This document shows positions 1 to 56,243 of a stretch of 56,243 nucleotides of DNA, piece after piece. The stretch covers positions 1-56,243 of IMG/VR virus record IMGVR_UViG_3300009177_000011; one strand, written 5' to 3'. Source of the stretch: a virus. The stretch's first letter is position 1. Each line of letters starts with the position of its first letter. The notes below the pieces were generated by a model. It did not search any database and was not told the origin of the DNA. It saw only the letters and a list, made by a program, of their open reading frames with translations. A program made the translations under genes and the position numbers.

Positions 1-23
1 AATCATAATCATAATCATAATCA
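1..23. repeat. Left copy of 23-bp terminal direct repeat (AATCAT array)
   Basis: Nearly four tandem copies of the hexamer AATCAT. The same 23 bases form the last 23 bases of the window, so the two ends overlap exactly. This is what an assembler leaves when it closes a circular or circularly permuted phage genome, although a true short terminal repeat is also possible. Tandem hexamers in the main non-coding gap could also act as iterons. Confidence 0.9.
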
Positions 24-31
24 GAGGGAGT

Positions 32-142
32 GTGAGTGAGATCTGGGTTTACATCGGGTACGTTGGGCTATCGATCATCAGTGTCTTGGTCGGTGGTGGA
101 ACATGGTTTCTCCAGGGGTCACGACCATGGCCACTGGGATGA
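32..142 (+). CDS. Tentative small membrane peptide (36 aa)
   Basis: A GTG-started frame in the terminal gap. It encodes a short hydrophobic peptide with a likely membrane segment (IGYVGLSIISVLVGG) and ends RPWPLG. A GGGAG stretch sits immediately upstream, but the spacing to the GTG is only one or two bases, too short for a good ribosome site. It may be a chance frame; it is listed because it is the only plausible gene in this gap. Confidence 0.2.
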   Translation: MSEIWVYIGYVGLSIISVLVGGGTWFLQGSRPWPLG

Positions 143-320
143 GGGCTCGTTGCAGGACATGATCTGGACTCGTGTTCGGAGGGCGTGATCGCGTTGGTCA
201 TTCAGTTCACGATCACGAGTTGGATTTTTCCTGGAGTGGGAGGTAAGGATATATCAAGTCCGTCAACAACCCTCCCCACCCCACACCCCGTGGACACGGT
301 CTGAGGCAAAAAGAGATTCC
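143..320. other. Non-coding gap with hairpins, possible origin region
   Basis: Together with 56134-56243 and the start of the window this is the longest gene-poor stretch, about 430 bp across the circular junction. It holds an inverted repeat CGTGATCG (184-191) / CGATCACG (210-217) followed by a short T run, a perfect CCGTG-GA-CACGG hairpin (287-298) and a C-rich tract at 270-290. It lies next to a replication-initiation-like gene (ending at 55507, starting at 56133), so an origin role is possible but unproven. No convincing gene was seen. Confidence 0.35.
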
Positions 321-548
321 TTACTCTTCAGGATTTACGACTGGCAAGCCGGACTTCTTCGGTTTGCTCACGTCGATGGGCTTGGGAGCGGGCTTCATGC
401 GCAAGCGGAGCTTGAGCATCTCAAGCGCGACGAATGACTTGGCGAGTGAGGCTTTATCCTTCGGCTCAGCATCATGAACAGTAGTCATGATAACCCTCTG
501 AAGTTCAAGGGCGCTTCGATATGCCTCTCCATATTTCACGTAGGGCAT
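321..548 (-). CDS. Hypothetical protein, small basic
   Basis: A 75-residue frame with an amphipathic helical N-terminal half and a proline/lysine-rich tail (MKPAPKPIDVSKPKKSG). Function is not recognised. The ATG at 548 has no Shine-Dalgarno sequence and overlaps a candidate -10 element. An internal ATG at 488 is preceded by GAGGG at good spacing and would give 55 residues, so that may be the true start. It points leftward across the circular junction towards the replication-initiation-like gene and may head that leftward block. Confidence 0.5.
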   Translation of the reverse strand: MPYVKYGEAYRSALELQRVIMTTVHDAEPKDKASLAKSFVALEMLKLRLRMKPAPKPIDVSKPKKSGLPVVNPEE

Positions 549-576
549 CGTAGTGGGTATGATTGGTGGGCGTCAA
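547..576 (-). promoter_or_regulatory. Candidate sigma70-type promoter for the leftward block
   Basis: On the minus strand TTGACG (571-576) is followed after 18 bp by TACGAT (547-552). These match the -35 consensus at five of six and the -10 at four of six positions. Transcription would start inside the first codons of the 548 start, which favours translation from the ATG at 488. Confidence 0.35.
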
Positions 577-595
577 GAGTGGGCTTTGCTCGGGC

Positions 596-628
596 AACCA
601 TCACCGTTCGCATAAGGTGTAGGGGCTG
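596..628 (+). repeat. Intergenic direct repeat, copy 1
   Basis: The 33-base stretch contains CGCATAAGGT and ends GGGGCTG. A similar 32-base copy lies at 995-1026, each in the leader of a plus-strand early gene. About three quarters of positions are shared. It could be a promoter element or a regulatory RNA element. Confidence 0.4.
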
Positions 629-658
629 CATGGTGCCGTCCCTCAACGAAAGGTCACA

Positions 659-847
659 ATGCAAACTGAAATGTCCATACTCGAAGTCATTGACCGTGAG
701 TATGATGCCGCCCAAGAGGCTGCGCGGCTCGAACGTCTACGGCTCGCTGAGATTCACTTCTCCATGTGGAATCCCGGCACGCTCACCCTCGAACAAATCA
801 ACCGTCAAAACCATCCTGACTGGGCTTGGGATGACTACGCGATATGA
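659..847 (+). CDS. Hypothetical protein
   Basis: A 62-residue acidic protein, predicted helical in its first half and ending WAWDDYAI. A GAAAGG ribosome site precedes the ATG, like other early genes here. Its stop overlaps the next start as ATGA, which supports a real, translationally coupled pair. No family recognised. It appears to be the first gene of the rightward early block. Confidence 0.55.
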   Translation: MQTEMSILEVIDREYDAAQEAARLERLRLAEIHFSMWNPGTLTLEQINRQNHPDWAWDDYAI

Positions 848-996
848 AATTCTACTTCTGCCAAAAGGTTTACACGTGGGAAGGCCAGCCAAATGGGCAT
901 CTGACTATTCATGCCAACGGACTGTTCGAGGCACTTGAACTGCTGAAGCTGATGGTGTCTCACCCCGGACAGTGGGACCTCCGAGGTTACGAGTAA
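844..996 (+). CDS. Small hypothetical protein (50 aa)
   Basis: A 50-residue frame (starting MKFYFCQKVYTW, ending WDLRGYE) whose ATG overlaps the preceding stop as ATGA. It is rich in aromatic residues, with a central helix (LFEALELLKLMV). Coupling to the upstream gene is the main support. Function unknown. Confidence 0.5.
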   Translation: MKFYFCQKVYTWEGQPNGHLTIHANGLFEALELLKLMVSHPGQWDLRGYE

Positions 997-1026
997 CCAT
1001 CACAGCCCGCATAAGGTAGAGAGCTG
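995..1026 (+). repeat. Intergenic direct repeat, copy 2
   Basis: Second copy of the element at 596-628, sharing AACCATCAC and CGCATAAGGT. It begins inside the stop codon of the upstream gene and precedes the 1122 gene by about 95 bases. Confidence 0.4.
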
Positions 1027-1121
1027 TCCTGCCAGTGGTTCGCGGTCTGGGATGATTTCCCTTAGAGCGCGATTCACTCGCCGTGTCACAATCAAGTGCC
1101 ACGCTTAAAAGGACAGTCAAT

Positions 1122-1595
1122 ATGCAAACAGCAACAGCAAACAGCAATCAGCAACTCGGTCTCATCGGATTCGATGAAGCCATCCAGCAGGTGTTCTCCC
1201 CCAAGGAGATTAAGGGAAAAAACGGCGCCAACGTGGGCACCGTGTTCTCCCCGAAGTCCCGTAAGGACATTGCCGAGGCTCTAAACCTGAAAGGCGCTGA
1301 GAACAAAGACCGGCTGGAGTCCGAGATTCTGAAGCAGAGCGACGAGGCATTCCGCGTCGTCAAAGGCCAGATTGCCCAGTTGGGCGGCGATTGGACACTG
1401 AACAAGATTGCCACCCGCACCCTTGCCAGTGGTGTCCGCCAAATCAGTGTCACGGTGAAGGAAATCAAGCGCAACGTCGGCCCCAGCGACGATGCCATCG
1501 CCAAATCACTCGGCTGGACGGTCGAGCAGGTCCAAGAGGCCCGTCGCCGGCAGAATTCCCAGCTCGAAGCCCAGACGATCGAGCAGCCGGAGTAA
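1122..1595 (+). CDS. Hypothetical protein, early region
   Basis: 157 residues. The ATG at 1122 is chosen because AAAAGGACAG lies just upstream, matching the standard leader of this phage; the longer frame from 1083 has no such site. The middle (KSRKDIAEALNLKG, ENKDRLESEILKQS) looks helical. The tail contains a helix-turn-helix-like stretch (DDAIAKSLGWTVEQVQEARR), suggesting DNA binding. No named family recognised. Confidence 0.7.
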   Translation: MQTATANSNQQLGLIGFDEAIQQVFSPKEIKGKNGANVGTVFSPKSRKDIAEALNLKGAENKDRLESEILKQSDEAFRVVKGQIAQLGGDWTLNKIATRTLASGVRQISVTVKEIKRNVGPSDDAIAKSLGWTVEQVQEARRRQNSQLEAQTIEQPE

Positions 1596-1599
1596 TCCA

Positions 1600-1848
1600 A
1601 TGCCACATCAACACCGGGTCGAGGAGACTAAGACCCGGTTTCTCTCTATGGACAAATTCCGCCTCATGGTCGCGTTCCTCACCGGACAGCCGTTGACCGT
1701 TTATCCGAACATCACCACGATGGTGCCCGTCGATTTCGTGGTCATCAACAAGATTGAGCGCGAAGATGGCAGCAACCGAAGCTATAACCTGACCGGCATC
1801 CTCCGCGACGGCAGGGAATGCACCATTCACATCATCACAATCACATGA
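1600..1848 (+). CDS. Hypothetical protein
   Basis: 82 residues, mainly beta-like (FVVINKIEREDG, YNLTGILRDGRE). The start at 1600 has GGAG at good spacing. A second ATG at 1648 would give 66 residues and would place the hairpin at 1613-1639 upstream of the gene. Its stop overlaps the next start as ATGA. Confidence 0.55.
   Translation: MPHQHRVEETKTRFLSMDKFRLMVAFLTGQPLTVYPNITTMVPVDFVVINKIEREDGSNRSYNLTGILRDGRECTIHIITIT
1613..1639 (+). terminator. Hairpin ACCGGGTC / GACCCGGT
   Basis: Perfect 8-bp stem with an 11-base loop followed by TTTCTCTCT. It is terminator-like, but lies inside the coding frame if translation starts at 1600. It may instead be an RNA-processing or attenuation element. Confidence 0.4.
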
Positions 1849-2018
1849 CGCAATCCGAAATCGACAACGAATTCAATATCGACCGGCTGCGGCGTAAGGA
1901 AGATCAAGCCTGGGAATTGGCTGGGTGCGCTCGTGTTGACGGCGATAAGGCCGACGAAGCACGGTGGACAGCGGAAGCGCAAGCCATTCGAAGAAGAATA
2001 ACCGAATTAAAGGAGTAA
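1845..2018 (+). CDS. Hypothetical protein, charged helical
   Basis: 57 residues, almost entirely helical and charged (IDRLRRKEDQAWELAG, AIRRRITELKE). It starts by ATGA overlap with the upstream stop. No family recognised. Confidence 0.5.
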   Translation: MTQSEIDNEFNIDRLRRKEDQAWELAGCARVDGDKADEARWTAEAQAIRRRITELKE

Positions 2019-2020
2019 CT

Positions 2021-2383
2021 ATGACCAAAGCAAAATGGATGCAGCAGTTCATGGCCAACCGAGAGACGCTTGTGGACTTTGTCCTCAACTGGCATCCCCA
2101 TTCCGTCCTCCGTGGAAGAGAGAAAGTCGATTTGCCCATCACCGCACCCTCCGCCGAAGTCAGCCGGCTGCAAATCGAAGGTGAAGGCGCCGACACACGA
2201 CCAGCTGCCACGATGGCTCGCGCAATCATGGTTGATGACGTGTACACACTGAACAACCTGCTTAATGACGCCTATTTTGCTGTACCTGAGAGTACAGGCT
2301 GCTGGCAGATTCGCGGCTTCAGTGAAGCGGTGGCGCTCATGGAGGACCCACCTGAGGACGATGAATCTGAAGAAAGGAGATAA
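2021..2383 (+). CDS. Hypothetical protein
   Basis: 120 residues. AAAGGAG at ideal spacing sets the start at 2021 rather than the upstream in-frame ATG at 1964. The N-terminus is helical, the middle proline- and alanine-containing, and the tail acidic (PPEDDESEERR). No recognised motif. The next gene follows after two bases. Confidence 0.65.
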   Translation: MTKAKWMQQFMANRETLVDFVLNWHPHSVLRGREKVDLPITAPSAEVSRLQIEGEGADTRPAATMARAIMVDDVYTLNNLLNDAYFAVPESTGCWQIRGFSEAVALMEDPPEDDESEERR

Positions 2384-2385
2384 TC

Positions 2386-2574
2386 ATGCCGAAGAAAACT
2401 TTCACCATCTACGTCACTGCTGAGTTCGAGGAGAACGATGACCTGCACGGCATCGCCAAATCCCTAGCCTCCAAAGCAAATGAGATGCTGACCGACTGGA
2501 TGTGGCTTAAGAAACGAAATACGACCGTCGAAACCAGCCACATAATCTCAAACGTGCCACCACCACATGATTAA
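2386..2574 (+). CDS. Hypothetical protein
   Basis: 62 residues with a strong AAAGGAG ribosome site. It starts with a beta strand (KKTFTIYVTAEFEEN), then a helix and a strand. A small alpha/beta fold is likely. Function unknown. Confidence 0.65.
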   Translation: MPKKTFTIYVTAEFEENDDLHGIAKSLASKANEMLTDWMWLKKRNTTVETSHIISNVPPPHD

Positions 2575-2659
2575 GAAACTGTGGCGCTGGCTGGTGCGCC
2601 GATTCCACAAACCACAACGTCAAGTCGGAGGATACCACTTGGCATGGCCAACCGAATAA
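2567..2659 (+). CDS. Tentative basic micropeptide (30 aa)
   Basis: Starts eight bases before the upstream stop. It encodes a very basic, tryptophan-containing peptide beginning MIKKLWRWLVRRFHK. The amphipathic basic helix could bind membrane or nucleic acid. Short length makes this uncertain. Confidence 0.3.
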   Translation: MIKKLWRWLVRRFHKPQRQVGGYHLAWPTE

Positions 2660-2675
2660 AGAAAGCAAACAACCT

Positions 2676-2831
2676 ATGGGCGTCATAATCATATTCCCAT
2701 CCTCAATGCCGCACGAACAGTGTGAGGCATGGGTTAAAGAGAGATTTCAATTCTGGGATTGGCCAAAGTTTTGGGCTGTGGACTGGAAAGCGTCCCCTTG
2801 CTACTGGAAGTTCTGGCCTGTCATCTCGTAG
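2676..2831 (+). CDS. Small tryptophan-rich protein (51 aa)
   Basis: 51 residues with seven tryptophans (for example FWDWPKFWAVDW). It fills the space between two supported genes and ends ten bases before a hairpin. The upstream ribosome site is weak. The aromatic composition is unusual for a chance frame. Function unknown. Confidence 0.45.
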   Translation: MGVIIIFPSSMPHEQCEAWVKERFQFWDWPKFWAVDWKASPCYWKFWPVIS

Positions 2832-2840
2832 GCAAAGCAC

Positions 2841-2865
2841 GGAGCGAGACGATCTCACTCGCTCC
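2841..2865 (+). terminator. Intergenic hairpin GGAGCGAG / CTCGCTCC
   Basis: Perfect 8-bp stem with a 9-base loop followed by CTCTTT. It is one of a series of hairpins placed between early genes, just before the next ribosome site. Confidence 0.5.
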
Positions 2866-2904
2866 CTCTTTGCCAGCATGGTGCTGGTGATACGAAAGAA
2901 CAAA

Positions 2905-3093
2905 ATGAAATTCAAATGGAAGGTCACTATCACAGGAAACGACACGTTTTCCGCCCAATGCTGGGTGACGGCGGTCAACATTTACGACGCACTCGTCGGG
3001 GCTGAGCAAGCAAAATCAGGGTTCGAGAATCAAACCATCGAGCAGCTCACGATTGTCGGAGTGGAGCGCGAGGATTGCCCAAAATTCAAATGA
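2905..3093 (+). CDS. Hypothetical protein
   Basis: 62 residues with alternating strands (MKFKWKVTITG) and a helix (AVNIYDALVGAEQA). The start at 2905 follows GAAAGAAC. The stop overlaps the next start as ATGA. No family recognised. Confidence 0.55.
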   Translation: MKFKWKVTITGNDTFSAQCWVTAVNIYDALVGAEQAKSGFENQTIEQLTIVGVEREDCPKFK

Positions 3094-3281
3094 AAATAAT
3101 CCTGGCAAAATCACCCGACGGAAGCCTCTCGATCACACTCGACAACTACGCCGCCAACGAGTGCGACGATATCGAGATTGACATCGAGCCAAGCGCAGCC
3201 GGGGAAGATCCCCACATTTACGTCACCGTCACCCGTGATGGCGGCGAAGTGTACGAGGGCCGGCTGCCACTGAAGGAATAA
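3090..3281 (+). CDS. Hypothetical protein, acidic beta-rich
   Basis: 63 residues, starting by ATGA overlap at 3090. Strongly acidic in the middle (CDDIEIDIEPSAAGEDP) with predicted strands throughout. A stem CCGGC/GCCGG at 3288-3303 follows directly. Confidence 0.55.
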   Translation: MKIILAKSPDGSLSITLDNYAANECDDIEIDIEPSAAGEDPHIYVTVTRDGGEVYEGRLPLKE

Positions 3282-3321
3282 CACTTTCCGGCAATCCAGC
3301 CGGGATAACCAAAGGACAGAA

Positions 3322-3657
3322 ATGCAGACCATAAATCCAAAACACCTGACCGCAGCGCAGTTTAGGCGATTGGCCGACATTAAGGACCAAATCACGGCGC
3401 TGGAGCACGAGTTCCACGTCATCTCCACCACCGGCACACCTGTCAGCATGCCTACAAATGTCCACCGCGGTAGACAGTGGAGCGCTGCCCGCCGGAAGAA
3501 GTTCGAACAGACGATTGCCACCCGCAATAGCGTCATTCGCCCGGTGGGATACGATAAACCCCGTAAGCCCATGTCAGCCAAGGCCAGAGCCAAGATCGGC
3601 CGCGCCATGAAGAAACGCTGGAAGAAAGCGTGGGCGGCAGGTAAAACGACGTTGTGA
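3322..3657 (+). CDS. Basic DNA-binding-like protein carrying the palindrome
   Basis: 111 residues preceded by ACCAAAGGACAG. The N-terminal half is helical (FRRLADIKDQITALEHEF). The C-terminal half is very basic, with a motif of the type PMSAKARAKIGRAMKKRW that recurs in many phage and bacterial DNA-associated proteins. A nucleic-acid-binding role is inferred from charge only. The 18-bp palindrome at 3459-3476 is read here as Val-His-Arg-Gly-Arg-Gln, unlike the Ser-Thr-Ala-Val-Asp frame used elsewhere. Confidence 0.65.
   Translation: MQTINPKHLTAAQFRRLADIKDQITALEHEFHVISTTGTPVSMPTNVHRGRQWSAARRKKFEQTIATRNSVIRPVGYDKPRKPMSAKARAKIGRAMKKRWKKAWAAGKTTL
3459..3476. repeat. 18-bp palindrome copy 1
   Basis: TGTCCACCGCGGTAGACA, one mismatch from the perfect palindrome TGTCCACCGCGGTGGACA. 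It lies inside the 3322-3657 gene and is read in the Val-His-Arg-Gly frame. Confidence 0.9.
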
Positions 3658-3670
3658 TGGTTCCACTCCC

Positions 3671-3710
3671 AGCTCCCACGCGGAGCTTGGACTGAAGCAA
3701 TCATGCTTCA
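3671..3710 (+). terminator. Two intergenic hairpins
   Basis: AGCTCC/GGAGCT (3671-3687), then TGAAGCA/TGCTTCA (3693-3710), directly before the AAAAGGATAG ribosome site of the next gene. No T run follows, so RNA processing or protection is as likely as termination. Confidence 0.4.
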
Positions 3711-3730
3711 AACAACCAAAAGGATAGAAC

Positions 3731-4306
3731 ATGGCCAAAGCCATCTTAAAACCCAAACCGTTCTCGAAGCTGAGCGCCGCTGAAAAGCGAATCGCCATCG
3801 CCGAGGATATTATCAAACAAATCAATGCCGATCGGTACTCCGTTCGGCAAGGCATGTGGTTGGCGGTAGATCCAGTCAAGCCAGCCAGTCAGGAAGATGC
3901 AGCTAAACTAAACGCCAAGATCATTCAAAACGTGCTACTTGGTGGCAGGCAAACCATCGTGGTGGAGACGCCTCCAGCCACCTGCACGTGCTGCGCTGTG
4001 GGGGCAGCCTGCGCTTCCGCTATCCGATTGTTCAATCAGGACAGTTTGACTGGCAGTCCGGGGTTTGGATACGAACTGGAGGACTACAAACAGGTCAAGT
4101 CCATACTTCAAAAGTACTTTCCAAAGGCGCAAATCGACCTCATGGAAGCGGCTTTTGAAATACGTACCGATAGTCACCACCGGGATGCGGGAGAAAAATC
4201 ACTCGATCGCGCCATCGAATTCGGCGATGGTTTCATCGAGGATGAGGACCGGTTGAAGGCTATCTGCAATAACATCATCAAGAACAAAGGCACATTCAGG
4301 CCGTGA
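3731..4306 (+). CDS. Conserved phage hypothetical protein with CxCC motif
   Basis: 191 residues preceded by ACCAAAAGGATAG. The N-terminal segment KLSAAEKRIAIAEDIIKQI followed by a short beta hairpin, then a cysteine cluster TCTCCAVGAACASA, gives the look of a family I associate with phages and plasmids; its function is unknown. The cysteines (about residues 83-92) could bind metal. The C-terminal third is helical (DRLKAICNNIIKNKG). No enzymatic motif identified. Confidence 0.65.
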   Translation: MAKAILKPKPFSKLSAAEKRIAIAEDIIKQINADRYSVRQGMWLAVDPVKPASQEDAAKLNAKIIQNVLLGGRQTIVVETPPATCTCCAVGAACASAIRLFNQDSLTGSPGFGYELEDYKQVKSILQKYFPKAQIDLMEAAFEIRTDSHHRDAGEKSLDRAIEFGDGFIEDEDRLKAICNNIIKNKGTFRP

Positions 4307-4316
4307 TTCACACACT

Positions 4317-4341
4317 CTGGAGCGTGCACGTGACGCCCCAG
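4317..4341 (+). terminator. Intergenic hairpin
   Basis: CTGGAGCGT / ACGCCCCAG, a 9-bp stem with one mismatch, lying between the 3731 and 4380 genes and upstream of ACCAAAGGACA. Confidence 0.35.
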
Positions 4342-4379
4342 ACTGTGGAAATGACGCCACAAAAAACCAAAGGACAACA

Positions 4380-4583
4380 ATGAGTGCAAAGCGAACATTA
4401 CCAATTCAATTCCCACCGACCACCACGTTCACTGAGAAGGGCGATGGCGTGTCTATTCACTGGACCCACCAGTACGACCAGAACCTGGCCCACAAGCCTT
4501 TCCGCTGCGTGTGCGCCAGCGTGGAATCGACTCGCACCGCACCCAAGCGAATGGTCAAATATCTGCGACAGGATGAACGATGA
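4380..4583 (+). CDS. Hypothetical protein
   Basis: 67 residues with a strong ACCAAAGGACAAC leader. The middle is probably a beta hairpin, followed by a basic helix (APKRMVKYLRQDER). The stop overlaps the next start as ATGA. Confidence 0.6.
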   Translation: MSAKRTLPIQFPPTTTFTEKGDGVSIHWTHQYDQNLAHKPFRCVCASVESTRTAPKRMVKYLRQDER

Positions 4584-4834
4584 GTGGAGAAATCAAACAA
4601 GTGCGACTCTCTGAACTGCTCACGCATGAGCAGCTGGATGAGGTTGAGAATATCCTCAACAACTGCGGTGGCGACCGAATGAAAGCCACCAAGGACCTAC
4701 GCACCTACTTCGGGCAGTTTCGAGCCGAGCTTGAAGCCAAGGGTGTCGTCAGCGACTATCTCGCCTACGTCATTGCCTACCGGCAGTGGACAGGTGGCGA
4801 TAACGGCGACCGGGTGGTCGCATTCAGCACATGA
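4580..4834 (+). CDS. Hypothetical helical protein
   Basis: 84 residues, coupled by ATGA on both sides. Two helices dominate (EQLDEVENILNNC and DLRTYFGQFRAELEAKG), followed by an aromatic helix. No family recognised. Confidence 0.6.
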   Translation: MSGEIKQVRLSELLTHEQLDEVENILNNCGGDRMKATKDLRTYFGQFRAELEAKGVVSDYLAYVIAYRQWTGGDNGDRVVAFST

Positions 4835-4995
4835 AGTGCCTGCTTTATTTGGCCGTCGCACTCTGGATGATCGCGCTGTTTTATCGAATAAAACACGCAA
4901 TCCAGCGCTGGTGGTATTGCCGTCAGCTAAAGAAGCTCATTCGAGCCATGTACGAGCTGATGGACACCATCGATAAAATCAGGAATATCCGATAA
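4831..4995 (+). CDS. Small membrane protein (54 aa)
   Basis: 54 residues starting by ATGA overlap. The N-terminal stretch LLYLAVALWMIALFY is a good single membrane helix, followed by a basic, amphipathic cytoplasmic tail (RIKHAIQRWWYCRQLKKLIR). It is likely inserted in the inner membrane with the tail inside. Function unknown. Confidence 0.5.
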   Translation: MKCLLYLAVALWMIALFYRIKHAIQRWWYCRQLKKLIRAMYELMDTIDKIRNIR

Positions 4996-5005
4996 ATTCA
5001 GCACT

Positions 5006-5043
5006 CCGCTGTTTCACACTTGCAACAGCGGACTCCTGGAGTT
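5006..5043 (+). terminator. Intergenic hairpins
   Basis: CCGCTGTT (5006-5013) pairs with AACAGCGG (5024-5031), followed by ACTCCTGGAGT (5033-5043). They sit just upstream of AAAAGGACAG. Confidence 0.4.
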
Positions 5044-5060
5044 AAAAGGACAGGGCGTGA

Positions 5061-5405
5061 GTGAAGCACGCAACGGGGAATACCCCCTTCACGTTAGTAC
5101 TAACAGACAGAATAGTTATGACACAAAATCAAGTTCAAACCTTCGTGGACTCGGAAGTCCAGAAGCTGGCCGATCGTCGTATCAAGCCCCTCATCGCCTC
5201 GATCAACGGCGAGCTGGAAACCCAGCGTGCCAACAATGCGGAGAAGGCTCGTTTGGACTTCCTCAATGAGGAGTCCAACAAGCGCATCACCGCGTTCCAA
5301 ACCGAACTCGGCAAGGCCAATGCCGAGGTCAACAGCCTCGCTGTGAAGCTGGCGGAAGCCACGGCCGGCGCTGCCAACACCGGCACCACGACGGCCCAGC
5401 CATAA
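5061..5405 (+). CDS. Coiled-coil hypothetical protein
   Basis: The body (from MTQNQVQTFVDSEVQKLADR onward) is a long charged helix, probably a coiled coil, ending in an alanine/threonine-rich tail. The start is uncertain. GTG at 5061 lies about ten bases after AAAAGGA; the ATG at 5118 begins the convincingly protein-like part (95 residues) but has no ribosome site. A hairpin (CCCAGCC/GGCTGGG) spans the stop. It directly precedes the ubiquitin-like cassette. Confidence 0.55.
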   Translation: MKHATGNTPFTLVLTDRIVMTQNQVQTFVDSEVQKLADRRIKPLIASINGELETQRANNAEKARLDFLNEESNKRITAFQTELGKANAEVNSLAVKLAEATAGAANTGTTTAQP

Positions 5406-5448
5406 TCGGCTGGGATAACCAAAAAAACCAGTAACCAAAGGAAACAAA

Positions 5449-5691
5449 ATGTTTCGTTGTACTGTAGTTTACGGTCCCGACTCCACGGAGCACCAGAGTG
5501 ATTCGCCGATTTATATCCGCGACGTCAAGAACTCGGATGAGCTGCGTGATGAGTTGGGTTACGGTGATAACGTCAATCTCCTGATTGGCGGCATTGCCAT
5601 GCCTGAAGACGCGCTGGTCCCGAACGGGTCCACGGTGGTGATTGAAACCGCGGCCAATAAGAAGGCCACGGTCGAACTCGCCCTCGCGTAA
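5449..5691 (+). CDS. Ubiquitin-like (beta-grasp) protein, candidate
   Basis: 80 residues with an ACCAAAGGAAAC leader. The pattern of strand (FRCTVVYG), helix (DELRDELG), strand (NVNLLIGG), then a loop and a final hairpin (NGSTVVIETAANKKATVEL) fits the beta-grasp fold of ThiS/MoaD and prokaryotic ubiquitin-like proteins. Direct linkage to E2-like, E1-like and JAB-like genes is the strongest argument. The C-terminus is ELALA, not Gly-Gly. It would therefore need processing, or be modified in another way, before activation. Fold assignment is inference from pattern and neighbourhood. Confidence 0.55.
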   Translation: MFRCTVVYGPDSTEHQSDSPIYIRDVKNSDELRDELGYGDNVNLLIGGIAMPEDALVPNGSTVVIETAANKKATVELALA

Positions 5692-5706
5692 GCGACAAAC
5701 CTCACC

Positions 5707-5742
5707 GCCCGGCTCATGAGTCAACCAGCTCGTGGGCCGGGC
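5707..5742 (+). terminator. Terminator-like hairpin between the Ub-like and E2-like genes
   Basis: GCCCGGC (5707-5713) pairs with GCCGGGC (5736-5742), followed by TCTTTATT. It lies between the ubiquitin-like gene and the ribosome site of the E2-like gene and could lower downstream expression. Confidence 0.5.
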
Positions 5743-5772
5743 TCTTTATTCTTACAAACCAAAGGACAGATT

Positions 5773-6519
5773 ATGCAAGAAACATTAGACTATATCATTA
5801 CTCGAGAGGGCAAGGTCTACCGCCGACATAGAAAGTTGGAGGAGATCGACCCTGGAGATGCCATTCAAAAGGCGTTCGCTCAAAACATTGTCATCCCCGT
5901 CCGAAATTTCCTGGAGTTGCCGGGACACGGGCCGGTGAACATGGTGTTCCAACAGCAGGACAGCGTGATTCATGTGTCCGTGCCACTGGAAACCATCAAC
6001 TTCCGCACCTCATTCAAAGCCATTACCGCGGACGAGGGCTACAAGAACCAGCTCTTTCCCTCATTCCATCCCAAGCACAGCGAGGACCCCATGATGGAGA
6101 TTGAGTGGGTGCGTGCCGACGCGATGATGAAGCAGGACGCGACCATGCGACTGCGGTTTCACATCATGATTAAGCCGCACGTCACCGGCTGGATGGCCTT
6201 CGACCACTACCTCTACGCCTTCGACGGCCGTGGGGTGGCTTACCGGCTGCCCATCGCCAATCTCTTCGACACGTGCCAGGTCTGCATGGGTGAGTACAAC
6301 TCGAAGTCGGAAACGGTTATGGAAACTGTGGCGAAAGCGCTGCATCAGTTTCGCACCGCATCATGGAACGCGGACTTGTTCAAGAACTCGGAGGATGTGT
6401 GGAAGTTCATACGGTTCAAAGCGCTGGACAATGGCTTTGCCACGCAGCCGATTATCGTTCCTTGGACCACCATGTGCGCCAAGGTAAACCCTGCATTCCT
6501 TAAATTCTGCCAGTTATGA
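5773..6519 (+). CDS. E2-like protein (PRTRC protein B / Prok-E2 type), candidate
   Basis: 248 residues. The start at 5773 is set by ACCAAAGGACAG; the frame extends to 5716 without a ribosome site. A central beta-rich region leads to the motif LPIANLFDTCQVCMGE (residues 159-174). In the prokaryotic E2-like family of PRTRC cassettes a cysteine in a similar 'N-(l/v)-(f/y)...vC-x-G' context is proposed as the conjugating residue. Cys171 (and Cys168) are candidates here. It would accept the ubiquitin-like protein from the E1-like enzyme at 6865. The gene overlaps the next by ATGA. Confidence 0.55.
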   Translation: MQETLDYIITREGKVYRRHRKLEEIDPGDAIQKAFAQNIVIPVRNFLELPGHGPVNMVFQQQDSVIHVSVPLETINFRTSFKAITADEGYKNQLFPSFHPKHSEDPMMEIEWVRADAMMKQDATMRLRFHIMIKPHVTGWMAFDHYLYAFDGRGVAYRLPIANLFDTCQVCMGEYNSKSETVMETVAKALHQFRTASWNADLFKNSEDVWKFIRFKALDNGFATQPIIVPWTTMCAKVNPAFLKFCQL

Positions 6520-6860
6520 GCACACCCAATCCTACTCTTCCCCTGCTGTTGGATGGGTGCAGGACTGTACCGGAGACTTGCACCGAGAGATGGAACAACA
6601 TAATCACGTCTTGTGCCTACCAGATTGCAGAGGATCGATACGATAATCGTGGATCTCCTTATGAGCGCCACAACTGCACAGTGGCGGCCATGATCTGCAC
6701 GGACCATCTTTTGAGGGATGCGATGCTGAACGCTAAAATCAACCTGGAACAGTTTGATAACATTGTTGAAGCGGCTAAGAGCATCATGTATGAGCGCACG
6801 CAGGAAAAAAATCCGGCAGCCAAGGTGGTCAACGTGCTTAACCGTATCTTGGAAGGATGA
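6516..6860 (+). CDS. Small helical protein of the Ub-like cassette
   Basis: 114 residues, mostly helical, with several cysteines (positions about 15, 22, 33, 54, 61). It starts by ATGA overlap with the E2-like gene and lies immediately before the E1-like gene. Small alpha-helical proteins of unknown function are known companions of prokaryotic E2/E1/JAB operons, so a partner or scaffold role is plausible. No catalytic motif visible. Confidence 0.5.
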   Translation: MSTPNPTLPLLLDGCRTVPETCTERWNNIITSCAYQIAEDRYDNRGSPYERHNCTVAAMICTDHLLRDAMLNAKINLEQFDNIVEAAKSIMYERTQEKNPAAKVVNVLNRILEG

Positions 6861-6864
6861 TGAC

Positions 6865-7692
6865 ATGAAAGCGAACATCTACATTATTGGCGGTGGGGGC
6901 GTGGGCAGCTGGCTCACCCCATCCCTCACTCTGCTCACTTCACCCGAGCAAATTACCTTGATCGACATGGATATGCTGGAAGAGAAGAACCTCGACCGGC
7001 AGCTGTTCACACCCAAGGATGTTGGACGCTCGAAAGCAGAAGCGCTGGCCGAGCGTTACCGGTGCCGCTTCCGGCACGATTGGTTCTGTGAAGGGCTGAT
7101 GGAGTTCGAGGAGGATGACTGGCTCATCGTGTGTGTCGACAATCACCGGGCGCGGCGTGCCGCTCTGGGTGAATGTGACCGCTACGGTTGCCGCGCCATC
7201 TTCGCAGCGAACGAGACACACTCGGCCGAGGCTTACTTCTACCAGCGTGACTGGCGGGACACAGCCATCGATCCGCGCGTTTACTTCCCGGACATCCTCA
7301 CGGATGCCAGTGGTGACCCGCGAGCCCGCGGCATAGGCTGCACGGGTGAAGCCCAGAAGGATAATCCCCAACTGGTCACCAGCAATGCACTGGCCGCGTC
7401 ACTCGCCGGCCATCTCTTCGCGCTGTGGCACCTCCACGCGCCGAAAGTCAAAGCCAAGACGATTCCGTCCCTTCCCTACCGTTTAGTCGCCAACCGCACC
7501 CGGCTGGAGACATTTCTAATCAAAGACAAACTACAAAACAAAGGACAAACCGATGAACGAGACAGATCCAATACCGCTACCGCCAGTGAGTCCATATCCC
7601 AACCCGATATACGCACCGGAGGAGACTTCAGCGACAGTATCGGCGAGCGAAACGCTGAGACAGCCGGAGCAGCTGCCGCAGGAGAGCATTGA
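6865..7692 (+). CDS. E1-like ThiF-family adenylyltransferase
   Basis: 275 residues; the start at 6865 follows GGAAGG. The Rossmann loop is GGGGVGS (residues 9-15), followed by IDMD (33-36), then NLDRQ (42-46) and Lys57. These match the nucleotide- and Mg-binding residues of ThiF/MoeB/E1 enzymes. VDNHRAR (91-97) fits the adenylation site, and Cys159 in GIGCTGE is the candidate thioester cysteine. It should adenylate and transfer the C-terminus of the ubiquitin-like protein at 5449. The last ~45 residues are low-complexity and overlap the next gene by 140 bp in another frame, so the functional protein may effectively end near 7550. Confidence 0.85.
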   Translation: MKANIYIIGGGGVGSWLTPSLTLLTSPEQITLIDMDMLEEKNLDRQLFTPKDVGRSKAEALAERYRCRFRHDWFCEGLMEFEEDDWLIVCVDNHRARRAALGECDRYGCRAIFAANETHSAEAYFYQRDWRDTAIDPRVYFPDILTDASGDPRARGIGCTGEAQKDNPQLVTSNALAASLAGHLFALWHLHAPKVKAKTIPSLPYRLVANRTRLETFLIKDKLQNKGQTDERDRSNTATASESISQPDIRTGGDFSDSIGERNAETAGAAAAGEH

Positions 7693-8371
7693 TATGGCCA
7701 CCAAGAAAGTCGAGGTGGGCATGGATGGCGCCAGCAAGACCGTCGAGGTCAAGGAGCCTCCCAAGAAAACATGCAACATGAAGGATGTGCTGCCAGTGAC
7801 AGTGATCCCTCTCATTGCTGCCAATCCCAAGAATCCCGTGATTCGTAACCTGCTGCTGGCACACTTGAAAGTGCCGGTGCCGGAAGAGTGCGACACGTTT
7901 GACAAGATCAAGGTTTGGATTGAACACAACATCAAGTGCGATAAGCCTGAGGACCCGATTGCACGCCAATATCGCATTCAACAGGAAGAAGAGGAGCGTC
8001 GTGCGCGTAACAGCGTCCAAGTCGCGGTGGCAGTGGAAGCCACCGATAGAGGCAGGTGCAATTATGCTCAGGACCAGAAAGGTGAAGGCGTAATTCCCCT
8101 GAACCGTGAACGCCTGGTTCGAATTGCCTCGGAGGCGGGTAATCCTTCTGACTTCTTTGAGTCAATCGAAACTGAGATACAGGATAACAGTCCGGGCGAT
8201 TATATCAGCATGAATGATGTGGAAGGCGCCTCCCGATATTACGACCATGAGGTCGACTACGACGACGACCAGGACTGCGCTGTGTCGTTGAAACCTGAGG
8301 GCAAAGAAGCTCTCAAAGCCGCGCTTCGAGAGGCTGACCCCGAGCTGTATCGCTCGCTTTTCGAAGAGTAA
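7553..8371 (+). CDS. Acidic hypothetical protein of the Ub-like cassette
   Basis: 272 residues. The start at 7553 has the typical ACAAAGGACA leader but overlaps the E1-like gene by 140 bp. A second start at 7694, two bases after the E1-like stop and preceded by GGAGAG, gives 225 residues. The N-terminus is proline-rich if the first start is used. The central region (KKTCNMKDVLPVTVIPLIA) is followed by helices. The C-terminal part has a segment GRCNYAQDQKGEG and a very acidic stretch (DHEVDYDDDQD), reminiscent of phage hypothetical families. Function unknown; its position between E1-like and JAB-like genes suggests involvement with the cassette. Confidence 0.6.
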   Translation: MNETDPIPLPPVSPYPNPIYAPEETSATVSASETLRQPEQLPQESIDMATKKVEVGMDGASKTVEVKEPPKKTCNMKDVLPVTVIPLIAANPKNPVIRNLLLAHLKVPVPEECDTFDKIKVWIEHNIKCDKPEDPIARQYRIQQEEEERRARNSVQVAVAVEATDRGRCNYAQDQKGEGVIPLNRERLVRIASEAGNPSDFFESIETEIQDNSPGDYISMNDVEGASRYYDHEVDYDDDQDCAVSLKPEGKEALKAALREADPELYRSLFEE

Positions 8372-8398
8372 ACCAACCAGTAAATCAAAGGACAGACT

Positions 8399-9598
8399 AT
8401 GGCAAAAATGAAGTTAAAGGGCGGAGTCATTGAGGACGACGCCTCCATCGAAGGTCTATTCGACTGCACGATGAAGTACGAAGTAAAAACCACCAAAGCC
8501 ACCATCGACTGGAAGGGACCCAAGATCCCGCCAGAAGTGTGGAATGAGGTACTCTCGTTCTTCCAGTGGTGCTACGACACCTACAAGAGCGAGTGCCAGG
8601 TGCGGCTGTTTGTCAGCCCCACGCTGCGGACATGGAAGGCTTACGCTTTCCCACAGGAAGCCAAGACGGGCATGACCGCTCGGGAGTTGGACAACGAGGA
8701 GAAGAACCGGCAGCGGGCCGAGTTGAATCTCAATCCGCCGGACTGGTACTACTTCGGCACAGTCCATCATCACTGCTCATCGGGCGCCTTTCAATCTGGC
8801 ACTGATGAAAACAATGAGAAAGATCAAGACGGCATTCACATCACCATTGGCCACATGGATAAGAAGGACAAGTACGACATCCATGGGCGGTTCTACCGCA
8901 AGGGCCTTGTGATTCAGGACGGCAACCTCGACATGAGTTGGTTCTGGGACGTGGAGGCTATACGCGCACAGTGCCCGTTGGCATTCCGGGAGTTCCTGCC
9001 GGCCGACTGGGCCAATAAGCAGGCGCGACGGCTGATGACCATTCCGCCCGCTGAGCTGGTGTTCCCGGACCAGTGGAAGCAGAACGTGATCGAGATTCCA
9101 ACTCCTCCGCCCACGGTCTACAACGGCACCAACAGTGGACACTACTACGGTAATTACCATCAGAATCGGGATGCAGGTCCATCGGTGTACTCGCCGGAGA
9201 CAGACCCGCTCTGGCAGCGCTGCCGGGCCGCGTGGAAGGAAATCCTGTATCGGTGTGTGAAGCACGAGATTGGGGAGGATGATATTGAACAGGGGCTCGG
9301 CGAGCTGGCATTGACGAACTTCGCGCCGAACATCATTGTGCACGCGTGCCGCCACCACAAAGTGGACCCGGAGGACTTGGAGAAGGATGGTCCGCTGAAT
9401 CTGCAACAAGCGTTGGTGGAGGAAGCACTCCAGCAGCAGAAAGATGCTGAGGACCTCAAGCAGAGGACTCAAGACCCAAAATCCAACCCCAGCACGGGAA
9501 GCAAAGGGGCCGGCGCTGGAAGCATGGGCGAAAGCGAAGGTCCGGGCACCGGGCTCACTGGTGAGGACCCAGACTGGTCCATCATCCACGGTATCTAA
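8399..9598 (+). CDS. JAB/MPN-type metalloprotease-like protein
   Basis: 399 residues with an ATCAAAGGACAG leader. Residues 120-136 read GTVHHHCSSGAFQSGTD. This contains the JAMM zinc signature H123-x-H125-x7-S133-x2-D136 used by JAB deubiquitinase-like peptidases, and Glu65 is a candidate for the upstream catalytic glutamate. The PRTRC protein A family has the same kind of domain. The C-terminal half contains a tyrosine/histidine/asparagine-rich linker and a long Gln/Asp/Lys helix with a glycine-rich tail, not part of a JAB fold. It would process or remove the ubiquitin-like protein encoded at 5449. Confidence 0.75.
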   Translation: MAKMKLKGGVIEDDASIEGLFDCTMKYEVKTTKATIDWKGPKIPPEVWNEVLSFFQWCYDTYKSECQVRLFVSPTLRTWKAYAFPQEAKTGMTARELDNEEKNRQRAELNLNPPDWYYFGTVHHHCSSGAFQSGTDENNEKDQDGIHITIGHMDKKDKYDIHGRFYRKGLVIQDGNLDMSWFWDVEAIRAQCPLAFREFLPADWANKQARRLMTIPPAELVFPDQWKQNVIEIPTPPPTVYNGTNSGHYYGNYHQNRDAGPSVYSPETDPLWQRCRAAWKEILYRCVKHEIGEDDIEQGLGELALTNFAPNIIVHACRHHKVDPEDLEKDGPLNLQQALVEEALQQQKDAEDLKQRTQDPKSNPSTGSKGAGAGSMGESEGPGTGLTGEDPDWSIIHGI

Positions 9599-9605
9599 CA
9601 AATCT

Positions 9606-9674
9606 GGGGACGTGCGGACCGCAAACGCGCGGTTGTGGACGGTCTTACTGTCCTTTGACCAGCCGCACGTCCCC
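9606..9674 (+). terminator. Large intergenic stem, 12-bp outer helix
   Basis: GGGGACGTGCGG (9606-9617) pairs perfectly with CCGCACGTCCCC (9663-9674). An internal stem ACCGC/GCGGT lies at 9618-9633. The arm is followed by TTCTTACTTTT. It closes the ubiquitin-like cassette and probably terminates or insulates it. Confidence 0.6.
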
Positions 9675-9691
9675 TTCTTACTTTTACCAAT

Positions 9692-10000
9692 ATGAGCATT
9701 GAAATTATCCAAGGCGGCGGACTCCCGGAATTGGCAGCGTTTATCGGTCATGCCATCGCCGGCATGCCACCCGGCGAAGGGCAGGCACATCTGGGAGCCT
9801 TCTTCGCCAACATTGTCGGCAACATCTCCCAAGAGCAGTGGGACAAACTCAAGGCCGCATCTCAGTTGCCATGTGAGTGTGGCGATCCTGACTGCAAGGT
9901 GGCCATCACCGCCATCATGGATGCGGGCGACCGGGCACGAGCGCAGTTCGCCAAATTCAAAGGCGTTGAGCCCGACGATGAGAAAGGCTTTACCACATGA
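9692..10000 (+). CDS. Hypothetical protein with CxCxxxxC
   Basis: 102 residues beginning 17 bases after the large stem, with no Shine-Dalgarno sequence. The first half is small-residue rich and helical; CECGDPDC (about residues 61-68) could bind zinc. The stop overlaps the next start as ATGA. Confidence 0.55.
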   Translation: MSIEIIQGGGLPELAAFIGHAIAGMPPGEGQAHLGAFFANIVGNISQEQWDKLKAASQLPCECGDPDCKVAITAIMDAGDRARAQFAKFKGVEPDDEKGFTT

Positions 10001-10248
10001 ACCTCCTTTCCAGCGTGGATGCGGCCAGCCTTTCGATTCTGAAGGACCCGTTTGATTCCAAGAATATCAACGCGGTCATGCTGCGGGCGTGGCGAATGCA
10101 CGACGGCACCTTTGCCCACTACGCCACCATTGAATTTAAGAACGGTGACACCAAAGGTGAGCAGAGAATCGATGCCGCCTCCTTTGACGAACTGATTTTC
10201 AAAACCAAGGCGTTCATTGAGACGCTAAAACCGAAAGTACACACATGA
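9997..10248 (+). CDS. Hypothetical protein
   Basis: 83 residues, coupled by ATGA on both sides, so it is translated together with the Rad52-like gene. A central strand pair (YATIEFKNGDTKGEQRI) is followed by a helix (FDELIFKTKAFIETL). A small accessory role in recombination is possible but unproven. Confidence 0.55.
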   Translation: MNLLSSVDAASLSILKDPFDSKNINAVMLRAWRMHDGTFAHYATIEFKNGDTKGEQRIDAASFDELIFKTKAFIETLKPKVHT

Positions 10249-11540
10249 GTGACACAACTGAAGATATGGAACATTACGACCCGTCCGAGTGGGCCGATCG
10301 ACAAGCAGCGGCTCAAGCAGCCGGACATGAACCGCAAGCGAACGAACCGATGCCAGTGATACAGGTGAGAGATAGGCCGCTTCCCGTGTCCACCGCGGTG
10401 GACAAACCGATCACCACGCCGGAACAGGCTAAGGTGGATGCGGTGGCCGGCCTGACCATGACCGCGTACGCCCGGGCGAGCGAGCTGAAGCTGACACCGG
10501 AGGAGCAGGAAAAGCTCCAGAAGGAGTTCCCGGATGAGGCCTTCCGACCCGGCGCAGCCGGCAAGGAGAACCTGCTTTACATCGAGCACGCGTTCCTGAG
10601 GGACCGGCTTAACGAGGTGTTGGGGCTCGGCCAGTGGTCGATCATCCCCCGCAAGCGTTGGGCTGAGGACTTTGAGATTCCGCCCAAGAACCGTGGCGAT
10701 GCCCCAGTGCAGGCCAGCCGGGTTTACGTGGAGGCCATGCTTGTAGTACGAGGCTGCTTTGTGGCTGAGGCGATTGGGGACATGGTGTACTACAAAAACA
10801 ACCAGTCCCAGAACTATGGAGATGCCGTGGAGGGGGCAAAAACTGCCGCCCTGCGTCGGTGTACCAAAGAGCTTGGCATTGGGCTCCAAGCGTGGAAGAA
10901 GGACTGGTGCCAGGGATGGTGGCAGCGCAACCCGAACGGTAGGACGTCCCATGGCCATCAGGGCGCGTCCGGCAATCGGCAGCCACAATCACCCTCCCAG
11001 AGCCGAACGGCAGCGCCAGCCCCCCAAAGCGCACCAAAGCCCGCCGCTAAAACCGCTGACTTGGTCCCTCCGCCAGCAGCTGAGGCTACCCAAGACCAGC
11101 GGACCCGGTTCATCGCCATGTTCCCGGGAACGGCGGCCGACTACGCTACGGTTTACTTTGTCGATAAAGGATGGCTGAAGAAGGGTGAAACCCTCGCTCA
11201 GTTGCCATTAAAGCACGTTCCGACCACCAGAAAGGTGGCTGAGGACCTCGTGGCGCAGGTGGACGCCTTCGCTTCCCGACCTCCAGCTGGTCAGGAGGAG
11301 GCATGGCGGTCCTTCAAGATGCCATGGGGCAAGAATAAGGACACCCCACTCGCTGAACTGGAAAAGAACTACCTGTTCGGACTTGTAATGAATTACGAGG
11401 TGGAGCGCGAGTATAAAGGCCAACCGAAGAGGGAAGAGGCCATCGCCAAGGACGAAGAGTTTCGTCGGATGCTCGACGATGCTGGTCGCCACTACGACTG
11501 GATTAAACAACGCGACCCATCCGACGATCGACCGGAATAA
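10245..11540 (+). CDS. Rad52-like single-strand annealing protein with ExoX-like C-terminal domain
   Basis: 431 residues. The core (about residues 105-225) contains LLYIEHAFLRDRLNEVLG, a strand pair, then GDAVEGAKTAALRRCTKELG, typical of Rad52/Rad22-type phage annealing proteins that pair single-stranded DNA during recombination. A Pro/Gln/Ala-rich linker follows. Near residues 358-400 the motif FKMPWGKNKDTPLAELEK matches the small domain found at the C-terminus of exonuclease X-like and related proteins. It pairs functionally with the nuclease at 13132. The palindrome at 10387 encodes Ser-Thr-Ala-Val-Asp in the disordered N-terminal region. Confidence 0.8.
   Translation: MSDTTEDMEHYDPSEWADRQAAAQAAGHEPQANEPMPVIQVRDRPLPVSTAVDKPITTPEQAKVDAVAGLTMTAYARASELKLTPEEQEKLQKEFPDEAFRPGAAGKENLLYIEHAFLRDRLNEVLGLGQWSIIPRKRWAEDFEIPPKNRGDAPVQASRVYVEAMLVVRGCFVAEAIGDMVYYKNNQSQNYGDAVEGAKTAALRRCTKELGIGLQAWKKDWCQGWWQRNPNGRTSHGHQGASGNRQPQSPSQSRTAAPAPQSAPKPAAKTADLVPPPAAEATQDQRTRFIAMFPGTAADYATVYFVDKGWLKKGETLAQLPLKHVPTTRKVAEDLVAQVDAFASRPPAGQEEAWRSFKMPWGKNKDTPLAELEKNYLFGLVMNYEVEREYKGQPKREEAIAKDEEFRRMLDDAGRHYDWIKQRDPSDDRPE
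10387..10404. repeat. 18-bp palindrome copy 2 (perfect)
   Basis: TGTCCACCGCGGTGGACA, perfectly self-complementary and read as STAVD in the Rad52-like gene. Confidence 0.95.
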
Positions 11541-11575
11541 TCAAATCGAGTGGAAGCGAGAGAAATAACCAATTT

Positions 11576-11648
11576 CCAGATGGGGTGGACACAGAGCCTT
11601 GTAGCTACGTTCGATCCGTAGTCAGGAGTCAAACAGAGCCCCGTCTGG
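11576..11648 (+). other. Structured intergenic RNA element
   Basis: The 133-base gap after the Rad52-like gene contains CCAGATGGGG (11576-11585) pairing with CCCCGTCTGG (11639-11648), one mismatch. Inside is a 5-bp stem CTACG/CGTAG with loop TTCGATC. It sits just before the ACCAAAGGACA site of the next gene. It may be a terminator/attenuator or a 5' regulatory structure. Confidence 0.4.
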
Positions 11649-11673
11649 ATCAACCAAAAACCAAAGGACAAGT

Positions 11674-11961
11674 ATGATAATCAAATGGCTCAGAGATCTG
11701 CGACAGCAAAGGCTGGAAGCTGAAGCAACGCGTGCCGACGAGGCCCGCAAGATGGAACAACTGCTCACTGCCCGGGGTACCGAGCTGAAAGAAGCGCTTA
11801 TCAAAGCCGGCATTCACCCGTTCAGCCGGATCAACCGAAACCTCGAGGAAGAGTACGTCTTCATGTATGGCGTGTTCTACACCAGTATCGTGGAGGCAAC
11901 GATGACCGCGAAGGGTGCGTTTCTCATCAAATACTTAGAAGGGGGAAAGAATGAACATTGA
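11674..11961 (+). CDS. Hypothetical helical protein
   Basis: 95 residues with an ACCAAAGGACAAG leader. The N-terminal 45 residues are a basic/charged helix (LRDLRQQRLEAEATRADEAR). The rest is mixed. The end overlaps the next gene by 11 bp. No family recognised. Confidence 0.6.
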   Translation: MIIKWLRDLRQQRLEAEATRADEARKMEQLLTARGTELKEALIKAGIHPFSRINRNLEEEYVFMYGVFYTSIVEATMTAKGAFLIKYLEGGKNEH

Positions 11962-12160
11962 TGCCAAACGCGGAACGAGAGTCAAATGCGACAACCTCGA
12001 CGTAGATGTCGCCCAGTGGGGAAATAATGATTACCCCGCTGGCATCCTGGAAATCGGAAAGACCTATACGGTTGATCACACGGAAATCCATTCGCAGCAC
12101 ACCAAGGTCGTGCTGCAGGAGTTTCCCGACAAGAAGTTCAACACCGCCCACTTTGAATGA
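11951..12160 (+). CDS. Hypothetical protein, beta-rich
   Basis: 69 residues. GGGGGAAAG precedes the ATG. The order of strands (KRGTRVKCDN, GKTYTVDHTEI, TKVVLQEF) suggests a small beta barrel, similar in pattern to short phage proteins of unknown function. Confidence 0.6.
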   Translation: MNIDAKRGTRVKCDNLDVDVAQWGNNDYPAGILEIGKTYTVDHTEIHSQHTKVVLQEFPDKKFNTAHFE

Positions 12161-12170
12161 AAGGACATAT

Positions 12171-12398
12171 ATGAACGAAGGAAAATGCGGACTCGTAATC
12201 GAGTTCGAGAATGAAGAAAAGATGGCGGAGTTCGTTGAGGACTTGCGCTATCACGACGTACTCCCCCGAACCGCTGCGGTTTATCGCCGCGATGGGTTGG
12301 ATGGAGATCCTCAGTGGATTCTGAAAGCCGCCGGTTCCCGTCCCGATGACTGGCGACTGGTGGTGGAGAAAGTCAGTACAGAGAGGAGGGCGGTTTAG
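12171..12398 (+). CDS. Hypothetical protein
   Basis: 75 residues with a GAAAGGACATAT leader; start chosen on that basis. The beginning GLVIEFENEEKMAEFVEDL suggests a strand followed by a helix. A ferredoxin-like small fold is possible. Unknown function. Confidence 0.6.
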   Translation: MNEGKCGLVIEFENEEKMAEFVEDLRYHDVLPRTAAVYRRDGLDGDPQWILKAAGSRPDDWRLVVEKVSTERRAV

Positions 12399-12647
12399 AT
12401 GCCTCACACTGATTACGAACCTCACTATACCATCCAATTCACCGCGAACGAGTTCAGGCTCGTGACTCTTGGCTTGGCTGGTCAGTTAAAGGACGCTGAG
12501 GATATTTCCGCAGCGCGACAACTCAATACCCATCTCTGTCACCAGAGAATGAAAATGATCGAGGATGCACTCCAGAAAGCAAAAGCCGCCCTCGCCGGAG
12601 CGGAGAAAATCGAGAAAGGACAAAACAATGAGAGACAGCCCGTTTAA
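12399..12647 (+). CDS. Hypothetical helical protein
   Basis: 82 residues starting directly after the preceding stop. GAGGAGGG upstream is a strong ribosome site. The second half is a long helix (MKMIEDALQKAKAALAG). It overlaps the next gene by 20 bp. Confidence 0.6.
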   Translation: MPHTDYEPHYTIQFTANEFRLVTLGLAGQLKDAEDISAARQLNTHLCHQRMKMIEDALQKAKAALAGAEKIEKGQNNERQPV

Positions 12648-13128
12648 CAGAAGGATGGAGGCGGTGGCCGACATCGCCTTTTTTGCAGGATTGTATCGGC
12701 ACCACAGCAAGGATTCGCGCAAGGACATTGCCGACTACATTCAGTGGGCCGAGGAGTTCGAGTCGAATCGAGCGATCGACCTAGACGGCAACGAGACTTA
12801 CTTCGGTAAGGACTACATGACCGCCATCGAGCAGTTTGCATTGACCCGGCTCGAGGCTGAGGGAGCGCCCAAGCAGGCCAAGCTGCTGGTGGTCGCACTC
12901 GCGGATTTCTTGCGCGTGTGGACTGATGGACAGTTGCTGCACGACGTGGGTGAGCATCTCAGCTGTGAGGAATGCACTGTGTTGGAAGAATTGTTGCGTG
13001 CACACGGCTACCACGAGTCCGCTGACAACCTGGTCGATGGGCACGTAATGAGCGACGACCAAGGGGATGACCCAAAGCACCTTGAACGCAAGCGGGAACT
13101 GGAACGAATTAACGAAATACCTTTCTAA
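12628..13128 (+). CDS. Hypothetical protein
   Basis: 166 residues. The ATG at 12628 is supported by GAAAGGACA. It is mainly helical, acidic at the C-terminus (MSDDQGDDPKHLERKRELER), with a CEEC pair near residue 115. It lies directly before the PD-(D/E)XK nuclease. No family recognised. Confidence 0.6.
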   Translation: MRDSPFNRRMEAVADIAFFAGLYRHHSKDSRKDIADYIQWAEEFESNRAIDLDGNETYFGKDYMTAIEQFALTRLEAEGAPKQAKLLVVALADFLRVWTDGQLLHDVGEHLSCEECTVLEELLRAHGYHESADNLVDGHVMSDDQGDDPKHLERKRELERINEIPF

Positions 13129-13131
13129 CCT

Positions 13132-13986
13132 ATGCGAATTACCAATCATGCAAATCTGCCTGAGCCACTGGTTCGGGCCATCAGTGCGGACGACTACGAC
13201 AAAGGAGGCGCCGACTTCTCGGTGACCGAACTCATCAAACCTCCACGCATCGCTGCGCTGGAGCAGAAGCACTGGGAGGAGTTGGAGGAGGATGCGGCCG
13301 ACCGGCTGTGGCTCCTGATGGGCAAGGCCGGCCACGAAGTGCTGCGCCGTTCCAGTCAGGGCGGCATCGTGGAGGAGCGGTGCGTCGTTGAGTTGGACGG
13401 GTACAAAATCTCCGGCCAGCTGGATTACGCCAAGACTGAGGAATCGATCATCGACTACAAGTTCGTTTCGCTCTGGGCCATCCGGGACGGCATCAAACCG
13501 GAGTGGGACCAGCAGCTCAACTGTTACAAGTACATGTGCGAGCTGTACGGCGTGCCGGTGAAGGAGCTGAAGATCATCGCCATCCTGCGCGACTGGAACG
13601 TCAACGAGGCTAAGCGCAATCCTGAACTACCGCAGTCGCAGGTCGTAGTGATGCCTGCTCGCATCTGGACCAAGGAAGCAGTGGAACGGTGGATGCGAAC
13701 CCGCATCGCGCTTCACCTCAACGCTCGTAGTGGAGTTCTGCCCGAGTGCACGCCCGACGAAATGTGGGAACGACCCGAGCGGTTCGCGGTGATGAAGAAA
13801 GGCAATAAGAAAGCCAGCCGCGTGCTGGACTCCAAGCTGGAAGCCGGCCAGTGGATGGCCAGCCAACCCAACCCTTCTCAATTCGAAATCGAAGTGCGGC
13901 CAGCGGAGCGGCCACGCTGCGAAAATTACTGCTCCGTATCGCAGTTTTGTGAACAGTTCAAACGATGGAAAGGACAGAACAAATGA
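13132..13986 (+). CDS. RecB/Cas4-like PD-(D/E)XK nuclease
   Basis: 284 residues. The core has an upstream helix ending in a histidine (LMGKAGHEVLRR), then GQLDYA..., then IIDYKFV (about residues 95-115). This gives the D-x(n)-D/E-x-K active site of the PDDEXK superfamily, with QLNCYKYM as the following QxxxY-like motif. The C-terminal RCENYCSVSQFC resembles the cysteine cluster of Cas4/AddB-like nucleases, though only three cysteines are visible. It probably resects DNA ends for the Rad52-like protein at 10245. Confidence 0.8.
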   Translation: MRITNHANLPEPLVRAISADDYDKGGADFSVTELIKPPRIAALEQKHWEELEEDAADRLWLLMGKAGHEVLRRSSQGGIVEERCVVELDGYKISGQLDYAKTEESIIDYKFVSLWAIRDGIKPEWDQQLNCYKYMCELYGVPVKELKIIAILRDWNVNEAKRNPELPQSQVVVMPARIWTKEAVERWMRTRIALHLNARSGVLPECTPDEMWERPERFAVMKKGNKKASRVLDSKLEAGQWMASQPNPSQFEIEVRPAERPRCENYCSVSQFCEQFKRWKGQNK

Positions 13987-14330
13987 ATTATTCAAGTGCA
14001 GCGGCAAACCGAGCCGCCATTAAAATACGACAAGTCCCGTTTGGGCTCGCTGACACACTGGTGTCTTTGTTCGGGTCTGATGCGGCGGACAAAGAGCGTG
14101 CCGAGCAGATGATTCTCAACAAGCTGGCCCAGATAATCGATGACGAAACACACTGCGGCATCCTCTTGAGGATTGCCGAAGCCGCCAAAGAAATTCCCTA
14201 CGCCAACCAGACAGACGAGCTGCATCAGGCATTGTCACAATGGGAGCAGCTCACCAAACCAAAGTCAGAAGAGCCTGATCGAGACAGCGACTCTGTTCCG
14301 CTTGATCCAAGACTGAGAGGTAAAGCATGA
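13983..14330 (+). CDS. Hypothetical helical protein
   Basis: 115 residues. The start at 13983 is preceded by GAAAGGACAGAAC and overlaps the nuclease stop as ATGA. Mostly helical (ERAEQMILNKLAQIIDD) with a charged, probably disordered tail. Also coupled by ATGA to the next gene. Confidence 0.6.
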   Translation: MNYSSAAANRAAIKIRQVPFGLADTLVSLFGSDAADKERAEQMILNKLAQIIDDETHCGILLRIAEAAKEIPYANQTDELHQALSQWEQLTKPKSEEPDRDSDSVPLDPRLRGKA

Positions 14331-14566
14331 ATCGCGATCGATACGAAGAAGCGTGGACCAAGCTGTTGGCTGCGCGACGCAATGGCAACATCGAGGAAAT
14401 CTCCCGATGCGCCATGGACTTATCAACGACTGCCTTGGCTTTGCACCGAGAGCAGCAAGAATCACTGGGGCCGTGCAGCCACTTTATGGTGGCCAACGGC
14501 CACTGCATCAACTGCCACGAGCAGGTTTTTAAAACAATCAACCCGTACGACAGACCAAGCGACTAA
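14327..14566 (+). CDS. Small putative zinc-binding protein
   Basis: 79 residues. A helical N-terminal half is followed by PCSHFMVANGHCINCHEQV, where C-x-H and C-x2-C-H could form a zinc site. Coupled by ATGA to the upstream gene. Function unknown. Confidence 0.55.
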   Translation: MNRDRYEEAWTKLLAARRNGNIEEISRCAMDLSTTALALHREQQESLGPCSHFMVANGHCINCHEQVFKTINPYDRPSD

Positions 14567-14567
14567 A

Positions 14568-14996
14568 ATGAGAACATCAACAGACCACATCGAAAAATAT
14601 CGCAGAACCCAAGCTCACCCTGGCGGCATCCCGGAGATTCTCTGGACCACTGCTGAGGACGGCATGAACGGGGTCTTTGAAATCCCGTTCGCCAACAACC
14701 CCAAGGTCCACTTCCTGTGCATTGTCAGTGACGGCAGCGAGCCGGACGGCAAGATGGTGGACTGGGAGCACGTCTCGGTTCGAGCGCGTAGCATGAACGA
14801 GAAGAAGCGCATGTATGAGCGCGTGCCCAACTGGATGGAAATGTGCTGGCTCAAGGAGCAGTTCTGGAATGACGACGAAGCGGTCATCCAGTTCCACCCG
14901 GCGAAGTCGGAATACGTCAACATTCACCCGAATGTGCTGCACCTCTGGCGGTATCGGAAGGAAGGATTTCCGATGCCGGAGAAGTGTTACGTCTGA
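14568..14996 (+). CDS. Conserved phage protein (DUF7694-like)
   Basis: 142 residues. The second half carries HVSVRARS, then a PNWMEMCWLKEQFWNDDE stretch, then VIQFHPAKSEYVNIHP and LHLWR. This pattern is a widespread phage family I recall as DUF7694, of unknown function. The start at 14568 has no clear ribosome site but directly follows the previous stop. Confidence 0.65.
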   Translation: MRTSTDHIEKYRRTQAHPGGIPEILWTTAEDGMNGVFEIPFANNPKVHFLCIVSDGSEPDGKMVDWEHVSVRARSMNEKKRMYERVPNWMEMCWLKEQFWNDDEAVIQFHPAKSEYVNIHPNVLHLWRYRKEGFPMPEKCYV

Positions 14997-15038
14997 AAAG
15001 ATTGACAGAACAACTGTTTCATACTTGAATCACAACCT

Positions 15039-15836
15039 ATGCAAGATTTATCCACAAGGACCCTCGCCGACCTCAAGCAAATCGTCACTCGCAATATCGA
15101 GTCCACGATTGCGTGCGGGCAGGCGTTGAAGGAAATCAAGGACCGAGAACTCTGGAGAGAGGAAGCGGAATCCTTTCAAGCATTCTGTGTCGACAACTGG
15201 GGAGTGAGCCGTTCAAGGGCTCACCAGTTGATTGACTGCGCCACCATCATTGAGCAACTGCCGCCCGAAATGTCCACCGCGGTAGACACTGAAAGGGTCG
15301 CTCGCGAGCTGAAGAAAGCCCCAGCCGCATCACGGGTCGCCATCTTGGAGCAGGTGCAAAAGGATGGTCCAGTCACCGGTCCAGCTGTCGCCAAGGCGGT
15401 CAAAGAGATGAAGGCTCCTGAACCGCCAAAACTCTACGATCGCACCGGCTTTGAGATTCCACCGCAGTCACCCGCATGGGAGACGTGGGCACGGATGGAG
15501 GAGATTCAGACACTGCTCTCAGCGCTCAGCCGTATCAAGGGCGTCATCACCAAGGGGTGCGGCAATCCTGACCCAAAGCTTAACGACGCGATGTTTGCGG
15601 AGCTGAACGTGTCAGCCTTCATGGCTGACCTGCAAAGCACCTTCCAGATGCTCAAGGTGGCGCTCCCGTTCGCAGTGTGCCCCACCTGTCAGGGCCGCGT
15701 ACTCTCACCGTGCACGACCTGTGGTGGGCGCGGCATGATTAGCGAGTTCTACTGGAAGCATAAAGTTCCCGAAAAAACCAAGGAGATTCGAGAGAAAGCG
15801 GTAGAGGCCATGCTGGGGAAGAAAGGTAAAAAGTGA
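15039..15836 (+). CDS. HTH protein with C-terminal zinc ribbon
   Basis: 265 residues. The N-terminal 75 residues (STIACGQALKEIKDREL, then SFQAFCVDNWGVSRSRAHQL) match a helical DNA-binding module seen in phage and plasmid ParB/KorB-like regulators. The middle is Ala/Glu rich. Residues about 213-232 contain CPTCQGRV and CTTCGGRG, a DnaJ-type zinc ribbon. The palindrome at 15271 encodes STAVD right after the DNA-binding module. No ParB nuclease motif is visible, so a role in regulation or replication is only inferred. Confidence 0.6.
   Translation: MQDLSTRTLADLKQIVTRNIESTIACGQALKEIKDRELWREEAESFQAFCVDNWGVSRSRAHQLIDCATIIEQLPPEMSTAVDTERVARELKKAPAASRVAILEQVQKDGPVTGPAVAKAVKEMKAPEPPKLYDRTGFEIPPQSPAWETWARMEEIQTLLSALSRIKGVITKGCGNPDPKLNDAMFAELNVSAFMADLQSTFQMLKVALPFAVCPTCQGRVLSPCTTCGGRGMISEFYWKHKVPEKTKEIREKAVEAMLGKKGKK
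15271..15288. repeat. 18-bp palindrome copy 3
   Basis: TGTCCACCGCGGTAGACA, one mismatch from perfect. Read as STAVD. Confidence 0.9.
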
Positions 15837-16006
15837 AGCACGCACTCAAGCGTTCCAAAATGGGAGGGTACTCATACTGCTGGATGTGTGGTGAAAAGGA
15901 TGCATCTGAAAAGGAAGAGTGCCCGTATCCATGGACACCTGAAGAAGTTCAAAGATTCTTCGGTGTGGCCGATCAGCCTGAGCCGCATATGAAAGGAGAA
16001 CGATGA
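15833..16006 (+). CDS. Small zinc-finger-like protein (57 aa)
   Basis: A GTG start overlaps the preceding stop (GTGA) and the stop overlaps the helicase start (ATGA). 57 residues, with CWMCG and a later Cys (residues 16, 19, 30). The tight coupling on both sides supports a real gene. Possible helicase partner. Confidence 0.5.
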   Translation: MKHALKRSKMGGYSYCWMCGEKDASEKEECPYPWTPEEVQRFFGVADQPEPHMKGER

Positions 16007-17757
16007 TCCGTGGATACCAAAACGACTGTGTTAACGCCTTCATCTCCGAGTTCGAAAGCGGAACCCGAGCCACCCTTGGGGTGCTTGCAACCGGGTTGGG
16101 CAAGACGACCATCGCCTCGGAATTCATCCGCCGCATACAGCCATCCCGGTGTTTATTCCTCGCTCATCGAGACACGCTCATCTATCAGGCCCGCGATACC
16201 ATCGAGCGGATTGCTGGAGTTAAATGCGGGATTGAGATGGCAGACCTGAAGGCTGACTATGGCTTCTTCTCCAAGGAACAAGTGGTCGTTGGAACGGTTC
16301 AAACACAGTACTCAGGAAACTCTGGTGAAGGTCGTATGGCGTTGTTTCGTCCGACCGATTTCGAGTACTTATTTCTGGACGAGGCTCATCACTGGGTCGC
16401 TCCCTCCTATATCAAAGTGGTCCGATACTTTCAGCAAAACGAACGGCTTAAAGTCATCGGGTTCACTGCCACCCCTGACCGATCGGACGAAGAGGCCCTC
16501 GGGCAGTTGTTCCAGACCACCGCGTACGAAATGGACATTCGGTCTGGCATCACCGAGGGCTGGCTCGTGCCCGTCTATCAGCAATATGTTCCCGTGCAGG
16601 GTCTGGACTACTCACACATCACTACCACGGCTGGCGACCTCAATCTCAGTCAGTTGTCGGCGGTTTTGGAAGAGGAGGAAACGGTTCAGCGCATGATTCA
16701 GCCCACGCTGGAGGCCAGCTGGAGCCTGCCCGAGCATCGCCTCGACTTTGCGCCCGTGGAAGAGTGGAGTAACGTTATGACGAAGAAGGGCCGGCCAAAG
16801 CGAACGCTGGTGTTCTGCTCCAGCATCAAGCAGGCCCAGCGTTTCGCTGAGGTGCTCAACCGGGTGCGTTCCGGCATGGCCTGCGCCATCTGGGACAAAG
16901 TCTCCAAGGAAGAGCGGCGCACCATCCTGAAGGACTTCAAGAGCGGCGCCCTTCAGGTACTCGTCAACGTCGGTATCTGCGGCGAGGGCTTCGACAATCC
17001 GGCGGTGGAACTGCTCATCATGGGGCGCGCGACGAAGAGCCGCAGCCTTTACACGCAGTTCGGTGGACGCGGGCTTCGTCCTGCCGACAATGTGGCGAGC
17101 CTGCTCAACGATTGCAGCACAGCAGAAGAGCGGTGTCGGATGATCGCCAACTCAGAAAAGCCGGGCTGCACCATCCTTGACTTCGTGGGCAACTCCGGTC
17201 GGCACAAGCTCATCACGGCAGCTGACATTCTGGGAGGCAAGGTCAGCGCCAAAGGCATCGAGCTGGCGAAGAAGAAAATGCTCCAGACTGGCGAGCCCAT
17301 GAACGTGATGAACACTCTGGAGGAGTCGGAAGAGGAGGCTAGGAAACGAATCGAGCGAGCAAAGAGGCTGGCAGAGGAGCGGCGCATCAAGCTGGTGGCC
17401 CGGTCGCAGTTCAAGAAGATTACTGTGGACCCATTCGACGCGCTGGATCTCATGCCTCAGGCGCCTAAGTCCTTCGATTCTGACAAGAAGCTTTCCGAGA
17501 ATCAGCTGGCGCTCATGCTGCGTTTTGGTGTCGACGGAAGCCGGTATCCCTACACTCAGGCCAAGCAACTGTTCATCGAGTTGTGCAAGCGCATGAACAA
17601 GGGGCTGGCGTCACCACCTCAGTGTGAGCTGCTCAGGAAATACGGATATGACCCCACCAACATGCCTCGCAAGGAGGCAAAACGATTGATTGATAACCTT
17701 CGCAACAACGGATGGAAGAAACCATCCACAGTACCAGATACCACAGGATTACTATGA
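16003..17757 (+). CDS. DEAH-box superfamily 2 helicase
   Basis: 584 residues. Walker A ATGLGKTT (29-36), DEAH (126-129), TATPDR (about 155-160) and the motif VI region QFGGRGLRP (about 352-360) are all present. This places it among ResIII/UvrB-like SF2 helicases. Phage members often serve as replicative or recombination helicases. The C-terminal ~150 residues are charged, with a helical segment (EEARKRIERAKRLAEERR). It precedes the primase genes and, with them, forms the replication part of the early block. Confidence 0.9.
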   Translation: MIRGYQNDCVNAFISEFESGTRATLGVLATGLGKTTIASEFIRRIQPSRCLFLAHRDTLIYQARDTIERIAGVKCGIEMADLKADYGFFSKEQVVVGTVQTQYSGNSGEGRMALFRPTDFEYLFLDEAHHWVAPSYIKVVRYFQQNERLKVIGFTATPDRSDEEALGQLFQTTAYEMDIRSGITEGWLVPVYQQYVPVQGLDYSHITTTAGDLNLSQLSAVLEEEETVQRMIQPTLEASWSLPEHRLDFAPVEEWSNVMTKKGRPKRTLVFCSSIKQAQRFAEVLNRVRSGMACAIWDKVSKEERRTILKDFKSGALQVLVNVGICGEGFDNPAVELLIMGRATKSRSLYTQFGGRGLRPADNVASLLNDCSTAEERCRMIANSEKPGCTILDFVGNSGRHKLITAADILGGKVSAKGIELAKKKMLQTGEPMNVMNTLEESEEEARKRIERAKRLAEERRIKLVARSQFKKITVDPFDALDLMPQAPKSFDSDKKLSENQLALMLRFGVDGSRYPYTQAKQLFIELCKRMNKGLASPPQCELLRKYGYDPTNMPRKEAKRLIDNLRNNGWKKPSTVPDTTGLL

Positions 17758-18011
17758 ACCACGCAGACAAAATGTTTCACAAATTCTTGGAGGAGTACTC
17801 CAAGGTGCACGGCCCTCCCACCCTGATGGATTCCTTAATGATGGAACAGGCCTTCATGAACGGAATTGTGGCAGGCACTGCTCCCATGGCTAGCAAAGAA
17901 ATCTCCGACGCAATGAAGATCGTCGCCACCACCCACCTTAGAAAAAACGCCGAAGAGGTGTGCAACAAACGCATGTGCCAAGCCTCAGGAGGACGTCCCG
18001 ATGGAAACTGA
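17754..18011 (+). CDS. Hypothetical protein
   Basis: 85 residues, coupled to the helicase by ATGA. Methionine-rich helices (MDSLMMEQAFMNGIV). Overlaps the next gene by 11 bp. Unknown function. Confidence 0.55.
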   Translation: MNHADKMFHKFLEEYSKVHGPPTLMDSLMMEQAFMNGIVAGTAPMASKEISDAMKIVATTHLRKNAEEVCNKRMCQASGGRPDGN

Positions 18012-18396
18012 ACCACGCCCGGAAGACTTTGAAAACATCGTGCTACCACCCAAGAAGCCACGCGCGAAACCAAAGCGCCTGGACTCCAAGGAGGCGATTA
18101 TTGCGAGGATCGACAAGTTCACCGACAAAGCGAAGCGGCAGCGGGCGACCGCTGAAGGCCTGATCGCGGCGGCAAAGAACTTGCGTGCCCTATCAGCCAA
18201 GGAGCCGCTGGGCAGCGAAGAGTGCAATACGCTTAGCCGGCTCGCTGACAAGAAGGAGGAGAGGGCGGCGGCCTGGGGTAAGAAAGCGGGACGCATTGAA
18301 GAACGCGTGTTGGCACCACTCAAGAACCGCCTCGCCGAGTTTCAAACCGAAGTCATCCCCGGGTTCCTTCCGGACAACAGCGTGGAGGGTGTATGA
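18001..18396 (+). CDS. Hypothetical helical protein
   Basis: 131 residues. CAGGAGGAC gives a strong ribosome site. An N-terminal Pro/Lys-rich segment is followed by long charged helices, possibly a coiled coil. Coupled to the primase by ATGA. Confidence 0.6.
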   Translation: METEPRPEDFENIVLPPKKPRAKPKRLDSKEAIIARIDKFTDKAKRQRATAEGLIAAAKNLRALSAKEPLGSEECNTLSRLADKKEERAAAWGKKAGRIEERVLAPLKNRLAEFQTEVIPGFLPDNSVEGV

Positions 18397-18893
18397 CGAT
18401 GATGGCACGCGTTACACGCGGCAATCGCTGCCCCATTTGCAACGGAGACACGTGGTGCTTGATTGGGCGTTCTATCATCCTATGTATGCGGACGGTATCC
18501 CAGCGCACCAAGACTCTGAAGGGTGGCGAGGTGGCCTATATGCACCCGCATCCCGACCCGGATAAGCGGGCCATTTTTGAGCCACGGCCGGCCAGGAAGA
18601 CTCCTCAGGTCAACGTAAAGCGCGTGCTTAACGACTGGTATCGAGCCTACGGGAATCCAGGACTCGATAATCTGGCCAAGAGACTTGGGGTTACGTTGCG
18701 CTCTCTGGAGGAGTTGGAGTTCCAGTATGCGGGCAGCTATCACAACACGTGGGGCATCCCCATGAAAGATGGATACGGAAATTACATTGGCATTCGGATG
18801 CGAAACCTCGTCGGTAACAAGTGGGCAATCACTGGCTCAGGCGGGGATATTCATACCCAAGCTGCACGCGATGCGCCGCATGTTTATTGTTGA
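18393..18893 (+). pseudogene. TOPRIM primase, N-terminal part (frameshifted)
   Basis: The first ~150 residues contain a zinc-finger-like CPICNGDTWCLI...C, then a region ending GYGNYIGIRMRNLVG. This resembles phage DnaG-type primase N-terminal and linker regions. Around 18843-18846 (GGGG) the reading frame is lost: this frame runs only to 18893, while the TOPRIM half continues in the +1 frame. Together 18393-19206 would encode one primase of about 270 residues. An indel in the sequence, a real mutation or programmed +1 frameshifting are all possible. Confidence 0.65.
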
Positions 18894-19206
18894 AGGGCCG
18901 ACTGATACCGCCGCTGGGCTGACGATTGGCCTCTACACGATCGGCCGTCCCAGTTGCTCTGGTGGCGTGACGCACATCGTTGACCACGTGAAACGGAACA
19001 ACATCCAAGAAGTGGTGCTGGTGTCCGACAACGACGACCCTGGCATTCGGGGAGCGAAGGATCTCCAGCAGTGGCTCAAGGTGCCGAGCTGCATCCTTCT
19101 GCTGCCCTGCAAAGACCTGAGAGAATTTATCAAGTTCGGTGACAAGTCCACCATCGACTCGATGATCGAACAACTGGTGTGGACTCAACCAAAGGAAGTA
19201 AAATGA
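18845..19206 (+). pseudogene. TOPRIM primase, C-terminal part (frameshifted)
   Basis: In the +1 frame the protein continues GIFIPKLHAMRRMFIVEGPTD. The FIVEGPTD Glu and LVSDNDD acidic residues are the TOPRIM catalytic pattern, with RPSCSGG between them as in phage primases. An ATG at 18769 in this frame has no ribosome site, so independent translation is unlikely. The stop overlaps the NADAR gene start by ATGA. Confidence 0.65.
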
Positions 19207-19688
19207 CGACAGAAAACAGACTGGCACTGGACACCGAGCGAGAGGTGTTCTTTTACGAACATGAACACTATTACCTCTCCAACTTTTCAGCGTTCAATCT
19301 GAAGTGGAGAGGGTGCGTGTTCCCAACCTCTGAGCACGCTTATCATTGGGAAAAGTTCCCGCATTTGCCAGTGCAGGACGATATCTTGACAGCTCCGTCT
19401 GCTCATGAAGCTCTCCAAATAGCCCGGAGGTACAAAACTGTCGTAAGGGAGGATTGGGATACGGTGAAGCGGGAAATAATGAAGGATATTCTGAGGGAGA
19501 AAGCGCGGCAGCACCCTTACGTGTTCAAGAAATTGCAACAAACCGGCAAACGCCTCCTCATCGAGAACTCCTGGAGGGACTCATTCTGGGGATGGGGACC
19601 AGACCGGCAGGGACTTAACCTTATGGGTAATTTATGGATGGAGATTCGTGAAGAACTGTTCCCCGCGAGAAAGGAACCGATATGCTGA
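19203..19688 (+). CDS. NADAR family protein (YbiA-like)
   Basis: 161 residues with an ACCAAAGGAAG leader. The start FFYEHEHYYLSNFSAF, then FPTSEHAYHWEKF, and the end LLIENSWRDSFWGWGPDRQG are signature stretches of the NADAR/YbiA fold. Family members cleave N-glycosidic bonds of riboflavin intermediates or remove ADP-ribose from guanosine in DNA. In a phage, countering ADP-ribosylation-based defence or altering NAD metabolism is plausible. A macro-like protein lies at 52307. Confidence 0.85.
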   Translation: MTTENRLALDTEREVFFYEHEHYYLSNFSAFNLKWRGCVFPTSEHAYHWEKFPHLPVQDDILTAPSAHEALQIARRYKTVVREDWDTVKREIMKDILREKARQHPYVFKKLQQTGKRLLIENSWRDSFWGWGPDRQGLNLMGNLWMEIREELFPARKEPIC

Positions 19689-19774
19689 GAGTGGTCGACT
19701 ACGTACCACTCTTGATCCTTATCACGGTAGCCATCGGGCTGTTTCTGGACTGGCTACTTCGTCGGAGAAGATGA
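19682..19774 (+). CDS. Tentative single-span membrane peptide (30 aa)
   Basis: Begins seven bases before the NADAR stop. It encodes one membrane helix (YVPLLILITVAIGLFLDWLL) and ends RRRR. Its end overlaps the end of the convergent giant gene by 21 bp. It could be a small membrane effector; weak support because of length. Confidence 0.35.
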   Translation: MLRVVDYVPLLILITVAIGLFLDWLLRRRR

Positions 19775-22700
19775 CTTCTCCAAGTCATCCAGCAGCATGT
19801 TCTCAAAGTTGCTGAAGGTTTTCTGCCGCTCCAAACGGGCACGCGAGTACAAATCCAGCTCGTGATCCGAAAGGTCCGACAGAAAGAACTTCTCAACGGC
19901 TTTACTGCCCGTGAAAGCTCGTCCGTTCCACAGCTTCATGGCCTTGTAAATCTCATTATCCGTTCGACTCTCGCGCAACTTCTCCAGTGCCGCGTCGAAC
20001 GACTTCTTATCGCCGGTGGCGGCAGCGTGGCGCAGATCAGTGTAACCCAGTTCATCGGTCTGCACCTGCTGCCATCCGGCGCTTCTATCCAACCCGTTCG
20101 CCTTCACAAACCGGTCCGCCTTCTTGTAAATCTCCGACGAGGCGGTGGGTGCGGGCTCAGTCTTGATACCCACCGAGGCCATCGCCTGACGTTGAATGCT
20201 TCCCGGAGGAGGCGGTTCAGCCAATCCCACACGAGCTGCTCCCGCCTGCGCCAACTTGCTCAATGAAATCGGAACTGGAAGCAGGGATTTGCCCACTTCC
20301 TTTGCCAGTCCCGCTGTGCTGGTGATTTTCCTGTGACTCGGGGTTTCTCCTGTGGCCAGCACCATCGCGGCCTTGCCGTAAGGGCCGAGCTTATTCTCCC
20401 CAATCTGATGCAGCGCGTCGTACACGGTAGGCTTATTGCCCGCCAGACGGATGATGTCGTGGGTGATCTCGTTAAACAGCGACAATGGACTCAGGAAGAA
20501 GCCCTCACCCTTGCCGGTGACGTCGGGAATCCACGCATCCCATTTGTGACCCTCCTCTTCGTTCTTCCACGTGGGCTGACGCCGGGTGATGAGGTTGAGA
20601 ACCTGAGTCAACACAAACATGGAAGCCAACCCTCGCGCAATGCCTCGGCCAGCGGTGCCCAAGAGCGGCACATCCCGTCGCCCTGCCACGTACGATAGCC
20701 CACTCAGTCGGCCGGGCAGCGCCGTCTCCTTCTTGATGAGTCCTTCGACCCACTGGGGAGCGAGTCCGAACATGCGGAAGATGTCCTGAAAAGTCTGGTT
20801 CTTGATCCAGCCCTGCCGGCCAATGCTGCCCATGTAATTGTTCGTATCCCGCGAGATGTCGCTGATCAGCTTGCGGTAGTCCGTCTTGGGATTGTCTTTG
20901 CTCAGACGCTCAAACTCCTTCACCGCCGTTTCCAGCATCAGTCCGCGCGTCATTTTATCGAATAACCAACGGTTGTACTTCCCAATGATACCCATGCCTT
21001 CGACCTTGTAGATCGCGTCGGCAATCCGGCCCACATTGAGCCCGCGGTGGATGAACAGGTTCGCCACCTGACGCCGGGTAATTGTGGTAGTGCCTTTGGG
21101 CAGCTGCACGGTGATGGGCTCATTGGCCCAGTTGGCATCATCCTGGCTGACAAGTCCCTTCCTCACCGCCTCCGTCACATCTTCCGGTCGATACTCGAGA
21201 ATACTCAGGCCACCTTTGTAACCGCCTTTTCCAATACCATTGATCGACCAGTCGTAGGCCTTCAGCCTGCCCAAGTGGAACGTGTCGAGGAACAGGATGG
21301 TGTGCTTCAGCTTCTGACTGAACTGCATTGCGCGGCGGGTGACCGGGGTTGAGCGAATAATGCTGTCTCCCACCAGGGATTTGATGATGTCGACCGAGCC
21401 CTTGTGAACGGCCATGTAGCGGTTGCCGAAGTCCACCAACTCATAATCTGGTCCCGGTGTACCGTAGCTGCCATCAGGACGGTGCACCGGATTAGTCACC
21501 ATCGGTTTGCCAGTGTGAGCATCGCGCAAGGTGGTCAGTCCCTTCTCCCAGAGCCGAGCCTCAATCTGCCGCATTCCCTGACGCACGCGATGCGCCACGA
21601 GCGCGGCTCCATCCAGATTGAACGGGATGTAGTTGCCGGCCGCGATGGCTTCGTAATAATTACCAAAGGTCGCGGGCTTGCGGAAGTTCTTGCCGAGGAT
21701 CTTCGGCCCTTCCAGAAAGTGCACGCGGTCGCCATCAAACCACTCTTCATCGTACCGGCCCGGCAGGTAGTTCTCGGTGCGTTTGACCCGCATTCCCATG
21801 TCCCGCTCCTGACGGTGCTGCTGCTCCAGCTCCATCACCATCTTCGCCGCGGTGTCCTGAAGGTCCGGCTCATTCCAATGGTCGCGGGCATACTCCAGCT
21901 GGGCTCGCATCTTCTTCACCGCGCCCAACCGGGCCCGAGCGGCGCGGCGCTCGAGCATTCCATCCATGCCGCCGCCTTTGGAGGATAGAATGTTCTGGGA
22001 TTTTTGCTCGGCCTGATCGAGGTAATTGCTGAACTTGTCGAGATTATCGAAAGCCTTCTTGTTGAATTTCACCGTGCCGGTGCGCCAGTCAATCTCACCA
22101 TCGTCCACCATCTGCAGCACGGTTTCACGCTTGAGCTTGGCCAGCATCTGACCGCCACGAGCTTTGTCGATGGGGTCAGCCGAGGAGAACAGTCCCTGGA
22201 TGTTCCTCCAGATAGGGTCGGCTTCCATCTTGGCCATCAAATCCGGCTTGAGTGCTTCTGGCACTGGGTAGTCCACCGTGTACGCACCCGCTTGCACAAC
22301 CGTAGGCGCAGCCTTGAGCACCTCAGGATTACCGTTGGGCATCGACTTGTCGGCCGACGCGAGACGAATGGCACGGTCCACCTGATCACCAGCGATGGCA
22401 AACTTGTTGTCAGCAGCATCGCGACTGGCGGCCAGTTCCTGCTCAGATGCTTTGCGTTTGGCGTACGCTGTGATAACCCCAATCGCTTTGGCAGTATCTT
22501 CTTGAACTTCTTCCACCCGGCGCAGCATTGCGGGGCCCTGGTTCTTCCAAAAGTCCAACTGACCCTTATTGCCTTCACCCTTCGCGATCACCTTCTTCTC
22601 AGCGGCGAGAGATTCACCCGCCTCTTTCTCTGGTGGAGGCTCAGCTTCCATCTCGCGCGGCTTGAACATCTCGATCTGCGGATCATCCTCAAACTCCTGG

Positions 22701-25700
22701 GGAAAGTCCGGCTGCGCTTCCTGAATGGAGCGCGTCTTGGTCACCGAGTACTTCTGCTCGGGCACCTGACGGCTGGCCAGCTGGCGATAAATCGTGGGCG
22801 ACAGAGGCGCGGGATGCTCCCGGTTGAGTCTCGGCGTGAGATAACGCCCTTCACCCGGCAGCTTCTCGGGCGAGCGCACTGGCACACCTTCCGACTGGGG
22901 AGCCTGACGCGGACGTTGAACCTCAAAACCTTCGCCACGGGCCACCACTTCCGGCGGTGGCGGCGGCGAAGCGGTGGGAGCCTTCGAGCGCAGTGTGCTC
23001 AGGTCGCGGGCACCGGAGCGCTTTTGCCGTTCGAACTCGGCGAGCGAGCGCTTGATGGCTGCTTGAGTTTCTGGATCTCCTTCAACAGATGTGGGACGGC
23101 TTTGGTCCAGCGTCCGTTTGACGAAGTCGCTCCGGGTTTCGGATTGGTTGATGTTTTCATACAGTCGGTCCAGCACGTTGGAGAGCGCCTGATCTGGGGT
23201 CATGCCCCGGTTCTGGCGCTGCTCGATGTTCATCAGCTTCTCGAGTCCCGAGATCATCTGACGATTGGCGGTGACCCCGGACTTGAGCAACTTACGCTCA
23301 AACATCGTGCGGTCACTGGGGATGTTATCGCCAAAGAAATCGTGGAATGCCTTCAGCTCAGACTCTTCCGGTCGGGGCAAGTGGGAGGCGCGTTCCTTCG
23401 GGTACTGGAACTTCGTCTCGGACGTCGACATGGGTATACCTTCAAAGCGTCCGGTGCCCTGTTCGCGCATGCCGGTGGCTACTTCGTCCATGAAACGCTC
23501 GTAGAAATCACCGAGGTTGGCGAACTTCTGGTGGAAATTCTGAACCGGTTCCCGCAAGAGGATGCTGGCGATCGGCTGGTAATTTGGAAGCAGCTCATCA
23601 AGCGGACGATTGGGGCGGGTCTTGCCTTCCAGCGCAGGGTCCACCATGCGGGCCTTCCCGTCCCCGGCATAGGTCGACACCAGATGCACGGTCCCATCGT
23701 GTTTGCTGACCATTGCGGTCAACCTGCGGGTCACGGACACAGGCTTGTCCGAACCTTCGACGCGAGCGTCGGCCGTCAGGATGTCGGCCAGTTCGGTGGC
23801 ACTCTTGGCTTCACTGGGTGTGATGGCTCGTACCGGCAGAGACTGATAACGTTGCTCAGTTTCCACCTGGCGAGGAGAAATCTTCAGTTCAGGCAGTGTC
23901 TCGACTGCACCCATTTCCGTTGCTGACGTGGGCTGCACATCTTCACCGCCTGGAACGCCTCGCTTGGTGACAGCTCCAAACATCTCCGGCTGCTCACCGG
24001 CCTTCTCTTTCTTTCGAAGCATGGCCGGACCTTCACTGGAAGATCTCTCTACCGCGGCGTACGGACTAAAACCCTTGATGATTTTGTGCCCCTTGGGAAG
24101 CAGTCCATGAGTCCACACTCCCTGTGCGTTTATGGTGCCAATAGAGTCCACCAATTTTCCGCCGTATTTTTCAACCAATGCAGGGCCACCAGCGCTCACA
24201 TCATACTGCTTGCCTGAGTAGGCCGCGCGGTAGATGGAGCCATCAGGACGTCGCACGAGCACTACTCGTTCACCAGGAGCTGTTGGAGGAAGCTGAGATT
24301 CCAGATCATCTTTTGGCTTCTCCTCTCCCGCAGAATTTTCATCTTGCCTCAACATGAACGGTTGGTTAGCAACCTCCACGCCAGAGCTGACCGCATCCCG
24401 CGCGGCGGAGATGTTGTCGCGCACTTTGTCGAGGATGGACTTCTGGTGAGCGCTCAACTCGGAGTCGCGTAGGCCGCGGATTTTGCCCACAATGTGGGAG
24501 AGATAGTCCAAAGCCTGGGCAGTCCATCGTTCATGCAGGGCCATGCCCACAAAATCACTGCGGTCCATTCCCATCGCGCGTTCGACACGATTGCGAATGG
24601 CTTCGAAGCCAAGCTGAGCGGGCGAGAATTGTGAGGCATCACGTCCCTTAAGATACTGACGCTTGAGCGCGAACTGTTCGAAGGATGACAAGCTGTTCCA
24701 GAACGGCGCGGCGTCCTCAGGGTCAGTCTTGAGGTGAATATCCTCGTGTTCGAATGCGGACTTCACGGCCGATTGCTTCTCCTCCGGCGAGAGATCCTTC
24801 AGATCATTTTCCACCCACTTGGCGAATTGTTGAGGGTCCACCTCAATCTGTCCCGTGTCGTGGTTGGCCTTCATCACTTGGCCATCTTCAAGCGAAGCGA
24901 GCACTCCGCGATCCTCACTCATGTGAGGATCGAGCAGCCCCTGATGCTCTTTGCTCAGTGGAACTTCGGCTTCTTCCGGGCTGGGAGGCGTGAAAATTCT
25001 TCCGCCACCTTCCGCGGGGGACACTTCCGCTTCGACATTGATGGGTTGTGAGCGCACATCGCCATGAACCGGCGTTGCTTCGGCGTTTTTGCTGGCACTG
25101 GATTTACCCTCCGTAATGGAGTGGGCGAGCATGGCACCCATTCCAAGGTTGGCAGTGAGCGCTGTCCATGCCCGCGCTTTCTCTTCCGGAGTCTTGGCGC
25201 GGTCGAGAGCCTGAATGGATTCAGGCACGCCGGCCGCCATCTGCATTCCAAAGTAACCCTTCACCGGGGCAGTTTCTCCAAAGGGGAGAAGAGCTACATT
25301 GCCGGGGGTTGTGAAGCCTTCCATTACACCCGCAAGTCCTTCACCAACACCAGCCACCGCGCGTTCTGCTGGGGTGGCTGCGTCCATCTCCTGCTGCGTC
25401 AGCTTGGGCAGCTGCAGCATGGGTTTGTTTGGCTCAATCGGCGCCCCATTGTACCCAGCGAATCCCTTACCATATTGATCAGGTGCAGGGATAACATCCC
25501 CCGCCGTGGCCTGCTTCAGGTTGGTGAAGATCTTGGCCGCCACCGGTTCGACGACATTTTCCTGAATGGTGTTGAGGGCCTTGGAGACATAGGGAATCGG
25601 ACCTGCTTCACGAACGATGTCGTAATCAGGATTGAGACTGGCGGGAATGCCCAACTCGGAATAGTTCTCAGGAATGGCTCCCTTAGTGAGAGCGAGACGG

Positions 25701-25819
25701 TACTTGTCGTAGTCCGACAGAGTGACGTTGTCCTCTACCGCAAAGTCGTCGGGTGCCGGAGGGGTGAACTTCGGCTGTGATTCATCAATCTCATCAACTG
25801 CTGGAGGTTGAAAAGCCAT
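19754..25819 (-). CDS. Giant polyvalent virion protein (2021 aa)
   Basis: The start at 25819 is two bases after the upstream stop; the longer frame to 25921 lacks support. Long Pro/Glu-rich linkers separate several domains. About residues 355-362 read FEHEDIHL, an HExxH zincin-like motif. The short motif MLR recurs near residues 489 (FMLRQ), 598 (GPAMLRK) and 1096 (GPAMLRR), possibly marking domain boundaries. The last ~700 residues, with amphipathic helices and hydrophobic patches (GIARGLASMFVLTQVLNLI), resemble internal virion or ejected proteins of podovirus-like phages. A role in DNA ejection or host entry is likely but inferred. Confidence 0.7.
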   Translation of the reverse strand: MAFQPPAVDEIDESQPKFTPPAPDDFAVEDNVTLSDYDKYRLALTKGAIPENYSELGIPASLNPDYDIVREAGPIPYVSKALNTIQENVVEPVAAKIFTNLKQATAGDVIPAPDQYGKGFAGYNGAPIEPNKPMLQLPKLTQQEMDAATPAERAVAGVGEGLAGVMEGFTTPGNVALLPFGETAPVKGYFGMQMAAGVPESIQALDRAKTPEEKARAWTALTANLGMGAMLAHSITEGKSSASKNAEATPVHGDVRSQPINVEAEVSPAEGGGRIFTPPSPEEAEVPLSKEHQGLLDPHMSEDRGVLASLEDGQVMKANHDTGQIEVDPQQFAKWVENDLKDLSPEEKQSAVKSAFEHEDIHLKTDPEDAAPFWNSLSSFEQFALKRQYLKGRDASQFSPAQLGFEAIRNRVERAMGMDRSDFVGMALHERWTAQALDYLSHIVGKIRGLRDSELSAHQKSILDKVRDNISAARDAVSSGVEVANQPFMLRQDENSAGEEKPKDDLESQLPPTAPGERVVLVRRPDGSIYRAAYSGKQYDVSAGGPALVEKYGGKLVDSIGTINAQGVWTHGLLPKGHKIIKGFSPYAAVERSSSEGPAMLRKKEKAGEQPEMFGAVTKRGVPGGEDVQPTSATEMGAVETLPELKISPRQVETEQRYQSLPVRAITPSEAKSATELADILTADARVEGSDKPVSVTRRLTAMVSKHDGTVHLVSTYAGDGKARMVDPALEGKTRPNRPLDELLPNYQPIASILLREPVQNFHQKFANLGDFYERFMDEVATGMREQGTGRFEGIPMSTSETKFQYPKERASHLPRPEESELKAFHDFFGDNIPSDRTMFERKLLKSGVTANRQMISGLEKLMNIEQRQNRGMTPDQALSNVLDRLYENINQSETRSDFVKRTLDQSRPTSVEGDPETQAAIKRSLAEFERQKRSGARDLSTLRSKAPTASPPPPPEVVARGEGFEVQRPRQAPQSEGVPVRSPEKLPGEGRYLTPRLNREHPAPLSPTIYRQLASRQVPEQKYSVTKTRSIQEAQPDFPQEFEDDPQIEMFKPREMEAEPPPEKEAGESLAAEKKVIAKGEGNKGQLDFWKNQGPAMLRRVEEVQEDTAKAIGVITAYAKRKASEQELAASRDAADNKFAIAGDQVDRAIRLASADKSMPNGNPEVLKAAPTVVQAGAYTVDYPVPEALKPDLMAKMEADPIWRNIQGLFSSADPIDKARGGQMLAKLKRETVLQMVDDGEIDWRTGTVKFNKKAFDNLDKFSNYLDQAEQKSQNILSSKGGGMDGMLERRAARARLGAVKKMRAQLEYARDHWNEPDLQDTAAKMVMELEQQHRQERDMGMRVKRTENYLPGRYDEEWFDGDRVHFLEGPKILGKNFRKPATFGNYYEAIAAGNYIPFNLDGAALVAHRVRQGMRQIEARLWEKGLTTLRDAHTGKPMVTNPVHRPDGSYGTPGPDYELVDFGNRYMAVHKGSVDIIKSLVGDSIIRSTPVTRRAMQFSQKLKHTILFLDTFHLGRLKAYDWSINGIGKGGYKGGLSILEYRPEDVTEAVRKGLVSQDDANWANEPITVQLPKGTTTITRRQVANLFIHRGLNVGRIADAIYKVEGMGIIGKYNRWLFDKMTRGLMLETAVKEFERLSKDNPKTDYRKLISDISRDTNNYMGSIGRQGWIKNQTFQDIFRMFGLAPQWVEGLIKKETALPGRLSGLSYVAGRRDVPLLGTAGRGIARGLASMFVLTQVLNLITRRQPTWKNEEEGHKWDAWIPDVTGKGEGFFLSPLSLFNEITHDIIRLAGNKPTVYDALHQIGENKLGPYGKAAMVLATGETPSHRKITSTAGLAKEVGKSLLPVPISLSKLAQAGAARVGLAEPPPPGSIQRQAMASVGIKTEPAPTASSEIYKKADRFVKANGLDRSAGWQQVQTDELGYTDLRHAAATGDKKSFDAALEKLRESRTDNEIYKAMKLWNGRAFTGSKAVEKFFLSDLSDHELDLYSRARLERQKTFSNFENMLLDDLEKSSSPTK

Positions 25820-25820
25820 G

Positions 25821-26723
25821 TCATTGGGACTGCACTTTTTCCCAACTCTTCTCGTCGTTGGGGTCGCCACCGAGATAGCGTAGTCCACCGCGGTAGACAA
25901 CCCCGATCTTGTAACCCCCAACCGCCTTGCGCTCTGGAGTCGCCTTGTCCACCGCGGTGGACGTTTTGGTGCCCGTCTTGGCTTCCTGGCGCTTGCGGAT
26001 CAATTCGTTCAGATCGTCGGTCTTTTCGGTAACGCTTTGGTAATGAGGCTTCTGGCCGGGAATCTGAATGACATTGCCGATGACTTTACCTTCCGCGTTT
26101 GATACGGGTAGGGCGGCCGGAACGTTGGTGACCGTCTGAGGAATCGTGGCATATTTTTCCCAGCGCTGGGGAGCCACCTGCACGAGTGACTCGCTGGCGG
26201 CACCTGGAATGGCAAAGGTGTTGCCCGGTTTGAAGTCCGGGGGCACCGTCGAAAGCCGCCCGATCTCAGTCCCGGTCATGTAAGGCGAGATGTACTTGAG
26301 AGCCGCCTGCATGGTAGTCAATCCCTCTCCACCCTGTTCTTTGGGCAGTGTTGCCTTCTGGAATTTCTGGGTGGCAAGGAAACGGTCAGCAGCTTCCTTC
26401 GTTGTGGCGTCAAACTTCTTGCTGGCGAGATCATTGTCCTGCTGGTCAAGAGCCAGCTGCTGTTGCTTGTAGGCCTGCTCTACCTGCATCTTCTGCTGTT
26501 CCAGCTGATGCTCGTAATTGAGTTGCTCTGCTTTTGCGGCATTCTCCGCCGCAATCTCTTGAGCGCGTTGCTGGGTCTCCACCGCGAACTGCTGGGCCTG
26601 CTGCGACAGCCGGGCCTTTTGCATGTCGTTCTCCATGCCAATGCGAGCCGCGTTCTGTGCCAACTCCCCGTAGCCTTGAGCGGCAGCGGGTGTCAACCAT
26701 GGGGGAATGGTATAATTTGGCAT
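25821..26723 (-). CDS. Virion-associated coiled-coil protein
   Basis: 300 residues. Residues 15-110 form a long Gln/Ala/Glu coiled coil. A middle domain contains YISPYMTGTEIGRLS, and the C-terminus carries GLRYLGGDPNDEKSWEKV, a short motif that I associate with phage internal virion proteins. Two palindrome copies lie 64 bp apart near the C-terminus, one read as STAVD and one as VVYRGG. It sits between two structural genes and is probably an internal or ejection protein. Confidence 0.65.
   Translation of the reverse strand: MPNYTIPPWLTPAAAQGYGELAQNAARIGMENDMQKARLSQQAQQFAVETQQRAQEIAAENAAKAEQLNYEHQLEQQKMQVEQAYKQQQLALDQQDNDLASKKFDATTKEAADRFLATQKFQKATLPKEQGGEGLTTMQAALKYISPYMTGTEIGRLSTVPPDFKPGNTFAIPGAASESLVQVAPQRWEKYATIPQTVTNVPAALPVSNAEGKVIGNVIQIPGQKPHYQSVTEKTDDLNELIRKRQEAKTGTKTSTAVDKATPERKAVGGYKIGVVYRGGLRYLGGDPNDEKSWEKVQSQ
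25882..25899. repeat. 18-bp palindrome copy 4
   Basis: AGTCCACCGCGGTAGACA, two mismatches from perfect. Read on the minus strand as Val-Tyr-Arg-Gly-Gly. Confidence 0.85.
25946..25963. repeat. 18-bp palindrome copy 5
   Basis: TGTCCACCGCGGTGGACG, one terminal mismatch. Read on the minus strand as STAVD, 64 bp from copy 4. Confidence 0.9.
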
Positions 26724-26726
26724 GGG

Positions 26727-27452
26727 TTAAATGCTGGCCGGTGTGTGCCATGTGTTGCCGGTTAAATACGATCCAGGACCTAGGGCGGCTGGCATTCCTG
26801 ACCCACGAGCCCACCACGGCAGATTGGATGAACCTGCGGGGGTGGCAACTTGCATTGCATTCTCCGCTGCTGCTTGGGGCTGCGGGGCTGAAGCGTAAAG
26901 ATTGGCGGCCATCTGGGCCTCCTGTTCCTGCTCGGGAGTGATGAACATCGAGGCTGGATTGAACAGTGGCGCGATCGGCGCGTCGGCAATAAGCTGATGC
27001 AGATTGGCCATGCCGGTCGCCTGCTGTCCGATGGACGTGAGTCCCAAGGCTCTCAGATAGGCGGCATTGCTGTTGGCGCTCTCTGGCACTCCACCTGCAA
27101 TGCCACGCTCCGCCGCGCCCTGCAACAGCTGGTTGATGACATCCTGAGGAACCTCTCCCGAGAGTTGCGCGGCTGCGTTTCCACTGGCCGTCTGGGTCAG
27201 GGCCTTGTAGTTCGGAATTGCCATACTGTATTGGCCAAGCAGCTGGTTCTCGTTGAACTCGTTGGTGTCGCCTGCGAGCGTTTGCAGCTGAGGTAGATTG
27301 GCGGCATTCCCGGCCACCGCCGCGCCCGCAGTCGCGGTTGGGTTCGGCACAGTCGGCACCCCACCGTACGCGGGACTGTAATAGTTCACTGGACCAGGGG
27401 GAAGAGTGGCACCTCCACCACCACTTCCTGAAATGCTCATTCCAAAGTTCAT
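26727..27452 (-). CDS. Structural protein, conserved phage family
   Basis: 241 residues. A Gly/Pro-rich N-terminus is followed by LLGQYSMAIPNYKALT, VPQDVINQLLQGAAERGI, NAAYLRALGLTS and PLFNPASMFITPEQ. I recognise these as a conserved virion-associated family of unknown exact role in podovirus-like phages. Its place between tail and internal proteins supports a virion function. Confidence 0.65.
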   Translation of the reverse strand: MNFGMSISGSGGGGATLPPGPVNYYSPAYGGVPTVPNPTATAGAAVAGNAANLPQLQTLAGDTNEFNENQLLGQYSMAIPNYKALTQTASGNAAAQLSGEVPQDVINQLLQGAAERGIAGGVPESANSNAAYLRALGLTSIGQQATGMANLHQLIADAPIAPLFNPASMFITPEQEQEAQMAANLYASAPQPQAAAENAMQVATPAGSSNLPWWARGSGMPAALGPGSYLTGNTWHTPASI

Positions 27453-27454
27453 AT

Positions 27455-28525
27455 CTAAATCATCGTACCGATGGCTTGACGTTCAAGTTTCGCTGATCCG
27501 AACACCTGCACTCGCACTCCCGGAGTATTCACTCCCAGATAATGACCCAGTTCGCCATTCAGCAGTCGAATGGCACGTTTATGATGGATCTCCACTTGAC
27601 GCTGAGACGACTCTGAATCCATCTCTGAGAATCGCACCGCAGCCGCTTCCTCAATGACTGCTTCGAGATTTTGGAACAGGAGCCAGTCCGTGTCGTTGAC
27701 CACTGGAATCAATTCCAGCTTGGCAATCGCGGTCACCTGTGGTGCCGGACAGCTCTGCACCGGCACCGGAATGTTTGGCTGCGGACAGCAGCTGCACGGA
27801 AGGCAATCGAAATAGTAACGGCGATAGCTGGTGGTTTGCTCTCCCGGCTCCAACGTGGACAGCAAAACCTGATCTCCCGTTGTCGGACTCATCTGGAAGA
27901 TTTGCACCGGACCAGCGGTTATGTCTTTCTGAACTCCAGTGATGCGAACGAATTGATTCTGGGTTGTGACAAACGGCGCAGTCAAAGTCACCCACTCACC
28001 CACAATGGTCGCGGACCCATCATTGGTGTAGACCGGCTGATTGTTCTGGTCGAAGCCTTGGATCAGCACGCGCTTTCCACCCTGCATGTCGGCGCTGTCG
28101 GTGCCAAACACGTTGATAAACTGAGGACCTCCATGAACATCGGTAAAGAGCGGCTCGTTGTTTCGCGTGTAAGCGGCCTGCACTTTCTGGCCGGCACAGT
28201 TCAGGCGGTGGCGCTGCATCCGGCCATTTCCGAACTGCATGTATTCATAGAACTGGTTGTACACCGGCACGGGCCGGTCGCAAATCGTGATGGCCTCAAT
28301 GCGGGCAATCTCTCGCGGAAGCGTGATGTAAGGAGCAGCCCGTGAAACATTCAACCTCACCTCTGCCCACGTACCAAACCAACTCTCATCCCGCGCTTCA
28401 ATGGCATACAGCAAACGCTGCTGGGCGGTGTTGACGTAGCGAGCGAGTTCGGGGATGTCAGCCTGGCACTTGCCGACCACGGTGGGGAGTCGGCTGAGGC
28501 GGCAGTCATAGAGGCGAAGTCGCAT
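27455..28525 (-). CDS. Tail tubular/adaptor-like protein
   Basis: 356 residues. The N-terminal half is helical, with an N-terminal stretch similar in layout to podovirus head-tail adaptors (gp11-like). It is followed by strands and a cysteine-rich loop (CLPCSCCPQP, near residue 242). The last third is helical again. It precedes the fibre-like gene in transcription order reversed and lies among tail genes. Assignment rests on position and size. Confidence 0.5.
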   Translation of the reverse strand: MRLRLYDCRLSRLPTVVGKCQADIPELARYVNTAQQRLLYAIEARDESWFGTWAEVRLNVSRAAPYITLPREIARIEAITICDRPVPVYNQFYEYMQFGNGRMQRHRLNCAGQKVQAAYTRNNEPLFTDVHGGPQFINVFGTDSADMQGGKRVLIQGFDQNNQPVYTNDGSATIVGEWVTLTAPFVTTQNQFVRITGVQKDITAGPVQIFQMSPTTGDQVLLSTLEPGEQTTSYRRYYFDCLPCSCCPQPNIPVPVQSCPAPQVTAIAKLELIPVVNDTDWLLFQNLEAVIEEAAAVRFSEMDSESSQRQVEIHHKRAIRLLNGELGHYLGVNTPGVRVQVFGSAKLERQAIGTMI

Positions 28526-28566
28526 GGGTGCCTTTTACTCCTCCCCCGCGATATTTGCAAAGGTTT

Positions 28567-30459
28567 TCATTGATACACGTTCATGGGATTATCGACATTG
28601 TTGGCACTGAGCAGGTAAACCTGACCGGAGGAGTAGTCCTCTGCCAATCCTGACACGAACACAAAGCCAGGTGACTGAGGGGCTGCAAACTCGCACACGA
28701 TGGATTCCGTTACCGGGTCGAACACCACTACATCCTGCTGGTCATCCATGGCTATGACGAGCCCGGTGACGGGGTTGTACTGCCAGAATCCCAGCAACCC
28801 ATTGGCAGCCGACGTAGTGATGGTCATGTCCACTGTCAAAGTCAATAAGTCCACCTGCACAAACGAAACCGGGGTGGCAAAGGTGTTGATGGGCACAAAC
28901 ACCTTTCCGGTGTTGGGAGCATAAGCCATCTCACCGTTGGTGATAGATCCGAGATTCAACGTGTTTTCCAGAGTCATGGCGGGCAGCAACCATGTCTGCA
29001 TTCGGAAACTGTCGGCCTTGATGACGATCCGGTTGGGAGTATAAAGCAACCGGTAATTGGACGTGGAACCGATCGAACCAAGTTGAGTCGACGTGTTGGT
29101 ATTCGGGTCCACCGAGAAGAACATTCTGGTTGGTCCGCTGGAATCACGCGAGATGCCGTAAACAAGGTCCTGCTCCGGGCTGTAAACGAGATTTCTTTGT
29201 GATCCCGCGAACATAGTGCCGGGCATTGCCACGCTGGTGATGAAGTTTCCATCCCTGTCGTAGACGTCGACGCCATTAAAAGAAGGGAAGAAAAATCTCT
29301 GCACCGAGGTGGCATAGCACCCCAGCTCGCCTTCCAGTCCGAAGTTTGTTCCATTCCAGGCGGTGCTGGCCAATACTGTATTGGTGGAGGTGTCTATGAA
29401 TGTAAGCAGTCCGTCATTGGAGCGGCTCACCACGATTCTGCGATCGGCGGCACTATGTGTGCCAGTCACGTTCGGGTCTGGTGACCCAGGGGTGGAGAAA
29501 TCATTCTGGAACACGATGCAGGCCGGCCCCACCGAGCCTGCCACATGCAAGGAAAAATCCTTGGTGCAGGTCTGTCCATCCGCCGTGGCGCCAATCGTGA
29601 AGCTGCTGTCACCGTTGGTGGTGGGATCTCCTGAAATAATACCCGTGTTGGCATCCAACGATAATCCGTCCGGCAGAGAGCCTGACACTACTGACCAAAC
29701 AGGAGCGGACTGGGTGACTGCTTGCAACTGAACTGAGTAAGGGACTCCAATGTCACCATCCGTCAAAACCGAGCCTGTAACAATTCCGGTTACACTTACC
29801 GAATAATTCTTACTGGTGACCACCCCTGCAGTGCTCACAGCGGTCAGCGCGAACAACGCAGTCCCAAAAGAGCTGGGCGTTCCTTGAATCACTACCCGAT
29901 CTGATTCAATCGACATGGTCAACCCTTCCGGCAGGTCACCTTGCGCCAGGGCAATCGTTGCGGGAGCATCCGTGGTCACCAAGCTGATGATGCCGAAGTA
30001 AAATTCGTTGATGCATACCGACACCGGTGCCAATGAGCCCAAACAAATGGAATGGCCGCGCAGCGCGGCGGTGGCGGCGGCGAAAGCTTTACGGTCCGCG
30101 AGCACCTGGTTCTCGGCACTGAACACGCCAGCAGGGACCGTGAACGAATAAGGGTTGCCATCCGAGCAGAGTCCCGAGGCGGACTGTGCGGAGTTGTACA
30201 CAGGAGTAGCGCACGGGTTGGAGCAGTTGACCGCCTGATTGGTGGCAAGTCGATCCGCCTCAGCCTGAGAAACCTGTGACTCGGCGATAGCCTCACACGG
30301 AGTTGAGGTGAAGGGCGTACCCAAGGCCGGAGGCGTGTTGTTCCAGGCGATGGCAATGAAGGTGGTGGAGTCCTCAGCCTCGGACGAGAAAGTTGTTGCG
30401 GGATTCGGATTCGTCTCGCAAGTGCTGGGTGGATTGGAACAGGGGAATGGCGCGTCCAT
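28567..30459 (-). CDS. Fibre/adhesin-like protein with Ig-like domains and beta-propeller
   Basis: 630 residues. AAAGG precedes the ATG at 30459, one base after the upstream stop. A Cys/Pro/Thr-rich N-terminus leads to two putative Ig-like (He_PIG) repeats, seen as LPEGLTMSI...GTPSSFG and LPDGLSLD...GDPTTNGD. The rest shows repeated strands such as RRIVVSRSNDGLLTFIDTST and LVYGISRDSS, like a beta-propeller. A host-binding tail fibre or decoration is likely. Confidence 0.65.
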   Translation of the reverse strand: MDAPFPCSNPPSTCETNPNPATTFSSEAEDSTTFIAIAWNNTPPALGTPFTSTPCEAIAESQVSQAEADRLATNQAVNCSNPCATPVYNSAQSASGLCSDGNPYSFTVPAGVFSAENQVLADRKAFAAATAALRGHSICLGSLAPVSVCINEFYFGIISLVTTDAPATIALAQGDLPEGLTMSIESDRVVIQGTPSSFGTALFALTAVSTAGVVTSKNYSVSVTGIVTGSVLTDGDIGVPYSVQLQAVTQSAPVWSVVSGSLPDGLSLDANTGIISGDPTTNGDSSFTIGATADGQTCTKDFSLHVAGSVGPACIVFQNDFSTPGSPDPNVTGTHSAADRRIVVSRSNDGLLTFIDTSTNTVLASTAWNGTNFGLEGELGCYATSVQRFFFPSFNGVDVYDRDGNFITSVAMPGTMFAGSQRNLVYSPEQDLVYGISRDSSGPTRMFFSVDPNTNTSTQLGSIGSTSNYRLLYTPNRIVIKADSFRMQTWLLPAMTLENTLNLGSITNGEMAYAPNTGKVFVPINTFATPVSFVQVDLLTLTVDMTITTSAANGLLGFWQYNPVTGLVIAMDDQQDVVVFDPVTESIVCEFAAPQSPGFVFVSGLAEDYSSGQVYLLSANNVDNPMNVYQ

Positions 30460-30460
30460 A

Positions 30461-33193
30461 TCAACAAACCTTTCCGTCGTAGAGCCTGCGTTCCTTGGGG
30501 GCGGCGTGCAACAGAAATCCACGCACCCGGCAGAAACCCTTCACGGTCAACCGAGGTTGAAACTGGTAGGCGATGTAGGAGGGCCGGCCACTGGCGCTCG
30601 AACAGTTCTGGGGAGGGGTGGGCAGTGTCATGGTCTGCCGATAACTCTCTCCATAAGGAATCAAAGGATAACACTGCACCTGCTGGAGGTTGGTGCAGGG
30701 ATTCACGCCCGTACTTTCGCAGCTGTTGCGAGGAGAGCACACCTTCCATTCGTGCCACTTTTGCCAGCACGATTCTCCATCCGGCCGGTAATCCAGGGTA
30801 AACACCACCTCACCGTAGAGTCGATCGATCCACAATTCGGCGCTCAGCAGCTGCTTCATGGAGAATTCATTCCCCCACGTAAATGCCGGGAGTTCCGCCT
30901 GCATCTGAATGCGGGTGTTGAGATTGTCAAAGCGGTCATCAGCAGTCAGCTCCCACAACTGCAATGAGAAGTCGACACGCGAAACCACCACGGCAAACGC
31001 TCTCTCTTTGCCGGAGAAGATGCCGGTGAACGTCTGAAGGATATCGAGGCCTTCATGCATTCCTTCCCAGATGGGTGGTGACTGACTGCCAAAGCTGCTG
31101 ATGGGCTCAAGGTCCATGGCCGACATGGCCTGATGAACCACCCCTTGAGGCGTCAGTACTGGCAATGCGCTTTGCAGCATCCGGTTATTGAAATAGATGC
31201 CGCAGCCCCAGTTAAGCAACGTTTTGTCGTTGAACTGGAGCAACCGATTGATGTTGGAACTGATCGGCAGGTTTCCCCACTGACCGAAATAGCGCACCGC
31301 CGTCAGCAGTGTGCGAATGTTGCCCAATGGGTCTTGATAAAATAAGTCGCCATTTACCTGCACCACCGACCTGTCCGACAGGGTGCCCATCGCCAGCTGC
31401 ACCGGCACAATCTTGGGTTGGTTGGCGGAATTGGCAGCAATCCAGTCAGTGCGCGTCACTGGCACTGTGAGCCCATGGGCGCCACGAGCTGTGAAAGCAA
31501 AAAGAACACCCTGACCCAGCGCGGCATCCTGATTGGCGTTGTGCTTCAGCGCGGTGATGTCGCCTTCGTTGGCTGGCGTGGAGAAGTTGTCTCCTCCCAG
31601 AACAAGCGGGTTTTCCGTCACGTTCAGAATGGCATCCCGGTAGTTGTAGTTGGCGGTGCCGGATGCTCCCCCGGTGATGTCTCCAGCACCAAAACTTACC
31701 CCTTGAGCGTACCACAGCCGGCCCATGTAGAAATCCATCGGTCCAGCGGGAGGCAACTCGTTTACTCCGGGAGTTCCAGGTGCCGCGGCTGAGTCGGTGA
31801 TGCCGATGGATTGCCGCAGGGTGGTGCCGTCCCAAAAAAGTGGCAGCGTAGTGTAATCACCTGCCTGAATGACGCAGAACTCATTACCTTGGACGAAAAA
31901 CGGCTTGTTCAACCCGTCGCCGAAATTGAACGTGGTGGTGCGGCGAATATTGGTGATCTGCGCGGTACCGTAAAGAATGTTCAGCAGCTGGCCCACTGTG
32001 GGTATACCGCCCGGAAAGAATCCCGGAGGCACGGTCGCGGGCTGAGTCAAAGGCACGACAGCATTGCCGAAAGAACCGACCGTGAATGATCCGATAACCC
32101 ACGCTGGTACCGGAGTGCAATCCAGACTCAGCAGACTCGTGGCGTTGATGGTGACGCCACTGAGCGTCTGAAGGTCCACCACCGGCTTGCCGCAAATGCT
32201 GGTGACATTCGTTCCGTCAGGGTTCTTAAGAACTGTCGATTGACAGCTCATATTGTTGGTCAAAACATTCGTTCCCGAGTTGAAGGTGATGACCTGACCC
32301 ACCGAATTTACATAGATGGGATACGATTTGGTCGCATCCTGAATGATGTAACTGCCGGGCTGCAATTTGAAGTCGGCCGGAGTAGTGAAGAAAGTGTTTA
32401 CCGATCCTCCGATAATTGGATTAGTGAATGGCTGCATGCCCCATGTGCTGAGGTTGGAGAGCTGGCCAGAGGCAGGAACGCCATGCGGATCTCCAAACAC
32501 CGCCCCGTTGATAACGCCTCCGCCTGGAATGTAATTCGACTGGTCCGCCTTCAGTGTGACATCTGCCCGCCAGCGATTGAATGTACTGTCGAAGCTGATG
32601 GCGAGGGCGGTGATCGTGAAGCTGCCGTAGAACAGAATGATGTCTCCTACGTTCCCGATGGGCTCCACAGAGCTGGTAAACGTAATGTTGCTGCCGACGG
32701 GGGGTGCATTAAAAAACGATGGCAATCCGTAAAGAGACTGGATGTCCGGGGCTACGTGGATGGAGCCCAGTCCGGTCGGCAGCGAAAGATTTTTAAGCGA
32801 GATACTGGCGCGATTGTTCACGTTCTGCACATAAGCCGTGGAGAACAGATCCTGAACAAACTGGTCGTCTGCCCCGGTCTTATACAGTCGCCCGCCAATC
32901 AACATCAGAAAATAAGGGTCGCTCCCATCGATGGGCTGGTACAGGAATCCACCTTGATACGTTCCGGAACCAGTGCCTACTTTCTTCAGCTGCCTCCAGC
33001 CGCCCCGGGGAGTCATGCCGCCATCCCTCACCGTTCCGTTGGTCAGCCACGACAGCTCATTCCGAGCGAGTCCGTTGGGGTTTTGCTGTGACTGGATGGT
33101 GGTCACCTTCAGGGAATTGACCCCGGCGGAGAAGTCCACGGACCCATCCACGTTCGACACATCGGAATTTGGGCTTTGACCGGCGTCTGCCAT
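30461..33193 (-). CDS. Tail protein (tubular tail B-like), 910 aa
   Basis: The N-terminus (VDFSAGVNSLKVTTIQSQQN, then LARNELSWLTNGTVRDG and TPRGGWRQL) is typical of large podovirus nozzle-type proteins whose long beta-rich body forms the tail tube tip. Repeated strands and few helices follow. It begins a leftward transcription unit that diverges from the terminase gene. No enzymatic motif seen. Confidence 0.6.
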   Translation of the reverse strand: MADAGQSPNSDVSNVDGSVDFSAGVNSLKVTTIQSQQNPNGLARNELSWLTNGTVRDGGMTPRGGWRQLKKVGTGSGTYQGGFLYQPIDGSDPYFLMLIGGRLYKTGADDQFVQDLFSTAYVQNVNNRASISLKNLSLPTGLGSIHVAPDIQSLYGLPSFFNAPPVGSNITFTSSVEPIGNVGDIILFYGSFTITALAISFDSTFNRWRADVTLKADQSNYIPGGGVINGAVFGDPHGVPASGQLSNLSTWGMQPFTNPIIGGSVNTFFTTPADFKLQPGSYIIQDATKSYPIYVNSVGQVITFNSGTNVLTNNMSCQSTVLKNPDGTNVTSICGKPVVDLQTLSGVTINATSLLSLDCTPVPAWVIGSFTVGSFGNAVVPLTQPATVPPGFFPGGIPTVGQLLNILYGTAQITNIRRTTTFNFGDGLNKPFFVQGNEFCVIQAGDYTTLPLFWDGTTLRQSIGITDSAAAPGTPGVNELPPAGPMDFYMGRLWYAQGVSFGAGDITGGASGTANYNYRDAILNVTENPLVLGGDNFSTPANEGDITALKHNANQDAALGQGVLFAFTARGAHGLTVPVTRTDWIAANSANQPKIVPVQLAMGTLSDRSVVQVNGDLFYQDPLGNIRTLLTAVRYFGQWGNLPISSNINRLLQFNDKTLLNWGCGIYFNNRMLQSALPVLTPQGVVHQAMSAMDLEPISSFGSQSPPIWEGMHEGLDILQTFTGIFSGKERAFAVVVSRVDFSLQLWELTADDRFDNLNTRIQMQAELPAFTWGNEFSMKQLLSAELWIDRLYGEVVFTLDYRPDGESCWQKWHEWKVCSPRNSCESTGVNPCTNLQQVQCYPLIPYGESYRQTMTLPTPPQNCSSASGRPSYIAYQFQPRLTVKGFCRVRGFLLHAAPKERRLYDGKVC

Positions 33194-33278
33194 ACTGCTT
33201 GACCCTAGCGTGGACAGTGATTAACTCAAGAGAAAACCATACTGTCACTGAGGCCTCCAGATACAGTTTGACAACATA
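33194..33278. promoter_or_regulatory. Divergent intergenic region
   Basis: 85 bases between the leftward tail operon and the rightward terminase gene. It has a CAGTGA/TCACTG inverted pair (about 33217 and 33244) and TTGACA about 20 bases before the terminase ATG. No Shine-Dalgarno sequence is visible for the terminase. Promoters for both directions must lie here or nearby. Confidence 0.3.
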
Positions 33279-35147
33279 ATGACGACTGCCCACGCCCCTT
33301 ACACACCCAAAAAGAAAACCAAGGTCGAGAAATATGGTCTGTGGTGGGACCCTCTACAGGACCCTGTGGCCATCGAAATGTACATGATCCAGCACGGGGG
33401 AAGATGGTTGAATAAGCGGGGGGAGATGGTGGGTCGCGGACTCTTTTACCACTTTGTCCAGTTCGAGTCCCTGATTTGGCCGCACAAAAAGTGGCACAAG
33501 TGGAGTGAGTTGGTGCTGGAGAATTATCTCAACCACCGGTCGATCGGCTGCATGGGTCCAGCGTCCTCAGGAAAATCCTTCTGCTTCGCCACCGACTCAT
33601 TGGCCGATTACTACTGCTTCAGCGACTGCACCACGGTGATGTGCTGCTCCACCACGCGGGAGATGCTGGAGCAACGCATCTGGGGTGAAGTGAAGAAGCA
33701 CCATCTCCTTGCCAAGAAGGTCAGGTCCTGGATTCCCGGCTTTATCAAGGAGTCCCGCCAGCGCATCGTCACCGCCACAAAGGACGCGGATGTGGAAGGC
33801 ATCGATGTGCGTAATGGATTTCTGGGAGTGCCTTGCAAAAAGGGCAATGACTACGTTGGACTCGGTGACTTTGCCGGTGTGAAGAATAAACGGGTGCGAC
33901 TGATCGCCGATGAGCTGCACCTGCTTCCGCGCGTGTTCGTGGACGCCATCTCCAACCTCGACAAGAACCCTGACTTCAAAGCGGCTGGTCTCGGGAACCC
34001 AAAGGACACAACAGACGCGCTCGGCATCATGTGTGAGCCCGCGGCTGATTTGGGAGGATGGGATGGTGGTATCGACCAGGCTCCCGGCACCAAGACGTGG
34101 AAAACTCGCCGTCCAAACGGCGTTTGCATCCAGCTGCCGGGAAGTGATTCTCCCAATCTCAAGGGTGACATGGGCATTCCGCTCATCACTCAGGCAGACA
34201 TCGACCGGGACGTCGCGTTCTATGGCACCGACTCCATCTGGGTGACGATGATGGACGAAGGAAAGATGCCGCGCGGGCAGGGAAGCCGGAGGGTGCTTAC
34301 ACGCAACATGGCCATCAAGAACAAGGCGATGGAGGCTCCTGTGTGGCGCAATTCGAGTCGTACCCGAATTGCCTGTCTGGATGCGGCGTACAAAGGCGTA
34401 GGTGGCGACCGCTGTGTTTATGCCGAGCTGGAGTTTGGCGACGAGATCGACTTTTACAACCCCGAGGAGGATAAGAACATTGTCGAAGTGCTCATCAACC
34501 AGGATGTGGTGAAGCCTTCCACCCGTCCGGTCATCGCTCTCCTCAAGACCGAGGTCATTCCCATCGTTGGCAACGGCAAGGATGAGGCGGAGGAACAGAT
34601 CGCGGATTTCGTCATCGCGCATTGCGAAGCCAGTGGCATCCCACAGGACAAATTCTTCTACGACTCTGGCATGAGGACCGGGCTGGTCAGCGCGTTCGCC
34701 CGCAAGAAATGGATTTACTCTGTCTCGATCGACTGCGGCGGGCCGGCCAGCGAGAAGCCGGTGAGTGAGCAGATCGCGATGGCGTGCAAGGACTACTATT
34801 TCAATTATGTCACCGAGATGTGGTACTCGGTCCGGCACATCGTGGAGTCCGGTCAGTTTCGTGGCATTACCGAGGATGTGCTCATGGAGTTCTGCCAGCG
34901 GGAATGGGGCATGGCCGGCAAGAACAAGATTCAGGTCGAGCCGAAGGCGGATATGAAGCTCAAGACCGGGCGTTCACCCGACTTGGCCGACTGCGTTTCC
35001 ATCGGCATTGAAGGCGCTCGTCGTCTCGGATTTATCATCAAGAATATCGGCAAGCAAGCTCCTGCAGTAGTGCGGGACGATTGGCTTAAGGGAGCGCGGG
35101 ACAAAGCGAGAGATGCCCGCAAAAGCCACGAGCTGAACTACACTTAG
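33279..35147 (+). CDS. terL: Terminase large subunit
   Basis: 622 residues. Walker A GPASSGKS (93-100), Walker B RLIADELH (about 207-214), then the RNase-H-like nuclease motifs CLDAAYKG (Asp about 367), FYDSG (about 460) and SPDLADC (about 566). It cuts and packages phage DNA through the portal at 44103. It is the only plus-strand gene in a 16-kb minus-strand late region and lies far from the portal. Confidence 0.92.
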   Translation: MTTAHAPYTPKKKTKVEKYGLWWDPLQDPVAIEMYMIQHGGRWLNKRGEMVGRGLFYHFVQFESLIWPHKKWHKWSELVLENYLNHRSIGCMGPASSGKSFCFATDSLADYYCFSDCTTVMCCSTTREMLEQRIWGEVKKHHLLAKKVRSWIPGFIKESRQRIVTATKDADVEGIDVRNGFLGVPCKKGNDYVGLGDFAGVKNKRVRLIADELHLLPRVFVDAISNLDKNPDFKAAGLGNPKDTTDALGIMCEPAADLGGWDGGIDQAPGTKTWKTRRPNGVCIQLPGSDSPNLKGDMGIPLITQADIDRDVAFYGTDSIWVTMMDEGKMPRGQGSRRVLTRNMAIKNKAMEAPVWRNSSRTRIACLDAAYKGVGGDRCVYAELEFGDEIDFYNPEEDKNIVEVLINQDVVKPSTRPVIALLKTEVIPIVGNGKDEAEEQIADFVIAHCEASGIPQDKFFYDSGMRTGLVSAFARKKWIYSVSIDCGGPASEKPVSEQIAMACKDYYFNYVTEMWYSVRHIVESGQFRGITEDVLMEFCQREWGMAGKNKIQVEPKADMKLKTGRSPDLADCVSIGIEGARRLGFIIKNIGKQAPAVVRDDWLKGARDKARDARKSHELNYT

Positions 35148-35156
35148 GAAAACACC

Positions 35157-35255
35157 CCATGTTTCATCTTCGGAACATGGTTTAAGGAGGGTGAGGAAGA
35201 AGGGGAGGGGCCTGGTGAAACCTGCATCTTCGGCAAGTTAAATTCACCAGGCCCC
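35157..35255. terminator. Bidirectional terminator pair between convergent genes
   Basis: CCATGTT/AACATGG (35157-35180) is followed by a 13-bp perfect stem GGGGCCTGGTGAA (35207-35219) / TTCACCAGGCCCC (35243-35255). Both loops contain ATCTTCGG. It separates the terminase gene from the leftward lysis-like operon. Confidence 0.75.
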
Positions 35256-35260
35256 GGGGA

Positions 35261-35500
35261 TTATAAACCCGGATGAGCAGATGCCGCGAGAAACGCCTTG
35301 CCTTGGTCGCTCTCCGGGTCGATGCCGTGGTCCTGAAGCACCTTCAACATGCGGTCACGCGCGGTGTCATTCCCTTTAGCTTGAATGGCGTCCCACTCTT
35401 CGCTAGTAACAGCACCTTTCTTTTCGAGGGTAGCGATGAGGTCGTCGATAAGCGTGATGGCCACCGGGCCGTATTGAGCTACAAGAGCTGCGAAGTTCAT
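35261..35500 (-). CDS. Hypothetical protein
   Basis: 79 residues, helical, with a hydrophobic N-terminal helix (FAALVAQYGPVAITLIDDLI). It is the last gene of the lysis-like cluster, coupled upstream by ATGA. Unknown function. Confidence 0.6.
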   Translation of the reverse strand: MNFAALVAQYGPVAITLIDDLIATLEKKGAVTSEEWDAIQAKGNDTARDRMLKVLQDHGIDPESDQGKAFLAASAHPGL

Positions 35501-35874
35501 TTGATTTGGAGTTTGTTTTTGATGTTATTGGCAGCCGGTTGATAGAACTCTCCAATGACTGCCGCTATACTGGACGCCTCCTGCATAACGTTGTCAGGAG
35601 CCAGAGCGTTGGTGTTGTTCCGTGCAAGGATCACTGCCGAGAGATAGACCTTTTGGAACTTGTCGTAGGCCGCGCCCACTGGGGCGATTCCATTGGTGGA
35701 GGCGAGCCCGGTCACGGTCGCAGCATAGAAGCTGTCCACCCCCTTCGACACCACGTCATGCGTGGCGGAAAGAGTGTTGGCGGCAGTGCGCTGCTGGTTC
35801 GTGTTGCAGGCGGTGATACCACCAACCATAAGGGCTGCGGTAAGAAGGACGACAGAAATGAAAGGCGTTTTCAT
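35497..35874 (-). CDS. Putative lipoprotein (spanin-like position)
   Basis: 125 residues. The N-terminus is a signal sequence ending GGITAC, a lipobox, so cleavage before Cys23 and lipid anchoring are likely. The mature part is helical. It is clustered with holin-like genes, so an outer-membrane spanin role is possible, but the sequence is longer and less proline-rich than usual small spanins. Confidence 0.6.
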   Translation of the reverse strand: MKTPFISVVLLTAALMVGGITACNTNQQRTAANTLSATHDVVSKGVDSFYAATVTGLASTNGIAPVGAAYDKFQKVYLSAVILARNNTNALAPDNVMQEASSIAAVIGEFYQPAANNIKNKLQIK

Positions 35875-35882
35875 GTTTCGGT

Positions 35883-36239
35883 TTATACACTCGCGTCTGT
35901 GGATTGGCTAGGGATTTTTCGAATGAACTCAGTGGCGGACTCTGGTGACATCACCTGGGCGTCGGGTTTCTCATCCGTGGTGGCCGGCAGCACCGTTCCC
36001 GCTGGCAGAGTGTCAGCCGCCTTCTGCTGGATGGCCTTCGTGGTATTGGACTTTGCTCCTGAAACAATGGCGATGATCGCTGCCACGAGTCCGAGAACCA
36101 ATTCAACTGTATCTGTGGCGTTCACCACTTCCGCCAGCTTGGTAGCGCCGTGCGCGGCCAAAGCGATGGCTGCCAGCTTGATGATGGTCCGAGCCGCGTA
36201 GGCCTGCAACGGCGTCAGTTCAGGAAGGGTGAATCTCAT
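35883..36239 (-). CDS. Holin-like membrane protein
   Basis: 118 residues with two hydrophobic segments (about residues 15-35 and 47-62, ELVLGLVAAIIAIVSG) and a hydrophilic C-terminal tail. The topology and size fit a class II-like holin. It overlaps the next upstream gene by ATGA. No endolysin was recognised nearby. Confidence 0.55.
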   Translation of the reverse strand: MRFTLPELTPLQAYAARTIIKLAAIALAAHGATKLAEVVNATDTVELVLGLVAAIIAIVSGAKSNTTKAIQQKAADTLPAGTVLPATTDEKPDAQVMSPESATEFIRKIPSQSTDASV

Positions 36240-36568
36240 GGGTGATGAGGGGCTAGATATTCAAAATAGAACTTCGTGGCCAGATAAATTCCGGTCGCGA
36301 TGTACATGGCCTTTTGCAAGGCGGCGTTGCTTTTAACCAAAGCTTTTATCTGGTTCTCAATAATCGTCATCCGCACCAGAATGCCAGCCTTTTCTTTGCT
36401 TCCGTTCAAGGCGTTTTCCATATCACGGATAGTGTTTACCACACCCTCGCTTTCGAGGATTGATTTGAATCTCTGGCACTGCAAGAACAGGCTCTCGTCC
36501 CGTTGGTTTGGGTTGAGAGACATGAATTTATGCAGTCGATCATAGGTATCAGTTTTCGGATCACTCAT
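36236..36568 (-). CDS. Hemolysin XhlA/holin-like protein
   Basis: 110 residues. A long helical region (including VRMTIIENQIKALVKSN) precedes one C-terminal membrane segment (AMYIATGIYLATKFYFEYL). This layout matches XhlA-type phage lysis accessory proteins. Coupled by ATGA on both sides. Confidence 0.55.
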   Translation of the reverse strand: MSDPKTDTYDRLHKFMSLNPNQRDESLFLQCQRFKSILESEGVVNTIRDMENALNGSKEKAGILVRMTIIENQIKALVKSNAALQKAMYIATGIYLATKFYFEYLAPHHP

Positions 36569-37143
36569 AGGGCTGGTACAGCTTGCCCGATGCCTCGGTA
36601 GAACTCTGCACGTGTTCCGGGGTTCACGTCAATTCTCCACAACCCTGCCGCTCCTGGTCGCGCTCGAGACGCCTGCCATATCATCAGGTCATTACTGCTT
36701 TGCACCGAGACATTAGTCGCAGCCGACTCAAAGGTGAAGCTCATTTCCAGTGTCAACGGCATTAAAAATGCATATTGCTCAGAAAGGTCGCTTTCCACTC
36801 CATTCGTGTCCATGGCCGTGATTGCAAAATAATAAGTCGTACCGGCAACCGTGTTCGAAAAAGTGTACTCGGAACCCGTTATCCCTGAAATGACCTGATC
36901 GTACACGTGCGGCGAAATCGAGCTGTAGTACAGATTATACGTCACTGGCTCGATATTGCTGTTTATCCACTCCAGCTGCACCCGGTCCACCAGCCTCGCC
37001 ACACTAAGCGTTGGCGTGATGACTTCCAGTGGCTGCTCCGCGGCAAAAGCGCTCGACACCTCAGACCTTTTGTCCACCGCGGTGGACATGCAGGATGCCA
37101 GCACCAGCGGCAGGCTAATAATAAGTAACCGAAACAAGATCAT
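36565..37143 (-). CDS. Lipoprotein with fibronectin type III-like domain
   Basis: 192 residues from the ATG at 37143. The start MILFRLLIISLPLVLASC is a lipoprotein signal with the lipobox LASC. The cysteine is followed directly by Met and the palindrome-encoded STAVD. Residues about 40-120 form a fibronectin III-like fold (LYYSSISPHVYDQ, TTYYFAITAMDTNGVES). It overlaps the end of the upstream gene by 29 bp. A phage-encoded surface lipoprotein suggests alteration of the host surface or superinfection exclusion. Confidence 0.65.
   Translation of the reverse strand: MILFRLLIISLPLVLASCMSTAVDKRSEVSSAFAAEQPLEVITPTLSVARLVDRVQLEWINSNIEPVTYNLYYSSISPHVYDQVISGITGSEYTFSNTVAGTTYYFAITAMDTNGVESDLSEQYAFLMPLTLEMSFTFESAATNVSVQSSNDLMIWQASRARPGAAGLWRIDVNPGTRAEFYRGIGQAVPAL
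37071..37088. repeat. 18-bp palindrome copy 6 (perfect)
   Basis: TGTCCACCGCGGTGGACA. Read on the minus strand as STAVD, just after the lipobox cysteine of the 36565 lipoprotein. Confidence 0.95.
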
Positions 37144-39154
37144 GGTCAAACCACAGATTGGCATTAGCCGGGTTGAGGGTGAACGTCACCCGGAACACGT
37201 TGTTGGTGGTGCCATTCAGAGTCGTCCGATTTCCGAAAATACCGCCTGCGAAAGCAGTTGAACCGATGTTTCCGTTTCCTACTGTGGGGGCTGTGCTGGA
37301 GCCGTGCCACCACGAGCCAAGCAGGTTCTGACTGGTGATGGAGCCGCCGGATTTAAGCGTGGCATAGAAACGATATGGCCGAATCCCTGAACCCTGCCCG
37401 AACTCTGTGGCGTCCATGTTCTGGTCGTAGATCAGTGTTCCTCCGAAGTACACGCGCACCCGATTGGTCATCGTTGCTGAAGCGTTGTTCAGCATATAGC
37501 CCGTCATATCGAACTGGTAAGCATGGTTCCCAAATAGCGTGTAGGACGGGATGGTGAAATTTATCATGTCCGTCTCAGTGACAGTGTTGGTCACTCCGCC
37601 AACCTGTGTGTTGTACAAAAGTACTTGGGGATTCTGCGGCACAGCCAGCCGCGAGCTGCGGGAGGAGAAACGAATCTGAGCATTGGTGGGAATAGCCAGA
37701 TTGTTGGTGAACGAAAAATAGTACGGGATGATGCAATCACCCGACTGTCCATCACCGATTGGAGATCCGTATCCGCCATCTCCCTGATAGGGGCAAATCA
37801 CCCCCAGAGCTTCCGGTCGGGCGTACAGCCATACGTTTGTCAGATTATAGAATGCGTCCCACGCTGAGATCTCCCGTGCCTCCAACTGCGTGTTTTCTCG
37901 ATTTCCAGTCACCATCACCACGCGGCGCCCAGAGGCACTACCGTAAGCGTAAAGAGCGCATGGCTGGCGCTGGGCAGTGCTGTAGCCAAGGCTTACCGGA
38001 CCGTCCGCCACCCACGAAGTGCCGTTATTGGTGGAGTGCAGTTGGTAGAATATGTTCGGCTGGTTGGCAAACGCCGAGTCCCGGCGCACCATGGCCAGCA
38101 CATTGCTGTTGCCCAAGTATGCGAAGGAGGGTTCACGAAACCCGCTGGTGGTGGACGTCACCATGAAGTTGGTCTGCCATGTCAGCGCGTTATCGTCTGA
38201 AGTGAGTGCGTAGGTGACGCTGGCATCAAAGCTATTGCTGAATCCTGAGTACCCCATGCACAGTCGGTTGCTGGCGAGTGTGATGATCTGGCCGGCGGGC
38301 ACGTTGGTGTTGTCGTAGCCAGTAAACGATTGAAACGAGTTGGCGGGAGTCCATGAAGTTCCTTGATTGTCCGAGTATAGCAACACCATCTGCGTGACGA
38401 CATTTGCCGGCACGATCGTACCAGCGCTGGCGAGGATGTATCTTCCGCTCGAGGAAATGCCGAATGCGAATCCAGGGGCCGCCACATCCACCGCTCCGTT
38501 GGTATAAGTAAGCGTTGGGGTTGACCAGGAATATCCTTGGTTTGTCGAACGAGTGAGATACAAAGACCGATTGGTGGGATTGTGGCGATTTCCCGAAGCA
38601 AACATCACCACGTAGTCGCCATTCGTATCACGAGCGGCGGTTGGCCATGAGTTATAGATTCCACCAATCTGGGTGATGTTGGTGGTGTACCACAATGGAA
38701 CGGTCTGGCGGGAAACCAACTCAAAGTTGGTTGACGCAGTGGTGACGATGTTTGAGGCCTGCACCGCGTTTACAAAGTTACTCCCTGCGATCTGAGATCC
38801 AGCCGTAGCGGCAGTGAGATAATTCGAGCCTGCGATCTGAGAACCTGCCGTTGCTGCTGTTAAATAGTTCGACCCGGCGATTTGTGCTCCCGCTGTTGCG
38901 GCAGTAAGGTAATTTGAACCGGCAATCTGGCTGCCGGCTGTAGCTGCCGTTAGGTAGTTTGATCCTGCGATTTGACTTCCAACCGCAGCCGGTCCGAGAA
39001 AGTTTGATCCCAATGGGCCCACCTGTGCTCCAATCTGTGCTGCAATAGCCATTCTCGCCACGGCCTCCGTGTTGGTGTCGTACGTATTCGGTTTGAACTG
39101 GGCAGACGCTGTCAGGGACGCCAGCGCCATCAGAGAAATAAAGATAGTTTTCAT
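37115..39154 (-). CDS. Secreted sialidase-like (BNR/Asp-box) protein with N-terminal repeats
   Basis: 679 residues from the ATG at 39154. A classical signal peptide (MKTIFISLMALASLTASA) is followed by about five 15-residue repeats (GSQIAGSNYLTAATA, residues 59-130). The main domain has four Asp-box motifs (STNQGYSW, SDNQGTSW, SDDNALTW, STNNGTSW), typical of the sialidase/BNR propeller. A C-terminal beta-sandwich-like region follows. It may bind or cut host glycans. A Sec signal on a probable tailspike is unusual. Confidence 0.7.
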   Translation of the reverse strand: MKTIFISLMALASLTASAQFKPNTYDTNTEAVARMAIAAQIGAQVGPLGSNFLGPAAVGSQIAGSNYLTAATAGSQIAGSNYLTAATAGAQIAGSNYLTAATAGSQIAGSNYLTAATAGSQIAGSNFVNAVQASNIVTTASTNFELVSRQTVPLWYTTNITQIGGIYNSWPTAARDTNGDYVVMFASGNRHNPTNRSLYLTRSTNQGYSWSTPTLTYTNGAVDVAAPGFAFGISSSGRYILASAGTIVPANVVTQMVLLYSDNQGTSWTPANSFQSFTGYDNTNVPAGQIITLASNRLCMGYSGFSNSFDASVTYALTSDDNALTWQTNFMVTSTTSGFREPSFAYLGNSNVLAMVRRDSAFANQPNIFYQLHSTNNGTSWVADGPVSLGYSTAQRQPCALYAYGSASGRRVVMVTGNRENTQLEAREISAWDAFYNLTNVWLYARPEALGVICPYQGDGGYGSPIGDGQSGDCIIPYYFSFTNNLAIPTNAQIRFSSRSSRLAVPQNPQVLLYNTQVGGVTNTVTETDMINFTIPSYTLFGNHAYQFDMTGYMLNNASATMTNRVRVYFGGTLIYDQNMDATEFGQGSGIRPYRFYATLKSGGSITSQNLLGSWWHGSSTAPTVGNGNIGSTAFAGGIFGNRTTLNGTTNNVFRVTFTLNPANANLWFDHDLVSVTYY
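38775..39000 (-). repeat. Tandem 45-bp coding repeats
   Basis: Five consecutive units encode nearly the same 15 residues, but their codons differ at many third positions. The repeats are therefore conserved at protein level and are not recent DNA duplications. Confidence 0.8.
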
Positions 39155-39447
39155 CCAGAGTATTGAACCCAGTTTTGATTGGTGATGCTCCAGTACCACA
39201 CGTTTAGAATACCACCGGTTCCCGGGTCCTGGTAGAACCAGTTGGCGATGGTTGTATTTGTCGGCACCACACCAGCCACGTTAGGGTCAGCGGCTGCGCT
39301 GGAAAAGGTCTGCTGTACTCCCGTTCCAGAACCACCGCCACCCGCGATCTGCGCCAGTAACGCCAGCTGCAAGGCTTCCCCGATGGAGATGCCAAGGCAG
39401 AGATAGCATTGTGCGGAGGACAAAAGGGTTTGAGCATCAGTGCTCAT
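39151..39447 (-). CDS. CxxC-repeat protein, one repeat
   Basis: 98 residues from the ATG at 39447, coupled by ATGA on both sides. The N-terminal 30 residues (TLLSSAQCYLCLGISIGEAL...) are a fourth copy of the repeat in the next upstream gene. The C-terminal part (VVPTNTTIANWFYQDPG and VWYWSITNQNW) looks like a short beta-rich receptor-type end. Probably virion-associated. Confidence 0.6.
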   Translation of the reverse strand: MSTDAQTLLSSAQCYLCLGISIGEALQLALLAQIAGGGGSGTGVQQTFSSAAADPNVAGVVPTNTTIANWFYQDPGTGGILNVWYWSITNQNWVQYSG

Positions 39448-39785
39448 GTGGCGATTTGGGAAAGGAGCACCAACTCCATCAGCTTGGGAGTGCTGACCAT
39501 GCCATAGCACTCTAGACACGCGCCCTGGGTCAGAAGCCCCTGAGGCGTTACATCATTCGCTGGATTATGGGACTGGGAAATCTGCGCGAGCAGCGCCAGC
39601 TTGAGAATCTCAAAGGTGCTGGCGCCATAGCAAGCGAAGCAGTGGCCGGCGGACAACAATGATTGCGGGTCGGTGGCCATAGTGTTTATACGCTGCCACA
39701 AACCCAACTCCAACGCCTCCCCTATGCTGAGGCCAAAGCACTCAAAACACGGCGCGGAGCTGAGAAGTGTAGCTGCATCAGTCAT
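39444..39785 (-). CDS. CxxC-repeat protein, three repeats
   Basis: 113 residues made of three units of about 38 residues: SSAPCFECFGLSIGEAL, SAGHCFACYGASTFEIL, TQGACLECYGMVSTPKL, each followed by a helix ending L-L-x-Q-I. Two cysteines per unit suggest zinc binding or disulphides. It lies between the capsid-proximal and tail genes. I associate such repeats with phage virion proteins of unknown role. Confidence 0.65.
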   Translation of the reverse strand: MTDAATLLSSAPCFECFGLSIGEALELGLWQRINTMATDPQSLLSAGHCFACYGASTFEILKLALLAQISQSHNPANDVTPQGLLTQGACLECYGMVSTPKLMELVLLSQIAT

Positions 39786-40084
39786 TCCATCATGCTCGCC
39801 ATGGAACCTTCAGGAGCGGGTGCGGAGACTTCGGTCTCCGGTTCCTTTTCCTCGTTCCCCTTGGACGTGTACTTGATTTGGTAGCTGTCGTCATCAACAC
39901 CCACGATCTCCACTTCCATCTTGTCCCCCACCTTCATCCCGGGGCACAGCTCGGACGGAACGACCGCGGTGGTCCCTGAATCATCCGAGGAATCCCCACC
40001 CTCGGGCGCGGGAGCGCTGGAGGCCGACGCATCACCATCACTGTAATAATCTTCAGGCATATCGGTTCGGCCCTTTCGAGCCAT
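39782..40084 (-). CDS. Acidic protein downstream of the capsid gene
   Basis: 100 residues. A basic start (MARKGRTDMP) leads to Ser/Ala/Asp-rich low complexity, then a small beta domain (ELCPGMKVGDKMEVEIVGVD) and an acidic tail. Proteins of this layout follow capsid genes in several phages. Possible capsid accessory or decoration. Coupled by ATGA to the next gene. Confidence 0.6.
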   Translation of the reverse strand: MARKGRTDMPEDYYSDGDASASSAPAPEGGDSSDDSGTTAVVPSELCPGMKVGDKMEVEIVGVDDDSYQIKYTSKGNEEKEPETEVSAPAPEGSMASMME

Positions 40085-40104
40085 TGAATTGTTAAAACCT
40101 GTTT

Positions 40105-40134
40105 CACCCGGGAGAGTTGTATCCCTCCCGGGTG
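40105..40134 (-). terminator. Terminator after the major capsid gene
   Basis: CACCCGGGAG (40105-40114) pairs with CTCCCGGGTG (40125-40134), a perfect 10-bp stem. On the minus strand a T-rich stretch follows after several bases. It probably limits read-through from the highly expressed capsid gene. Confidence 0.7.
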
Positions 40135-40151
40135 GTGATAATCAATCCCGA

Positions 40152-41684
40152 TTACAGATCGCTGTTTGGGTCGCTGGTGCTGGGCACCGGCTGAGGCTGC
40201 GGCACCGGCCCGTCCTGCGTTCCGCTCGGCACACCACAAGGGAAGGTGCCATACAACGCGGTGAAGTCCGTGGGCAGCGGGCACGACGGCAACGTGCTGT
40301 CGTAGCTCTGCACCGGGTATCCCGGATCGCTCGAGCACGTGTCGATTTCCGGCACGCAGAACTGCTCGCGCTTGTGGAAGAACACCTCCAGGAACTCGTA
40401 GTGCATCGGGCGGACGTAATACATGAAGTCCGCGATGAACTGGCCCTTATTCCGGCGCTTGTTCTGGATGACGTTGCCCGAGGCGTCGGCACCGAGGTTG
40501 TCCATGACGAATTGCCATTTTCCGCCGAAGTCCCGGTGACCGAAGGGCATCTCGGGATTGAGCGGACGAGCATCCGGCACCAGGAGTTCCATGCCCATCT
40601 TGTGATGGATCTGGCTGATGGCGAAATGAGCACGGTCGAAGTCGGGGTTCGGCTGCGAGCCAAGGCCGGCCGCACCGCCCGCACCGGTTGTGATTTGATT
40701 CACGAAGGGCAGCACGATCTGGTAGCGGTAACGATTGCCGCTGCCACCGTTGGCACCCGAACCCAGGTCGGCCACGAAGTTGAACCGGAGGCCCATGGGG
40801 TCCACGCGGGTCATGTAGTTGCCGAGCTGACCGGAGTAACCGTAGCGCCAGTACTTCGTGCTGTCGTCGAACTGGGTAAAGCGCCAGTTTCCAAGCACGT
40901 TCGGATTGTCGCCACCGCCGATGCCTTGCTGGCCACCGAGGTGGTCGAGGCTCCAGCAGGTATCCATGTCGGTACACAGCTCGATGAACGGGCTGGTTTC
41001 CTTGAACGGATTCTTGCCGGCATAACCCTTCAACATCAGGTTGTTGAAACGGTTTTGCAGCATCTGTGGCACGAGCTTGAACACCCGCGTCGGACTGACA
41101 TTGCAGTCGAAATACACTTCGTCGCCCGCGGCGTTGTTGTTCCACTGGTAGGTGAACACGCCGTCGGTGTTGGGCTGCGAGCAATTCTTGTTCGCCACGT
41201 TCTTCATGAACGACCACAGGAGGTGGCGGCGGCGAAGGAAGTTGCTGGAAATTGCGGTGGTGGCGGGCTTCAGGATCTCGGTGATAATCTGCTCGATATG
41301 CTCCTGAGCCTGCGTGATGTGCATGTCCTGGTCATAGCAGAACAGAGGCGTGCTCCAGTACTGCTGCTCAGCGTACCAGGTGAGGCGGTCCGCGCCCCAG
41401 CCGATTTGATGCTCCACCATGTCGCAGGGATTACCTACACAACCCGGGCCATTGGCGACCTTGCGGGTCCATGGCTTCGTGATGTTGGGGAACACGCTGC
41501 GGAAACGGTCCTGCGTCACTTCGACGGGAGTACCCATCTCAGTGGTGCCGGTGGAAACGTTGTACAACCAGCCGTCAGTCGGCCGGATATCTTCCATGAT
41601 GATCTCGTCGAAGCGAGGCGTTTGATCGACCAGGAACTGCGGGAAGTCGCAGGCGGCGATGATTTGGCCAGTCGGACAGCTCAT
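40152..41684 (-). CDS. Major capsid protein (candidate)
   Basis: 510 residues, flanked by a strong terminator downstream and a regulatory-looking palindromic gap upstream, and placed between scaffold/portal and tail genes. The sequence is rich in aromatic residues and strands, with stretches such as EHIEQIITEILKPATTAISS and RAHFAISQIHHKMGMELLVP, and a Ser/Pro/Gln-rich C-terminus. No HK97-type signature could be proven by eye. Assignment relies on position, size and single-gene transcription layout. There is no ribosome site; the leader is AT-rich. Confidence 0.7.
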   Translation of the reverse strand: MSCPTGQIIAACDFPQFLVDQTPRFDEIIMEDIRPTDGWLYNVSTGTTEMGTPVEVTQDRFRSVFPNITKPWTRKVANGPGCVGNPCDMVEHQIGWGADRLTWYAEQQYWSTPLFCYDQDMHITQAQEHIEQIITEILKPATTAISSNFLRRRHLLWSFMKNVANKNCSQPNTDGVFTYQWNNNAAGDEVYFDCNVSPTRVFKLVPQMLQNRFNNLMLKGYAGKNPFKETSPFIELCTDMDTCWSLDHLGGQQGIGGGDNPNVLGNWRFTQFDDSTKYWRYGYSGQLGNYMTRVDPMGLRFNFVADLGSGANGGSGNRYRYQIVLPFVNQITTGAGGAAGLGSQPNPDFDRAHFAISQIHHKMGMELLVPDARPLNPEMPFGHRDFGGKWQFVMDNLGADASGNVIQNKRRNKGQFIADFMYYVRPMHYEFLEVFFHKREQFCVPEIDTCSSDPGYPVQSYDSTLPSCPLPTDFTALYGTFPCGVPSGTQDGPVPQPQPVPSTSDPNSDL

Positions 41685-41698
41685 AAAAATAACAAAAG

Positions 41699-41722
41699 TT
41701 TAGTTGGTTGACTAAATTTAGT
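41699..41722. promoter_or_regulatory. Operator-like inverted repeats upstream of the capsid gene
   Basis: TTTAGT (41699-41704), ACTAAA (41711-41716) and TTTAGT (41717-41722) alternate; ACTAAATTTAGT is a perfect 12-bp palindrome. It lies 15-38 bases before the capsid ATG in a 178-base gap. It may be a regulator site or an mRNA-end hairpin. Confidence 0.4.
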
Positions 41723-41862
41723 GGGCGCACATACGCACACTGATTACCGTTGGGAAACACTGATGAAGTCGGCTGGGAGCTTCGCTTATTCGCCGATGTG
41801 CCGGTGAGATTTTGAGAGATGCTACCGGCCAACTACGCATCCATGACGGGTTCTACACCCAA

Positions 41863-42135
41863 TCAGGCAGGGCTGTCAACTGATTTGAGCATGGACTCGA
41901 GTCGTTCCATGGCGCTGGCAACGATGGTGTCCACCGCGGTGGACACTTCAGATACCTCTTCTGGATCTTTGGAAGCCTTTGTTTCTGGTTTGACGCGACC
42001 TCGATTGGCGTAGTGATTATCGATTTCCCGGTTCCGCCTATCCAGCTCGCGACAATCATCACATTTCCGGTAGCGATGGTTTTTACCTTTGATCGCCGGC
42101 TTACCACATTCGCAAAGTCCAGTACTTGTATGCAT
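41863..42135 (-). CDS. Small zinc-finger-like protein
   Basis: 90 residues. CECGKP and CDDCREL (residues 8-10 and about 25-28) form a C4-type finger. A basic segment follows, then an acidic tail with the palindrome-encoded STAVD. The ATG directly abuts the T run of the terminator at 42140-42172, leaving no ribosome site. Confidence 0.6.
   Translation of the reverse strand: MHTSTGLCECGKPAIKGKNHRYRKCDDCRELDRRNREIDNHYANRGRVKPETKASKDPEEVSEVSTAVDTIVASAMERLESMLKSVDSPA
41928..41945. repeat. 18-bp palindrome copy 7 (perfect)
   Basis: TGTCCACCGCGGTGGACA. Read on the minus strand as STAVD in the small zinc-finger-like gene. Confidence 0.95.
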
Positions 42136-42139
42136 AAAA

Positions 42140-42172
42140 AAAGTCCGGCGCTTACGAGCGGCGCCGGACTTT
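42140..42172 (-). terminator. Strong terminator after the scaffold gene
   Basis: AAAGTCCGGCGC (42140-42151) pairs with GCGCCGGACTTT (42161-42172), a perfect 12-bp stem. On the minus strand TTTTTTT follows. It ends the portal-scaffold transcript just before the ATG of the 41863 gene. Confidence 0.8.
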
Positions 42173-42242
42173 CAACCAGATTTACCAAAAGGACTAACCA
42201 GACAGACAACAGACACTACTTAAACTCAGGTACCGCCAAATG

Positions 42243-43565
42243 TCAATGCGCTCGCTCACGTAACTTCTGGAACATATTAGCTTTAGCACTGCCCGCGCCC
42301 TGCGGCACAGCGGCATTTGGAGTCCGGCCAGCCGCGCCGGACGGTTCGGTTTCCTTATACTGCGCCAGCTCTTCAAGGAGCGCTTTATTGGTGGCAGTCA
42401 AGGCTTCCACTTCACCACGCAATGCGCCCCATGCTGCCGCGCGGTTCCTCACTGCCGCGTGACGGCGGATGACATCGGCACGCTCCGCGGCCGACAGTTT
42501 AGGATCAGCCGGATTCTGAGCGAACGCCTTATCCACCAGTTCGTACCCCTTCTGCAGTCGGGTATTCCAGGCTTCATCCCCTTCGCGAGGCTTGAAATAG
42601 GAGCCGATTTTTTCATCACTAAGCACAGCCGCATTCTCCTGCTGCCACGTGGAAGCGATGGTCTTGGTCAACTCAGAGTGAGCGCGTTGCTGCGCCTCGG
42701 TTTCCTGCTGGCGCTTGGTGAGACCGTTCTTCTTGGCATCCTCGAGTGCCGCCTGTTGCTTGTCGAACAGGTTCCGAATCTCATTACGATGCACCATGAT
42801 GTCGTTGGCAAAAGGGCCGAACGCTTCATCAGCCATCTGCCGCGCCCGGGCGAGCGGTGCGTTGACAATCTCGAGCAGGTCGTTGGCAGTGACGTCGCGC
42901 TGGCCACCTTGGCCGTCCGCCACCTTGAGGTCTTTCAGTTCCGCCATCGCTACTCCCCACGCCTTCGTGTAGGGCTCGACATACTTGTTTTTGAAATCCT
43001 CCGTCTGGGAGTAGTCGGTGAAAGCCAGATGCTCTTCCAGCTGCTTGGCGCGAGCCTCGGCTTTGGTGAGACGCTCTTCCAGAACTTTACGATCGCTCTC
43101 GGGAGTGATCTGCTTACGCAGCTCGGCGAGTTCCTGTTCCGCCTTGGTTGCTTTACTTTTGTACTCTTCGACGAGCTTCCACGGACTTGGCTTCTTGCCG
43201 TCTTTCGCCTCGGGCGCGGGCTGTTCGCCGGGCTTCACAGCTTCGACTGCCGGTTGCTCGCTTGGTTTGGCGGTGGGCTGCTCTCCAGGCTTCGCGGCCT
43301 CCACTGGCTTCTCAGCTGGTTTTTCAGCCGGCTTGGGAGCCGCGGCTCCGGGACGCTCGCCGGGTCGACCACCAGCCTTTTCTTCCATCGCCTTGAACAA
43401 TTTTCCCTTGGCTGATTCCGGCTTCGGTTCAGGAGTACTTGTCGGCTTTGTTCCAGGAGGAGTGACGTGGATCTCACCGGTACTGGCCGGCACGGCGCTG
43501 GGGGCGCCAGCGGCAGCGGGGCGGGAGGGGGGAGCGGGAGGTACGATGGTTGGTGCTTCAGGCAT
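42243..43565 (-). CDS. Scaffolding-like protein
   Basis: 440 residues. The N-terminal 140 residues are Pro/Ala/Glu/Lys low complexity with PAEKPAEKPVEAAKPGEQP-type repeats. Then a long coiled coil (ATKAEQELAELRKQI, RLTKAEARAKQLEEHL) and more helices follow. It lies between portal and capsid genes in the leftward late operon, the standard place for a scaffold. Confidence 0.7.
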   Translation of the reverse strand: MPEAPTIVPPAPPSRPAAAGAPSAVPASTGEIHVTPPGTKPTSTPEPKPESAKGKLFKAMEEKAGGRPGERPGAAAPKPAEKPAEKPVEAAKPGEQPTAKPSEQPAVEAVKPGEQPAPEAKDGKKPSPWKLVEEYKSKATKAEQELAELRKQITPESDRKVLEERLTKAEARAKQLEEHLAFTDYSQTEDFKNKYVEPYTKAWGVAMAELKDLKVADGQGGQRDVTANDLLEIVNAPLARARQMADEAFGPFANDIMVHRNEIRNLFDKQQAALEDAKKNGLTKRQQETEAQQRAHSELTKTIASTWQQENAAVLSDEKIGSYFKPREGDEAWNTRLQKGYELVDKAFAQNPADPKLSAAERADVIRRHAAVRNRAAAWGALRGEVEALTATNKALLEELAQYKETEPSGAAGRTPNAAVPQGAGSAKANMFQKLRERAH

Positions 43566-43569
43566 AAAA

Positions 43570-43884
43570 TCAATGTTTCAAGTTTAAGTCAGGCGGACGC
43601 GCGATAGGGGTGGAGGTTTCGGAGAGGTTTCTCAGGATATCCAGAAACTTCTGAACTCCCTTCATTTGCAGCCCCGCAGCACCCGCGCCTTCTCCGTTGA
43701 CGATATCACTCGTGACATCCTTTTGGAACTGCAACAGGGCGAAGTCGCAGGCACGAGCGAAGGCCACGCTGTCCACCATTTGCCGATGCTCACCTACCCA
43801 TTGGGACATCTCAACGAATCGTTGCTTGGGTGACCGGTTGGGATTGAATGGCTGCGGCGGCTTCTGGGCTGGTTGCGGAGGCAT
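43570..43884 (-). CDS. Hypothetical protein in the head operon
   Basis: 104 residues from the ATG at 43884; a TTG nine bases earlier is an alternative start after GGAGG. A Pro/Gln-rich N-terminus, then helices (ACDFALLQFQKDVTS, GVQKFLDILRNL). Possibly a head-assembly partner. No family recognised. Confidence 0.6.
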   Translation of the reverse strand: MPPQPAQKPPQPFNPNRSPKQRFVEMSQWVGEHRQMVDSVAFARACDFALLQFQKDVTSDIVNGEGAGAAGLQMKGVQKFLDILRNLSETSTPIARPPDLNLKH

Positions 43885-43947
43885 AGGCTTCAAATAATCT
43901 CAAGCCTCCTTTTAGAGTCTCTGTTTCGACTTTGCAACACTTTTGTT

Positions 43948-44106
43948 TTACAGGAACCTTTGCTTTCGGTGCTTCTTGGTAGGGCGGTACACGCCGGCTT
44001 TGCGTGAGAACACGGTCTTGCGGGGCTTATGTCCACCGTCAAACACAGGGGTTTGACTCACCAGTGCCTGCCCGGTCATGCCGGGACCTTTCGTTGGGAT
44101 GCTCAT
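43948..44106 (-). CDS. Small basic protein (52 aa)
   Basis: 52 residues, starting by ATGA overlap with the portal stop. It has MSIPTKGPGMTGQALV at the start and a basic C-terminus (RPTKKHRKQRFL). Coupled placement in the head operon supports a real gene. Unknown function; DNA binding or a head accessory role is possible. Confidence 0.55.
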   Translation of the reverse strand: MSIPTKGPGMTGQALVSQTPVFDGGHKPRKTVFSRKAGVYRPTKKHRKQRFL

Positions 44107-46409
44107 TCTTTTCCTCCAGAGTCGTCGCTCTTCTCCTGAATCAGTTTCAAACGATGCTTCACAAGATCGACGCCGACCTCAGCCGCCTTGGCTTGAAGTT
44201 CCATCTCGTGCTCCTCCTGGCGCTGGCGCATGTCCTGTTCGAACTGAATCTGCCGCTGGGCAGTGCGCTGCGCGTGGCTCTGGCTGGTGAGCTTGGCCTT
44301 CGTCTGTGCCTGAATGACGGTGGCCTCGGCTTTCGCTGCCGCCTGCGGGTCGCCCTGCGGAGACTGCGCTTGCTGCTGCATCTGTTCCACCAGACGCTGG
44401 GCCATCGCCTTGACGAGGTTCATCATCTTGCCCATCTGGTCACCATAAACCTTCACGCGCTGTTTCTCGTTCGGGTCTTCCGCGATGATCTGAATGTGTT
44501 GCGCGATGTGGTTCGCCATGTTCTGCAAACCTTGAATAGTCTTGATGTCAGCCATGCCTCCGCTGTCCTGAGCGCTCTTGATGATATGCGCCATCGTGAC
44601 CATGAGCGTGTCCACGTACTCAATGTGATTCATCCCGGTCTTGAGCGCCACCGGCAGACCCTGCATGAGCGTGCCGGACGCGAGCTGCGCGTCGTGCACC
44701 GCATCGTTGATAGTGTGAGGATTGTCCGGCACCAGCGCTGCGGCCCGTGCGGGGTCATCAGTAATCGCCAAGGTTACATCCCTCAGAATCTGACGCTGTG
44801 GCTCAGGGTCGAACAAATTACGATACGACATGAGCTGCTGGGCAATGCTCATCTCAAGCGTCTTGTTGCCAGCACCCATGACGCGCTCCGGTTCGATGTC
44901 CCATTCCTCCGGCCTGAGATAATCCTTCGGCACCCCCTGACGGAGGCATGCGGCCTGAAAACGCACTACGTCAGGGTCGGTGGAATTGCTCTGGCAGAAG
45001 CGACGGAAAATCTCTTTGTACTCAAAAGTCTGATAAGTGTACGCCTGCTGGAGCGCGATGCTCACCATGGCGGTGGCGGTCTGCGTCTCTGCCTGCACCT
45101 GGAACTTGGTTTTCTCCACATCCGACGCCCCTTGCTGCGGCATCGCGGTGAACGAGGAGGAGTGACGAGAAATCAGGTCGGTGATCTGGGTTACGCCCAG
45201 CTCAGCCAGCTGGTAGTTTGGCTGAAAGCGATCGCCTGCCGGAACAAACTGCACCGACTCGTCGATAAATCCCCGGTTGTAGAGGTCGATCTTCATCACA
45301 CGCTGAACATCCTCCTGCGACTTAACCCGGAAGAGCATCATCAGCTGCTCAAAGGTTGTCTCAGTCAGTCGACAACGCAGCCGGTTCTGGAGGTGGCAAA
45401 CTGCGTAGAGAAGGAAGCCGAGGGATCTGACTGAGTGATAGCGGAAGGGGGCAACCGAGGAGAGGTCCGCAAACTGACAGCTAAAAATCTGATCCCGGGT
45501 AGTGGCCTTCACCACGTCGCCTGAGTTGTAGAGCCATTGGCCTTTGGCGAAGTCCATCGCCTGATTGGCATTCATCTCCGGTGCGATGCCGGTGGGGGCG
45601 CTCCACGTGTCGAGCACCATACGTCGGCGCCACCCACCGTTGCCGCCCTCATCAGACCAGTACCAGAAATCAAAGACGTTGATCGTGGGCACCCGGTCGC
45701 CCATGTAGTAACCACCGTCACTCTTCACTCGCTCCGCCATCTTCTCCGGACTCCAAACATCGGGGAACTGCGAGCCGAGCAGTGACTGCGATTCCTTGTC
45801 CACCCACTTGATGCAGGCGTTCACGAGTTTCATGTTCCAACCCTTATCCCGCTTGGGACCATTCGTGAGCTTAATCAATTCAGGTGCGGTGTAAGCCCGC
45901 ATCTTGATGAAAAAGGGAAGATTGCGAAAGGATAGCAGTGTGTCGGATGGAATAAGCAAGTCCTCGACTCCCATCGCCAGCGGACACCACTTGTCGCGCG
46001 TGTCCCATGACGCGGGCGCGATGCCGTGAAGCACCAGCAACGCGTACTTGGAGCGCATTGTCTCGTAGTACTCAAGCGACCGCTTCATGATACGGTTCAC
46101 TTCCTTGGTGACGATACTGGAGCGCTCCTGCCGCTTGTGCACCGGCCCTCGATCGGTGGTCGCATTGAAATAATTTCCCGGTTTTTGGAAGGCGGCAGAG
46201 AACTGAGAACGCGCATCGTGCGACAGACTGGTGGCTTCGAGAAAGTTGACGTTGATGTTGATGTTGTTCGTCTCCACCTCTTCAGCGGTGTACGGTGGAG
46301 CGCCGTTGAACAGGGAGTTGATGCGGGCGCGATTGTTGGCGCGAAACCAATCACCGTAGCGCAACTGCCAGGCAATCGATTGAACGAGGTCCGCATCTTC
46401 GAAACGCAT
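44103..46409 (-). CDS. Portal protein
   Basis: 768 residues. The N-terminal pattern (WQLRYGDWFRANNRARINSL, then EVETNNININVNFLEA) and the body of strands and helices are typical of large podovirus-like portals. The last 150 residues are Gln/Ala/Lys-rich coiled coil (LVEQMQQQAQSPQG and QRQIQFEQDMRQRQEEHEM). It sits directly upstream of scaffold and capsid genes. It would form the ring through which the terminase packages DNA. Confidence 0.8.
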   Translation of the reverse strand: MRFEDADLVQSIAWQLRYGDWFRANNRARINSLFNGAPPYTAEEVETNNININVNFLEATSLSHDARSQFSAAFQKPGNYFNATTDRGPVHKRQERSSIVTKEVNRIMKRSLEYYETMRSKYALLVLHGIAPASWDTRDKWCPLAMGVEDLLIPSDTLLSFRNLPFFIKMRAYTAPELIKLTNGPKRDKGWNMKLVNACIKWVDKESQSLLGSQFPDVWSPEKMAERVKSDGGYYMGDRVPTINVFDFWYWSDEGGNGGWRRRMVLDTWSAPTGIAPEMNANQAMDFAKGQWLYNSGDVVKATTRDQIFSCQFADLSSVAPFRYHSVRSLGFLLYAVCHLQNRLRCRLTETTFEQLMMLFRVKSQEDVQRVMKIDLYNRGFIDESVQFVPAGDRFQPNYQLAELGVTQITDLISRHSSSFTAMPQQGASDVEKTKFQVQAETQTATAMVSIALQQAYTYQTFEYKEIFRRFCQSNSTDPDVVRFQAACLRQGVPKDYLRPEEWDIEPERVMGAGNKTLEMSIAQQLMSYRNLFDPEPQRQILRDVTLAITDDPARAAALVPDNPHTINDAVHDAQLASGTLMQGLPVALKTGMNHIEYVDTLMVTMAHIIKSAQDSGGMADIKTIQGLQNMANHIAQHIQIIAEDPNEKQRVKVYGDQMGKMMNLVKAMAQRLVEQMQQQAQSPQGDPQAAAKAEATVIQAQTKAKLTSQSHAQRTAQRQIQFEQDMRQRQEEHEMELQAKAAEVGVDLVKHRLKLIQEKSDDSGGKE

Positions 46410-46450
46410 GGTGCCGTCTTACTCGCCTTTATGAATCCAGTCAACGAGTT

Positions 46451-46735
46451 TCAGTGGGCGCGGCGGTCATCCATGGGCTCCAGCTTGATGATCGCGTTCC
46501 CCGTGTCGATGGTGTTAGTGGCGTAAATCACCTCGTTGGAAATGGTCGCTCGGAAGATGCGATCAATGTACCGCTCGCTCACCACCTTCTTCATTCGACC
46601 GTCAGGCTGAGGACTTTCGATCTGTGGGACCAACCGTTCTTGCTGGATATAGTGCGCGGTAATGTCTGCCTCAAACGTGCCGCCCACCCAGCACCACACG
46701 CCGATGCCCAACATGAAAGCGGCAATGTATCTCAT
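46451..46735 (-). CDS. Membrane-anchored hypothetical protein
   Basis: 94 residues with an N-terminal membrane helix (YIAAFMLGIGVWCWVGG), probably an uncleaved anchor. A soluble part follows. Coupled by ATGA to the glycosyltransferase-like gene upstream. Confidence 0.55.
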   Translation of the reverse strand: MRYIAAFMLGIGVWCWVGGTFEADITAHYIQQERLVPQIESPQPDGRMKKVVSERYIDRIFRATISNEVIYATNTIDTGNAIIKLEPMDDRRAH

Positions 46736-47394
46736 AACGTGATGATGATTGGGTCATTCTCGTGCTGGCGACACTCTTCCAGGATTTGTTGCTCTGTCCG
46801 TCGAGTGTGAATCCCGTGGCCGCGAGCAATGTTACGCTCACTCAGTCTTGGCCCGCGGTCCCGAGTTTCCCGTTGAATCCAGAAGCACGGGTCGGCATTG
46901 GCCCAGTGGGCCCCAGCCCACGGTTGCCCCACCTTATCCATTTGATGCCCACGAATATCGTGATTCCCAGCTCCCAACTGGATAGACGGGTGGGGCCGAA
47001 ACACGGTCGGCTTCACATGGTCTGGTATGCCATGCAGACGCTGTGGCACCGGTGGCATGGTGCGGTCGATATTCCTGTCCGAGTGGTGTCGCCACATTCG
47101 GGTCATGTGCGAGTAAATGACACTTCCTGATTCCCGCTCCAACACCGTGCGAGGATTGCAACCGTATGGCTCGGGATAGATGAACTCGTCCATATCCACC
47201 AGCACCACCCAATCCGCTCTTGAGTTTCTGACAGCATCATTGATCCAGTTACTCTTGTCCTCGTCGTCGAACTTGTGATCATCGCGCTTCTGGGTAATAA
47301 ACGTCACGCGATCAATCCAGTGGCTGTAATGCAGCATGAACAACGGAGACAGGAACTCCTCGTTGAAGTAGGATGTGATAAGCTCGATAATCAT
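46732..47394 (-). CDS. Glycosyltransferase-like protein
   Basis: 220 residues from the ATG at 47394. It begins ELITSYFNEE and contains ADWVVLVDMDEFIYPE, a DxD-like sugar-nucleotide site (residues about 75-92). The family is GT2-like/GT-A fold. It belongs to a cargo block (46732-49872) inserted between portal and HNH genes. Target glycan unknown. Confidence 0.7.
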   Translation of the reverse strand: MIIELITSYFNEEFLSPLFMLHYSHWIDRVTFITQKRDDHKFDDEDKSNWINDAVRNSRADWVVLVDMDEFIYPEPYGCNPRTVLERESGSVIYSHMTRMWRHHSDRNIDRTMPPVPQRLHGIPDHVKPTVFRPHPSIQLGAGNHDIRGHQMDKVGQPWAGAHWANADPCFWIQRETRDRGPRLSERNIARGHGIHTRRTEQQILEECRQHENDPIIITL

Positions 47395-47630
47395 TCTTGG
47401 TCTCTTTTTATGGCTTCGTTTCTCTGAAATTGTTCCTGAATAACCACCCATTCATTGATTTGACCCAGACGGGCGTAGAAGTTTCCCAGACCGCACTCGT
47501 AGCTGATGGTGTTCTCCTCACCGCCGGAATGAACAGTAACAAACACATGGACTGAGTCGCAGTGCTCAGCCAGCTGGGTGGCAACATCCAACACCCTTTT
47601 CTTCATTACTGATTTCTCGTCGTCGGTCAT
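47391..47630 (-). CDS. Hypothetical protein of the glycan block
   Basis: 79 residues, coupled by ATGA to both neighbours. Small alpha/beta-like (AEHCDSVHVFVTVHSGG). Unknown. Confidence 0.6.
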   Translation of the reverse strand: MTDDEKSVMKKRVLDVATQLAEHCDSVHVFVTVHSGGEENTISYECGLGNFYARLGQINEWVVIQEQFQRNEAIKRDQE

Positions 47631-48583
47631 TTTCGTTTTCTGAGGATTAGGAGTTCTTTGCTGACATGAGCTTCTTCGATGTCGCGCTCACCGAGCAGGA
47701 TGCGTCCGAGCAGCGTCTCCGCGAACTGCACCTGGTCCGGATAGCCCGGAGTGCGGCTATCAGGATTGTTGACACACTCGCGAAAGTCCTCGATGCAGTA
47801 ATACCCGCCAGGTTTCACATGTCCCCAAAGGTAGCTGAACGACATGATGATTGAACCCGAGGAGTGAGCCCCGTCGTCAATAACGATGTCGAACTGTTCG
47901 GGATAGGCTTCTACAAAGCGTTGCAGGTCGTAAGGGCTGAACGCGTTGCCCTTGAAGAACGAGAACCTATGGAGCAGGTCTTCGTCTATCGGCATTCCAA
48001 ACTTAAATTCGGCGATGTCGAGTCCTACCACTTTGGCTTTGGTGAAATACTGGAGCCACATCTTGATGGAGGCGCCCACGTTAAGTCCGATTTCCAGCAG
48101 GCGGATCGGTTCATTGCGCCACTTGGAAAACTCACGGTCATAGAACGGGGTGTACCCGTGTAGGATGTATTCACCGTCACCCTCGCGGCGCGTGCGTTTG
48201 TCGGTCCACAAGGCGGCGACTGGTTCCTGATGAGCGAGTTCGTCCAGCGACAATGCTTGATCGAGCATGGCGCAGTGAGAAGTTCCACCGTTCTGCTTCT
48301 CCATCTCTTCAGCGATCTTGAAACACAGGTCCGTCGCGATTTTGGATGCCTCGTTCGCGTTGAACACTTCTTTTCCCGGGCGCGGCTCCCACGCCATCGA
48401 GGCTGCGCCGATAGATTCAAAGACCGCGTGGTACAGGCTGGATGAGATGCGGTAGTTGAGTGGGCGCTTCTCGGGTGGGAGCGCGAGCGCCTCTTCTCGA
48501 GACATCACGATGTTTGTGAAAAACCCAGAGCCGTCAGGTAATTTGGCAGCAGTAGGTACGAACGGTTCTGATTCAGTGTTCAT
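47627..48583 (-). CDS. SAM-dependent methyltransferase
   Basis: 318 residues. Residues about 161-190 read RLLEIGLNVGASIKMWLQYF then KVVGLDIAEF, the SAM-binding glycine loop and acidic strand end of class I methyltransferases. Later DIVIDDGAHSSGS and WGHVKPGGYYCIEDF fit the MycE/TylE-like sugar O-methyltransferase group. It probably methylates a sugar assembled by the neighbouring glycosyltransferases. Confidence 0.8.
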   Translation of the reverse strand: MNTESEPFVPTAAKLPDGSGFFTNIVMSREEALALPPEKRPLNYRISSSLYHAVFESIGAASMAWEPRPGKEVFNANEASKIATDLCFKIAEEMEKQNGGTSHCAMLDQALSLDELAHQEPVAALWTDKRTRREGDGEYILHGYTPFYDREFSKWRNEPIRLLEIGLNVGASIKMWLQYFTKAKVVGLDIAEFKFGMPIDEDLLHRFSFFKGNAFSPYDLQRFVEAYPEQFDIVIDDGAHSSGSIIMSFSYLWGHVKPGGYYCIEDFRECVNNPDSRTPGYPDQVQFAETLLGRILLGERDIEEAHVSKELLILRKRK

Positions 48584-48586
48584 AAA

Positions 48587-49246
48587 TCAATGCACGGTGG
48601 GCCATCCCGGGAAGAAGTCCATGACGCGCGGACGTGGGTTCCCCTTTCCTATCCAGTTTTCTGCCTCATAACGATTCTCCCACTTCGCCTCTGGCAACGG
48701 TGGCAGTTTAGCCAGATAGTTGGACTTGCTCCACCAAAACGTTCCTCCAAAGAATGGGATCGTGATGGCGCCTGGGTTCTTCTCCGGCGTCAACCAGTGA
48801 GCGCCCGCGCAATCGTACCCGCGCTGAAGCGCCTTGAAGCAGTCCTGCCACCCCCACACCGAGATGGCCTCCATCCGGCGGCGCCATCCATCCTGCTGGT
48901 TCGGCGTGCTGACACCTTTGCTGTGATGATACATCACGAACGTGTCCGGATGTTCAATGGCCCACTGGCGCACGACGTTCATGGTGGGAATCTCCGTGGT
49001 GGCACCGGACCCGTGATGCACCACCTCCGCTTTATTTGGCGCGAGGCACGCCACCGCCATGGCATCGCTATCGTCCCCGTTCACTCCGATGAAGATCGAG
49101 CTGGCCGCCTCCTCCAATCCGCTGCCGTTGAGAGCATTCATCTGGTGCGCGATGAGGTTCAGTGCGTAATCCATGTCGATCACGCGCTGCTCGCTTCTCA
49201 GGAGGCAGTGGTAAAAGACTGCTATTTGCGGATTGGTTTCGGCCAT
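48587..49246 (-). CDS. Glycosyltransferase-like protein
   Basis: 219 residues. The stretch FVMYHHSKGVSTP, then WGWQDCFKALQRGYDCAGAHW and FFGGTFWWSKSNYL, is typical of phage and capsule proteins related to rhamnan/LPS glycosyltransferases. Overlaps the next gene by 25 bp. Confidence 0.65.
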   Translation of the reverse strand: MAETNPQIAVFYHCLLRSEQRVIDMDYALNLIAHQMNALNGSGLEEAASSIFIGVNGDDSDAMAVACLAPNKAEVVHHGSGATTEIPTMNVVRQWAIEHPDTFVMYHHSKGVSTPNQQDGWRRRMEAISVWGWQDCFKALQRGYDCAGAHWLTPEKNPGAITIPFFGGTFWWSKSNYLAKLPPLPEAKWENRYEAENWIGKGNPRPRVMDFFPGWPTVH

Positions 49247-49872
49247 TGTGGTGCCATGTGTTGATCGATTAACAGCGATTCATGCGGGTCCACCGCGTGC
49301 CAGTTCTCCATGTGATACGTCCCGCGCCACGTCACCTGTAGCGGTTCGTATCCCTGCTTCTGGCTCCAGAGAGTGATCGAATCCGCCCCGTGTTCGAACT
49401 GGTAACGATTCGAGTTGTCCACCCGGCGAGGGTATGCGTTCAAGAACTCTGGCGGACACCAGAACGCGGTGGTGCGAAGATGGGGCCGGGGGGCGTGAAA
49501 TCCCCAAGGCGAGTAAACCGCCGGCCCATTCTCGAGGTAGGCCATCAGGATGCGATCCAGCCAGCCAGCACGATGAAAGTGCAGCGGCGAACCCAGGCAC
49601 ACCAGCAAGTCACATTCGATCATGTCGGCTGCAGCTTGATAGGCCCCAATGTCCTTCCCGAAATTATTGTGCTGGTAGAAACGAGGCACGAGCGGTTCGA
49701 AAAGCTTCTTGTTCCAATCTCCCATCCCCAACGAACCGTTGATGCAGACGTGCAGTTCATGGTCGGTTTCCCCGGGGGGATTCTCCATGTACGTCTCCAC
49801 AAACCGCCGCGCCATTGGCCCGTAGGTCATGACGTTCGCCGTGGGATGAACATACACACAGGCTATCTTCAT
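49222..49872 (-). CDS. Glycosyltransferase-like protein
   Basis: 216 residues. VPRFYQHNNFGKDIGAYQAA, CDLLVCLGSPLHFHR and RPHLRTTAFWCPPEFLN are conserved-looking stretches that I associate with a phage glycosyltransferase-like family. Coupled by ATGA to the HNH gene. Confidence 0.65.
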   Translation of the reverse strand: MKIACVYVHPTANVMTYGPMARRFVETYMENPPGETDHELHVCINGSLGMGDWNKKLFEPLVPRFYQHNNFGKDIGAYQAAADMIECDLLVCLGSPLHFHRAGWLDRILMAYLENGPAVYSPWGFHAPRPHLRTTAFWCPPEFLNAYPRRVDNSNRYQFEHGADSITLWSQKQGYEPLQVTWRGTYHMENWHAVDPHESLLIDQHMAPQWPKPIRK

Positions 49873-50411
49873 AGCGACAATAGAGGCTGTTTTGTTGGCG
49901 GAACAAAATCTGACGGCATCCTACAATTCTTGCTCAAATTACACGACGGGCACGATCTGCAAAGGTTGCCCACCGAGTGGGACCCTCCTTTAGCGAGCGG
50001 AATAACATGGTCGATATGCAGCAAGGTGGTTGGAAATGGCCTGGTGCAGTAGTAGCACGTGAACACCAATTCCTTCTTCCAAGCCAAAACAACAGGCCTT
50101 ATTTTTAAGGGAGAGACGGTGACGCTTTTAGCAATGGCTCGACGCTCCATCAACTTCAAGGCTCTTTCCAACTTCCTTTTTTGAATCTCACGTTGCCTCT
50201 GGAGCTTCAGTTTATGAGGATTATTCTTCCTCCACTGCCGATTGTATTCCAAATCTCTCTTCAAATTTAACGAACGTCGTTTTCTAGTGTAACGAGTGCT
50301 GTACCCGGGATGTTTTGCGGTCCATTTTCTCATGGTGGCAGCACGAGAAGCGAGGTGGTTTTTACGCCACCTACGACGATATTCCAGTGTGCTTGATGGG
50401 GCGATCTTCAC
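49869..50411 (-). CDS. HNH endonuclease
   Basis: 180 residues. CYYCTRPFP, then LHIDHVIPLAKGG and CRSCPSCNLSKN give the zinc-supported HNH fold (Cys4 with catalytic His). The N-terminal half is very basic. Coupled by ATGA on both sides, which is unusual for a recently inserted homing endonuclease. Local base use is less GC-rich than the neighbours, which suggests transfer. Confidence 0.85.
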   Translation of the reverse strand: MKIAPSSTLEYRRRWRKNHLASRAATMRKWTAKHPGYSTRYTRKRRSLNLKRDLEYNRQWRKNNPHKLKLQRQREIQKRKLERALKLMERRAIAKSVTVSPLKIRPVVLAWKKELVFTCYYCTRPFPTTLLHIDHVIPLAKGGSHSVGNLCRSCPSCNLSKNCRMPSDFVPPTKQPLLSL

Positions 50412-51136
50412 GCGACCGGTTTGTCCACCGCGGTGGACATCTCAGACAGTATCCAGCACTTCGGGTCCAGTGCCCGTTTGGTGTCCTCATCCATATGCTC
50501 CGTGATAAACTCCAGCGGGGTGTGCACTTTCAGCTTCAACGGGCACAGGCATGCGGTACAGACATTCAGCTTGTCGTCCACCGTGGTGGACAGTTTACGG
50601 CCGGAAAGCTTGGAGAGCTGCAGTTTTATGGCTGCTGCGGCCGGCTTAGTGAACCATTCCTCAAGACCGCCTTTGCCGTTGAGGGCGCATGCCACACAGG
50701 TTTCGGCCCGCTGCAGCGCGAGCGCGGGATCTACTCCAGGGAGGTTGGACTCGATCCAGTCATTCAGTGTCTTGACGCCCTGCCACACCTTTTTAGTCTT
50801 TGCGGCCGCAACACTTAGTTGCTTTTCGCTTTGGGGTGACAGGGCTTTGAATTTTGGGCTGGGGGCGACTCCTGCTCCGGGCTGGCTGATGAACTGAGTC
50901 CATCCCATGCGTTCACATATGGCAGCATTAAAGGCGTCCACCTCGTCCGCCACCACATTCGGGTCCACTGACCACCCGTGCTTGGCGGTGAGCGCCGGGT
51001 TGGCCCGCCTCATGGCCACCACCTGATCCACGATGCTGTGGAATGAGGAACCATTGCGTACGTTGAACCGGGTTTCAGGCTGGTAAAATTTGAGGCCGAA
51101 GGGAATCTGCACCATGCGGTTGTTGAGTCTTGCCAT
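50408..51136 (-). CDS. Conserved phage protein with cysteine clusters and two palindromes
   Basis: 242 residues from the ATG at 51136. It contains SFHSIVDQVVAMRRANPAL, HGWSVDPNVVADEVDAFN and ICERMGWTQFI, a family I recall in phages. The C-terminal half has CVACALNGKGG, VCTACLCPLKLKVH and KCWI, a six-cysteine set that could hold an iron-sulphur cluster or zinc. Two palindrome copies lie within it, read as STTVD and STAVD, so it is unusually enriched. Function unknown. Confidence 0.6.
   Translation of the reverse strand: MARLNNRMVQIPFGLKFYQPETRFNVRNGSSFHSIVDQVVAMRRANPALTAKHGWSVDPNVVADEVDAFNAAICERMGWTQFISQPGAGVAPSPKFKALSPQSEKQLSVAAAKTKKVWQGVKTLNDWIESNLPGVDPALALQRAETCVACALNGKGGLEEWFTKPAAAAIKLQLSKLSGRKLSTTVDDKLNVCTACLCPLKLKVHTPLEFITEHMDEDTKRALDPKCWILSEMSTAVDKPVA
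50422..50439. repeat. 18-bp palindrome copy 8 (perfect)
   Basis: TGTCCACCGCGGTGGACA. Read on the minus strand as STAVD near the C-terminus of the 50408 gene. Confidence 0.95.
50575..50592. repeat. 18-bp palindrome copy 9
   Basis: CGTCCACCGTGGTGGACA, two differences from perfect; arms still pair around a GT centre. Read as STTVD. Confidence 0.85.
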
Positions 51137-51146
51137 AATGGTGCCG

Positions 51147-51194
51147 GTTATCTCGCATTTTTCCCTTGCTGTCAATCCCTCACTGTTTCATAGT
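51147..51194. promoter_or_regulatory. Divergent overlapping promoters at the XRE gene
   Basis: Leftward: TTGACA (51170-51175), 17 bp, GATAAC (51147-51152). Rightward: TTGCTG (51166-51171), 17 bp, CATAGT (51189-51194). The -35 elements overlap by two bases. Both transcripts would have leaders of only a few bases. This is a plausible switch controlled by the XRE-type regulator. Confidence 0.45.
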
Positions 51195-51206
51195 CGATAC
51201 AACCTT

Positions 51207-51389
51207 ATGAGACTCGGTGAAATGATCCGTGCCTGGCGTGACAAGAACCATGTGTCCCGCCGCACTCTCGCGACCCAAATTGGCATCGACCACGTCACCC
51301 TGTCCCGCATCGAGAACAACGACTGCCGGGCCATTGCCATAGACAATCTGAACAAGATTTTCGTGTGGATGACCGGAACTGACAAATGA
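51207..51389 (+). CDS. XRE/Cro-type HTH regulator
   Basis: 60 residues. LGEMIRAWRDKNHVSRRTLA, then IGIDHVTLSRIENND is a standard lambda-repressor-like helix-turn-helix. The longer frame back to 51090 lacks support. Placed at a divergent promoter, it may control the leftward 50408 operon and itself. Coupled to the next gene by ATGA. Confidence 0.8.
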   Translation: MRLGEMIRAWRDKNHVSRRTLATQIGIDHVTLSRIENNDCRAIAIDNLNKIFVWMTGTDK

Positions 51390-51754
51390 GCTGGAAAGGT
51401 TACGACGCCGAATGGCTGAACCGGTTTGAAAACAGACGGAATGAAAATAAATCTCGTCCTCAAGTACCGAACCCCAAACCACCTCAACGACCGGATGCAC
51501 TGGCGAGCCATTGCCAGCGAGAAGCACAAGGCACAGAATGTCCTGTTGTCCGCTTTACGCTCCGCCGAGTCCAGTTACTCGACGTTGACGCCAAATACGC
51601 CTCAATCAAAGATCTGCTCGACGGCTTACGGCATGCTGGCCTTATACGTGGCGACAAAGAGGGTGAGGTCGATCTCAAAGTCGAACAAGAAAGAGTCGAC
51701 TCGTACACGCTCGAAGAAACCCTCATCGAAATAGACCTGCCATGCCTGTCCTGA
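51386..51754 (+). CDS. RusA-like Holliday junction resolvase (C-terminal part clear)
   Basis: 122 residues. The C-terminal half reads VRFTLRRVQLLDVDAKYASI then KDLLDGLRHAGLI, fitting the RusA pattern with acidic residues in D-x-D-(N/A) and the K-x-LLDGL helix. The N-terminal 50 residues are basic and less RusA-like. A second frame (51441-51734) overlaps it and also looks coding, raising the possibility of a frameshifted or dual product. Confidence 0.65.
   Translation: MSWKGYDAEWLNRFENRRNENKSRPQVPNPKPPQRPDALASHCQREAQGTECPVVRFTLRRVQLLDVDAKYASIKDLLDGLRHAGLIRGDKEGEVDLKVEQERVDSYTLEETLIEIDLPCLS
51441..51734 (+). CDS. Overlapping frame in the RusA-like gene
   Basis: 97 residues in the frame one base off the RusA-like gene. 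Its first 40 residues (INLVLKYRTPNHLNDRMHWR, then SEKHKAQNVLLSALRS) look like a RusA N-terminus, while its C-terminal half is low-complexity Ser/Lys/Thr. Either a real overlapping gene or the N-terminal part of a frameshift product. Confidence 0.35.
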   Translation: MKINLVLKYRTPNHLNDRMHWRAIASEKHKAQNVLLSALRSAESSYSTLTPNTPQSKICSTAYGMLALYVATKRVRSISKSNKKESTRTRSKKPSSK

Positions 51755-52029
51755 AACCTACTGGAACCAAACTCCTCGTCACCCCGTATCGCCGCGAGCG
51801 CTCGCGTGGTGGTGGGATCATGCTCACTGAGAAGAACCGAGATATCCTGATGGGCGATGACCACATCTTCTGGGTGGTGGCGGTGGGCGAGAAGGTGAAG
51901 GATGTCAAAGTGAAGGACCGCGTGGTCTGCAAGTTCGACCACGATGGCCTTGAATATCTCACCGACGGCACCAAACGGGCATTCATCAATCTGCACGAGG
52001 TGCTGCTCATCATTGAGCCGGACTTTTAG
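51742..52029 (+). CDS. GroES-like co-chaperonin
   Basis: 95 residues. KPTGTKLLVTPYRRERSRGG, VVAVGEKVKDVKVKDRVVC and INLHEVLLIIEPDF follow the GroES fold, including the mobile-loop region. No GroEL is encoded, so it would pair with the host chaperonin, as T4 gp31 does. Capsid folding is the usual reason. Confidence 0.75.
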   Translation: MPVLKPTGTKLLVTPYRRERSRGGGIMLTEKNRDILMGDDHIFWVVAVGEKVKDVKVKDRVVCKFDHDGLEYLTDGTKRAFINLHEVLLIIEPDF

Positions 52030-52259
52030 AAGGTGACCAGCGGGTGGCCGACGACCGACAGCAGGAAGTTGATAATGATGATGGCCCCAATGAAGATGAT
52101 GATGTAGCCCAGCACCCGCTTGAACATCTCGTTCAGAAAAGGGGCCTGCTGCACCAGCCACCAGATGATGCCGAGCACAATGCCCACCACGAACAGGAAC
52201 AGAAGCGAATGGATCAGGCTGTCCCCCGACAAGTGAACTTCTGAAAGAATTGGGGTCAT
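52026..52259 (-). CDS. Two-span membrane protein, possible holin
   Basis: 77 residues from the ATG at 52259. Two membrane segments: LLFLFVVGIVLGIIWWLVQ and LGYIIIFIGAIIIINFLLSV. It converges on the end of the GroES-like gene with a 4-bp overlap. A second holin or a host-membrane effector is possible. Confidence 0.5.
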   Translation of the reverse strand: MTPILSEVHLSGDSLIHSLLFLFVVGIVLGIIWWLVQQAPFLNEMFKRVLGYIIIFIGAIIIINFLLSVVGHPLVTF

Positions 52260-52291
52260 GGCGCACGTTGGCACCACGACCCCTGCAAGTA

Positions 52292-52308
52292 AAGGGGGTG
52301 TTCCCCTT
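52292..52308 (-). terminator. Short hairpin at the end of the macro-like gene
   Basis: AAGGGG/CCCCTT around a 5-base loop, overlapping the TAA stop of the 52307 gene, with TTTACTT following on the minus strand. Confidence 0.4.
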
Positions 52309-52717
52309 AATGAAACTCCAACGGAAGCACCACGTTTACCGGGCGATTATTGCGGAAGAATGGCGCTATCTCCTCCGCCTTGTAACCCGCGTACCCACAG
52401 CCCAGCTTGGTCACGAGAAATTCCAGCTCCATGTGCTGGTCGGCATAATCCATGAACCGGTGAATAGCAGCCTCAATTTTATTGAGGGGCATCGTTTCGA
52501 AACGCACCCGCCAGTGCGTGTCATCCCGGGGAATGTAGATGCGCGTTGGGATGGCGTAACACCGTCCCGTCGGCCCTTCCGCCACGCCTCGGTCGGCTCC
52601 AAAGAGCAGGGTGGCGGTGCGAGCCGCGCCCTTGCCGTGAATACCAGCGGTGTTGGAGCCGAATACGAAGATCTGGCCCGGTTCCAACATCAGGATGTTT
52701 TCTGGCGTCGCTTTCAC
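52307..52717 (-). CDS. Macro-domain-like phage non-structural protein
   Basis: 136 residues. IFVFGSNTAGIHGKGAARTA, GPTGRCYAIPTRIYIP and FLVTKLGCGYAG resemble a widespread phage family (A1S_2505-like) with a macro-domain-like pattern that can bind ADP-ribose. With the NADAR gene at 19203 it suggests handling of ADP-ribose chemistry. Coupled by ATGA to the next gene. Confidence 0.6.
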   Translation of the reverse strand: MKATPENILMLEPGQIFVFGSNTAGIHGKGAARTATLLFGADRGVAEGPTGRCYAIPTRIYIPRDDTHWRVRFETMPLNKIEAAIHRFMDYADQHMELEFLVTKLGCGYAGYKAEEIAPFFRNNRPVNVVLPLEFH

Positions 52718-53211
52718 GAGGTTTTCTCTGGCAAGAGTGCCTTGAAATGGCTGTCCCGGGCAATCTCAAACACGGTCTTTTTGCCAACCATGATGTAGCT
52801 GAGAAACACCTCACGCACGTCGGCTTGCTTCAGCAGGATGAGCGACATCTGGATTTCCACCCAGTCCTGCATGATGCGCCACGCGGTGCGCTGCGCTTGA
52901 GCGCGGAAGTCCTCGCGAACCTTGCGCTTCACGTGAGGATGATCATCGACCGACTGGCCATCCTTCGACACCGGGCTTACGCCGACATATTCACGCCACA
53001 TTCGCTCAAGGACCTCCTCCTCGCGCACTGGCAGCTTGACCCGCATCGGATGGTTGTCACCAACGTCGATTGTGAACGTCAGAGCGTCGACCTTGCCGTC
53101 TCTCTGGTATTCTTTCTCGATGCCTTTGACACCACAGTGGATGAGCGTCTGCTCAATTCGCATGATGGTCGTGGGCACCGGGACTTCGGAGGTGTAATTT
53201 TTCAGGAACAT
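52714..53211 (-). CDS. Hypothetical protein
   Basis: 165 residues. Beta strands at the start, then a helical region (FRAQAQRTAWRIMQDWVEI) and DVREVFLSYIMVG. I associate this with phage genomes but know no function. It is coupled to both neighbours. Confidence 0.6.
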   Translation of the reverse strand: MFLKNYTSEVPVPTTIMRIEQTLIHCGVKGIEKEYQRDGKVDALTFTIDVGDNHPMRVKLPVREEEVLERMWREYVGVSPVSKDGQSVDDHPHVKRKVREDFRAQAQRTAWRIMQDWVEIQMSLILLKQADVREVFLSYIMVGKKTVFEIARDSHFKALLPEKTS

Positions 53212-53666
53212 GGGTCCACCTCGACGTTCTTCTTCAGGAGTTCTACCGTGTTATTGAAAGCGCGGACCAACACCTCGTTGGGCAGCGTGATGTCGTAAAC
53301 TGATCCGCTCCGAGCCATGCCGGCCATGACGCAGTCGGAGATGTACTCGATCACATCGATCAGGTTCACGTCCTCTGGCACCCCGTCAGCGTAATTCAGG
53401 TGATGCCGGTGGATCTTCCGGTGGTTATCCCACCACGTGGTCTGCTCGAACTTGGTGACGAAATCGGCGTAGAACTCGGCGATGTTTTCGACCTTGTCGT
53501 AGTCGTGGACGCGAGCCGCCTGAGCCATCATGCTCTGGAATAATTCCAGGGCTTTAATCACGTCGAGAATGTGCAGCATGCTCGACTGGCGCAGCATCTC
53601 CTGAGAAACCTTGGTCACGTCGCAGGTGCGCGTGTCGGCTGTGGGTGATTTTTTGACCGTTATCAT
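53202..53666 (-). CDS. DUF5662-like conserved protein
   Basis: 154 residues. DTRTCDVTKVSQEML, RVHDYDKVENI and TWWDNHRKIHRHHLN are recognisable; the repeated His/Asp pattern (HDYDK, HRKIHRHH) suggests an HD-like metal site. Families of this look (DUF5662) are common in phages; function unknown. Coupled by ATGA to the next gene. Confidence 0.6.
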   Translation of the reverse strand: MITVKKSPTADTRTCDVTKVSQEMLRQSSMLHILDVIKALELFQSMMAQAARVHDYDKVENIAEFYADFVTKFEQTTWWDNHRKIHRHHLNYADGVPEDVNLIDVIEYISDCVMAGMARSGSVYDITLPNEVLVRAFNNTVELLKKNVEVDPCS

Positions 53667-54073
53667 TGCGAGTCCTTTTGGGTTCGGATTTCGGCGAGTT
53701 TGGAAACGACCTTCTTAAGCGCCCTGTCCAGGCGTTCCTGCTCGGCGAGGATGAGGGCGCCCGCCTTCACGAGGCAGCGCTCCCGGTCGATCTCGGTCGT
53801 GTATTCCCCGGCCGAGTCCTTCTTCCATGGCTTGAAATACTGCGGGTCCCACGGCCACTGCTTGGCGAAGTTCATCAGCTGCCAGATGGGAGGCCGGAGC
53901 GCGGCTTCCACGTAAAACTTGGCCGCTTTCCAGATGCTTCCATCGATATGGGTGTCGTCGTGGTCCTGGTCCCAATGCTCCTCGCTTTTCTGCCGGTCGC
54001 GCTCAGCGTAGATGGTGGCGGTGGCCCGCAACTCCGGGTCTTTTATTTGCTCGATTCGTTCGTCTGTTTTCAT
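53663..54073 (-). CDS. Conserved phage protein
   Basis: 136 residues from the ATG at 54073, which has the phage leader AACCAAAGGAAA. ATIYAERDRQKSEEHWDQ, then HDDTHIDGSIWKAA and RCLVKAGALILAEQERLDR form a pattern common in phages. A nucleotide-metabolism role has been suggested for similar sequences, but I cannot confirm it. Confidence 0.6.
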   Translation of the reverse strand: MKTDERIEQIKDPELRATATIYAERDRQKSEEHWDQDHDDTHIDGSIWKAAKFYVEAALRPPIWQLMNFAKQWPWDPQYFKPWKKDSAGEYTTEIDRERCLVKAGALILAEQERLDRALKKVVSKLAEIRTQKDSQ

Positions 54074-54104
54074 TTTTTCCTTTGGTTTTTGGTTGACTGC
54101 AAAT

Positions 54105-54380
54105 TCAACGTAGGACGCGTTCGTGACGGGCTGGCGTCTCGTGGTGACGGTTCTCCCCAATCACCGATGCGGTGAAGTAGTCGACGGCTATGTGCTTTTC
54201 GCGCAAAGCCACGCGGATCATCGCGGTGATGGTGCTCACGTGCCACTTGTAATAGACCGACTGCTTGTGCTTCTCGATGGTCTTGATCGAGCAGCCCATG
54301 ATCTCGGCGATTTCCTTATTGGTGTGGCCGAGGCAGAGCAGGACCATGACCTCGGTTTCCCGGACGGTGAGCTTTTTCAT
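54105..54380 (-). CDS. LuxR-type HTH regulator
   Basis: 91 residues. LTVRETEVMVLLCLGHTNKE then IMGCSIKTIEKHKQSV is the GerE/LuxR helix-turn-helix. No receiver or sensor domain is present. Likely transcription regulator. Its ATG overlaps the upstream stop by one base (TAATG). Confidence 0.8.
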   Translation of the reverse strand: MKKLTVRETEVMVLLCLGHTNKEIAEIMGCSIKTIEKHKQSVYYKWHVSTITAMIRVALREKHIAVDYFTASVIGENRHHETPARHERVLR

Positions 54381-54631
54381 TATTCGCATCCGTGATTTTG
54401 GCAGATGCCGTCCTTCATCCAGCCGCCGCAGTCCGGGCAGAGCTGGTCGATGGCCCACTTAAGGTAAATCGCCGCGTCGAGGTGCTCCTCGTAAGCGTGC
54501 ACCAGACGGGCGCGATGGTGGGAGTGATTCTCAGCCACGGTCTGGCCGTACTTCTTGATGCCGAGTTGCTGGCGGGCGGCGATGTCCCGGCAGACGGCGG
54601 CTTCGATTCCGGTGGGTTTAGGTAGGCTCAT
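54380..54631 (-). CDS. Conserved protein with zinc knuckle
   Basis: 83 residues from the ATG at 54631. LGIKKYGQTVAENHSHHRAR then HAYEEHLDAAIYLK resembles phage nucleotide-modification-associated proteins. The tail CPDCGGWMKDGICQNHGC is a zinc-binding knuckle. Exact role unknown. Confidence 0.55.
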   Translation of the reverse strand: MSLPKPTGIEAAVCRDIAARQQLGIKKYGQTVAENHSHHRARLVHAYEEHLDAAIYLKWAIDQLCPDCGGWMKDGICQNHGCE

Positions 54632-54864
54632 TTGATGGGCAGGTTTTCTGCGTGAAAAATCTGTGGCCCACGGAGCCATCCGCGCTTCCCGGAGATTCGG
54701 CGCACGGGACGGGCGATCAGGTAGGGCTTCTTGTCGCCCTCCCGGGCATAAATCACGTTGTCGGCCTGCCACTCGTAGGTGTAGCCGTAAGCGTGCGCGA
54801 CGAATTGTCGCCCCACAAAGTGGAGGCAGCGGCGTTGGTTGTCCGACCAGTCGGTTTCTCTCAT
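54628..54864 (-). CDS. Hypothetical protein
   Basis: 78 residues, basic, rich in aromatic residues, coupled by ATGA on both sides. A beta-rich small fold is likely (NVIYAREGDKKPYLIARPV). Unknown. Confidence 0.55.
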   Translation of the reverse strand: MRETDWSDNQRRCLHFVGRQFVAHAYGYTYEWQADNVIYAREGDKKPYLIARPVRRISGKRGWLRGPQIFHAENLPIK

Positions 54865-55055
54865 GTTCGGGGAATCTGGTTGAGGATTCGGACGAGGGAC
54901 TGCTTCAGCAGGTCGCGTGATCGGCCCGCGTCGGTGAGTCGCGTGCCACCACGATCCTCAAACTCGGCCTGTTCGATGCCGACAAGCAGGCTCTTCAGTT
55001 CAGACACATCATCCTCGGTGAGGATCACGGTTCGGTCGACGGGAATATAGCTCAT
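54861..55055 (-). CDS. Hypothetical protein
   Basis: 64 residues from the ATG at 55055, coupled by ATGA. Mostly helical (DVSELKSLLVGIEQAEFED). Unknown function. Confidence 0.5.
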   Translation of the reverse strand: MSYIPVDRTVILTEDDVSELKSLLVGIEQAEFEDRGGTRLTDAGRSRDLLKQSLVRILNQIPRT

Positions 55056-55246
55056 ACTTTTTGTTTTTCTTTGGCGGCATCGGCCGCATCCAGCTGGGCA
55101 CGGAGCCAGCCCTTCTGCCACTGCCAACGCAGTTCGATATCATCCTCCCGGAAGCCCTGATTCGGAGATTCTCCGAAATGTTTTCCAGCCTTGAAGTCGG
55201 CGATGCCCTGGTTGCGGGCGGTGGTTTTATCAGACTCGGAGGTCAT
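55052..55246 (-). CDS. Hypothetical protein (weak RMF-like pattern)
   Basis: 64 residues. NQGIADFKAGKHF, then ELRWQWQKGWLRAQ faintly recalls ribosome modulation factor-like proteins (G...AF..G...W..GW..A). Treat as unknown. Coupled by ATGA on both sides. Confidence 0.5.
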   Translation of the reverse strand: MTSESDKTTARNQGIADFKAGKHFGESPNQGFREDDIELRWQWQKGWLRAQLDAADAAKEKQKV

Positions 55247-55503
55247 TTGGTGATCTGGTAACGAAATTCTGCCACTTTTACGCCACCGTGCATGAGCACC
55301 TTATGGTCCGGGCAGATGACAATTCCGATGCCATGTCGGCGCATGTATTTCACGCAAAACTGCACGTGTTTTCGCTCCTTACTCCAGCGGAACACGACTG
55401 GCGGAAGGATGGGTTTAAGCCACCGCTCCAGAAATTCCTCCTCGGCACGGCAAATCTCCATGGCGATGGGGAAGAACCCCTCGGTGGGATTATCGTAATA
55501 CAT
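55243..55503 (-). CDS. Hypothetical protein
   Basis: 86 residues with several histidines and cysteines (HVQFCVKYMRRHGIGIVICP). Alpha/beta. Coupled by ATGA to the next gene. Confidence 0.55.
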   Translation of the reverse strand: MYYDNPTEGFFPIAMEICRAEEEFLERWLKPILPPVVFRWSKERKHVQFCVKYMRRHGIGIVICPDHKVLMHGGVKVAEFRYQITK

Positions 55504-55506
55504 AAA

Positions 55507-56133
55507 TTATTCGAGTTCAGGGTGGATGGCGTCAGTCGTCGGGACCGACGGATTTACGGGCTCCGGTGAGGGTTCCGCGGTAGATCCCGTCGGGTAGCCA
55601 TTGTCCGAGGAGGGTGATTTTGAGGCTTTCGCAGACCTGCGGGTCCGGGTGCTCGATGAAGGCTGACTGGGCCCGGAGGGTGATGGTGGCGCCGCCGAAC
55701 TGGTAGGTGTGCCGGTAGCGGAGTCGGACGGTTTGGTCGAGGGGGACGTGGAGTTGCATTTTTTGTTCGAGCGGTACTGGCGTTGTTTTTCCCGGAAGTA
55801 GGCTTTGCGATCGTCCTCATCCATGGTGTCCCGGTATTTCAGGAAGTTTAGGATGCGCCACCCACCCGGAATGTCCTCAATTCGACGGCCCTCCTGGTCC
55901 GGGGTCCTCGAGTACTCGTCGGGCGACTTCAGAATGTTGAGGCACTCAAGGCACTCGGCAAGGGTGACCTTGGCGAAGTCGGCAAGCCCGGGAATCGAGG
56001 TCATCACCTCCCCGTGCTTATTGGCCATGGCGAGCATGGTAATCCACACGAGTTTGAGGTTCTTGTTATCCTGCCGCCAGAGCGTGGAACCAATGAGTGA
56101 TCCGAAGAGTTTGGTGTAGCCGCCAGCAATCAT
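55507..56133 (-). CDS. Replication-initiation-like protein with Ser/Pro-rich tail
   Basis: 208 residues from the ATG at 56133. The first ~105 residues (TKLFGSLIGSTLWRQDNKN, VWITMLAMANKHGEVMTSI, GGWRILNFLKYRD) match the helical N-terminal domain of phage replisome-organiser/DnaD-like proteins. The rest is Ser/Pro/Thr low complexity that overlaps another frame (55532-55759). Next to the main non-coding gap, it may recruit the host helicase or mark the origin. Confidence 0.65.
   Translation of the reverse strand: MIAGGYTKLFGSLIGSTLWRQDNKNLKLVWITMLAMANKHGEVMTSIPGLADFAKVTLAECLECLNILKSPDEYSRTPDQEGRRIEDIPGGWRILNFLKYRDTMDEDDRKAYFREKQRQYRSNKKCNSTSPSTKPSDSATGTPTSSAAPPSPSGPSQPSSSTRTRRSAKASKSPSSDNGYPTGSTAEPSPEPVNPSVPTTDAIHPELE
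55532..55759 (-). CDS. Embedded overlapping gene in the replication-like tail
   Basis: 75 residues in another frame, beginning MQLHVPLDQTVRLRYRH and ending with a normal globular composition (FEH-like IEHPDPQVCESLKITLLG). It looks more protein-like than the Ser/Pro tail it overlaps. It may be a separate gene read inside the replication gene. Confidence 0.4.
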   Translation of the reverse strand: MQLHVPLDQTVRLRYRHTYQFGGATITLRAQSAFIEHPDPQVCESLKITLLGQWLPDGIYRGTLTGARKSVGPDD

Positions 56134-56220
56134 GGCGCGGAGCCTACCACTACTGTTCAAGGTGTCAACTACAATTTTGAATGTCTTTCACCGTCTTGCA
56201 AAGTAGGTGGACAATCACAC

Positions 56221-56243
56221 AATCATAATCATAATCATAATCA
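56221..56243. repeat. Right copy of 23-bp terminal direct repeat
   Basis: Identical to bases 1-23, giving the circular overlap. Confidence 0.9.

Follow-up and report, generated by a model that had tools for sequence, protein, structure and literature searches.

A putative ubiquitin-like conjugation operon borne by an uncultured phage as a diverged relative of the plasmid PRTRC operon

Introduction

The PRTRC operons of plasmids correspond to type 6d of Iyer et al. (2006), which is defined by separate genes for a ubiquitin-like protein, E2, E1, JAB protease, and helical protein in one operon. The type 6d ubiquitin-like protein also has a conserved C-terminal Gly. No known function of the PRTRC operons was found in the literature. 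The Bil and Bub operons consist of a stand-alone ubiquitin-like protein with an E1 and an E2, and a JAB protease is present in Bil too. These operons have been described in the genomes of bacteria, where they count as immune or candidate immune operons (PMC13373217). A C-terminal Gly or Ala is used by Cap2 of CBASS for the conjugation of cGAS (PMC10097602).

In this work, we analysed a gene cassette of an uncultured phage. The window, which is the whole stretch of DNA that was analysed, consists of 56,243 nucleotides (IMG/VR virus record IMGVR_UViG_3300009177_000011). Judging from its sequence, the cassette appears to be a complete phage-borne ubiquitin-like operon and a divergent relative of the PRTRC (type 6d) operons of plasmids, for which conjugation is the probable mechanism. 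A search of the freely accessible literature found no report of a phage-borne type 6d operon.

Results

Gene content and conservation of the cassette

Inspection of the open reading frames at positions 5449-9598 identified six genes that are all co-oriented on the + strand:

5449-5691, + strand: ubiquitin-like (beta-grasp, ThiS-like) tag, 80 aa, identified by hhalign against the ThiS/MoaD profile
5773-6519 (the ORF opens at 5716), + strand: E2-like protein, 248 aa, identified by Prok-E2_D and by hhalign against PRTRC B
6516-6860, + strand: small, mainly helical partner, 114 aa, the start of which overlaps the E2 stop (ATGA)
6865-7692, + strand: ThiF-type E1 activating enzyme, 275 aa, identified by Pfam PF00899 (58.8 bits)
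7694-8371 (the longest ORF opens at 7553), + strand: acidic partner, about 225 aa, with homologues in nearly every cassette
8399-9598, + strand: JAB/JAMM metalloprotease, 399 aa, identified by hhalign against PRTRC A

These genes agree with the preliminary description, which had named the same six kinds of protein, and the motifs quoted there are all present (GGGGVGS, IDMD, NLDRQ, Cys159, LFDTCQVCMGE, and the JAB motif H-x-H-x7-S-x2-D, HHHCSSGAFQSGTD). The proposed search of phage neighbourhoods found the gene order Ub-E2-helical-E1-acidic-JAB in about 20 other virus records, and the set is compact, complete, and phage-borne as claimed. The six-gene order is kept across phages at 30-75% identity. 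All six genes exhibit fewer non-synonymous changes per site than synonymous ones (pN/pS 0.27-0.75). The recurrence of the order, these ratios, and a ThiF score above the Pfam cut-off show that the cassette is not a product of chance. The catalytic residues of E1, E2, and JAB are invariant in 25, 21, and 23 sequences, respectively, and the pairwise divergences of the three proteins correlate (Spearman 0.71-0.76). The PHROGs search gave no useful assignment for the cassette proteins.

Enzymes of the cassette

The identity of E1 is supported by the Pfam ThiF score of 58.8 bits against a cut-off of 28.1. The nucleotide-binding and catalytic residues of the ThiF/E1 superfamily are present. The invariant residues among the 25 sequences are G9/G11/G12, D34, D36, N42-R45-Q46, K57, D92, and C159, where Cys159 is the catalytic residue (GCTGEAQ, 25/25). 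A low-complexity tail begins at about residue 215. E1 matches the PRTRC ThiF profile with E 7e-19 (hhalign), and the E1s of the phages group together in a clade of their own (support 100/99).

The E2 identity is likewise upheld, as Pfam Prok-E2_D matches 14 of the 21 family members (best 3e-4), and the family matches PRTRC B with E 1.3e-6 (hhalign). The motif P-x2-N-[LIV]-[YFH]-x4-[LIV]-C-x-G holds Asn163 and Cys171, which are conserved in 21/21 sequences as is Gly173, and the spacing from the HPN-type Asn to the Cys is eight residues (N-x7-C). Of the two cysteines in LFDTCQVCMGE, Cys171 is the one predicted to be catalytic; Cys168, which precedes it, is present in only 9/21 sequences. The segment Trp198-Asn199-x-Asp201-Leu202 aligns where PRTRC B carries its His; Asp201 is present in 20/21 sequences and His in 1/21. 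The AlphaFold model of E2 (pLDDT 87) gave no significant Foldseek match in PDB. Its best structural matches in BFVD are A0A6J5NI06 (E 6e-9, TM 0.58) and A0A6J5P0Y8 (E 6e-4, TM 0.40). Both are unannotated proteins of uncultured Caudovirales, and A0A6J5P0Y8 is much larger than the phage E2.

The single-sequence Pfam score of the JAB protein is under the cut-off. Its identity is upheld by the match to the PRTRC A profile (E 1.2e-8, hhalign) and by a complete JAMM motif, in which Glu65, His123, His125, Ser133, and Asp136 are all conserved (23/23). The JAB protein of type 6d bears a JAB-N domain with a conserved Arg and Trp. Residues 35-191 of the phage protein align with residues 72-217 of PRTRC A, so the N-terminal part of the phage protein is shorter. 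Its C-terminal extension is long.

Ubiquitin-like tag and its tail

The tag matches the ThiS/MoaD profile with E 3.7e-5 (hhalign, cleaned ThiS set and trimmed tag alignment). The score of 29.5 was not reached in any of 300 column shuffles, which scored at most 16.4. No profile similarity to PRTRC C was detected by hhalign, even with the trimmed alignment. The single-sequence AlphaFold model (pLDDT 49) is uninformative.

The tail consists of the conserved E66-T-x-A-N70-x-K72-A73 followed by seven extra residues (TVELALA). The N-x-K motif is conserved in the tail of every phage tag, and Ala nearly always comes next. Lys72 is invariant and is followed by Ala in 12/13 tags, some of which run on further; in three relatives, N or Q follows the tail Lys instead of Ala. 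The tandem two-tag proteins (L017-L020, with L022 as a variant) repeat the identical tail at their internal junction, as expected of precursors processed by a protease. The preliminary description had noted that Gly-Gly is absent and had deduced processing or an unusual target chemistry. The absence is correct, but the deduction of an unusual chemistry holds only in part: A-N-x-K-A parallels A-x-G-x-K-G of PRTRC, and Cap2 of CBASS also conjugates through a C-terminal Ala (PMC10097602). The missing Gly-Gly is explained by the N-x-K motif with its usual Ala, which takes the place of the K-G end of PRTRC tags.

Helical and acidic partners

The helical partner is a genuine protein that evolves fast, and in some phages it is fused to an additional N-terminal region. 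It has no match to PRTRC F (hhalign). The acidic partner exhibits the core P-x-N-x3-R...P...[WYF]-[IVL]-E and has neither a Pfam match nor a PRTRC match (hhalign). Its start is probably the ATG at 7694, based on AGGAG upstream, the conserved MATKKVEV, and the E1 stop codon immediately before it (7692). The 140-nt overlap of the longer frame with E1 is thus probably untranslated.

Inheritance and genomic neighbourhood

Related phages have or lack the cassette as a single block. Among the 19 terminase relatives, the four core genes are all present in three and all absent in 16, with about five gains or losses on the terminase tree. The cassette lies beside recombination genes, and its expression is presumably early. 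Two neighbours were identified outside the cassette:

10245-11540, + strand: Mgm101/Rad52-type recombinase (Pfam Mgm101p, 58.2 bits)
13132-13986, + strand: phage exonuclease of the recombination module (phrog_2139, E 3.7e-46)

A recombinase gene is found just downstream of most cassettes (Mgm101 in four and RecT in at least eight), and RecT replaces the Mgm101-type recombinase in many related phages. Recombinases are also present in cassette-negative relatives, so a recombinase next to the cassette is no proof that the two work together. The co-occurrence of recombinase and cassette (13/16 versus 5/14, Fisher p 0.024, for the recombinase families screened and uncorrected for kinship) was dropped as evidence after an ERF-like gene was recognised by eye in one cassette-negative relative. 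PRTRC systems are marked by a ParB-family protein. ParB-like proteins with a DGQHRL-type motif were spotted by eye near several of the phage cassettes, none of them among the six cassette genes, and Pfam gave no ParB match for four such neighbours.

Discussion

Protein conjugation is the mechanism that we consider probable, with the following putative steps. The JAB protease would act first, trimming the tag to its conserved N-x-K-A or splitting tandem tags. E1 would adenylate the new C-terminus, usually Ala, and load the tag on Cys159. The tag would then pass to Cys171 of E2, with Asn163 supporting the reaction, and E2, steered by the helical and acidic partners, would attach the tag to a target protein at one of its lysines. 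JAB could later take the tag off again. The phage itself may thus tag proteins during infection.

The likeliest target would be a protein that acts on phage DNA around recombination or replication, although this choice, taken alone, is tentative. Similarly doubtful, if possible, is the proposal that certain tailed phages have a complete ubiquitin-like conjugation pathway of their own, reversible and with a Lys-Ala tail, by which they control proteins acting on their DNA during infection. If true, such use by phages would be the reverse of the known use by bacteria against phages. The phage E1-E2-JAB pathway is directly testable in vitro since it is compact and has all enzymes, an invariant tag tail, and natural tandem-tag substrates, and close relatives without the block add to this. 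The cassette may also reveal the role of the whole operon class (PRTRC/type 6d).

The preliminary description had suggested a role in takeover or anti-defence from the early position. The same enzymes could indeed serve counter-defence instead, by modifying or decoying host immune proteins such as CBASS, Bil, or other DNA-sensing components. An accessory block with patchy inheritance in a probably early region would suit this role. In cassette-negative relatives, a module of an AAA ATPase and a DUF2201 metallopeptidase precedes RecT in at least three of the four genes checked; the metallopeptidase is present in none of 21 cassette-bearing virus records and in 5/14 without the cassette, which resembles exchangeable accessory slots. 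Bacterial ubiquitin-like systems have also been studied mostly as anti-phage systems (PMC10097602). The plasmid PRTRC relatives are not known for an anti-immune role, and we consider counter-defence unlikely. Even less probable is superinfection exclusion, in which the phage would work like Bil and tag proteins of a rival phage entering the cell, either structural ones or those for replication. The enzyme set equals that of Bil in outline, and an all-or-none accessory block fits such a role. The cassette is nevertheless inside a replication and recombination gene block and not a separately transcribed cargo, and no PADLOC model spans the whole set (E1 is the sole match, over its nucleotide-binding part).

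Very improbable is a sulfur-carrier or small-molecule pathway, in which ThiF thiocarboxylates a ThiS-like protein, JAB releases it, and the E2-like protein is no conjugating enzyme. The ThiS/MoaD match of the tag and the ThiF family membership of E1 are consistent with such a pathway. The conserved E2 led us to discard this reading, as every complete cassette has an E2-like gene with the invariant Cys. The tag also has no C-terminal Gly, and no rhodanese or sulfur-acceptor gene was recognised among the cassette genes.

Comparison with known systems

The E2 and tag families of Bil and Bub differ from those of the phage cassette, and Bil and Bub are not phage-borne replication neighbours. CBASS type II Cap2/Cap3 likewise performs conjugation and removal with E1, E2, and JAB. 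However, Cap2 is an E1-E2 fusion with a nucleotidyl cyclase as the modifier, whereas the phage encodes E1 and E2 separately and has a beta-grasp protein dedicated to tagging; neither a CD-NTase modifier gene nor an E1-E2 fusion was found in the cassette. The lambda-type tail assembly proteins are likewise phage-encoded and pair a ubiquitin-like TAPI with a JAB TAPK (PMC1779556). Unlike the phage cassette, they are late tail genes without E1 or E2 and exhibit a C-terminal Gly.

The PRTRC operon is the closest known kind. As in type 6d, the Ub-like protein, E2, E1, JAB, and the helical protein of the phage each have a gene of their own within a single operon. The phage cassette shares with PRTRC/type 6d the small beta-grasp protein, the separate E2 of Prok-E2_D type, the JAB, and the helical protein (PMC1779556), and an E1 that stands alone without rhodanese. 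In both, E2 keeps Asn and Cys without the classical HPN His, and a conserved Lys adjoins the last residue of the tag tail. The tail is K-A in the phage and K-G in PRTRC, and the conserved C-terminal Gly of type 6d is absent from phage tags. The E2 His downstream of the Cys (S-x2-THPN in PRTRC) is replaced by W-N-x-D-L, and the phage JAB is short at the N-terminal end and greatly extended at the C-terminal end. The acidic protein of the phage was not found in PRTRC, the PRTRC order is C-F-B-A-ThiF, and PRTRC is found on plasmids whereas the present cassette is found on phages.

The PRTRC relation that had been suggested thus holds as homology, by profile comparison of E1, E2, and JAB, but not as membership. 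The phage ThiF scores 49.2 bits against a cut-off of 144.75 bits for NCBIfam TIGR03736, and the phage JAB scores 11.3 bits (E 0.18) against 101.8 bits for TIGR03735 (PRTRC A). The NCBIfam search for PRTRC B, C, E, and F gave no match in the cassette, and among these four only B was matched by hhalign. Filing the cassette as PRTRC was rejected on these cut-offs and on the defining residues, which the cassette lacks. The scores below the cut-offs, the separate E1 clade, the lost E2 His, and the added acidic partner place the cassette as a distinct variant beside PRTRC.

Cassette genes and their relatives

All six genes that had been read from the sequence as a ubiquitin-like cassette (window 5449-9598) were found on the plus strand of the 56-kb virus record. 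The E1 identity of the ThiF gene (6865-7692) is certain (Pfam ThiF 58.8 bits, cut-off 28.1). Single-sequence scans gave a sub-threshold Pfam score of 13.3 bits for JAB (8399-9598) and no match for the tag and E2, so relatives were needed to identify these three. Protein scans followed by alignment scans identified relatives beyond the window in about 20 virus records and four contigs of metagenome-assembled bacterial genomes. The order Ub-E2-helical-E1-acidic-JAB is preserved in nearly all of them. Identity to the window homologue is 18-62% for E2 and 30-74% for the tag. Compared with two relatives, pN/pS is below 1 for all six genes, from 0.27 (E1) to 0.75 (helical protein). Distant versions were missed because the cassette-bearing sample was collected via E1 and JAB patterns.

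The acidic ORF opens at 7553, within the E1 gene. The true acidic gene is probably 7694-8371, since a conserved MATKKVEV start with AGGAG upstream lies at 7694, immediately after the E1 stop. In two related loci (L018:10788-11753 and L019:10559-11563), a second gene past JAB ends in a copy of the acidic protein's conserved core, which suggests that this core is a mobile small domain common to partner proteins.

Related cassettes were also found in one Geobacteraceae bin and in four of 49 genomes of the family to which one Verrucomicrobia bin belongs; two of these four have in-frame stops. The E1 homologues L147 and L148 from that Verrucomicrobia family contain such stops (3 TGA; 1 TAG) and are either decayed copies or recoded elements. 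Prophages, remnants, or misbinned contigs may account for the cassettes in bacterial genomes.

Active sites, E2 fold, and tag

The nucleotide-binding residues and Cys159 of E1 are invariant in 25 sequences, except one glycine in one sequence. E2 Asn163, Cys171, and Gly173 (21 sequences) and JAB Glu65, His123, His125, Ser133, and Asp136 (23 sequences) are invariant. The E2 motif N-[LIV]-[YFH]-x4-[LIV]-C places Cys eight residues past Asn. Classical E2s have the same spacing between the HPN motif and the catalytic Cys (UbcH5 Asn77, Cys85), and the spacing in PRTRC B is identical. Pfam Prok-E2_D matched 14 of the 21 E2 family members (best 3e-4). The E2 AlphaFold model (pLDDT 87) has no relative in PDB and matched two unannotated phage proteins, so support for the proposed UBC fold comes from the sequence and the motif, not from structure comparison.

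The beta-grasp fold proposed for the tag is supported by the trimmed tag alignment, which matched the ThiS/MoaD profile (E 3.7e-5, score 29.5) above all 300 column-shuffled alignments (top score 16.4). The sole structure prediction, made without an alignment, gave no confident fold (pLDDT 49). The tail E-T-x-A-N-x-K is conserved and the next residue is Ala in 12 of 13 tags. Some tags stop there and others run on up to about 30 residues. Tandem double tags repeat A-N-S-K-A at their junction (L017-L020) or carry the variant A-Q-E-K-A (L022). At the position of the phage K-A, seven of eight sampled PRTRC C proteins have K-G (G-[AT]-K-G), exactly C-terminal in four of the seven. CBASS Cap2 conjugates cGAS with C-terminal Gly or Ala (PMC10097602). 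From the conserved K-A (including tandem junctions), the K-G of PRTRC C, and the Ala accepted by the Cap2 system, JAB is predicted to trim the tag after N-x-K-A and E1 to activate the Ala. The preliminary description took the missing Gly-Gly to imply processing or an unusual target chemistry. The glycine is absent and processing is predicted, but a C-terminal Ala is compatible with Cap2-type conjugation chemistry.

Inheritance and genomic neighbourhood

The search for the window's large terminase covered the window itself, one bacterial genome, and 20 further virus records; 15 of these 22 share it at 42-85% identity. Six virus records with the cassette lack it, so the cassette occurs in further phage types or in fragments too. 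Among 19 terminase relatives (44-58 kb), the four core genes are all present in three and all absent in 16, where absent means that a record of comparable length, whose completeness may differ, gave no match. Parsimony on a terminase tree of 28 records gave five cassette changes, at least three forced by well-supported branches. The E1, E2, and JAB divergences correlate mutually at 0.71-0.76 but with terminase at just 0.21-0.55. The cassette is thus gained or lost as one unit.

The cassette adjoins recombination genes downstream, and exonuclease-like genes come after the recombinase or ATPase gene in many cassette loci.

Genes downstream of the cassette in the window and related loci
Window, L003, L005, L012: Mgm101/Rad52 recombinase
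L008, L010, L013-L016, L021, L023: RecT (L013, L015, and L023 by sequence likeness)
L006, G036: AAA ATPase, Sak4-like by eye (G036 by sequence likeness)

Recombinases are present in cassette-negative relatives too, so this adjacency is not proof of a functional link. In these relatives, at least three of four examined RecT genes instead follow genes for an AAA ATPase and for a DUF2201 metallopeptidase.

AAA ATPase and DUF2201 metallopeptidase/VWA-like protein upstream of RecT in cassette-negative loci
L139:4113-8723
L140:5737-8149, minus strand
L142:2089-6100

The L139 module also includes a DUF3150-like protein. Of 14 cassette-negative records, five contain the DUF2201 metallopeptidase; it was found in no searched virus record with the cassette. 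In jumbo phages, a role in virion assembly has been proposed for a MoxR-vWA-metallopeptidase pair (PMC7824862).

Other genes were also observed. In the L021 record, the large terminase match (G017:C1:50449-54093) is split into three pieces within a single 1236-aa open frame, suggestive of inteins; stretched terminase matches also occur in L058 and L124. About 1 kb past JAB, the L002 record encodes a small protein that resembles acyl carrier protein and has the motif GADSLD (L009:10937-11206). Two minus-strand genes of the window are as follows.

19754-25921, minus strand: open frame of 2055 aa, no PHROG match, probably a very large structural protein
47627-48583, minus strand: methyltransferase (phrog_21658, E 5.8e-19), in what is probably a late region

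Proposed function

Judged from sequence, the cassette fairly likely performs reversible protein conjugation. DNA-recombination or replication proteins are a tentative first guess for the target, because the block stays at that module despite differing recombinase families and because a ParB or DNA polymerase III gene is close by in several plasmid relatives. The purpose of the machinery might be counter-defence, which we consider unlikely, or the exclusion of rival phages, which is more improbable still. Both concern what this one machinery would be for, and they partly coincide with the conjugation claim.

Comparison with PRTRC

Operons of type 6d comprise a Ub-like protein, E2, E1, JAB, and a helical protein (Iyer et al., 2006; PMC1779556), and PRTRC is the NCBI name for the plasmid form. 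Using hhalign, phage E1 matched PRTRC ThiF (E 7e-19), JAB matched PRTRC A (E 1e-8), and E2 matched PRTRC B (E 1e-6). The tag and the helical protein showed no relation to PRTRC C and PRTRC F, respectively, and no PRTRC protein matched the acidic one. Membership in PRTRC was rejected because all cassette scores are below the PRTRC cut-offs and the E2 histidine and tag glycine conserved in PRTRC are absent from the phage proteins. In the sampled set, phage E1s form one clade (support 100/99) on a long stem, separate from plasmid E1s. These comparisons indicate that the cassette is homologous to PRTRC yet a new, distinct variant.
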